NCBI GenBank assembly: GCA_035536915.1
Contig: DATLNE010000002.1
Span: forward strand, 1 to 34,629
Length of the DNA: 34,629 nucleotides
From: Acidimicrobiales bacterium
GTDB taxonomy: Bacteria > Actinomycetota > Acidimicrobiia > Acidimicrobiales > JAHWLA01
Direction of reading: 5' to 3'
Below are positions 1-34,629 of the stretch, one piece after another; position 1 is the stretch's first letter; each line of letters starts with the position of its first letter. A program made the translations under genes and the position numbers. A model generated the notes under the pieces. That model was not told where the DNA came from. It searched no databases and worked only from the letters and a program-made list of their open reading frames with translations.

Positions 1-822
<822 letters not shown>

Positions 823-3768
823 TCAACCCGCCGTGCGCCCGGCGGGCTCCAGGTGTTGCCGACATGACTCGCCGTCGACTGCCTTCCGCGTGCAGGGGGT
901 GCCGGCGAGGGTGATCGTCTTGCAACGCTCGTCGACCTCCGACGCCACCGGGCCGGACGGGCGGCGCCCTGCGCGACGCTTTCTCGTTGCCCCAGCACCG
1001 TTCCTGGCACCCGAGCGGTCGATGGCGACGAGGTCCCCTCCGAGGTAGGAGTCCACCACCGTTCGATCGGCCCGCACCTCAGCCGGCGAGCCCTCGGCGA
1101 TCACCCGGCCTTCCGCCATGGCCACGACACGATCGCTGATGCGCATGACGAGGGGGATGTCGTGCTCGATGATGAGGATGCCGGCTCCCAACGCCTTTCC
1201 GGCAGCTAGCAGCAGTTCACCCATCGCCTCCGTCTCGCGCTGTGCGATCCCCGAGGACGGCTCGTCGAGCAGCAGGATGCGCGGCTGCATGGCCAGCAAG
1301 CACGCCAGCTCCGCGATGCGCCGGGTGCCGGTCGACAGTTCCCGGTTCTGCTTCTCTGCGTAGGCATCGAGGCCCATGAGGTGCACGACCTCGCGCGCCT
1401 GCTCGAGCTTGCGACGGTCGCGGGAGCGCAGGCCGATCACTGCCTCGTGCAGCTTGGTGGGGGCCATCCGCTCCATGGCGAGCTGGACCGTCTCCAACAC
1501 CGTCAGCGTGTCGAACAGGGCGCCGTCCTGAAAGGACCGGATGAGCCCCAGGGAGGCCCGGGCCTCAGGCGACAGCGCGGTCACGTCGCGCCCCTCGAAG
1601 GTGACGGTCCCCCGGTCCGGCTTCACGAAGCCGCTGACCACGTCGAAGAGCGTCGTCTTGCCTGCGCCGTTGGGGCCGATGAGCCCGATGACCTCGCCCG
1701 CGCCGACTCGCAGCGACGCCCCTCCCACCGCCTGGACCCCGCCGTAGGCCTTGGCGATCCCCTCCACGACCAACAGCGACGTCGACCCGGTTTCGGGGGC
1801 AACGGCCTGCTCTCGCACGACCGGGAGGACGGTCGGGGTCGGAGCAGGCGCCTCGACCGGGGCTTCGTCGGGAGGCAGGTGCCGGGTGAGGTAGCCGACG
1901 ATCCGGTCCCGCACGGGCCGGAGGAGTTGCGGGATCCCGCCCGGCGCGTACAGCACGAGCAGCAGCCAGCCGAGGGCAGTACCGGCCAGGCCGGCCGAAT
2001 CGAGGGGGAGAAAGCTCGGGACCCCGATGACGTACATGGCGCCGAGCAGCGGGCCCACCAGGAGGGACAGGCCGCCCACGACCGCGACAGCCGCCACCTC
2101 GATGCTCTGCTGCACGCCGAAGTCCGTGGGCTGGATGCGGGCCAGTGCGTGCGCGATCACTGCACCGCCCAAGCCCGCGATCACGCCGCCGAATGCAAAC
2201 GCCTGGAGCTTCCGTCGCGTGGCGGGGACGGTGAACGCACGGGCCGCTTCCTCGTTGTCGCGCAGCGCTACCAACGACTGGCCGAAGCTCGACTGCCGCA
2301 CGTTGCGGGTGAGCCACAGCGCGAGGAGGAGGACTGCGAGGGCCACGTAGTAGTAGCGACGACTGCTGTCCAGCACGAAGGAGCCGATGATCGGCTTCCC
2401 GGTGTCGACCCCGTCTCCCATCGCCCACGACTGCTGGTACAGCCACGCCTGGGCCATCAAGGCGAACGCCAACGTGGTGACGCTGAGCATGAGGCCTCGG
2501 ATGCGGAGAGCAGGGAGGCCGATGAGCACGGATGCCAAGGCTCCGATCACGGCGGCGACGGCGAACGAGAGCAAGTAGTTCTCGGTGTGGACGATCACGT
2601 GGTGCGACGCCACGGCCCCGATGCCCGCGGTGGCCATCTGGCCCAACGACAGCTCGCCACCCAGGCCGGTCAGGATCGTGAGCGAGAGGGCGACCGTCGC
2701 GACCGCGAAGATCGAGATGAGGTTGCCCGCCGACTCGTTGGAGATGAACGCGGGTAGCAGCAGGGCCACCACCGCGCCCGTGACCGCGAGCCCGGGCCCC
2801 ATCAGGCGCACCGCAGGGACGGCCCGGAGTCGGGCCGGGAGGGGTGGCCACGCCTGCACGGTGGCCCAGCTGCTCCGCTCCCGCTCCCGCAGGCCGTGGC
2901 GGTGCTGCGACAGGAGGGCACCGAGGATCACCACGAACATGAGCAGTTCGACGGTCCCGCCTTGGCCGTAGTTCGAGAAGATGAGTACCTCGACGACGCC
3001 GAGTGCGAGCCCCGCAGCCAGCGCCTTCGGCAGGTTCGCCATGCGGGCCACGACGGCCCCGACGAGTCCCCGCAGGAGGAGGCCGGGGCCGAGCTGGTCG
3101 ACGGGCAGGAACCCGAGGGTGGGGAAGATGAGGACGGCCGTGAAGGTGGCCAGGGCTCCGGCCGCGCCCCACGAGAGCAACGACATGCGCCCGGGCGAGA
3201 TGGCGGTCAGGCGAGCGCCGTCGGGGCTCGATGCCGCCGCCCTGATGGCAATCCCGTATGGGGAGTAGCGCAGGAAGGCGAACAAGCCGGCGACGAAGGC
3301 CGGACTGAGCAACAGCATGGCCATGTGGGCCCGGGTGAGGACCATCTCGCCGATGCGCAACGTGGGCAACCCCGGCGGGAGGGGGTACTGGTTGCCGGAG
3401 CCCACGTGTGTGAACAGCGAGATGACGAGGATCAGGAAGAACTGTGCGAAGCCGAGGGTGGCGACCACGCTCATCGGCTTGGGCACGCCCCGCAGGCGGC
3501 GAACCGCCGCTGTCTCCACCACGCATGCGGCGGCGGCTCCGACGGCCAACGCGACGACGAAGGCGATCCAATACGGCAGGTTCCAACTCAGGACGGCCAC
3601 GCCGAGCACGGCGGCGCCGAAACTGCCCACCGCCCCGTGCGCCAGGTTGAGCACACGGCTCGACTGGTACACGAGCACAAGCCCGATGGCCAGCAGTCCG
3701 TACGTGGTTCCGGTGATGAGCCCGAGGGCGAGCATCCCGGCGGTGACTTCGACCCCGAACAGCGTCAT
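823..3768 (-). CDS. LivH-LivM-LivG fusion: ABC transporter permease/permease/ATPase
   Basis: This 981-residue protein joins both membrane permeases and one ATPase of a branched-chain-amino-acid-type (HAAT) ABC importer. Residues 1-290 are LivH-like (NLAHGAVGSF at 41-50). Residues about 320-620 are LivM-like (GELSLGQMATAGIGA near 371). Residues about 664-910 are a LivG ATPase with Walker A GPNGAGKTT (698-706), signature LSTGT (811-815, instead of LSGGQ), Walker B ILLLDE (831-836) and a switch His at 869. A basic linker then leads to a tail with C949, C959, C969 and H972, spaced like a small zinc-binding CCCH motif; that reading is inference. These parts are normally three separate proteins. 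The ATG at 3768 overlaps the stop of the upstream MFS/LivF gene by four bases (ATGA), so the two are probably translationally coupled. The transported substrate is not revealed by the sequence. Confidence 0.93.
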   Translation of the reverse strand: MTLFGVEVTAGMLALGLITGTTYGLLAIGLVLVYQSSRVLNLAHGAVGSFGAAVLGVAVLSWNLPYWIAFVVALAVGAAAACVVETAAVRRLRGVPKPMSVVATLGFAQFFLILVISLFTHVGSGNQYPLPPGLPTLRIGEMVLTRAHMAMLLLSPAFVAGLFAFLRYSPYGIAIRAAASSPDGARLTAISPGRMSLLSWGAAGALATFTAVLIFPTLGFLPVDQLGPGLLLRGLVGAVVARMANLPKALAAGLALGVVEVLIFSNYGQGGTVELLMFVVILGALLSQHRHGLRERERSSWATVQAWPPLPARLRAVPAVRLMGPGLAVTGAVVALLLPAFISNESAGNLISIFAVATVALSLTILTGLGGELSLGQMATAGIGAVASHHVIVHTENYLLSFAVAAVIGALASVLIGLPALRIRGLMLSVTTLAFALMAQAWLYQQSWAMGDGVDTGKPIIGSFVLDSSRRYYYVALAVLLLALWLTRNVRQSSFGQSLVALRDNEEAARAFTVPATRRKLQAFAFGGVIAGLGGAVIAHALARIQPTDFGVQQSIEVAAVAVVGGLSLLVGPLLGAMYVIGVPSFLPLDSAGLAGTALGWLLLVLYAPGGIPQLLRPVRDRIVGYLTRHLPPDEAPVEAPAPTPTVLPVVREQAVAPETGSTSLLVVEGIAKAYGGVQAVGGASLRVGAGEVIGLIGPNGAGKTTLFDVVSGFVKPDRGTVTFEGRDVTALSPEARASLGLIRSFQDGALFDTLTVLETVQLAMERMAPTKLHEAVIGLRSRDRRKLEQAREVVHLMGLDAYAEKQNRELSTGTRRIAELACLLAMQPRILLLDEPSSGIAQRETEAMGELLLAAGKALGAGILIIEHDIPLVMRISDRVVAMAEGRVIAEGSPAEVRADRTVVDSYLGGDLVAIDRSGARNGAGATRKRRAGRRPSGPVASEVDERCKTITLAGTPCTRKAVDGESCRQHLEPAGRTAG

Positions 3769-6068
3769 CGCGGTGCGGCCTTCTCCTCTGCGTGACCGAC
3801 GATGCCGGCGGTACCGCCGGCGAACGCCCCGGCGGCACCGCCGAGAAACACGGACCGGAGCAGGTCGGCGCGCTCGAGCAAGTCGGAGGACTTGCCGTCG
3901 AAGCGCACCTGGCCCTTCTCCATGAAGTAGGCGTGGTCGACGAGCGACAGGGCGATGTTCACCGATTGCTCCACCAACACCACCGCGGTGCCGCGGCCGT
4001 TGATCGTGCGGACCATGGCGAGCAGCTCTCCGACCACCTTGGGGGCGAGGCCCAGTGAGAGCTCGTCGATCAGCAGCAAGCGGGGCTGGGCGATGAACGC
4101 CTTGGCCAGCCCGAGCATCTGTTGTTCGCCACCCGACAGCGTCGATGCCCGCTGGTCGCGCTTAGATGCCAAGGCCGGAAACGCCTCGAAGGCAATGTCG
4201 AGGTCGGCCTCGACGCTGCGCGCCTTGCGACCGTGGGCGTTTCCGAAGGCGCGAAGGTTCTCGACCACGGTCAGGGGTGCGAAGACGGCTTTGCCACCAG
4301 GGACTTGGAGGATGCCGAGGCGCACCCGGCGCTCGGCGTCCAGGTACGTGATGTCGGCACCGCGGTAGCGGACGCTCCCGCGGTTCGGGATGTTCAAGCC
4401 CGACACCGCCCGCAGGAGGGTCGACTTCCCGGCCCCGTTGGTGCCGAGGAGGGCGACCATCTCACCGTCGTCGACCGTGAAATCGACCCCGAACAGCACC
4501 TGAAGGCGCCCGTAGGCCACATCGAGGTTGCGGCACGAAAGCATGGGAAGTTGCACGCCGCGCGCGCGGAGCGTCGACAGCTGCTCTTCCTCGACGATCT
4601 CGTCGAGCAGCCGATCGAAGTCGCCGTCGATGACCGAGGCCGAGCTCCGCAGGACAGCCGCAGCCACGAGGCCGGGCACAGCCAGCACGGCGATGGCGGT
4701 GCCTGCGCCGAAGCGACGGTCGAACCCGTCCAGCAAGAGCAGGCCGCCGAAACCGCCCACCGCCGAGAGGAAGATGCCGGCCAGCGCCGCCGCGTGCGGC
4801 CGCATCGTCGGCCGGACGACCGACAGCATCGCGGCATGGAGGACAGGCACCATCAGGGCGAGCAGGGCGCCCGACACGCAGAACAACAGCACCACCAAGG
4901 CGAACGACGGCATCAGTGTCGCGACCGCCATGGCGATCACGCCGGCTTGGAGGAACATCGCGCCCCGGCGCACGAACACCTTGGGGTCACGACGGAAGTC
5001 GGCCTCGCCCCGGCGGGCGAACAGCGACAACGAAACCAGCGAGCCCGCTGCCGAAGCGGCGAAGAAGATGCCTCGCCCACCAGGACCGACGCCCCACCGG
5101 TCGTCGAGATAGAAGAACAGGTAGGTGTACAGCGGGACGATGAGCATGCCCATGGTGGCGTACACGGCGAGCATGCGACGCACCGTCGGGATCAGAAACA
5201 GCCGTCGCACGATCTCGAAGAAGCCGAGTCGTACGTCGTCGCCGTCGATCGTCGACGTGGCCCCGTCGGTCGCCTCCCGCACTCGATCACGGACCTTCTC
5301 GACATCCCATCGCCCGTAGCCGGGATCGCGGAGGCGAACGGCGAAGACCGAGGCGGCGACCGATACCACGCCCATGACCACGAAGACGCCACGCCACGTG
5401 AAGCCGAGCAGGGCGGTGAGCGCCGCCACCAGCAACGGGGCCAGGATGTTCCCCACGCTGTCGGCTCCCCGGTAGAACGACAGCACCCGGATCCGTGCCT
5501 CCGGCGGATAGCTGTCGAGCAGCAGCGGGGGGTGCAAGGCGCGCACGGAGCCGGTGCTGGCGCCGTCGGCCACGAGCACACCGGTCAGGGCCGAGCCGCT
5601 GCGCACGAAGCCGCTGCCCAAGGTGGCCACGCTCCAGGCGAACGCGGTGGCCACGCTGAGCACGGCCCGTCGGGCGCGTCGTTGCACGAGGGCGGCCATG
5701 GGCAGGGCAGCCACCATGATCGCCAGCGTCTTGAAGGCCACGATGGCGCCAAGGCTGCTCCGGCTGATCCCCAGCGAGTCACTGATCTCAGGGCCGAGCA
5801 CGAGGAAGGCGTAGCTCTGGAACTCGTCGATGATGACGAGCAGGCTCAGCGCCGCCAGTGGGTACCAACCGATGCTCGACTTCGCCATTGCCTCGCGCAA
5901 CGGCGCGGGGTCTCCTGCCTGGTGCACCCCCAAGGCGTCCCGTGCCGTCGCCCGCAGGCGCTCGCGAGCGGCATCGACGTCGACGACCTCGTCGGGGGCC
6001 GTGGTGGACGGGCTGCGACGCCGACGGCGACGCGCGGGGGTTGCTTCTGCGTCTGTCAATGCGGTCAA
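3765..6068 (-). CDS. MFS transporter-LivF ATPase fusion
   Basis: The protein has 767 residues from a TTG start at 6068, which follows GAGGA by seven bases. An ATG at 6110 would overlap the upstream gene by 32 bases and is less attractive. Residues about 68-476 form a multi-spanning major-facilitator-like domain (many hydrophobic helices, basic loops such as QRRARRAV). Residues about 508-746 form a LivF-type ATPase with Walker A GTNGAGKST (542-550), signature LSGGEQQ (644-650), Walker B LLLIDE (664-669) and LivF-like LVEQS. The N-terminal 60 residues are charged and probably cytoplasmic. The gene lies between the binding lipoprotein (10-base gap) and LivHMG (4-base overlap), so the ATPase half presumably completes that importer. 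What the MFS half does is unknown: a second transport path, a regulator of the complex, or a degenerate anchor. Confidence 0.9.
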   Translation of the reverse strand: MTALTDAEATPARRRRRRSPSTTAPDEVVDVDAARERLRATARDALGVHQAGDPAPLREAMAKSSIGWYPLAALSLLVIIDEFQSYAFLVLGPEISDSLGISRSSLGAIVAFKTLAIMVAALPMAALVQRRARRAVLSVATAFAWSVATLGSGFVRSGSALTGVLVADGASTGSVRALHPPLLLDSYPPEARIRVLSFYRGADSVGNILAPLLVAALTALLGFTWRGVFVVMGVVSVAASVFAVRLRDPGYGRWDVEKVRDRVREATDGATSTIDGDDVRLGFFEIVRRLFLIPTVRRMLAVYATMGMLIVPLYTYLFFYLDDRWGVGPGGRGIFFAASAAGSLVSLSLFARRGEADFRRDPKVFVRRGAMFLQAGVIAMAVATLMPSFALVVLLFCVSGALLALMVPVLHAAMLSVVRPTMRPHAAALAGIFLSAVGGFGGLLLLDGFDRRFGAGTAIAVLAVPGLVAAAVLRSSASVIDGDFDRLLDEIVEEEQLSTLRARGVQLPMLSCRNLDVAYGRLQVLFGVDFTVDDGEMVALLGTNGAGKSTLLRAVSGLNIPNRGSVRYRGADITYLDAERRVRLGILQVPGGKAVFAPLTVVENLRAFGNAHGRKARSVEADLDIAFEAFPALASKRDQRASTLSGGEQQMLGLAKAFIAQPRLLLIDELSLGLAPKVVGELLAMVRTINGRGTAVVLVEQSVNIALSLVDHAYFMEKGQVRFDGKSSDLLERADLLRSVFLGGAAGAFAGGTAGIVGHAEEKAAPR

Positions 6069-6078
6069 GGCGGGTTCC

Positions 6079-7572
6079 TCAGGGCTGCACGTCGACGAGG
6101 CCGCCCGCATATCGGAAGCACTGGCATCCGGCGTCGAAGCGGGCGTAGCGGACCTTCGACGGACCGATGCCCGCCGGGGCGATCTTGGTCCCGAACGTCA
6201 GGGAAGGGACGAAGCTCGTACCGAGCTGCGACACCGCTGTGTTGAACGCTGTGGCATTCAACGCCGTGGCCCGGTCGAAGCCGGCCTTCAGGAACATGAC
6301 CTGGTCGCAGAAGGCGAGGTTGTAGCGGAGCGAGTTCGAGGTGTGGAGCTGGATGCCCTTGGCGGCGTAGATCGCCAAGCACTGCTTGACCGTGGCGTTG
6401 TGGTCCGTCGACTTCACGTCGTCGATGGGCCGGTGCCCGACGCCGACCGCCCCTCCCCCGTTGTCGAACTGGCTGCCCACGTTCGCCGACGAGAAATCCC
6501 ACAGCGAGGAGCTGTTGAGCCCGTACTGGAGGTCGTGGTACTGCGCCTGCTCGGCGGCCAGGCCGAACAGCACGACCATCTGCGACTTGAAGTCGAGGAT
6601 CAGGAGCTTCTTCACCCCGGCTCGCCGGAAGTTGGTGACGGCGACGCCCGGCCACCGTGCGTCCGAGAGCCCTGAGCCGGCCACTTCCTCGGTCACCGAC
6701 AGGCCGTAGTGGGCCAGGCGCGCCTTCAGTACGGAGGCCGCCCGTGCGTGGGTCGGGCTGTCGTAACGGAGAAGCCCGATCTTGGCGCCGGGAGTGAAGT
6801 AGCCCTGCGCCGCCAACCCGTCGACGTAGGCCTTGGCGTTGCGGGTCTGGTCCATCCACGCCGGCGCGTAGTACCAGGGGGCGTACCGCCTGAAGTCCTC
6901 CTCGTCGCCGATGGTGCTGTCCTCGTGGAGCAACATCGTCTTCTTGTTGGCGAGGCAGGAGACGAGCGACGTGGCCTGGTTGTTCACGATGACGGCGAGC
7001 ACCTCGTTGTCACCGGTGAACTTGTTGCACCACTCGGTCTCGTCCACCCGCTCGACGGCGTGGATCACCGCTTCGACTGTGCGTCCCCTGATGCCGCCGT
7101 TGGCGTTGATCCACTCGACCATGGCCTGCGCCGAGCGCTCCTGCGGCCCGCTGTCGATGTTCTTCAGGCCAGATCGTGCATAGGCGTCGTTGGCGACACC
7201 CTCCTTGGTGGCGATGAACCCGATCTTGACCTTGGTGTCGGTGACGCCCTTGCCGTAGGGCTTGCCCGTGAAGCCGCCTGGTCCTGTCGGTCCTGTCGGT
7301 CCTGTCGGTCCTGTTCCCTGCGTGCCGGGCGCCGTCCCGGTCGGGCCGGTCCCCGTGGGCCCGGTGCCCGGACCGAGTGCCGTCCCGGCCGAGGATGCCG
7401 TCGTCTCCGTCGTGACGTCGATGTCGCCGTCGCCGTCGAGGTCGACCCCTGTGGCGTGCTCACCGGCTTCGAGGACATCGTCGCTCTGGCGAGCCCAAGG
7501 GGTCGTCGACGCGCACCCCGCCGTGAGCACCAGCGGTAGGAGGAGGGCCAAGACCCGCCGGGACATGTTCAT
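6079..7572 (-). CDS. Periplasmic-binding-type lipoprotein with collagen-like linker
   Basis: The substrate-binding component (type 1 periplasmic-binding fold, LivK/amide-type) of the adjacent importer, 497 residues. The N-terminus MNMSRRVLALLLPLVLTAGC is a lipoprotein signal with the lipid-anchor Cys at residue 20. The ATG at 7572 is chosen because GGGGAG lies seven bases upstream; longer in-frame starts would put the signal peptide inside the protein. A DLDGDGDIDV segment (calcium-loop-like DxDxDG) and a Gly-Pro-Thr-rich linker follow, then the ligand-binding domain beginning near KVKIGFIATKEGV. The linker is encoded by a 9-bp tandem repeat. The linker may act as a spacer from the membrane or cell wall; the calcium loop is inferred. 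It is the first gene of the operon; a putative operator lies 73-88 bases upstream of the start. Confidence 0.92.
   Translation of the reverse strand: MNMSRRVLALLLPLVLTAGCASTTPWARQSDDVLEAGEHATGVDLDGDGDIDVTTETTASSAGTALGPGTGPTGTGPTGTAPGTQGTGPTGPTGPTGPGGFTGKPYGKGVTDTKVKIGFIATKEGVANDAYARSGLKNIDSGPQERSAQAMVEWINANGGIRGRTVEAVIHAVERVDETEWCNKFTGDNEVLAVIVNNQATSLVSCLANKKTMLLHEDSTIGDEEDFRRYAPWYYAPAWMDQTRNAKAYVDGLAAQGYFTPGAKIGLLRYDSPTHARAASVLKARLAHYGLSVTEEVAGSGLSDARWPGVAVTNFRRAGVKKLLILDFKSQMVVLFGLAAEQAQYHDLQYGLNSSSLWDFSSANVGSQFDNGGGAVGVGHRPIDDVKSTDHNATVKQCLAIYAAKGIQLHTSNSLRYNLAFCDQVMFLKAGFDRATALNATAFNTAVSQLGTSFVPSLTFGTKIAPAGIGPSKVRYARFDAGCQCFRYAGGLVDVQP
7281..7315. repeat. 9-bp tandem repeat encoding Gly-Pro-Thr
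   Basis: The unit gtcctgtcg is repeated almost four times (7281-7289, 7290-7298, 7299-7307, then a partial copy). On the minus strand it encodes the GPTGPTGPTG stretch of the binding lipoprotein's linker. Such repeats can expand or contract in multiples of three codons without breaking the frame. Confidence 0.85.
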
Positions 7573-7644
7573 GGTGCGGCTCCCCGTGACAACGCCGACC
7601 GTCCCGCGCAACGGTCGATGGTCCGAACTCCCCCTCGGTCGAAG

Positions 7645-7660
7645 AGTAACGCTCGTTAAC
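7645..7660. promoter_or_regulatory. Putative operator, copy 2 (before binding lipoprotein)
   Basis: AGTAAC-GCTC-GTTAAC, with an inner TAACG/CGTTA palindrome. It lies 73 bases upstream of the binding-lipoprotein ATG in the divergent region shared with the 3-hydroxyacyl-CoA dehydrogenase gene, which has its own copy. Confidence 0.7.
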
Positions 7661-7772
7661 ATCCGTGACAAGGGCCATTTTCCGCTGATAACCCAAATCC
7701 GACGCGATGGGGCACACTGGGCAGACAGCCTCTAGGCCTTGACGGCGCCAGACCTTCGCGGGAACACTGTTA

Positions 7773-7788
7773 GTTAACGACAGTTCGC
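7773..7788. promoter_or_regulatory. Putative operator, copy 3 (before 3-hydroxyacyl-CoA dehydrogenase)
   Basis: GTTAAC-GACA-GTTCGC, with flanking TA/TA extending the symmetry to 20 bases. It ends 13 bases before the ATG and just ahead of the AGGGAG ribosome-binding site, so a bound protein would block initiation or clearance. It closely matches copy 7 at 17718 (both GTTAACG...GTTCGC). Confidence 0.7.
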
Positions 7789-7801
7789 TAAGGGAGACAG
7801 C

Positions 7802-8554
7802 ATGGGCAGCAGTCGGCGGGTCGGCGTTTTGGGTGGGGGTCACATGGGAGCCGGCATCGCGCAGACTGCTGCAGTCGCCGGTTGCGAGGCCGTGTGTGTC
7901 GACATCGACGCCTCCGCAGTGGAGAAGGCCCGCCGCACCGTCACCAGCGGCCGTTACGGCCTCGAGCGGGCCGTCGAACTGGGCAAGCTCACTGCCGAGC
8001 AGGCGGCCTCCACCATGAGCAGGCTGACGTTCACCGACGACCGCGAACGGCTGGCCGACGTCGACATCGTCATCGAGGCCATCCCGGAGGACTACGCCCT
8101 GAAGGTGCGCACGTTCGCCGACCTCGACCGCCTTGTGCAGCCTCTCGCCGTGTTCGCCTCGAACTCGTCGGGCCTGCCCATCTCCGCCATGGCGGGTGCC
8201 ACCGAGCGGCCGGACCGGGTCATCGGCTGGCATTGGGCCTCGCCGGCCCCCATCCGCCCGTTGGCCGAGATCGTCGTCACCAAGCAGACCTCGAAGGAGA
8301 CCACCGAGCTCGTCTGCGAACTGGCCACGCAATTCGGCAAGAACCCCATCGTCGTGCGTGACACACCTGCCTCGTGGGGCTACGTCACCAGCCGCATCTA
8401 CGTGGCAGCCATGCGAGAGGCCCGGCGGGTAGTCGACGAGCGCATTGCCAAGGCGGAGGACGTCGATCAACTGATGATCGACTGCTACGCCTGGCCCGCG
8501 GGGCCCTTGGGCATCGCCGGCGCCATCAACTCGCAGTGGGGCGAGAAGGGGTGA
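7802..8554 (+). CDS. 3-hydroxyacyl-CoA dehydrogenase, C-terminally short
   Basis: An NAD-dependent dehydrogenase that oxidises 3-hydroxyacyl-CoA to 3-ketoacyl-CoA. The N-terminal Rossmann motif GVLGGGHMGAGIA is clear. Compared with the human enzyme (Ser137, His158, Glu170, Asn208), the Ser (SNSSGLP), His (GWHWASPAP) and Glu (LAEIVV) are present, but the Asn position appears as Ser (YVTSRIY). At 250 residues it is shorter than the usual 280-300 and stops just after the WPAGPLGIAG segment, where family members normally continue through the end of the C-terminal helical domain. The ATG at 7802 has AGGGAG upstream. The TGA overlaps the GTG of the next gene (GTGA), so the two are co-translated. 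A carnitine- or hydroxyacid-dehydrogenase-like substrate is possible. Confidence 0.88.
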   Translation: MGSSRRVGVLGGGHMGAGIAQTAAVAGCEAVCVDIDASAVEKARRTVTSGRYGLERAVELGKLTAEQAASTMSRLTFTDDRERLADVDIVIEAIPEDYALKVRTFADLDRLVQPLAVFASNSSGLPISAMAGATERPDRVIGWHWASPAPIRPLAEIVVTKQTSKETTELVCELATQFGKNPIVVRDTPASWGYVTSRIYVAAMREARRVVDERIAKAEDVDQLMIDCYAWPAGPLGIAGAINSQWGEKG

Positions 8555-10011
8555 CCACCGAGGCGGAGGCAGGTGCCGGCCGGGTGCTCGACGACCCCCA
8601 GCCGGTCGTCACCGCCGACGAGGTGCTCGACCGCACCACGCTTTGGGAGTGGACGGCGTGGATGACGCAGATGGGCCCACGCCACACGGGGACGAATGCG
8701 CATGACGCTTTCGTGGCCTGGATCGGCAACCGCCTGCGCGAGTTCGGGGTCGACGCGGAGGCCACCACCCAGACGTTCGAGGCATGGGACGCCGAGCGGT
8801 GGTCGCTCAGCGTCGTCGACGACGCAGGCGAGGCACAGCCGGTCGAGGTCTGCTCCTACTTCAACTACTCCGGAGCCACGCCGCCGGAAGGCGTGGCCGG
8901 CGAGCTGGTCGACGTGGGCTCGGGCACGGCAGAGGAGGTGGCGGGCCGTGACCTGACCGGGCGCATCGCCGTGGTACGCCAGCGCACGCGCATCAGCTAC
9001 GCCGACCTCATGGCCTACGCCGAACAGGCCGGCATGGACGTGACCTTCCGCCCAGGCGACGACTGGTCGACACTCGTGCGGCAGCGGCTCGGCACCATGG
9101 CGTCACAGTCGGACCCGAAGGCCTACGAACGGCTCGGCTTCGGCATCCACATGACCCCTGACCTCACGCTGCTGCTCCAGGCGGGCGCCGTGGGCGCCGT
9201 CGTCGTGCTGGAGGATGCCTCTCCCGACGCCCTGCGAGGGCAGTGGGCGCCCATCCTGAAGCCGGTCCAGGGCCTTCCTGCGGTGTTCGTCGACACCGTG
9301 GCAGCCCACGCTCTCACGCCCGGGCGGAGGGCCCACCTTGTGCTCCAGGCCACCGTGGGCCAACGCAACACCGACCAGCTCGTCGTGGACGTTCCCGGCT
9401 CCGACCTCGACAACGAGGTGGTGCTGGTGGTGACCCACACCGACGGGCCCAATGCGGTCGACGAGAACGGCCCGATGGCCTTGCTCGCCCTGCTGAAGCT
9501 CTTCGCCGGGCGCCGCCGCCACGCCAACCGCCGTCGCTTGGTGTTCGTGTTCGCCACCGGACACTGCACGGCAGGCGTCGAGTCGGTGAGCAAGGTGTTC
9601 CAGGAGCGGCCCGACCTGGCCGCCCGCGTGCGGGCGTGCCTGTGCATCGAACACTTAGGGGCGACGGAGTGGGTCGACACCGGCGACGGCATGGTGGCGA
9701 CCGGCCGCCCCGAGCCCGCCCCCTGTTACGTGTCGGACCACGACGACCTCGTCGCCGTGGCGGGCGCGGCCCTCGAAGCCCACGTGTTGGAGAACGTCTG
9801 GCTGATGCGTCCTCTCGGCGGGCGCCTGATCCTCGGAGAGGCCGCCGCCCTGAGCCTGATGGGACTGCCCACCATCGCCTACCTCCCGGCGCCGACCTAC
9901 CTGCTGGCCATGGCCGAGCACGGCCACCTCGACAAGCTGGACCCGGAACGGCTCCATCGCGAGGTGGTGGCACTGGCCGACCTCCTCGTCCGCTTGGACG
10001 CCCTTCCCTGA
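8551..10011 (+). CDS. M28 peptidase-like protein lacking the catalytic Glu pair
   Basis: A 486-residue protein starting at the GTG that overlaps the previous stop codon, with a purine-rich GAGAAGGGG just before it. The C-terminal half resembles the M28 aminopeptidase/carboxypeptidase fold: VVTHTDGPNAVDENG (His296 and an Asp suit two metal ligands), then GHCTAG (337-342) where active enzymes have a Glu-Glu pair, IEHLG at the next metal-ligand position, and HGHLDKLD near the C-terminus for the last His. The middle (about 95-260) resembles an inserted PA-like domain. No signal peptide is seen, so it is probably cytosolic. Because the catalytic Glu pair is missing, peptidase activity is doubtful. 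It may be a hydrolase with altered chemistry or a non-catalytic binding protein. Its tight coupling to the dehydrogenase suggests a role in the same pathway. Confidence 0.75.
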   Translation: MTTEAEAGAGRVLDDPQPVVTADEVLDRTTLWEWTAWMTQMGPRHTGTNAHDAFVAWIGNRLREFGVDAEATTQTFEAWDAERWSLSVVDDAGEAQPVEVCSYFNYSGATPPEGVAGELVDVGSGTAEEVAGRDLTGRIAVVRQRTRISYADLMAYAEQAGMDVTFRPGDDWSTLVRQRLGTMASQSDPKAYERLGFGIHMTPDLTLLLQAGAVGAVVVLEDASPDALRGQWAPILKPVQGLPAVFVDTVAAHALTPGRRAHLVLQATVGQRNTDQLVVDVPGSDLDNEVVLVVTHTDGPNAVDENGPMALLALLKLFAGRRRHANRRRLVFVFATGHCTAGVESVSKVFQERPDLAARVRACLCIEHLGATEWVDTGDGMVATGRPEPAPCYVSDHDDLVAVAGAALEAHVLENVWLMRPLGGRLILGEAAALSLMGLPTIAYLPAPTYLLAMAEHGHLDKLDPERLHREVVALADLLVRLDALP

Positions 10012-10018
10012 CGCCGGC

Positions 10019-10048
10019 GGCTCCGAGTGGACCTGTCACTCGGGAGCC
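10019..10048 (+). terminator. Hairpin after the M28-like gene
   Basis: GGCTCCGAGTG pairs with CACTCGGGAGCC (one bulged base) around a 7-base loop, eight bases after the stop codon. A short pyrimidine run (ttctcc) follows. Likely intrinsic terminator separating this unit from the next operator-controlled gene. Confidence 0.5.
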
Positions 10049-10087
10049 TTCTCCGGACAACGGGCGACCAGCGGCGGGCCCGATTTA

Positions 10088-10103
10088 GTTAACCGTTGCT
10101 TAC
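10088..10103. promoter_or_regulatory. Putative operator, copy 4 (before acyl-CoA dehydrogenase)
   Basis: GTTAAC-CGTT-GCTTAC, 23 bases before the GTG start at 10126. The following ACATAC is also found after copy 5 at 14469. Confidence 0.7.
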
Positions 10104-10125
10104 ATACAACTGGAAGGACCGCAAC

Positions 10126-11352
<1,227 letters not shown>

Positions 11353-11359
11353 GGACTCG

Positions 11360-11397
11360 CCGCTGACCGCCCGCCCGCCCCGGCGGGCGGTCAGCGG
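11360..11397. terminator. Bidirectional hairpin between convergent genes
   Basis: CCGCTGACCGCCCGCC at 11360-11375 pairs perfectly with 11382-11397 around a 6-base loop, giving a 16-bp GC-rich stem. It lies between the acyl-CoA dehydrogenase stop and the convergent oxidoreductase, and contains the latter's stop codon. No T-tract is present on either side, as is common in high-G+C actinobacteria. Confidence 0.75.
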
Positions 11398-12383
11398 GCG
11401 AAGGTGCTGAGCAGCAGGTCGAACGTCGACTGCTCGGAGCGGCCCGCCGGGTACAGGAGGGCTTGGTCGTAGACCGGCGACCACCGTTCGTGCACCTTGC
11501 GCCGGACGTCGTCGGCCGTTCCCGCGGCGGCGAACACGTCGACCATCTCGTCCGGCACCACCGCGGCCATGGCGGCCAGGTCCCGGCGCTCCCAGGCGGC
11601 ACGGATGTCGCTGACCACCGCCTCGAAGCCGTGGAGCTCGAACACCGGCGCGTAGGTCTTCACCGTGGCGTAGTAGGCGACCTGGCCCGCGGCCCAGCGT
11701 CGGGCCACCTCCGGGTCCTCGTCGACGGCGCAGATCACATAGCCGACGACCGGCAGTTCGGCCCCGTCGCGCCCAGCCCGGCGGGCGCCGCTCTCCAGCG
11801 CGGGCCTGACGACCTTGTCGACGTACTCCGGCGTGAACACCGGATGGCCGATGAAGCCGTCGGCCACGGCGCCTGCCGCTGCGATCATGCGCTTGTTGAA
11901 CCCGGCCAGGTAGACCGGCGGCATGCGCAGGGGTGGGCCGGTGACCGCCGTCGGCTGGAGGCGCACGCGGTAGAAGCGGCCGTCGTGGTCGACCGGTCCC
12001 TCGTGCACGCGCCACAGCTTGCGCAGGAGTGTGACGAGCTCCTCGAGCCGGGCGGCCGGGGCTGTGCCGTCTAGGCCCATCCAGTCCTGCTGCATTCGAA
12101 CGGTCCCGGTGCCGAGGCCGAGGACGAACCTGCCGCCAGAGAGCGAGTCGATGTTGCGCGCCTCGGCAGCCAACACCATGGGCGTGCGCCCGAAGGCGTA
12201 GGCGATGCCCGTCCCCACGGCCACCCGTTCGGTGGCCTGGGCAACGGCCGCAGCCCCGATGGTTGCCGCCCGGTCGTAGAGCTCGGCGGCCCACACGGCG
12301 TCGATGCCGGAGGCTTCGGCTCGGCGGGCTCGCTCGGCGATCTCTGCCGGCGAGTTGGCCACCGCCAGCACGCCGAGTTTCAT
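11391..12383 (-). CDS. LLM-class (probably F420-dependent) oxidoreductase
   Basis: A luciferase-like TIM-barrel oxidoreductase of 330 residues. The N-terminus MKLGVLAVANSP, the ARNIDSLSGGRFVLGLGTG segment (about 79-97) and the PVYLAGFNKRMIAAAG segment are typical of the F420-dependent branch; cofactor choice between F420 and FMN is inference. The ATG at 12383 overlaps the stop of the small lipoprotein gene by four bases (ATGA). It is the last gene of the ligase-lipoprotein-oxidoreductase operon and ends inside the terminator hairpin. Related actinobacterial enzymes act on ketones, acyl-CoAs or alcohols of catabolic pathways; the substrate here is not visible. Confidence 0.88.
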   Translation of the reverse strand: MKLGVLAVANSPAEIAERARRAEASGIDAVWAAELYDRAATIGAAAVAQATERVAVGTGIAYAFGRTPMVLAAEARNIDSLSGGRFVLGLGTGTVRMQQDWMGLDGTAPAARLEELVTLLRKLWRVHEGPVDHDGRFYRVRLQPTAVTGPPLRMPPVYLAGFNKRMIAAAGAVADGFIGHPVFTPEYVDKVVRPALESGARRAGRDGAELPVVGYVICAVDEDPEVARRWAAGQVAYYATVKTYAPVFELHGFEAVVSDIRAAWERRDLAAMAAVVPDEMVDVFAAAGTADDVRRKVHERWSPVYDQALLYPAGRSEQSTFDLLLSTFAR

Positions 12384-12883
12384 GTTCGAACGCGGAACGT
12401 CACCCGGAAGGCGGACTCGCCGTCACGCTTGCCGGCTTCGTCGAGCAAGGCAACGGTGACTTCGTGCTCGTCGCGTTTGTCGGCGGGCATGCCGAGTCGG
12501 ACGGGCACCGTGGTGAGTTGCAGCTCCGTTGCCGTCGTCGTGTAGATCCCTCGCCGCGCCAAGGCCTCGGGGGTCAGGCAGGCGGCCAACTGGGTGCCGC
12601 GACAGTCGGGCTCGTCGTCCACCATCGACTGCACGGTGCGGCCCGGGGAGGGAGGCGCCCGGTCGACCAGCACCAGGAACGACGCCCCAGGCTGGGTGGC
12701 CGTCGCCGTCCGGATCCCCTCGGCCGTCCACCGCACGGTGACCGGGACCTCGACGAGAGCATCGTCCTCGGGAGCGACAACGTCGACACGCTCGTCGACC
12801 CGGAAGGCCAACCCTTCGGCGGAACACCCCGCCATGACCACCAAGGCCGCCACCGCGACCCGTGCGAACAGCGTGCAACCCAT
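12380..12883 (-). CDS. Small putative lipoprotein, unknown function
   Basis: A 167-residue protein whose N-terminus MGCTLFARVAVAALVVMAGC is a short lipoprotein signal with the lipidated Cys at residue 20. GAGGAGG precedes the ATG. The remainder looks like one beta-rich domain (VDVVAPEDDALVEVPVTVRW, then FLVLVDRAPPSPG) and ends FRVTFRVRT. It has an even pattern of hydrophobic strands that suggests an Ig- or fibronectin-like sandwich; this is inference. I do not recognise the family. It lies 20 bases after the ligase and overlaps the LLM oxidoreductase, so it is co-transcribed with two cytoplasmic enzymes, an unusual place for a surface lipoprotein. Confidence 0.8.
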   Translation of the reverse strand: MGCTLFARVAVAALVVMAGCSAEGLAFRVDERVDVVAPEDDALVEVPVTVRWTAEGIRTATATQPGASFLVLVDRAPPSPGRTVQSMVDDEPDCRGTQLAACLTPEALARRGIYTTTATELQLTTVPVRLGMPADKRDEHEVTVALLDEAGKRDGESAFRVTFRVRT

Positions 12884-12903
12884 GCCCAGCCTCCTCGTCC
12901 AGC

Positions 12904-14430
12904 TCAGATTGAGCGACCGGCCTGCGACCAGTACGGCTCGCGCAGGAGACGCTTGAAGATCTTTCCCGAGTCCTCGCGCGGCAGCTCGTCGCGGAACTCC
13001 ACGACCCGCGGCACCTTGTAGCCGGCCATCCGCTCTCGCAGGAACGTACGCACGGCGTCGGCGTCCAACGTGGCGCCCGGTTCCGGTTCGATGTAGGCGG
13101 CCAGTGCCTCCCCGAACTCCTCGTCGGGGATGCCGAAGACGGCGCAGTCCCGAACGCCGTCGAGTGCGATGAGCACCTGCTCGATCTCGGCCGGGTAGAT
13201 GTTCACGCCTCCCGAGATCACCATGTCCTTACGGCGGTCGCACAGGTAGAGGTAGCCGTCCTCGTCGAGGTAGCCCATGTCGCCGCAGGTGAGCAGGCCG
13301 TCGCGCTCGATAGCCCGTCGTTCGTCGTCCTGGCCGTGGTACGTGAAATCGGCCATGCACTCCAACCGGCCGTAGACGTCACCGGGCACCCCGGGGGGCT
13401 GCTCGTTGCCGTTCTCGTCGAGAATCTTCACGACGGCGCCGTCGACGGGGCGGCCCACGGTGCCGGGATGGCTGAGCCACTCCTCGCTCGTGCACGTCGT
13501 GAACATGCCGCTTTCGGTGCAGCCGTAGTACTCGTAGACGATGGGCCCCAGCCACTCGATCATCTTCCGCTTGACGTCGATCGGGCACGGTGCCGCGGCG
13601 TGGACCACGTACTCGAGGCTGCTGACGTCGTACTTCTCGCGCGCTTCTCGGGCCACCCGCAGCAGGCGGATCATCATGGTGGGCACGAGCTGCAGGTGGG
13701 TGATGCGGTGCTTCTCCACGAGTGCCAACAGCTCTTCGGCGTCGAAGCGGGGTTGGAGCACGACGAGGGCCTTCATCCGGGCTGCCTGGATGGCGTAGCC
13801 GTTGGGGGCCGAGTGGTACATGGGGGCGGGCACGACGGTGCGGGCGCCGTCGTGCAGGCCCGACATGAGGCCGAACAGGCGCATCAGCTCCGGGATCAGG
13901 GAGGGGTCGGCAGGCTGGCGGCGCACGCCCTTGGGCCGCCCCGTCGTGCCGGAGGTGTAGACCATGGTGCCGACGGCGCGCGCAGGCGGCTGGTCCCAGA
14001 CGGGGAAGCCGCTCAACCACGCGCCCCATTCCGGCACGTCGGCGGGAACGTCGCAACGCTCGGGCGCGATGTTGTAGACGGCCGCCACCTCCGGCGGCGT
14101 GGCCACGCCGAGCAGGAGCACCCCTTCGGGCAGCGCGGCACGCACGACGGGCATGAGGTCGGCATGGGCCACGACGACCTTGGCCCCCGAGTCCTCCAGC
14201 AAGTAGCGGACCTCGTCGACCTGCCAGTGCCAGTTGACCGGCACGGCGTAGACGCCCAGCGCCGTGCAGGCGTAGGAGGCCTCCAGGAACGGGATGTCGT
14301 TGCGCATGACGATGGCAACCGCATCGCCTCGCTCCAGCCCGGCCGCCGCCAGCCCTGAAGCCGCCCGGGCGGCTCGCTCGAACAGCAACTCCTGCGGCGT
14401 GAACCGCTCCCCGCTTATCACCCCGTACAC
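12904..14430 (-). CDS. AMP-forming acyl-CoA ligase (FadD-like)
   Basis: An ANL-superfamily ligase that activates a carboxylic acid with ATP and CoA, 508 residues. Motifs in order are the P-loop MVYTSGTTGRPKG (about 157-168), the aromatic YEYYGCTESG segment, the hinge GDMGYLDEDGYLYLCDRRKD, ISGGVNIYPAEIE, and the C-terminal catalytic Lys in REDSGKIFKR. The start is GTG at 14430, with GGAGG five bases upstream; an in-frame ATG at 14505 would place the operator inside the gene. It is the first gene of a three-gene operon. It belongs to a different branch from the two similar synthetases at 18559 and 24457, so it probably has another acid substrate. Confidence 0.92.
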   Translation of the reverse strand: MYGVISGERFTPQELLFERAARAASGLAAAGLERGDAVAIVMRNDIPFLEASYACTALGVYAVPVNWHWQVDEVRYLLEDSGAKVVVAHADLMPVVRAALPEGVLLLGVATPPEVAAVYNIAPERCDVPADVPEWGAWLSGFPVWDQPPARAVGTMVYTSGTTGRPKGVRRQPADPSLIPELMRLFGLMSGLHDGARTVVPAPMYHSAPNGYAIQAARMKALVVLQPRFDAEELLALVEKHRITHLQLVPTMMIRLLRVAREAREKYDVSSLEYVVHAAAPCPIDVKRKMIEWLGPIVYEYYGCTESGMFTTCTSEEWLSHPGTVGRPVDGAVVKILDENGNEQPPGVPGDVYGRLECMADFTYHGQDDERRAIERDGLLTCGDMGYLDEDGYLYLCDRRKDMVISGGVNIYPAEIEQVLIALDGVRDCAVFGIPDEEFGEALAAYIEPEPGATLDADAVRTFLRERMAGYKVPRVVEFRDELPREDSGKIFKRLLREPYWSQAGRSI

Positions 14431-14468
14431 AGGAACCTCCTTGCACCGGAAAGCCGGCGTGGCCGAAA

Positions 14469-14484
14469 GATAACCGTCGTTTAC
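14469..14484. promoter_or_regulatory. Putative operator, copy 5 (before ligase operon)
   Basis: GATAAC-CGTC-GTTTAC, a near-perfect palindrome 39 bases upstream of the ligase GTG. It overlaps the last codon region of the upstream hydrolase, showing that the ligase operon has its own control. Confidence 0.7.
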
Positions 14485-15158
14485 ATACGAGTCAACGGTT
14501 CGCACGCCTCGGCGACGAAAGAACCGATGACCTCGGCGACTCGGGCCGCGGCGCTGACGTGGAACCGGTGGCCCCCGGGCAGCACCTCGACCCGGCAGCC
14601 CGGCACCTGCGAGGCCAGGAACGAGGCGCCTGCGTGGTACGACGGGTCGTCGCGGTCGCCCACGAGCACGAGCAGTGGGATGTCCAGCGACGGGACGGAG
14701 CCGATGACGACGTCGTCCGGCTGGAGGCCGAGGCCGAGGACCGGTGCGGGCACGCCGTAGCGTTCGGCGTTCTCGTGGATGCCCTCGTTCCAGCGCTGCC
14801 GGGACACCGGGTTGCGAAAGCCGGGCCCGCTGGCCAGCAACACGAGGCCTGCGATGTCGTCGGCTCGCTGCACGGCCCGCGCCAGCGAGATGTAGCCGCC
14901 GAGCGAATGCCCCACGAGCACCGGGCGACGGAGGCCGGCGAGAACGCCGTCGAGGTCGGCCACAGCCAGCTCGCGTGAATACGCCTGGGGCTCGTCAGGC
15001 GCGTCCGAGCCCCCGTGGCCCCGAAGGTCCCAGCGGACGACGGTGAAACGCTCGACCAGCGACGCCGCCACCGGCGACCACGTGTCCGAGGAGTCCCCCA
15101 GCCCGTGCGTCAGCACGACAACCGGCCCCGCGCCCTCACGAACCACGTGGAGGTGCAT
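14481..15158 (-). CDS. Alpha/beta hydrolase
   Basis: A 225-residue alpha/beta-hydrolase. The oxyanion segment VVLTHGLGDSSDTW (about 13-26), the RWDLRGHGGSD strand, the nucleophile elbow LVGHSLGGY (Ser of GHSLG), the acid region LVLVGDRDDPS and the final His in PGGHRFHV are all present. It is compact and has little cap domain. The ATG at 15158 overlaps the stop of the upstream acyl-CoA dehydrogenase by one base (TGATG). As the third gene after two acyl-CoA dehydrogenases it may hydrolyse an ester, a lactone or an acyl-CoA of the same pathway; which one cannot be told. The stop codon lies inside the next operator. Confidence 0.88.
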   Translation of the reverse strand: MHLHVVREGAGPVVVLTHGLGDSSDTWSPVAASLVERFTVVRWDLRGHGGSDAPDEPQAYSRELAVADLDGVLAGLRRPVLVGHSLGGYISLARAVQRADDIAGLVLLASGPGFRNPVSRQRWNEGIHENAERYGVPAPVLGLGLQPDDVVIGSVPSLDIPLLVLVGDRDDPSYHAGASFLASQVPGCRVEVLPGGHRFHVSAAARVAEVIGSFVAEACEPLTRM

Positions 15159-16357
15159 CAGTACGACCGGGGTAGGCCGAGCACGTGCTCGGCCACGTAG
15201 TTGAGGATCATCTCCTGGGTGACCGGCGCCAGCTTGAACAGGCGCGCCTCGCGCCAGTAGCGCTCGACGTGGTACTCCGACGCGTACCCCATGCCGCCGT
15301 GGGTCTGGAGAGCTTGGTCGGCGGCGAAGAACCCGGCGTCTGCCGCCAGCCACTTGGCCAGATTGGCCTGCTCGCCGCACGGCAGTCGGTTGTCGACCCG
15401 CCACGCGGCCTGCCGGATCATGAGCTCGGCGGCTGCCAGGCGCGCATGGGCCTCGGCCAGCGGAAAGGCGATGCCTTGGTTGCGCCCGATGGGCCGGTCG
15501 AAGACAACCCGCTCGTTGGCATAGCGCACGGCCCGCCGCAGGGCAGCCCGGCCCGTGCCCAGCGCTTCGGCCGCCACGAGCACCCGCTCGGCGTTCAGCC
15601 CGTCGAAGAGGTACTGGAGGCCGCGCCCGGGCTCCCCCACCACGTCGCTCAGCGGCACCTCCACGTCGTCGTAGGCCACCTCGCACGACGCCACCGCGTT
15701 GCGCCCCAACTTGGGGATCGGCGTGATGGTCACTCCCGGCGAGCGCAGGTCGACGAACAGCAGCGTCAACCCGTCGGTGCGTCGGGCCACCTGGTCCTGG
15801 GGCGTCGTCCGCACGAGCAACAGCACGCGCTCGGCCTCCAAGGCCTTGGTTGTCCAGACCTTGCGGCCGGTGACCCGATAGACGCCGCCGGCCGGCACGG
15901 CGCGGGTCGTGATGCGCGTCGTGTCGGTGCCGGCGTCGGGTTCGGTGACCCCGAAGGCGACGTGCAGGTCGCCGGAAGCGACGCGCGGCAGGTACGTCCG
16001 CTTCATCTCCTCCGAGCCGTGCACGACGATGGGGTGCATCCCGAAGATCGACGCGTGCACGGCGCTGCAGCCGTTCATGGCCGCACCCGAGGCGGCGATC
16101 TCTTCCATGACCACGGCCGCCTCGGCGATCCCCTGCCCGCCGCCGCCGTACTCCTCGGGGATGCAGATGCCGATCCAGCCGCCCTCGGCCAGGGCGTCGT
16201 AGAAGTCTCCGGGGAAGAGGTGGTTGGCGTCGTGGTAGGCCCAGTAGGCGTCGTCGAAGTGGGCCAGGACCGTGCGCAGGCCTTCCCGGATGAGCCGGTG
16301 GTCCTCGGGCTCGACGTGGTCCACGACGCGCTTCAGCTCCGGGGGACCTGGCTCCAC
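15158..16357 (-). CDS. Acyl-CoA dehydrogenase
   Basis: A 399-residue flavin-dependent dehydrogenase. FGVTEPDAGTDTTRI and VTGRKVWTTKALEA form the FAD-binding middle domain. The C-terminal part has QTHGGMGYASEYHVERY and ends LAPVTQEMILNYVAEHVLG. The YEGT Glu of medium-chain enzymes is absent (LAPVTQ instead), but the helix-G segment LNAERVL keeps a Glu where isovaleryl-CoA dehydrogenase has its catalytic Glu, so it is probably active. The start is GTG at 16357 with GGGAG upstream; it overlaps the preceding dehydrogenase by 25 bases. The tight pair could form a heteromer, as some steroid-degrading FadE pairs do, but that is speculation. Confidence 0.92.
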   Translation of the reverse strand: MEPGPPELKRVVDHVEPEDHRLIREGLRTVLAHFDDAYWAYHDANHLFPGDFYDALAEGGWIGICIPEEYGGGGQGIAEAAVVMEEIAASGAAMNGCSAVHASIFGMHPIVVHGSEEMKRTYLPRVASGDLHVAFGVTEPDAGTDTTRITTRAVPAGGVYRVTGRKVWTTKALEAERVLLLVRTTPQDQVARRTDGLTLLFVDLRSPGVTITPIPKLGRNAVASCEVAYDDVEVPLSDVVGEPGRGLQYLFDGLNAERVLVAAEALGTGRAALRRAVRYANERVVFDRPIGRNQGIAFPLAEAHARLAAAELMIRQAAWRVDNRLPCGEQANLAKWLAADAGFFAADQALQTHGGMGYASEYHVERYWREARLFKLAPVTQEMILNYVAEHVLGLPRSY

Positions 16358-17523
16358 GGCAGCTCCCGGTCGCGACGGTCGTCGCCCGGGAGGCCGAGAA
16401 CCCGCTCGCCCAGGATGTTGCGCATGACCTCGCTGGTGCCACCGGCGATGGCGTTCGAACGCGAATGCAAGAACGCCCGAGCGATGTCGTCCTTCTGCGA
16501 GCCCAGGCGGTCGGGGCGCGCCATCTCGTACGACGAGTACAGCGTCCCTTCAGCGCCCAACAGGTCGACGCAGAGCTCTTGGATGTCCATCGAGGTTTCG
16601 GCCCACGCCAACTTCCCGACGGACCCCTCGGGCCCCGGATTGCCCAGCGCACGGGCCTGGCGGGCCCGGAGGCTGGTGAGGCGGTTCACTTCGGACCTGA
16701 TCCAGAGCTTGACGAGCTCGTCGCGCACGGCGGGCGACTTGCGCTCGGAGCGGTGCCACAGCTGAACCGCCGTGCCGATGGGGCCGGAACCCCGGGCAGG
16801 CGCGGCGGACGAGGTGATCGAGGCTCGTTCGTTCATCAGCGTGGTGACGGCCACGCTCCAGCCCCGCCCCACCTCTCCCAGGCGGTCGCTGTCGGGGATT
16901 CGGACGTCGTTCAGGAAGACCTCGTTGAACTCGGCCTCACCGGTGATCTGGCGGAGCGGCCGCACCTCCACGCCGGGGGCGTGCAGGTCGAGCACGAAGT
17001 ACGTCATCCCGTTGTGCTTGGGCACATCGGGGTCGGTGCGAGCGAGCAGCATGCCCCACCTCGCCTGGTGGGCCAACGTGGTCCACACCTTCTGGCCGTT
17101 GACGATCCACTCGTCGCCGTCGCGGATTGCACGCGTAGCGAGCCCGGCCAGGTCGGAACCGGCGCCAGGCTCGCTGAAGAGCTGGCACCAGATCTCCTCG
17201 CACGTGAACAAGGGCCGGAGGTACCGCTTGCGCTGGTCGTCGCGCCCGTGGCTGACCACGGTAGGAGCGCCCATCCCCAGCCCGATGAGATTGCGACCCC
17301 GGTTGCTGGGCGCACCCGCCTCGCTGAGGCGGGCGTCGACCAGCTTCTGCATCTGCGGCGGCAGGTTCAGGCCGCCGTGGCCTTCGGGGAAGTGCACCCA
17401 GGCCAGGCCGCAGTCGAACTGCGCACCCCAGAACTCCGTCGGCGAGGTGCTCTCCGGGGGGAACTTGGCCAGGAGCTCGGCCACGCGGTCCTCCACCAGC
17501 TTCTCGACATCCACCGCGCTCAT
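16333..17523 (-). CDS. Acyl-CoA dehydrogenase
   Basis: A 396-residue dehydrogenase, first gene of its operon. Motifs include FSEPGAGSDLAGLATRA, IVNGQKVWTTLAHQA, and a C-terminus with IAGGTSEVMRNILGERVLG. The AGGTSE motif replaces YEGTSE, and the LMNERA segment in helix G supplies a Glu at the alternative catalytic position. The ATG at 17523 is preceded by AGAAGGGA; a longer start at 17631 would add 36 residues of low-complexity sequence. The following two genes overlap head to tail. A putative operator lies 118 bases upstream in the 244-base divergent region shared with the double-VOC gene. Confidence 0.92.
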   Translation of the reverse strand: MSAVDVEKLVEDRVAELLAKFPPESTSPTEFWGAQFDCGLAWVHFPEGHGGLNLPPQMQKLVDARLSEAGAPSNRGRNLIGLGMGAPTVVSHGRDDQRKRYLRPLFTCEEIWCQLFSEPGAGSDLAGLATRAIRDGDEWIVNGQKVWTTLAHQARWGMLLARTDPDVPKHNGMTYFVLDLHAPGVEVRPLRQITGEAEFNEVFLNDVRIPDSDRLGEVGRGWSVAVTTLMNERASITSSAAPARGSGPIGTAVQLWHRSERKSPAVRDELVKLWIRSEVNRLTSLRARQARALGNPGPEGSVGKLAWAETSMDIQELCVDLLGAEGTLYSSYEMARPDRLGSQKDDIARAFLHSRSNAIAGGTSEVMRNILGERVLGLPGDDRRDRELPWSQVPRS

Positions 17524-17640
17524 GTGTCCCTTCTCGGCGAGGCTGGGCGTCGCCCCGGGGAGCGACGCACGGAAAACGGCGGGCGACGCTGGAACAGCGT
17601 CGCCGGAGCTGTGCCCAGGGGGAGCGGGCACGTCCGAAAT

Positions 17641-17656
17641 GTTAACGGTGTTTAAC
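17641..17656. promoter_or_regulatory. Putative operator, copy 6 (before dehydrogenase pair)
   Basis: GTTAAC-GGTG-TTTAAC, 118 bases upstream of the dehydrogenase start at 17523 and 62 bases from copy 7, which faces the opposite gene. Confidence 0.65.
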
Positions 17657-17717
17657 TTCTAACGTCAACCCCAGTGACAGGGCTTGACCTCCTGTGCAAG
17701 GCTGGGGTACTCCGGTA

Positions 17718-17733
17718 GTTAACGTTTGTTCGC
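17718..17733. promoter_or_regulatory. Putative operator, copy 7 (before VOC gene)
   Basis: GTTAAC-GTTT-GTTCGC, preceded by TA as in copy 3. It lies 35 bases upstream of the VOC gene's ATG. Confidence 0.68.
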
Positions 17734-17767
17734 TTTGTGCGCGAGAGCGCGTCTCTGAGGGAGACCC

Positions 17768-18562
17768 ATGCCTGACGCCGTGACGACCGCGGAGCCGCTT
17801 CCCCTGGTCCACCCGGCCACCGAGGTCGTCGTCGTCTGCCGCTCGGCGCCCGCCATGGTCGACTTCTACACCCGGGTGCTCGGGTTCCGTGAGCGCACCT
17901 TGGTGGGCCGCCCGGGGGCAGGTATTTACCGGCTCACCCTCGGCCGCAGCGTCCTCCAGTTGGCCGACGCCGGCAAACGGGTGCCGGACAACGACGGCGG
18001 AGGGGTCGGCCTGGCCGAACTGACGGTGGCGGTGCACGACATCGACGAGGTGCTCGGCCGGGCTCTGGCGCGTGGGGCCGAAGAGACAGTCGACGGCGTC
18101 ACCGTCTGGCGTGCCACCGACCCTGACGGCAACGCCCTGCGCGTTATGGCCGGCGACGGCCTCACCGAGTCGGCCTGTCGGTTGCACGTCTCGCTGGCCG
18201 CCGCCGACCCGGCCGCCACCCTCGACTTCTACCGCCGTCGCCTGCGCCTCCCCGAAGCGACGGCGGGCGACCCCCTGCTCGCCGACGACGAGGGCGTGCT
18301 GGCAGGCGACATGCGCATCGGCGTGAGGCCGGCCCCCCAAGGCGCCTCGCCCTTCGCCGACGGGCCGTGGGCGGCGGCCGGCTTGCGCTACCTCGTCGGC
18401 TTCGTGCACGACGCGCCTGCCCTCCACGCCACCTTCAGCGGTCGCGACATACGGCCGGTCATGGACCTACGCAACGACGGCTCCAAGGACGCCTTTGCTG
18501 TCGCTGACCCAGACGGGACGTGGTTCGAGTTCGTGTCACTGAGCGGAAAGGACAGCCGATGA
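17768..18562 (+). CDS. Two-domain VOC (glyoxalase/dioxygenase-fold) protein
   Basis: A 264-residue protein with two vicinal-oxygen-chelate modules. The first (about 16-126) runs from VVVVCRSAPAMVDFYTRVLGF to WRATDPDGNALRVMAG; the second (about 138-260) runs from RLHVSLAAADPAATLDFYRRR to FAVADPDGTWFEFVSL. Two tandem modules are the layout of extradiol dioxygenases, glyoxalases and epimerases; the metal ligands are not certain enough to choose between them. The gene follows GAGGGAG and overlaps the acyl-CoA synthetase start by four bases (ATGA). It may act on an acyl-CoA or ring intermediate made by its partner ligase. Confidence 0.85.
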   Translation: MPDAVTTAEPLPLVHPATEVVVVCRSAPAMVDFYTRVLGFRERTLVGRPGAGIYRLTLGRSVLQLADAGKRVPDNDGGGVGLAELTVAVHDIDEVLGRALARGAEETVDGVTVWRATDPDGNALRVMAGDGLTESACRLHVSLAAADPAATLDFYRRRLRLPEATAGDPLLADDEGVLAGDMRIGVRPAPQGASPFADGPWAAAGLRYLVGFVHDAPALHATFSGRDIRPVMDLRNDGSKDAFAVADPDGTWFEFVSLSGKDSR

Positions 18563-20163
18563 CGGCTCGGCACAACTTCGCCGACATCTGGGACGCCGTG
18601 GCGCGAGTGAAGGACGGCTCCCGGGCTGTTGTCCACGGCGATCGCATCGTCTCGTGGCGCGAGCTGGAGGCCCGCGCCGCCGGGGTGGCAACCGCCTTGG
18701 TAGAGGCCGGGCTTCCCCGACAGGCCAAGGTGGCGCAGTACCTCTACAACTGCCCCGAGTACGTCGAGAGCGTGTACGCCGCCTACAAGGCGTCCTACGT
18801 ACCGGTCAACACCAACTACCGCTACCTGGACGACGAGCTCGTCTACTTGTGGACGAACGCCGACGTCGAGGCCGTGGTCTTCCATGGTTCTTTCGTCGAG
18901 CGCATCGAACGCCTCCGCGACCGAGTCCCCGCCGTGCGCTACTGGCTGTGGGTCGACGACGACACGGGACCGTGCCCGGCATGGGCCATGCCCTACGAGA
19001 AGGCGGCAACGAGCGCCACCTCGCTCGACCTGCCGTGGGAGCGAAGCCCCGACGACCTGTTGTTCCTTTACACGGGCGGGACCACCGGCCTGCCGAAGGG
19101 CGTCATGTGGGCCCAAGGGGACTACGCCGACATCTACAACGATCCCCTCGGCGGGCTGTTGGCGAACGCGGCCGACGTCGAGGAGATCGCCCGACGGGTG
19201 GACCGTCCCATGCCGGTGATGATGGCGGCCACGCCGCTGATGCACGGCACCGGCTTGTCGGTGCTCCATACCTCGCTGCTCTGCGGGGGGACGCTCGTGC
19301 TGCTGCCCTCGCGTTCGTACGACGCCGAGGAGATGCTCGACGAGCTGGCCCGCCACCGGGTGTTCTCCGTCAGCGTGGCCGGCGACGTGTTCATGCGTCC
19401 CGTGCTCGAGGCCTTGGCGCGGGAGCCGCATCGCTGGGATCTTTCGTCGCTGCGCTTCATCTCGTCGTCCGGTGCCATGTGGTCGGCAGCGACCAAGCGC
19501 GACCTGCTCGCTCACCTCCCACCGGTGACGCTGGTCGACGGCCTGGCCTCGACGGAGGGGGCTGCCTTCGGCAACTCGGTCTCGACGGCCGACAACGTGA
19601 CGGAGACGGCGTCGTTCAAGCTGACCGAGCGGAGCACGGTGCTCGACGACGACGGCAACCCCGTCGAGCCCGGCTCGGGCGCGGTCGGCCGCCTCTGCAG
19701 CACGGGCTCGCTCCCGCTGGGCTACTACAAGGACCCCGAGCGCACGGCAGCCACGTTTCCTGTCATCAACGGCGTGCGTTATGCCGTGACCGGCGACTAC
19801 GCCACCGTGGGCGCCGACGGCACCATCCACCTCTTGGGCCGCGGCTCGGTGTGCATCAACACCGGAGGCGAGAAGGTCTACCCCGAGGAGGTGGAGGAGG
19901 TGGTGAAAGAACACCCGGCGGTGGCCGACGCCGTGGTGGTCGGCGTACCCCACCCCCGTTTCGGCGAGTCGGTGGTCGCCGTGGTCGAGCCCGCTGAAGG
20001 CCAAGAGGTCGACGCCGATGCCGTCGTCGCCCACGCCAAGGGCCGACTGGCCGGGTACAAGGTGCCCCGGTCGATCGTCGTGGTGCCCTCGATGGAACGC
20101 ACGCCGAGCGGAAAAGTCGACTACCGCCGGCTGAAGGAACTGGCGACGGCCCGCCTGGCCTGA
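18559..20163 (+). CDS. Acyl-CoA synthetase (FadD19-like branch)
   Basis: A 534-residue ANL ligase that activates a carboxylic acid to its CoA thioester. It shows VPVNTNYRYLDDELVYL, the P-loop LYTGGTTGLPKGVMW, GLASTEGA, the hinge TGDYATVGADGTIHLLGRGS, INTGGEKVYPEEVEEV and the C-terminal catalytic Lys in TPSGKVDYRR. This pattern is that of the branch containing mycobacterial FadD19, known for bulky or side-chain acids; assignment to that branch is from recall, not alignment. The ATG at 18559 overlaps the VOC stop and has GGAAAGGA upstream. A close paralogue lies at 24457, so two related acids, or one acid with different timing, may be activated. Confidence 0.93.
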   Translation: MTARHNFADIWDAVARVKDGSRAVVHGDRIVSWRELEARAAGVATALVEAGLPRQAKVAQYLYNCPEYVESVYAAYKASYVPVNTNYRYLDDELVYLWTNADVEAVVFHGSFVERIERLRDRVPAVRYWLWVDDDTGPCPAWAMPYEKAATSATSLDLPWERSPDDLLFLYTGGTTGLPKGVMWAQGDYADIYNDPLGGLLANAADVEEIARRVDRPMPVMMAATPLMHGTGLSVLHTSLLCGGTLVLLPSRSYDAEEMLDELARHRVFSVSVAGDVFMRPVLEALAREPHRWDLSSLRFISSSGAMWSAATKRDLLAHLPPVTLVDGLASTEGAAFGNSVSTADNVTETASFKLTERSTVLDDDGNPVEPGSGAVGRLCSTGSLPLGYYKDPERTAATFPVINGVRYAVTGDYATVGADGTIHLLGRGSVCINTGGEKVYPEEVEEVVKEHPAVADAVVVGVPHPRFGESVVAVVEPAEGQEVDADAVVAHAKGRLAGYKVPRSIVVVPSMERTPSGKVDYRRLKELATARLA

Positions 20164-20185
20164 CGCCGCGAAGCCCTACGAGCGC

Positions 20186-20989
20186 TCAGCGGAGGAGATA
20201 GCGCGGCGGGCGCTTCTCCGCCAGCGACAGGCGCTGCTCCTTCTGGTCCTCGGTGAGCAGGGCGAGGATCTGCGTCCGCGTCTCGAGCTCGATGGCGGCC
20301 TCGAGTGACGACTCCATGCTCGACCACAGCAGGTTCTTGGTCATCCACACCCCGAACGGCGTATTGGCGCAGATCTCCTCGGCGAGATCGAGGGCGGCGT
20401 CCACCACGGCCCCGTCCGGGACCACCCTGCTGACCAAGCCGATGTCCACGGCCTCTTGTGCATCGACTTTGCGCGACGTGAGCACGATCTCCGCGGCTCG
20501 CGACATGCCGACCATGCGCGGGAGCACCCAGCCGAGTCCGAACTCGACTCCCGAGACGCCCATCTTGATAAGGGCGCCGTGGAACGAGGCCGACTCCGCG
20601 GCCAGCCGGATGTCGGCTCCAAGAGAGAGCACGAAGCCGCCGCCCGCAGCGGGACCGTTCACGGCGGCGATGATCGGCTGGGGCAACGACCGCATCCGGG
20701 GCAGGAAGCGGGTCCACCAGCGCTTCTGCGACGTCATCATGGCGTGGACCGGCCCCATGCCGTCCGTGGCCTCGATGCTGTGGGCCTCCTTCAGGTCGAG
20801 CCCGGCACAGAACCCGCGGCCCGCGCCGGTGAGCACCACCACGCGGGCGGTCTTGTCGGCCTCGATGCGGTCGAAGGCCGCCAACAAGTCGGTGACGAGC
20901 TCGTGGGTGATGGCGTTGAGGCGGTCAGGGCGGTTCAACGTCACCAGGTCGATACCCGGACGCACGCGCTCTACCAGGACGGTCGGCAT
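20186..20989 (-). CDS. Crotonase-fold enoyl-CoA hydratase/isomerase family protein
   Basis: A 267-residue crotonase. FCAGLDLK gives the first oxyanion-hole segment and PAAGGGFVLSLGADIRLA the second. Against rat hydratase (Glu144, Glu164), the residue after GGGF is Val and the second position (SASFHGALIKMG) is Leu, so both hydratase Glu residues are missing. It may be an isomerase, hydrolase or accessory crotonase rather than a hydratase. The ATG at 20989 follows AGGGAACAAC; a longer in-frame start would overlap the MaoC gene. It is 31 bases downstream of the MaoC gene and probably in its operon, which converges with the synthetase at 20163. Confidence 0.9.
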   Translation of the reverse strand: MPTVLVERVRPGIDLVTLNRPDRLNAITHELVTDLLAAFDRIEADKTARVVVLTGAGRGFCAGLDLKEAHSIEATDGMGPVHAMMTSQKRWWTRFLPRMRSLPQPIIAAVNGPAAGGGFVLSLGADIRLAAESASFHGALIKMGVSGVEFGLGWVLPRMVGMSRAAEIVLTSRKVDAQEAVDIGLVSRVVPDGAVVDAALDLAEEICANTPFGVWMTKNLLWSSMESSLEAAIELETRTQILALLTEDQKEQRLSLAEKRPPRYLLR

Positions 20990-21020
20990 GTTGTTCCCTC
21001 TGTCGTTCTCGGCGCAGTTC

Positions 21021-21887
21021 TCAGCGGAGCCGGCACCAGCCGGCAAGGACGGTGTCGCCTCGTTGCGTTTGCACCCGGTAGGCGATCTCGTCGCCTTCCC
21101 ACACCGAGACCGTCAAATCGTCGCCTGGCAGCACCGGCTTGGTGAACCGGCCGAACATGGCAGCCAGCCGGCCCGGATTCCCGTCGCAGGCGGTTTGCAC
21201 GAGCGCACGTCCGGCGAACCCGTAGGTGCACAGCCCGTGAAGGATCGGCGCCCCGAAGCCCGCCATCTTGGCGAACTTGGGGTCGGAGTGCAGCGGGTTG
21301 CGATCGCCGTTGAGGCGGTAGAGCAGCCCCTGTTCCGGGCGCACGTTGTACGTGACCGAGTGCGTGGGCGCGCCGTCCGGCTCCAGGACGTCGTCGGCCT
21401 TGCGCCCCTTCGCCTCAGGATCGGAGCCGACGCCGCGGAAGAACATCGTCGAGCGCGCCGTGAACAGCGGCGCATCGTCCTCCGCTCGGTACGCCTTCGC
21501 CTCGATCGTCATCGTCGTGCCCGTGGCTTTTGCTTCGACGGCGGTGATCACGGGCTCGATCCGCGCTCGGCCCTCGACAGGGATCTCCTCGAAGAGCTCG
21601 ATCTCCTGGGCGCCGTGCACGCCGCGTACGACGACATCGGCTTCCAGTTGCAGTGCGTGCAGGGCCTGGACCTCCACCTCGCCACCGCACCCCGCGGCCA
21701 GCACGCCGAACGTGGGCAGCGCACGCTGCTGCACCTTGTGGGAGTTCTCGGTGGTGAACTCGAGCTCCGTCGCCGGGTCGAGCGCGCCCGCGCCGACCGA
21801 CACTGCGTACAGCAGACAATCCTTTGAGCCCCACGACCGCTCGATGGTGTCGAGCTTCGTGCCCACTGCTTCAGGGCTGAGCCCCAC
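21021..21887 (-). CDS. MaoC-type (R)-specific enoyl-CoA hydratase 2
   Basis: A 288-residue double hot-dog protein of the hydratase-2 family (as in peroxisomal MFE-2 and mycobacterial homologues), adding water to 2-enoyl-CoA to give the (3R)-hydroxy product. The C-terminal hot-dog has YRLNGDRNPLHSDPKFA, the family signature with its catalytic Asp and His, followed by FGAPILHGLCTYGFA. The N-terminal hot-dog lacks these residues, as expected. The start is GTG at 21887 with AGGAGG seven bases upstream; an ATG at 21917 has no ribosome-binding site. It is the likely true hydratase of this cluster. Its operator lies 51 bases upstream. The crotonase at 20186 follows it. Confidence 0.92.
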   Translation of the reverse strand: MGLSPEAVGTKLDTIERSWGSKDCLLYAVSVGAGALDPATELEFTTENSHKVQQRALPTFGVLAAGCGGEVEVQALHALQLEADVVVRGVHGAQEIELFEEIPVEGRARIEPVITAVEAKATGTTMTIEAKAYRAEDDAPLFTARSTMFFRGVGSDPEAKGRKADDVLEPDGAPTHSVTYNVRPEQGLLYRLNGDRNPLHSDPKFAKMAGFGAPILHGLCTYGFAGRALVQTACDGNPGRLAAMFGRFTKPVLPGDDLTVSVWEGDEIAYRVQTQRGDTVLAGWCRLR

Positions 21888-21937
21888 GCCATTCCTCCTG
21901 CTCACGCGGCCCGCCATGGGATACGTCTGAAGGTAAT

Positions 21938-21953
21938 GGTAACGTTCGTTAAC
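21938..21953. promoter_or_regulatory. Putative operator, copy 8 (before MaoC hydratase)
   Basis: GGTAAC-GTTC-GTTAAC, one of the best matches to the palindrome. It begins 51 bases before the MaoC GTG and ends directly before the stop codon of the lactonase gene, so it lies in the intergenic gap. Confidence 0.75.
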
Positions 21954-22796
21954 CTACGTAGGCAAGGAGGCCGCCTCGATACATCCGGCCCTCCCCGTTT
22001 CCGCCTCTTCGGGCGTCGTCGCTCCGCTGGTGCACACGAACAACGTGCGCCCGTCGTCGCCACCCAGCGCACACGACATCGACGCCCCCGTCGTCTCGAC
22101 GACATCGACGATGTTGCCGCCGGGAGCCACCCGCAGGACCTGTCGCCCCGCCCCGTCCGCTACCCAAATGTGATCGTCGGCATCGACGCACATGCCGTCG
22201 GGCGCCACGCCTGGCAACTCGGCGTAGATGCGACGGCCCGTCAAGTGCCCATCGCTCCCGACGTCGAAGGCGGACAGGCGTCGGCCGAAAGTCTCGGCGA
22301 CCACCAGTGTGCGGCCCCCGCCCACGGCGACGATGCCGTTCGGCATGCGCAAGGGCTCGCCGGTTGCAGTCACCGTGCCGTCCGGGTCGACCATCAACAG
22401 CGGGGCGAGGGGCGGAGGCGGCTCACCGAACAGAGCGTCCACGCCGTGGTCGTCGATGTAGGCCAAAAAGTCGAACCCGTACTGGCTCACGTAGGCCCGG
22501 CCCCCGGGATCGACGTACATGTCGTTGACGTGGAAGGCGGCATGGGGCGAGAGGTCGGCGTGCTCGACGGCGGTGCCGTCCGGCTCGATGCGCACGAGCC
22601 GGCGTTCGACCATGGAGACCACGAGCAGGCGCCCGTCGGGCAACCACCCCAGCCCGGAGGGCTGGTCTACGCGGGCGACCACCTCGGGCTCGCCACCAGG
22701 CGCCCAGCGGTACACGGCGGGCTCGTAGAGGTCGGAAAACCACAAAGCCCCGGCGTGCCAGCGCGCTCCCTCGGGAAAGCGGAGGCCTGAGACCAT
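21954..22796 (-). CDS. SMP-30/gluconolactonase family protein
   Basis: A six-bladed beta-propeller of 280 residues. The N-terminus MVSGLRFPEGARWHAGALWFSD (starting with its Glu metal-ligand motif), PSGLGWLPDGRLLVV, HVNDMYVDPGGRAYVSQYG (the Asn-Asp metal site), PNGIVAVGGGRTLVVAET and PDGMCVDADDHIWVAD all fit SMP-30 lactonases. It likely hydrolyses a lactone. I use the ATG at 22796; a GTG at 22814 would also work, and neither has a clear ribosome-binding site, so a leaderless transcript is possible. An operator lies 27 bases upstream in the region shared with the divergent crotonase gene. Confidence 0.9.
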   Translation of the reverse strand: MVSGLRFPEGARWHAGALWFSDLYEPAVYRWAPGGEPEVVARVDQPSGLGWLPDGRLLVVSMVERRLVRIEPDGTAVEHADLSPHAAFHVNDMYVDPGGRAYVSQYGFDFLAYIDDHGVDALFGEPPPPLAPLLMVDPDGTVTATGEPLRMPNGIVAVGGGRTLVVAETFGRRLSAFDVGSDGHLTGRRIYAELPGVAPDGMCVDADDHIWVADGAGRQVLRVAPGGNIVDVVETTGASMSCALGGDDGRTLFVCTSGATTPEEAETGRAGCIEAASLPT

Positions 22797-22822
22797 GGTG
22801 GCAGAAGCGGGCACCGGATAAC

Positions 22823-22838
22823 CGTAACGATTGTTAAC
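22823..22838. promoter_or_regulatory. Putative operator, copy 9 (lactonase / crotonase divergent region)
   Basis: CGTAAC-GATT-GTTAAC, between the lactonase (start 22796) and the crotonase (start 22895). It is the only copy in this 98-base divergent gap, so it may control both directions. Confidence 0.7.
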
Positions 22839-22894
22839 ACCACGAGCAAGGAAGTCGTTGCGCTGCCTAGGAGAACGCTGGTTTACTCACGGCG

Positions 22895-23731
22895 ATGCCG
22901 ACGCCGGACACGACCCGTGAAGAGGAACGACCGCCTGAGGTCTTGTACGAGATGCTCGGCCACGTCGCCCTCATCACCCTCAATCGCCCGCATCGCCGCA
23001 ACGCGATCACCACGCCGATGCTTCGCCTGCTGTCGTCGCGCCTCGACCAAGCGGCGGTCGACCCCGAGGTGCGGGTCGTCGTGCTCACGGGCGCAGGCGA
23101 CGGGTTCTGCGCCGGGCTCGACCTCAAGAGCCTCGACAAGGAGAACCGCTCCGGCGGAGACGCTTCGAAGTCGATGCAAAAGGCGGTCAGCGGCATCGGC
23201 CGAGCCGAGTTGCCGCCCGTCGTCCTGCACGAGCTCGCCAAACCCACCATTGCCGCTGTCCGGGGAGCCGCAGCGGGCTACGGGTTCGACCTCGCCCTCG
23301 GCTGCGATGTGCGGGTCGTCGGCCGGTCCAGCCGTCTCATGGGCAATTTCGTCACACGCGGGGTCGTTCCCGAAAGCGGCGGCACGTGGCTCCTGCCCCG
23401 GCTCGTGGGCCAGGCCCGCGCCGCCGAACTCGTCTTCCGAGGCGCCACGGTGACCGGCGACGAGGCTGTGGCCCTGGGGCTCGCCAACCAGGTCGTGCCT
23501 GACGACGAGGTGGTACCTGCCGCGCTCGCTCTCGCCGAAGAGATCGCCGCCAACGCTCCTTTGGCTGTGCAGGCGGCCAAACGGCTCTTGCAGGCGGCCG
23601 ACCAGGACGGCTTCGAGGCCCACGTGCACCGGGTGCTCGACGTCACTCGCGAGCTGTTCGGCACGGCCGACTTTCGGGAGGGCATCGCCTCCTTCGCCGA
23701 GCGTCGGCCCCCGGTGTTCACCGGCCGGTGA
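22895..23731 (+). CDS. Crotonase-fold enoyl-CoA hydratase/isomerase family protein
   Basis: A 278-residue crotonase. FCAGLDLKSLDKEN supplies the first oxyanion-hole segment and AAAGYGFDLALGCDVRVV the second. In place of the canonical Glu pair there is Asp after GYGF and no Glu in the RLMGNFVTRG segment, but PESGGTW later carries an acidic residue. Function as a hydratase is therefore uncertain; an isomerase or a hydrolase is possible. The ATG at 22895 has no close Shine-Dalgarno (a GGAGA lies 25 bases up), and a second ATG 19 codons in (MLGHVALIT) is an alternative start. It shares its upstream region with the lactonase and is followed by the TetR gene. Confidence 0.88.
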   Translation: MPTPDTTREEERPPEVLYEMLGHVALITLNRPHRRNAITTPMLRLLSSRLDQAAVDPEVRVVVLTGAGDGFCAGLDLKSLDKENRSGGDASKSMQKAVSGIGRAELPPVVLHELAKPTIAAVRGAAAGYGFDLALGCDVRVVGRSSRLMGNFVTRGVVPESGGTWLLPRLVGQARAAELVFRGATVTGDEAVALGLANQVVPDDEVVPAALALAEEIAANAPLAVQAAKRLLQAADQDGFEAHVHRVLDVTRELFGTADFREGIASFAERRPPVFTGR

Positions 23732-23817
23732 GCAGCCTGACGAACCGACGCCCGCCAGTTCACGGCTGCTAGCGTCATGAGCATGCACACCGCCTGCCGC
23801 TCGCTTACGCGGGTCCG

Positions 23818-24444
23818 ATGAGCGAGGCGCGCACCTCTACCGCGGCCGTCCGCCGGCGCACGCCGGCTCGGTCGCGTCGAGAGGTCATCCTCGAGGCCGC
23901 AGTCAACCTGTTCCGCGAACGGGGCTTCCACAGCACCGGCATCGACGACATCGGTGCCGTGGCCGGCATCTCCGGCCCCGCCGTCTACCGACATTTCGCC
24001 AACAAGGACGACATCCTCATCACCGCCTTCGCCCGCACCTGGGAGCGGATGATGGAAGGCGTAGCCGTCGCCCGCACAATGGAGCCGGCGGAGGCCGTCG
24101 AGACGCTCATGCGCTCGCACCTGACCGTGTGCATCGAACACCGGTCGCTCATCTCCTTGTGGACGTTCGAGCAGCGACACCTCCCTCCGAACTACCGCCG
24201 CGAAGCACGGCGCCAGCAGGACGGCTACGTGGGGGCCTGGATCGGCTACCTGAATGCGTTGCGCCCCGAGCTCTCTCGCGAAGAGGCCAAGCTCGCCGTG
24301 CATGCGGCGTTGGGGGTCTACCAGTGCATCATCGTCTTCGAGTACGACGTCGAGCGGGAAAAGCTCGAGGCCTTTGTGCTCAATGCCGTGCGCGCCACCC
24401 TGTTCGGCGACCTGTCACCGCCGCGCAAGCGCACTCGTCGCTGA
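23818..24444 (+). CDS. TetR/AcrR-family transcriptional regulator
   Basis: A 208-residue regulator with a TetR N-terminal DNA-binding domain (about residues 20-68): REVILEAAVNLFRERGFHST, then VAGISGPAVYRHFANKDDIL with the recognition helix. The C-terminal domain (about 75-200) is the ligand-binding dimer half and carries no obvious family-specific signature. Such proteins usually sense acyl-CoAs or related ligands and bind palindromes. It lies 86 bases after a crotonase and is convergent with the acyl-CoA synthetase. It is the only regulator gene seen in the window, so it is the best candidate for binding the repeated GNTAAC-N4-GTTNAC palindrome. No copy of that palindrome is visible immediately before its own gene. 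No strong ribosome-binding site is seen; the ATG at 23818 is chosen because the HTH spacing is normal. Confidence 0.93.
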   Translation: MSEARTSTAAVRRRTPARSRREVILEAAVNLFRERGFHSTGIDDIGAVAGISGPAVYRHFANKDDILITAFARTWERMMEGVAVARTMEPAEAVETLMRSHLTVCIEHRSLISLWTFEQRHLPPNYRREARRQQDGYVGAWIGYLNALRPELSREEAKLAVHAALGVYQCIIVFEYDVEREKLEAFVLNAVRATLFGDLSPPRKRTRR

Positions 24445-24456
24445 GCGCAGGAGCAT

Positions 24457-26082
24457 TCAGCCCGCCGGCTGGGGCAGGCCTGCAACCTGCTTGATCGCCA
24501 GTTCACGGCACCCCGCGTAGTCGGCCTTGGCGTTGGGGCCTCGCAACATCGACTCCACGATCACGACGTGGCGCGGGGCCTTGTAGCCGGCAAGGCGCGA
24601 CTTCACGAACGTGACGAGCTCCTCAGGCTCGAGGACCGTTCCCCGGCTGGGCTCGACCACGGCGACCACGCGCTCGCCGTAACGGTCGTCGGGAACCCCG
24701 ACGACCACGGCATCGGCGACGCCGGTGAACTCCTTGACGACCTCTTCGACCTCCTCGGGGAAGACTTTTTCGCCGCCGGTGTTGATGCAGACCGAGCCTC
24801 GCCCGAGCAGGTGGACCGTGCCGTCGGCGTCGACGATGGCGTAGTCGCCGGTCACGCCGTAGCGCACCCCGTCGATCACCGGGAAGGTCTGGGCCGACTT
24901 CTCCGGGTCCTTGTAGTAACCGAGGGGCAGCGGCCCCGTCTTCGCCAGTCGGCCTGGCACGCCCGATCCGGCCGCCACCGGTCGCAGTTCGTCGTCGAGC
25001 ACGACGACATCGTCGCCGACCTTGAACGTCGCCGTGCCGTGTACGCCCTTTCCTGACGATCGGGAGTCGGCCACCAAGGGCACCTCGGTGGAGCCGAGCC
25101 GGTCCGTCAGGCGCAGGTGGGGCGCATGCCGGAGCAGCGCCCGCTTGGTCGGCTCCGAGAACATCATCCCCGCCGACGTGACCTCCTTCAACGAGTTGAG
25201 GTCCCACCGTTCCGGGTGGGCGTCGAGGGCCTCCACCAAAGGGCGGCCGAAGACGTCACCGGCGATGGCGAGCGCTTCGGCCCCGGTTCGCACTGCCTCG
25301 TCGAGCATCTCTTCTGCGTCGAACGAGCGTGACGGAAGCAACACGATCGTTCCGCCGGTGGTGAGGGTGACGTGCAGGAGGCCGAGCGCCGTGCCGTGCA
25401 TCAGGGGCGGGCCGCACACCGTGGTGCGGCCCATGGGCCCGATCCGCTCGAGCAGCGTGTCCATCTCAGGCGCCGCCGGGAAGGCACCCCGGAAGATCGA
25501 CTGGTTCATGCCGTCGAAGTAGTCGGACTGTCGCCACATCACGCCTTTCGGCATGCCGGTGGTGCCGCCCGTGTAGAGGAGGTAGATGTCGTCGGGGCTC
25601 GCGCCGCGGTCGTGAGGCAACGGCGGGCCGCTGTCGCGGAACGAGTCGTATGGGAGCGCCCAGTCGGGGCAGGGGCCGTCGCCGTCGTCGACCCACAGCC
25701 ACAGGCGAACCCCGGGCACCCGCGTCCGCACCCGGTCGATACGCGCCGAGAACGTGCCGTGGAACACCACCGCCTCAACGTCGGCGTTGGTCCACAGGTA
25801 CACGAGCTCGTCGTCGAGGTACCGATAGTTGGTGTTAACAGGAGTGATCCCGCTCTTGTAACAACCCCAGTACGACTCGATGTACTCGGTGCAGTTGTAG
25901 AGGTACTGCGAGACCTTGGCGCCCTGCTCGATCCCGGCGCCCACCAACGCTCCTGCGAACGCCGTGGCCCCAGCGTCGAGCTCGCCGGAACGGACCTGGC
26001 GGTCACCGTGCACCACGACGACTTTGTCGGGACGGGCTGCGGCGACGGCATCCCACACGTCGGAGAAGTTCCAGCCGGGCAC
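24457..26082 (-). CDS. Acyl-CoA synthetase (paralogue of the 18559 enzyme)
   Basis: A 541-residue ANL ligase very similar to the synthetase at 18559: PVNTNYRYLDDELVYLWT, LYTGGTTGMPKGVMW, TGDYAIVDADGTVHLLGRGS and INTGGEKVFPEEVEEV. The C-terminal A10 motif reads RGPNAKADYAG instead of TPSGKVDY, keeping the catalytic Lys. The aromatic segment is DRLGSTEVPL rather than GLASTEGA. The start is GTG at 26082, one base after the stop of the upstream crotonase, with GAAGG just before, so the two are translationally coupled. It converges with the TetR gene; its stop is 12 bases from the TetR stop. Confidence 0.92.
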   Translation of the reverse strand: MPGWNFSDVWDAVAAARPDKVVVVHGDRQVRSGELDAGATAFAGALVGAGIEQGAKVSQYLYNCTEYIESYWGCYKSGITPVNTNYRYLDDELVYLWTNADVEAVVFHGTFSARIDRVRTRVPGVRLWLWVDDGDGPCPDWALPYDSFRDSGPPLPHDRGASPDDIYLLYTGGTTGMPKGVMWRQSDYFDGMNQSIFRGAFPAAPEMDTLLERIGPMGRTTVCGPPLMHGTALGLLHVTLTTGGTIVLLPSRSFDAEEMLDEAVRTGAEALAIAGDVFGRPLVEALDAHPERWDLNSLKEVTSAGMMFSEPTKRALLRHAPHLRLTDRLGSTEVPLVADSRSSGKGVHGTATFKVGDDVVVLDDELRPVAAGSGVPGRLAKTGPLPLGYYKDPEKSAQTFPVIDGVRYGVTGDYAIVDADGTVHLLGRGSVCINTGGEKVFPEEVEEVVKEFTGVADAVVVGVPDDRYGERVVAVVEPSRGTVLEPEELVTFVKSRLAGYKAPRHVVIVESMLRGPNAKADYAGCRELAIKQVAGLPQPAG

Positions 26083-26083
26083 G

Positions 26084-26920
26084 TCAGGCCTTCGCCTCGG
26101 ACTCCCGATAGTCGCCGAAGGGCTTGTCGCGTTCCGAGAAGGCACCCTTCAGGTCTGCGGCAAGCTTGGCGTAGTACTCACGGGTGTGCTTCTGGTGCAT
26201 GCCGAGCGCCTGCGTCTCCGTGTTGGCGCGCATGGCGTTGCGCATGCCCATCATCTCCATGCTGCGATGGACGACGCGCTTGTTCATGGCCAGCAGCTCG
26301 CCCGGGATCTGGGCGATGCGAGCAGCCTGGGCAAGCACCTGCTCTTCGAGGGTGTCGGCCGGAAACGCCCGGTTGGCGATGCCGGCCGCCACCGCCTCGG
26401 TCCCGCTCATCGAGTCACCCGTGAGCATGGCCTCCATGGCCCGCCGCATGCCCATCAACCAGGGGTGCCACACCATGTCAGGGGGCGAGATGATGCGCAC
26501 AGGTGGATAGCCGAACTGGGCATCTTCCGCCGTGTAGACAAGGTCGCAGGCGGCGGCCAACTCGGTGCCGCCCGCGAGGCACCATCCGTGCACCTGGGCG
26601 ATGATCGGCGTGGCGTAGTCCATGAGCTCGAACCAGCCCTCGACGAGATGACGAGGCCAGGCTCCATCGGCCGGAGGCGAATGGCGGGGCATGTTCTTGC
26701 GGGTGTCCTCACCGAGGTCGTAGCCCGCGGAGAAGCAACTGCCTGCGCCACGGATGACGACGACGCGCACCGACCGGTCGAGGTCGGCCTCGCGCAGGCG
26801 AGCGAAGAGCTCCCCGCGGAGCAGGTTCGACAGCGCGTTGCGCTTCTCCGGGCGGTTGAGGGTCAGGCGACGGACTCCCTCGCAAGGGTCGTCGACGAGG
26901 ACAAGGGCTTCGGAAGTCAT
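26084..26920 (-). CDS. Crotonase-fold enoyl-CoA hydratase/isomerase family protein
   Basis: A 278-residue crotonase. FSAGYDLGED supplies the first oxyanion-hole segment and LAGGTELAAACDLVYTAED the second. The first hydratase Glu is present (GGTE) but the second position is Pro (AQFGYPPVRI), which makes an isomerase or other crotonase activity more likely than ordinary hydration. The ATG at 26920 is used although its ribosome-binding site is weak; a TTG at 27049 would add 43 residues. It is followed by the synthetase at 24457, one base apart. The 5' region before it contains a broken small reading frame (26926-27041) and an operator at 27072. Confidence 0.88.
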   Translation of the reverse strand: MTSEALVLVDDPCEGVRRLTLNRPEKRNALSNLLRGELFARLREADLDRSVRVVVIRGAGSCFSAGYDLGEDTRKNMPRHSPPADGAWPRHLVEGWFELMDYATPIIAQVHGWCLAGGTELAAACDLVYTAEDAQFGYPPVRIISPPDMVWHPWLMGMRRAMEAMLTGDSMSGTEAVAAGIANRAFPADTLEEQVLAQAARIAQIPGELLAMNKRVVHRSMEMMGMRNAMRANTETQALGMHQKHTREYYAKLAADLKGAFSERDKPFGDYRESEAKA

Positions 26921-26925
26921 GGCGG

Positions 26926-27041
26926 TCACCGTGAAAGGGTCGTCAGCTTGAACTCGTCGAGCTCGCGCCAGTTGTCCAACAGGTCCAGGATGCGTTCGAC
27001 GGCTAGGAATCCCCGACAACTGCGGAGAACCGTTCACGCAT
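26926..27041 (-). pseudogene. Possible broken small ORF between operator and crotonase
   Basis: On the minus strand an ATG at 27041 opens MRERFSAVVGDS and stops at TAG. One base out of frame the sequence continues as a protein-like FLAVERILDLLDNWRELDE, then FKLTTLSR and a TGA four bases before the crotonase ATG. Inserting one T near 27010 would join them into a 38-residue peptide. It may be a sequencing error, a recent frameshift, or coincidence. I do not recognise a family. Confidence 0.3.
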
Positions 27042-27071
27042 GACGCCAACCTAACAAGATTCCGCGATTAA

Positions 27072-27087
27072 GTAAACCGTGGTTAGC
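27072..27087. promoter_or_regulatory. Putative operator, copy 10 (before crotonase-synthetase unit)
   Basis: GTAAAC-CGTG-GTTAGC, a weaker but recognisable copy. It lies 31 bases upstream of the ATG at 27041 and 152 bases before the crotonase ATG, and abuts the stop codon of the upstream LivHM gene. Confidence 0.55.
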
Positions 27088-27088
27088 T

Positions 27089-29053
27089 TTAGGTCGAGGC
27101 CGCGCGACGCGCTCGCCGTGCGGCGATCCGGCGCCTTGTGTCGGCCACGTTGTGCCGGACGGCGCCGACGATCCCCTCAGGGTTGGCGACAGCAGTGAGC
27201 AGCAGGCCGAGGCCGCCCACCAGCAAGTAGTAGCGCCCGACGTGGATGTGGCGGTCGGAGATCACGAAGCCGATCCCGAGGGGGGCGAACGTCCCGGCCA
27301 CCAAAGCCCCGGTCACACTGGTGATGCCGCCCAAGTAGGCGAAGGCGAGGTAGGCGAGTCCCACGAGAACGCCGAACGACTCGACAGAGAGTTGGCCTCG
27401 GCTGTATCCGACGAACGCTCCCGCGATGCCCGCGATGAAACTGGCCAGTCCGAAGGCAACGAGCTTCACGGCCGCCACGTTGACCCCGAGCGCCGCCGCA
27501 GCCCGCTCGTTCGAGCGCACGGCGAGCATGGTGCGCCCCGTCGCGCTCCGGATGAGGTTGGCCACCACCACGCCCAGAATCGTGAGGACCACGAGCACGA
27601 GCAGGCCGAAGCGCAGACGAACGATGTCGGAGCCTTGCCTGATGCCGAGGTCGAAGCCCAACAACGAGGCGTCGGCGATGGGGCTGCCGCTGGGAGGGAT
27701 CAATTGCGGGTTGCGGAACACGAACTGCTCGATGGCGACCGCTCCGGCCAAGGTGACGACGGCCAACTGCGCCCCGCGGATGCGGACGGCAGGCACGCCG
27801 ACGAGGACACCGAGGACAGCCGCGGCGCCTGCGGCCAGAAGCATCGACAGGGGGAACGGCACGCCGCCGTCACTTGCCACCTTGGAGAGCGTGAACCCGG
27901 CCACGCCCGCCAACGCCGTCTGGGCCAGCGATATCTGGCCCACCAACCCGGTGATGACGACGGAGGAGAGGGCGGCCATGGCGGCGATCATCGAGGTGAT
28001 GATCCCGAAGCGGTAGCCCCCGTCGGTTATGGCGAGGAGCACGACGCCGCCGACGAACGCGGCGGCCAGGAGGGCGGGCCGGACCGTCGGCAGGACCACC
28101 TCGGGAAGCGCCAGCGCGTCGCCCTCGCCCCGTTGGGGCAGGCGCTTGCCCAGCAGGAACAAGGCCAGCACGACGAACAGGAAAGGCACGGCATCGCCTA
28201 AGCCCGAGGCCGCCCACGCCGGCCACCACGGCTTCGAGCTGACCAGCGTCACGATCGACTGCACGGCGCCCAACGCCAGCCCGGCGGCACAAGCGCCGCC
28301 CAACGAGGTCAGGCGGCCGAACAGAGCGGCAGCCAACGCGGGCACCACGAACAGCGTGTAATTGGTGGGGTTGATCCCGGTGGTGGGAGCCACGAGCGTG
28401 ATCATGAAGCCGGTGATCATCGACGACAGCACCCACGTCGTCGCCGCCAGCCGATCGGGGCTGTAGCCGAGGATGGTGGCGGCTCGCTCGTTGTCGGCGG
28501 CGGCTCGCGTGGCGGTTCCGCTCAACGAGAAGCGGAACCACGCCCACATGGCGGCAGCCACCGCCAGTGCGATCACGGTCAGGTAAATGCGGTCGCGCGG
28601 GACGGACAGCGCACCCAGCTCCAGCGTCTCACTAGGGACGATCGACGCGGGCAACCGCGCCTCGGTGCCGAAGCGCAGAGCTACCAACGCCTGCATGGTC
28701 AACATGAGGCCGACGCCGGCGACGACCTTGCCGAGGGCGGGAGCCTGCCGGAGCGGCCGGAACACGAGCAGGTGGGCGAGCAACCCGAGGAGCCCGGCGG
28801 AGGCCACCCCCAAGGCGAGGGCGGCGGCGGCGTGCACGTCGTCTCCCAGATGCACGCGCGCCGCCACGGGCAGCACGTAATCACCGGTGGTGCGCAGCTC
28901 GTCGTAGACGTAGGCGGCCCACACGCCGAGCGCCCCTTGGGCGAAGTTGATGATGCCCGACCCCTTGTACGTGACGACCAGCCCGGTGGCGATCGCCGCG
29001 TACACCGAGCCGGCGCCGAGGCCGAGCAGGGCAAAGGCGAAGTAGTCCTTCAC
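27089..29053 (-). CDS. LivH-LivM fusion: ABC transporter permease pair
   Basis: A 654-residue fusion of both permeases of a second branched-chain-amino-acid-type importer. Residues 1-300 are LivH-like (INFAQGALGVWAAYVYDEL near 35). Residues about 340-640 are LivM-like (VGQISLAQTALAGVAG, then RSATGRTMLAVRSNERAAAA). The C-terminal tail is short and basic. No ATPase domain is attached, unlike the fusion at 823. The GTG at 29053 has GGGGAG seven bases upstream and follows the binding-protein stop by 36 bases. LivG, LivF and the binding protein precede it on the same strand, so a full transporter is encoded here. Confidence 0.93.
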   Translation of the reverse strand: MKDYFAFALLGLGAGSVYAAIATGLVVTYKGSGIINFAQGALGVWAAYVYDELRTTGDYVLPVAARVHLGDDVHAAAALALGVASAGLLGLLAHLLVFRPLRQAPALGKVVAGVGLMLTMQALVALRFGTEARLPASIVPSETLELGALSVPRDRIYLTVIALAVAAAMWAWFRFSLSGTATRAAADNERAATILGYSPDRLAATTWVLSSMITGFMITLVAPTTGINPTNYTLFVVPALAAALFGRLTSLGGACAAGLALGAVQSIVTLVSSKPWWPAWAASGLGDAVPFLFVVLALFLLGKRLPQRGEGDALALPEVVLPTVRPALLAAAFVGGVVLLAITDGGYRFGIITSMIAAMAALSSVVITGLVGQISLAQTALAGVAGFTLSKVASDGGVPFPLSMLLAAGAAAVLGVLVGVPAVRIRGAQLAVVTLAGAVAIEQFVFRNPQLIPPSGSPIADASLLGFDLGIRQGSDIVRLRFGLLVLVVLTILGVVVANLIRSATGRTMLAVRSNERAAAALGVNVAAVKLVAFGLASFIAGIAGAFVGYSRGQLSVESFGVLVGLAYLAFAYLGGITSVTGALVAGTFAPLGIGFVISDRHIHVGRYYLLVGGLGLLLTAVANPEGIVGAVRHNVADTRRRIAARRARRAAST

Positions 29054-29089
29054 CGCTACGCTCCCCTGCTCGGCCTCGTCATCCGCACC

Positions 29090-30307
29090 TCAGGCTGCAG
29101 GTGCGAACGAGGACACGTCGACGAAGTCCTTGGAGACCGGGCGCATCACGCCCCCCTTGGCCTGGTACACCAAGGCGCTTGCGGCGCACGACGACTGGCC
29201 CTTCCACGCCGAGCCGTCACAGGTGAGCGTCCCGCCCATAAAGGCCGGGAAGCCCTTGGTGGCGCGAAGGGCGGCGAGGATCTTGGGCCCGGTGATGTCG
29301 CCCTCGATGGTGGCGAGGATGCGCCCCAGGTCCATGACGGCGGCGAAGAGCACCTGCCCGGTTGTGATGGCCTTGGCCTCGTTGCCGCTGGCCTTCATGG
29401 CGTCGAGGTACTCGCGGATCTCCTTGGCCTTGGCGGGAGGCGCGTCGTCCGGGGCGCTCGCCCACCAGGTGTCGGCGTAGGCGTAGACGCCATCGGCCTT
29501 GGCGCCGACCGTCTTGGCGAAGTCGAAGCAGGACCCGGCGAACACGTCACCCTTGAACGACGTGCCTCGTACGGCGTTGATCATCGAGGTGCACATGGCC
29601 TCCGACAGGCCGGCCGTGCCGATCACGTCGGGCTTCTCGGCCATTGCGGTGTTCACCAGCACCGTGAAGTCGGGTGACGACGGGCTGAAGTAGACCGGCT
29701 TGACGGTGATGCCGAGCTTCTTCGCCACCGGCTCCAAATTGTTGGTGAAGTACTGACGCGAGTTCGGCCCGTCGATCGACAGGTACACCAGCTTCTTGGC
29801 GCCCTTCTCGGAAAAGAACTTCAGAGGCACCGCGGCGATGGCCGGCAGCGCCGACCCGAGGAAGACGGCGTCGGCGCTTGTCTGCTGCTGGGGCCCGAAC
29901 GGCACATGGCCGACCAGAGGGATCGACGCGCTCTTGAGGATGGGCAGCATGGCGTCGGTGCCGATGCCGATGCCCTCGAGCACGGCGACGACCTTGGCCT
30001 CGACGAACTTGTTGGCGCAATCGATGGCCTTCTCCGGCGAGCCGTCCACGTCGCAGCGGACGAGCTTGAGGGGACGTCCCTTCACGCCGCCGTTCTTGTT
30101 GAAGTGGGCTACGCCGACCTCGGTGGTGATGCGAGTGTCGGGGAACGACAGGGTGCCTCCCTCGGCGTTCACAAACCCGACGGGGATCTCCGGCCCGGTC
30201 GTCGCACGAGGTGCGTCGGCCGTGGGGCTGGTCTTGTCGTCCCCACATGCCGACCCGAGCAAGAGAGCGGCGGCGGCCACGACCGCACCCGCGCGTTTTC
30301 CGAACAT
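29090..30307 (-). CDS. Periplasmic-binding-type lipoprotein (second Liv system)
   Basis: A 405-residue substrate-binding lipoprotein of the LivK class. The N-terminus MFGKRAGAVVAAAALLLGSAC is a lipoprotein signal with the anchor Cys at residue 21, followed by a Thr/Pro/Ala-rich spacer. The binding domain begins near PVGFVNAEGGTLSFP and includes FNKNGGVKGRPLKLVRCD, typical of this family. The ATG at 30307 has GGAGG seven bases upstream; a longer start at 30424 would swallow two operator sites. It is separated from LivF by 113 bases containing a double operator, so it can be controlled independently of LivG and LivF. Its ligand is unknown. Confidence 0.93.
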   Translation of the reverse strand: MFGKRAGAVVAAAALLLGSACGDDKTSPTADAPRATTGPEIPVGFVNAEGGTLSFPDTRITTEVGVAHFNKNGGVKGRPLKLVRCDVDGSPEKAIDCANKFVEAKVVAVLEGIGIGTDAMLPILKSASIPLVGHVPFGPQQQTSADAVFLGSALPAIAAVPLKFFSEKGAKKLVYLSIDGPNSRQYFTNNLEPVAKKLGITVKPVYFSPSSPDFTVLVNTAMAEKPDVIGTAGLSEAMCTSMINAVRGTSFKGDVFAGSCFDFAKTVGAKADGVYAYADTWWASAPDDAPPAKAKEIREYLDAMKASGNEAKAITTGQVLFAAVMDLGRILATIEGDITGPKILAALRATKGFPAFMGGTLTCDGSAWKGQSSCAASALVYQAKGGVMRPVSKDFVDVSSFAPAA

Positions 30308-30326
30308 CCAGTGCCTCCTATTGGCT

Positions 30327-30342
30327 GTTAACGCTGGGTGAC
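30327..30342. promoter_or_regulatory. Putative operator, copy 11 (proximal half of tandem pair)
   Basis: GTTAAC-GCTG-GGTGAC, a weaker copy that directly abuts the stronger copy at 30343, with no base between them. It lies 20 bases upstream of the binding-lipoprotein ATG. Confidence 0.5.
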
Positions 30343-30358
30343 GGTAACGGCTGTTAAC
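30343..30358. promoter_or_regulatory. Putative operator, copy 12 (distal half of tandem pair)
   Basis: GGTAAC-GGCT-GTTAAC, a strong copy. Together with 30327-30342 it makes a 32-base tandem of two operator-like palindromes before the binding-lipoprotein gene. Confidence 0.72.
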
Positions 30359-30420
30359 TAACCGGTCAAGGACGGAACTCACATGCCGAAAAATGACTAG
30401 ACCGGTTTGTGAACGCGGGA

Positions 30421-31119
30421 TCAACCGAGATAGCCCGCCTCAAGCAGCGACCGGTTGCGCCGAAGTTCTTCACTGGTCCCCTGAAGGTGCACTCGGCCGT
30501 GGGCGAGCACGCAGGCCCTGTCGGCGACCTGGAGGGCGAGGCGCACATGCTGCTCCACGAGGAGGATGCCGACATTGCGCTCGGCGACGATGCGCCGGAG
30601 CACCGGAAGGAGCGACTCGACGACGACCGGGGCCAAGCCGAGGCTCATCTCGTCCACCAGCAGCAGCTTCGGGCGAGTGGCGAGTGCCCGTGCCAACGCC
30701 AGCATCTGCTGCTCGCCCCCGGAGAGCAGCCCGGCCCGTCGACCGAGCAACGGCTCCAATGCCGGGAAGTACTCGAGCACTTCCTCGGCGACCCGGCGAC
30801 GACGGCTCCCCAGCCACAGGTTCTCGCCCACGCTCAGCCCGGAGAACAACGATCGGTCCTCCGGCACGTAGGCCAAGCCACGACGGGCAAGGCGGTTCGC
30901 CGGGGTGTGTCCCGACGCTCCCAGGACGGTGACGGAGCCGCCGAGCGGCTCGAGCACGCCCGCGACGGTGAGCAAGGTGGTGGTCTTGCCCGCGCCGTTG
31001 GGGCCAAGAAGGGCCACGATCTCGCCCGCATCCACGTGAAGGTCGAGGTCGCGGATAACCGGCACGCCCGCGTAGCCGGCCAACAGTCCCTGCACCTCGA
31101 GCACCCTGCTGCTGTTCAT
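30421..31119 (-). CDS. livF: LivF-type ABC transporter ATPase
   Basis: A 232-residue ATPase of the second branched-chain-amino-acid-type importer. It contains Walker A GPNGAGKTTT, the LivF-type LAYVPEDRSLFSGLSV loop, signature LSGGEQQMLA, Walker B KLLLVDEMSLGLAP and ILLVEQHV. The ATG at 31119 overlaps the LivG stop by four bases (ATGA), the common LivG-LivF arrangement. Length matches the family. It is followed by the double operator and the binding lipoprotein. Confidence 0.93.
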   Translation of the reverse strand: MNSSRVLEVQGLLAGYAGVPVIRDLDLHVDAGEIVALLGPNGAGKTTTLLTVAGVLEPLGGSVTVLGASGHTPANRLARRGLAYVPEDRSLFSGLSVGENLWLGSRRRRVAEEVLEYFPALEPLLGRRAGLLSGGEQQMLALARALATRPKLLLVDEMSLGLAPVVVESLLPVLRRIVAERNVGILLVEQHVRLALQVADRACVLAHGRVHLQGTSEELRRNRSLLEAGYLG

Positions 31120-31826
31120 CGGGGAGCGCCGTCGAGCTCGCCGGAACCGAGGTAGGCAGCCACCACCGCCGCGTCGCTCCGCACCTCGGCGGGCGAACCG
31201 TGGGCGATGAGCTTGCCGAACTCGAGCACGTACACCCGATCGCACACCGAAAGCACAAGGCTCATGTCGTGGTCGACGAGCAACAGGCTGATGCCGCTGT
31301 CGACGACCGCGCGCAGCCGCTTGCCCAGCTCCTCGCTCTCCGCCGTGTCGAGGCCTGCGGCGGGCTCGTCGAGCAGGAGGACGGACGGCCGCATGGCCAG
31401 GGCGCGCGCCACGCTGACGTGCTTGCGGCGACCCTGGGAGAGCTCCGACGGGCGCCGGTCGGCCACGTCCTCCAGTTCGAGCAACCCCAGGGCCCAGTCG
31501 ACCTGCGCGAGGTCACGCCGGCGGTTCGGTCGCACCAGGTCACCGAACACCGACCACCAGCGAGTCTGTTCGACGGCAACCAGCACGTTCTGGCGAACGG
31601 TGAGGTCCTCGAACAGTTCGAGCGACTGGAACGTACGGCCCAGGCGAAGCCTGGCGCGCCCGTGGGTCGTAGCGCGCGTGATGTCGCGCCCCTCCAGCAC
31701 GACCTGCCCCGCGGTCAGGTGCGTGAGGCCGGTGACCGCGTCGATGCAGGTGGTCTTGCCCGCACCGTTGGGGCCGATGAGTCCGACGAGCTCGTGGGGC
31801 CGGACGTCGAACGAGACGCCGTCCAC
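31116..31826 (-). CDS. livG: LivG-type ABC transporter ATPase, start uncertain
   Basis: An ATPase with Walker A GPNGAGKTTC, the LivG-type RTFQSLELFEDLTV loop, signature LSQGRRKH, Walker B VLLLDEPAAGLD and switch LLVDHDM. From the GTG at 31826 it has 236 residues, but the first strand expected of LivG is missing. The same frame continues upstream as LLDVKGLAVHYGGVRAVDG with no ATG, GTG or TTG codon there. In another frame a GTG lies inside the operator (31910-31925) and runs into a six-base C-run (31880-31885); one extra base there would join it to the conserved N-terminus. Possible explanations are a sequencing error, a real frameshift, or a rare start codon. It is the first gene of the second transporter unit. 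Confidence 0.82.
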   Translation of the reverse strand: MDGVSFDVRPHELVGLIGPNGAGKTTCIDAVTGLTHLTAGQVVLEGRDITRATTHGRARLRLGRTFQSLELFEDLTVRQNVLVAVEQTRWWSVFGDLVRPNRRRDLAQVDWALGLLELEDVADRRPSELSQGRRKHVSVARALAMRPSVLLLDEPAAGLDTAESEELGKRLRAVVDSGISLLLVDHDMSLVLSVCDRVYVLEFGKLIAHGSPAEVRSDAAVVAAYLGSGELDGAPR

Positions 31827-31909
31827 GGCACGGACACCGCCGTAGTGGACGGCCAGGCCCTTGACGTCGAGCAGCGGTTGGGGGGTGGGATGCGTTTCGA
31901 TGCTTCGAT

Positions 31910-31925
31910 GGTAACCACGGTTAAT
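31910..31925. promoter_or_regulatory. Putative operator, copy 13 (before livG)
   Basis: GGTAAC-CACG-GTTAAT, between the stop of the upstream crotonase (32001) and livG. Very close to, or overlapping, the true livG start, whose position is unclear. Confidence 0.65.
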
Positions 31926-32000
31926 CCGTGCCTCAACGACTGGCCGACCTGTTTTTCGTATCCTTTGGGCAGCTACGTCGTGTTCTGACGCAACCGCACC

Positions 32001-32762
32001 TCACTGGACTTGGCTGCGGCCCCGCTCGATGACGGCGGCGCGATCCCGAGCCACATCGTCGGGTCGCGACGCCTTCCGGTACGCGGAGCGGGCCTCGGCC
32101 TCGACGGCAAACCCGTCGCCGACGGCGACCTCTGCGACCTTGCGCAGGGCCGCCAGCATGGCCACGGCCGCCTCAGGATCGACGCCCGCGATGTCTTCGG
32201 CGAGCGCCAAGGCCGCGGGCAGCAGCTCCGGGTGAGGGACCACCCGATTGACCAACCCGAACCGGAGGGCCTCGTCGGCCGCCATGAAGTTCCCGGTGAC
32301 GCTCATCTCGATCGCCCGCCGCACGCCAATGGCGTGCGGCAGCAAAGCGGACAGGCCCCACCCAGGCAGAATGCCAACCCGCGCATGCGTGTCGGCGAAC
32401 GACGCTCGTTCCGAGGCAACGAGGAAGTCGCAGCGCAGGGCGATCTCGAGCCCGCCGGTGACTGCTGGCCCGTTGACTGCACCGATCACCGGCTTGCGGG
32501 TCTGCGGCCACGGCCGCGAGTGCCACTTGCGACCACGGAGGCCGCCGCTCTCTGATGCAAGGGCGCCGAGGTCGAGGCCAGCGCAAAACGCCGGGTCGGC
32601 GCCCGTCAGGACGATGGCCCGAACCCTTTCGTCGGCGTCGGCTTCCCCAAGCCGCGCCACCAGGAGGTCGATCATCTCCCCCGTCAGTGCGTTCCGGGCC
32701 TCGGGGCGGTCGAGGGTGATGACGGCGGCGCGGCCTTCGAGGCGCAGGGTCACGTGCGACAT
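32001..32762 (-). CDS. Crotonase-fold enoyl-CoA hydratase/isomerase family protein
   Basis: A 253-residue crotonase. FCAGLDLGALASES is the first oxyanion-hole segment and AVTGGLEIALRCDFLVASE the second. The first hydratase Glu is kept (GGLE), while the second position is His (SFADTHARVG), so the hydratase pair is incomplete. The ATG at 32762 has only a weak purine run upstream. It is divergent from the MBL-fold gene and ends 75 bases before the livG operator. It may be transcribed separately from the transporter genes. Confidence 0.9.
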   Translation of the reverse strand: MSHVTLRLEGRAAVITLDRPEARNALTGEMIDLLVARLGEADADERVRAIVLTGADPAFCAGLDLGALASESGGLRGRKWHSRPWPQTRKPVIGAVNGPAVTGGLEIALRCDFLVASERASFADTHARVGILPGWGLSALLPHAIGVRRAIEMSVTGNFMAADEALRFGLVNRVVPHPELLPAALALAEDIAGVDPEAAVAMLAALRKVAEVAVGDGFAVEAEARSAYRKASRPDDVARDRAAVIERGRSQVQ

Positions 32763-32806
32763 GCCCGAGTTGTAGCACCTTTATCAGGGTTCACGGGCGG
32801 ACTGGG

Positions 32807-32822
32807 GTGAGTCATCGTTAAC
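32807..32822. promoter_or_regulatory. Half-site of the putative operator, copy 14
   Basis: GTGAGT-CATC-GTTAAC: one perfect half and a poor partner, in the 68-base divergent gap between the crotonase (32762) and MBL-fold (32831) genes. Weakest member of the set. Confidence 0.4.
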
Positions 32823-32830
32823 ATCTGTGC

Positions 32831-33862
32831 ATGCGACAAGAGCAGGAGCCGGCGGGCCTCGGGGTCGAAGAAGTCGGGCCCGGGGTGTTGCGAGTGCAGC
32901 TTCCCGTCGACATCCCCGGGCTGGGCCACGTGAACACCTACGTCATCCCGGATCGACGCGGCGTCACGGTCGTGGATCCCGGCATGTCGCTACGCAAGTC
33001 GCGTAAGGCGCTGGTGCACCGCTTGCGGCTCGCAGGCGTCCGGCTTGCCGACGTGCACACGGTGGTCATCACCCATTCCCATCCCGACCACTACGGGGCG
33101 GCAGCCTGGCTCGCCGAGGCCGCGGGGGCCGAGGTCATGACCCACGCGGCCTTTAGCATCTCCTGGCTGCCCGACGACTGCGACGCGCACGTGCACGAGG
33201 TCGACCCTGAAGACCAGCCCGTCGGAAACCCCCACGATGGACCGACGCCTTGGGGCGGTGCGAAGTTCCGGCCGCCGCTACGCCACCGCCTCGTCCCCCG
33301 CTCTCGGCACCCACGACCCCGACGGCGGGTGAGGCATGGCGAGGTCGTCCGACTGGCCGACCGGGACTGGGTGGCAGTCCACACGCCTGGCCATACGCTC
33401 GACCACCTGTGCCTGGTCGACCCCGAACACGGGCTCCTGCTCTCGGGCGACCACCTCCTGCCCACGATCACGCCACACATTTCGGGGATCGGCACCGGGC
33501 GGGACCCGTTGGCCGCCTTTCTCGTGTCGCTCGACCGGATCGCCGCGCTCGCACCGTCGGTCGCACTGCCTGCTCACGGTCACCCCTTTGGCGACCTCGC
33601 GGTGCGGATCGACAGGCTCAAGGCGCACCACCACGGACGGCTGGAGGCATTGCGCCAGGCATTGGCCGACGGCGAGCCGGCGTCGGTTCCCGAACTCATG
33701 CGGCTGCTCTTCGCGCCCGCTCGGCAGGGGGCCATCGCCGAGAGCGAGACGTTCGCCCACCTCCAGCACCTCCACCACGCCGGGGTGCTGGAGCGCTACG
33801 ACAAGGACGGCCGGCTCGTCTACCGGGCGGCTCCTCCCACCGCCGGCTTCCCGTTTCGCTGA
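32831..33862 (+). CDS. Metallo-beta-lactamase-fold hydrolase with C-terminal helical domain
   Basis: A 343-residue MBL-fold protein of the LACTB2-like group. Metal-binding motifs are THSHPDHYG (HxHxDH), HTPGHTLDH, LLSGDHLLP and PAHGHPF. The C-terminal 70 residues (LMRLLFAPARQGAIAES to the end) resemble a winged-helix-like tail. Relatives hydrolyse thioesters, lactones or RNA; a thioesterase role beside acyl-CoA genes is reasonable but unproven. The ATG at 32831 has no clear ribosome-binding site and lies eight bases from the operator half-site, so a leaderless message is possible. A terminator follows at 33934. Confidence 0.9.
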   Translation: MRQEQEPAGLGVEEVGPGVLRVQLPVDIPGLGHVNTYVIPDRRGVTVVDPGMSLRKSRKALVHRLRLAGVRLADVHTVVITHSHPDHYGAAAWLAEAAGAEVMTHAAFSISWLPDDCDAHVHEVDPEDQPVGNPHDGPTPWGGAKFRPPLRHRLVPRSRHPRPRRRVRHGEVVRLADRDWVAVHTPGHTLDHLCLVDPEHGLLLSGDHLLPTITPHISGIGTGRDPLAAFLVSLDRIAALAPSVALPAHGHPFGDLAVRIDRLKAHHHGRLEALRQALADGEPASVPELMRLLFAPARQGAIAESETFAHLQHLHHAGVLERYDKDGRLVYRAAPPTAGFPFR

Positions 33863-33933
33863 CGCTCGGAGGCGCCGCTGGGGTCCCGGTGAGCGCCCTC
33901 GGGGGACCGGCGAAATGCGGCACGGACATCTGA

Positions 33934-33978
33934 ACGAGAAACGGTCGGAAGCGTTGCGGCTTCCGACCGTTTCCTCGT
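33934..33978 (+). terminator. Strong hairpin after the MBL-fold gene
   Basis: GAAACGGTCGGAAGC pairs perfectly with GCTTCCGACCGTTTC around the loop gttgcg; an outer ACGA/TCGT extends it past one bulged G. It lies 71 bases after the stop. It has no long T-run but is the clearest hairpin in the window. Confidence 0.65.
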
Positions 33979-33994
33979 CAGCACTGCATTGAGA

Positions 33995-34012
33995 CTGGAA
34001 GCTTGCTTCCAG
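33995..34012 (-). terminator. Hairpin just beyond the tRNA fragment
   Basis: CTGGAAG and CTTCCAG form a 7-bp stem around CTTG. On the minus strand it starts four bases after the encoded CCA of the tRNA fragment, where a tRNA terminator would be expected. No T-tract follows. Confidence 0.4.
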
Positions 34013-34016
34013 AATT

Positions 34017-34067
34017 TGGTGGCGGGGGTGGGATTTGAACCCACGACCTTCGGGTTATGAGTCCGAC
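34017..34067 (-). tRNA. tRNA-Met(CAU), 3' portion only
   Basis: On the minus strand the sequence carries an anticodon arm with loop CTCATAA (anticodon CAU at 34057-34059), a five-base variable region, a T-arm with GTGGG/CCCAC around TTCAAAT, the acceptor 3' strand CCCCGCC, discriminator A and an encoded CCA at 34017-34019. The D-arm and the 5' acceptor strand (which should read GGCGGGG) are absent: upstream bases beyond 34067 show no match. The closing pair of the anticodon stem is an A-C mismatch. This is therefore not a working tRNA gene but a 3' fragment, of the kind left as one attachment site when an element integrates into a tRNA gene. Confidence 0.75.
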
Positions 34068-34295
34068 GCGCCCCGTTCGGGTGGGTGTTGTCTGAACTCT
34101 TTCGGCCGCGTGCGCGCCGTGTGAGAGCGCAGTTCTCGGGTGTGGGTTCGGCAATGGACTCGAATACGCCACCGGACCGGGCCAGGAGTAAGCCAGGTGG
34201 CGGATGCTCGGGAGCGTCAACGGCGCCACGGTGTCGACATGGTCGAAACTGTGTCGCGGACCCTGTTGAGTCGTCTGCGCTTGGAGGATGGTGTG
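34068..34295. other. Gene-free stretch after the tRNA fragment
   Basis: With the terminators and tRNA fragment this completes a 433-base region without a convincing protein gene (33863-34295). I see no operator copy, no repeat and no further RNA gene here. An in-frame ATG at 34239 could extend the cyclase N-terminus by 19 codons. Confidence 0.5.
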
Positions 34296-34629
34296 ATGGA
34301 GGAGACGTCGCTCGGACGGGAGGCCGACTTCGCTCTGCCGGTCGGGATCGTCACGCTCCTCCTGGCCGACATCGAAGGGTCGACTCGCCTTTGGGAGTCG
34401 CGGGCGGCCGAGATGACGAGCGCGATCGCCGACTTCGACCAACTCGTCTCCGAGACGGTCGGCCTTCGGCGCGGAGTCCGGCCTATCGAGCAAGGTGAGG
34501 GGGACAGCTTTGTCGCCGCCTTCTCGAGGCCGTCGGACGCGGTGGCCTGCGTCTTGGACCTTCAACTGGCGCTCTCCGAACGCGATGGACCGATCCGCTT
34601 GCGCATCGGGCTCCACACGGGAGAGGTGC
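34296..34629 (+). CDS. Class III adenylate/guanylate cyclase-domain protein (3' end outside window)
   Basis: The first 111 codons of a class III nucleotidyl cyclase. VTLLLADIEGSTRLWE carries the first metal-binding Asp, GEGDSFVAAF the second, and RLRIGLHTGEV ends the visible part. In actinobacteria and relatives this N-terminal cyclase is often followed by an AAA/NB-ARC ATPase and a TPR or LuxR-like domain, which cannot be checked here. The ATG at 34296 has GGAGGA seven bases upstream; an upstream in-frame ATG at 34239 lacks one. It lies beyond the tRNA fragment, so it may belong to an integrated segment. Confidence 0.88.
   Translation, partial: MEETSLGREADFALPVGIVTLLLADIEGSTRLWESRAAEMTSAIADFDQLVSETVGLRRGVRPIEQGEGDSFVAAFSRPSDAVACVLDLQLALSERDGPIRLRIGLHTGEV

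Follow-up and report, generated by a model that had tools for sequence, protein, structure and literature searches.

An MFS carrier domain fused to the LivF-type ATPase of a Liv-type ABC importer in Actinomycetota

Introduction

Can one machine house both the nucleotide-binding domain (NBD) of an ABC importer and a secondary carrier, and would the carrier in such a union move, sense or merely hold? ABC importers and carriers of the major facilitator superfamily (MFS) are taught as separate answers to membrane transport. In an actinobacterial clade of Liv systems the two form a single chain, in some cases with the MFS domain ahead of both ATPases and up to eight times per genome, which makes the question testable. 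The locus studied here lies in a stretch of 34,629 nucleotides of an Acidimicrobiales bacterium (GCA_035536915.1, contig DATLNE010000002.1), called the window throughout. An earlier note, made from the letters of the window, had read one of its genes as an MFS permease (about residues 68-476) continued by a complete LivF ATPase that should serve LivHMG, and had suggested that the union may couple two kinds of transporter or hold the ATPase at the membrane. We examined this gene, its neighbours and its relatives in public genomes, and we propose a model for the hybrid protein.

Results

The fusion gene and its two domains

The fusion gene (3765-6068, minus strand) encodes 767 amino acids when translated from TTG 6068 and contains no internal stop. 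This first codon is preceded a few bases 5' by GAGGA, overlapping the stop of the binding-protein gene; an in-frame ATG at 6110 would give 781 amino acids and an overlap with that gene, and translation may start at either codon. Pfam finds MFS_1 on residues 75-441 (103.5 bits for a cut-off of 33.4) and ABC_tran on residues 527-669 of the same chain (94.1 bits for a cut-off of 25). The AlphaFold2 model, computed with 61 aligned relatives, has a mean pLDDT of 91.0 and a pTM of 0.88, and it places transmembrane-length helices from 69 to 476, followed by one more helix (480-502) and, from 510, the NBD. The MFS domain of 12 helices (residues 69-476; 4641-5864, minus strand) is defined by the MFS_1 match, these helices and PDB matches. 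It is joined by the predicted cytoplasmic linker helix (residues 480-502; 4563-4631, minus strand) to the LivF-type NBD (residues 507-745; 3834-4550, minus strand), which is recognized by Pfam, by LivF/UrtE-type models and by its match to 1ji0 of Thermotoga, the nearest solved NBD in sequence (2.7e-51). UrtE and LivF are the best NBD models, with 176-187 bits over about residues 508-744, under their equivalog cut-offs.

The Walker A motif GTNGAGKST (residues 542-550; 4419-4445, minus strand) and the ABC signature LSGGEQ (residues 644-649; 4122-4139, minus strand) lie where the earlier note had put them, and the end of Walker B with the D-loop reads DELSLGLAP (residues 668-676; 4041-4067, minus strand), a hallmark of this LivF clade. 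The NBD motifs are intact: G542, G547, K548, S645, G646, G647, D668 and E669 are invariant in the 61 aligned rows (61 of 62, L057 with its split MFS match being omitted from the alignments). In the linker, Asp483 is nearly invariant in the conservation scan of the aligned fusions, from which the short MFS rows L151 and L178 were omitted. The presence of an MFS domain and a LivF ATPase in one polypeptide is therefore borne out by Pfam, the AlphaFold2 model and the stop-free frame, and the concern that the MFS half might prove unrelated to MFS is answered by its MFS_1 score and its 12-helix fold.

A profile made from 61 MFS halves matches bacterial 6e8j at 7.9e-47, human Spns1 at 1.4e-34 and E. 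coli DgoT at 1.5e-29. In structure, the MFS half matches Spns2 (Z 43.3, rmsd 2.7, 394 aligned), SV2A (Z 41.8) and Spns1 (Z 41.6). These matches were picked from the Foldseek top 1000; the Foldseek ranking by itself showed NBD matches exclusively, as these took up the whole list. In the ten members tried, every NCBIfam MFS model stays below its cut-off, including TIGR00893 (D-galactonate type), the best one for the window's MFS domain. The MFS half thus appears nearest in sequence to Spinster-type carriers, and we call it Spinster/ACS-like without claiming membership.

The operon and the rest of the window

The fusion gene sits between the gene for a Liv-type binding protein and a LivH-LivM-LivG gene. 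The binding-protein gene (6079-7671, minus strand), apparently the first of the operon, encodes a Peripla_BP_6 protein (38.6 bits for a cut-off of 31.7) with a lipoprotein-like N-terminus. The LivH-LivM-LivG gene (823-3768, minus strand) overlaps the end of the fusion gene by 4 bp (ATGA) and encodes a three-domain fusion of 981 amino acids with BPD_transp_2 in two stretches, ABC_tran and BCA_ABC_TP_C (Pfam); the LivG model reaches 199.6 bits on this chain, under its equivalog cut-off. The Liv/HAAT-type features of the locus are a pair of BPD_transp_2 permease domains next to NBDs of the LivG and LivF types, and a type I binding protein (Peripla_BP_6). We infer that the LivF ATPase serves LivHMG, an assignment already made in the earlier note and almost certainly right for the adjacent LivHMG chain.

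Both neighbours have features of their own. In the N-terminal part of the binding protein (about 7260-7540, minus strand), a lipoprotein-like start, LTAGC, is separated from the binding domain by a long linker of Gly/Thr/Pro repeats (GPTGTGPTGT...). The LivHMG chain ends, after LivG, in a Cys/His tail of the C-x-G-x-x-C-x-C-x-x-H type (about 826-1000, minus strand) that has no Pfam match; the pattern occurs in 5 of 165 LivG-bearing ORFs (the window, L050, L051, L056 and L102), and the MFS-LivF of these systems belongs to the window's clade. The remainder of the window is mostly devoted to acyl-CoA metabolism (acyl-CoA ligases, dehydrogenases and hydratases). It also holds a second, conventional Liv operon without MFS (27089-31826, minus strand), made of a LivH-LivM chain, separate LivF and LivG and its own binding protein (29090-30424), which is the natural comparison for the fusion system.

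Recurrence of the fusion

When identical sequences are dropped, 129 distinct MFS-LivF fusions were read from public genomes. Same-strand LivH/LivM lies near 128 of them: no more than 1 kb away in 117, no more than 4 kb away in 127, and 4,044 bp away in one. The sole exception sits at a contig end. The junction is constant, the gap between the MFS and LivF profile ends being 2-6 amino acids in 132 of 139 fused ORFs (duplicates kept). Two main architectures were seen by domain searches of 60 regions: MFS-LivF with LivH-LivM-LivG, and MFS-LivF-LivG with LivH-LivM. The fusion is present in the isolates Kribbella pittospori (L113), Nonomuraea sediminis (L181) and IMCC26207 (L177), in three single-contig genomes (G003, G007 and G055) and in the complete record of Embleya sp. 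NBC_00888. The search for the same fusion in other actinobacteria, proposed in the earlier note, thus finds it across Actinomycetota, in Liv operons wherever the contig allows a view. The window comes from a draft assembly of 54 contigs, a circumstance in which two genes could have been joined by faulty assembly or annotation; since the fusion recurs in so many distinct forms, in isolates, single-contig genomes and a complete record, this explanation is refuted and has a negligible probability.

Searched with the whole fusion protein, the window's genome and 39 relatives give many full-length matches. In the 84,980 species genomes, the query was the LivF C-terminal half only (patterns DELSLGLAP and VEQS.N.A), because choosing loci by their MFS half was to be avoided. 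The best 80 of 576 loci were analysed, some of which share contigs with loci of the earlier series (e.g. L115 and G001:C138); by the rank table, 77 belong to Actinomycetota, two are without ranks and one is a Rokuibacteriota MAG. An MFS domain directly precedes LivF in 54 of these best 80 loci and is absent in 26, among which L134, L145 and L179 start at a contig end, where its presence is not readable, and L158 (the Rokuibacteriota MAG, 4.4 kb) has a broken LivF match. The same LivF clade is therefore found without MFS in at least 22 of the best 80 loci, where LivF forms a chain with LivG, shares a single LivH-LivM-LivF-LivG chain or occurs alone. The clade often has its subunits fused, with LivH joined to LivM, LivF to LivG, or all four together.

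The window's genome carries eight copies of the fusion, 40 BPD_transp_2 matches and about 20 Liv systems. The MFS profile has 11 matches there at E up to 1e-20: the eight fusions, a strong and unfused-looking one in a 503-aa frame (C6) and two weak ones. No place in 313 plasmid records covers 80% of the window protein, and a query from group A2 of the fusions retrieves one full-length fusion from plasmid records, in Embleya; close relatives of the window protein are absent from the plasmid set, and the fusion family is present in it. The phage collection gave no match to the MFS half, and the viral contigs no relative of the fusion protein.

Gene context

In regions of at least 12 kb, a substrate-binding protein (SBP) is found in 98 of 113 fusion loci (duplicates kept), in 14 of the 15 Liv loci that lack MFS and in none of 20 control regions, which were hand-picked positions in the same kinds of genomes. 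These counts suggest that the fusion systems are complete importers of the SBP-dependent kind. Acyl-CoA neighbours were considered as a hint to the substrate and rejected: counted with profiles, they accompany 36 of the 113 fusion loci and 8 of the 20 controls (Fisher p 0.61). Against the MFS-free Liv loci the profile count is 36/113 versus 1/15 (p 0.065), where a coarser earlier count, 39/113 versus 0/15, had hinted at enrichment. Because acyl-CoA genes are not commoner than in the control regions, no substrate is drawn from them.

Evolution of the two halves

In the LivF tree (143 rows), the window protein falls in an all-fused clade of 20 rows (support 96) within a clade of 25 rows (92). 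In the MFS tree (132 rows), the window's clade, A1 (24 rows), forms one branch (support 100) with a stem of 0.78, and the stem of the matching 25-row clade in the LivF tree measures 0.11, which suggests that it was the MFS half that shifted. The presence of MFS takes at least 9 changes on the LivF tree; both trees are quick, without bootstrap and with many weak forks, and neither their deeper branching nor the number of gains and losses is certain. The MFS halves of the fusions diverge to 20% identity with that of the window.

An MFS-only profile (E up to 1e-60, four candidates scored per genome) has at least 43 matches in 19 of 396 genomes of the phylum. Among the 43 matches listed, 39 are fused to LivF and four stand alone (L191, L199, L207 and L210), with no Liv domain within the regions examined around each. 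In the MFS tree, L199 (7837-9780) is the one unfused member of a 4-row set (96), and L191 (8147-11200) lies inside a 58-row set whose other rows are all fused (99); L207 and L210 pair with each other farther away. Since L191 and L199 are nested among fused rows, release from the fusion is the simplest reading, and such nested relatives suggest an MFS module able to work alone. A divergent MFS-LivF fusion, L209 (8287-10530), groups with L207 and L210, has a gap of 43 amino acids between the profile ends, and is possibly an independent fusion event.

Key residues and selection in the MFS half

Motif A and an Arg in TM4 form a common signature of MFS proteins, not required of all of them, with roles in gating and proton coupling. 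The motif A position of the window protein reads QRRARR (residues 129-134; 5667-5684, minus strand), with Gln where Asp is usual. The motif-A Asp (129) is absent from all 24 rows of A1, 20 of which have Gln, and is found in 21 of 22 A2 rows and in 59 of 60 rows of group B. At position 165 in TM4, 17 of 22 A2 and 55 of 60 B rows have Arg, and the commonest residue in A1 is Leu (14/24). The window protein itself, with Gln129 and Leu165, does not show the canonical signature. The A1 rows have instead Asp168 in TM4 (21/24), and they retain Asp81 in TM1 (22/24) and His179 (24/24). The loss of the motif-A Asp and the TM4 Arg and the new TM4 Asp suggest that the coupling of the MFS half is altered in A1, and groups A2 and B retain both residues, as working carriers would.

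Conservation in A1 differs slightly between cavity helices (2.83 bits) and outer helices (2.67 bits), and the cytoplasmic loops are among the best-conserved segments of the MFS half. The MFS half is under purifying selection, with pN below pS in 9 of 9 pairs (pS is partly saturated, and the pN/pS values are rough), and is therefore no relic.

Discussion

In the model we propose, the hybrid protein is the LivF subunit of an SBP-dependent importer of the Liv/HAAT type, and a Spinster/ACS-like MFS carrier has become a permanent N-terminal membrane module of this subunit, serving as a second path in a 1:1 ratio. We give this reading a probability of about 0.45. The complex would consist of the SBP, the LivH-LivM-LivG chain and MFS-LivF, with one MFS domain to an importer, since the locus encodes a single LivF and a single LivG. 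Together with LivG, the LivF half would act on LivHM in the way usual for Liv importers. The MFS half would be a second route that needs no ATP, open to the same class of substrates or to a related metabolite (release or exchange of a surplus or end product is one example) and adjoining the importer in a fixed ratio. In favour of the model are the recurrence of the fusion beside LivH/LivM, the constant junction, the SBPs at most fusion loci, the intact NBD, the MFS fold, the motifs retained in A2 and B, the nested stand-alone relatives and the purifying selection. Other observations speak against it: the motif losses in A1 would fit a non-transporting role equally well, the cavity helices are only slightly more conserved than the outer ones, the acyl-CoA neighbours hint at no substrate, and many Liv systems of the same clade do without MFS. 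A bolder form, in which the ATP cycle of LivF would set the conformation of the MFS half and one complex would run ATP-driven import and a gated MFS flux in step, is unlikely.

The strongest rival is that the MFS half does not transport and serves as a membrane anchor, a scaffold or a ligand sensor that holds LivF or adjusts its activity. It is a serious possibility, if a less probable one than the model above. The disappearance of the motif-A Asp from all 24 A1 rows, the loss of the TM4 Arg from most of them and the long MFS stem (0.78) speak for it, and the near-constant linker length and the well-conserved cytoplasmic loops agree with it; regulatory domains fused C-terminally to MFS proteins have also been reported (PMC10710835). 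Against it, groups A2 and B retain the usual motifs, stand-alone relatives exist, and a 12-helix carrier fold would be a costly anchor for a LivF that LivHM holds anyway.

Direct use of the ATPase by the carrier, either as a primary-active MFS or through conformations locked to the NBD cycle, is improbable. The junction looks rigid (helix 480-502 and the gap of 2-6 amino acids), the pTM of 0.88 extends across both domains, and the nearly invariant Asp483 and the conserved cytoplasmic loops point the same way. However, LivHM, the usual partner of such NBDs, is present in 128 of 129 cases, and direct drive is less likely because LivF already has this client; to our knowledge, an ATP-driven MFS has no precedent. 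A neutral merger of neighbouring genes, with coupling limited to co-expression, is given an equally small chance. It would accord with the frequency of subunit fusions in the clade and with the 9 changes on the LivF tree, by which the MFS domain is not indispensable, but one junction has been maintained over lineages whose MFS halves fall to 20% identity, and 39 of the 43 listed MFS-profile matches are fused.

The components of this system are familiar. The Liv/HAAT branched-chain amino acid ABC importers (TC 3.A.1.4), such as E. coli LivKHMGF, likewise have an SBP, two BPD_transp_2 permeases and LivG- and LivF-type NBDs, here too in one apparent operon. In contrast to E. coli, LivF bears a 12-helix MFS domain and LivH, LivM and LivG form one chain. 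The canonical LivF form DEPSLGLAP is replaced here by DELSLGLAP, and DEPS forms occur in 3 of 12 unfused LivF rows. The Spinster carriers (Spns1, Spns2 and bacterial 6e8j) and the ACS-type DgoT share the fold and the best profile matches, but they have no ATPase domain, and the window's clade lacks the motif-A Asp. MFS proteins with C-terminally fused CBS, CNBD, PAS and UspA domains have been surveyed (Willson et al. 2019, cited in PMC10710835); in both cases a cytoplasmic nucleotide-binding domain follows the MFS domain, the difference being that the domain added here is a working-type subunit of another transporter. In Rhodococcus, the ABC importer CamABCD and the MFS carrier CamM take up cholate metabolites again and so serve one catabolic pathway (PMC8399759); by that description, they are two separate transporters.

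What is new is that the two stand in a lasting union, that this union is widespread and that one clade has lost the motifs. A literature search found no description of an MFS-LivF fusion, a mention in Willson et al. 2019 or Swain et al. 2012 being possible, and the hybrid is a real and apparently undescribed way of building a transporter. The natural series of fused, MFS-free and MFS-released forms, with motif A kept or lost, supplies ready comparison proteins. The MFS-free side of the clade also includes chains in which LivH, LivM, LivF and LivG are all joined (L072 1130-4963, L144, L152, L170, L175, L176, L186 and L188), so that the whole membrane machine of an ABC importer is a single polypeptide.
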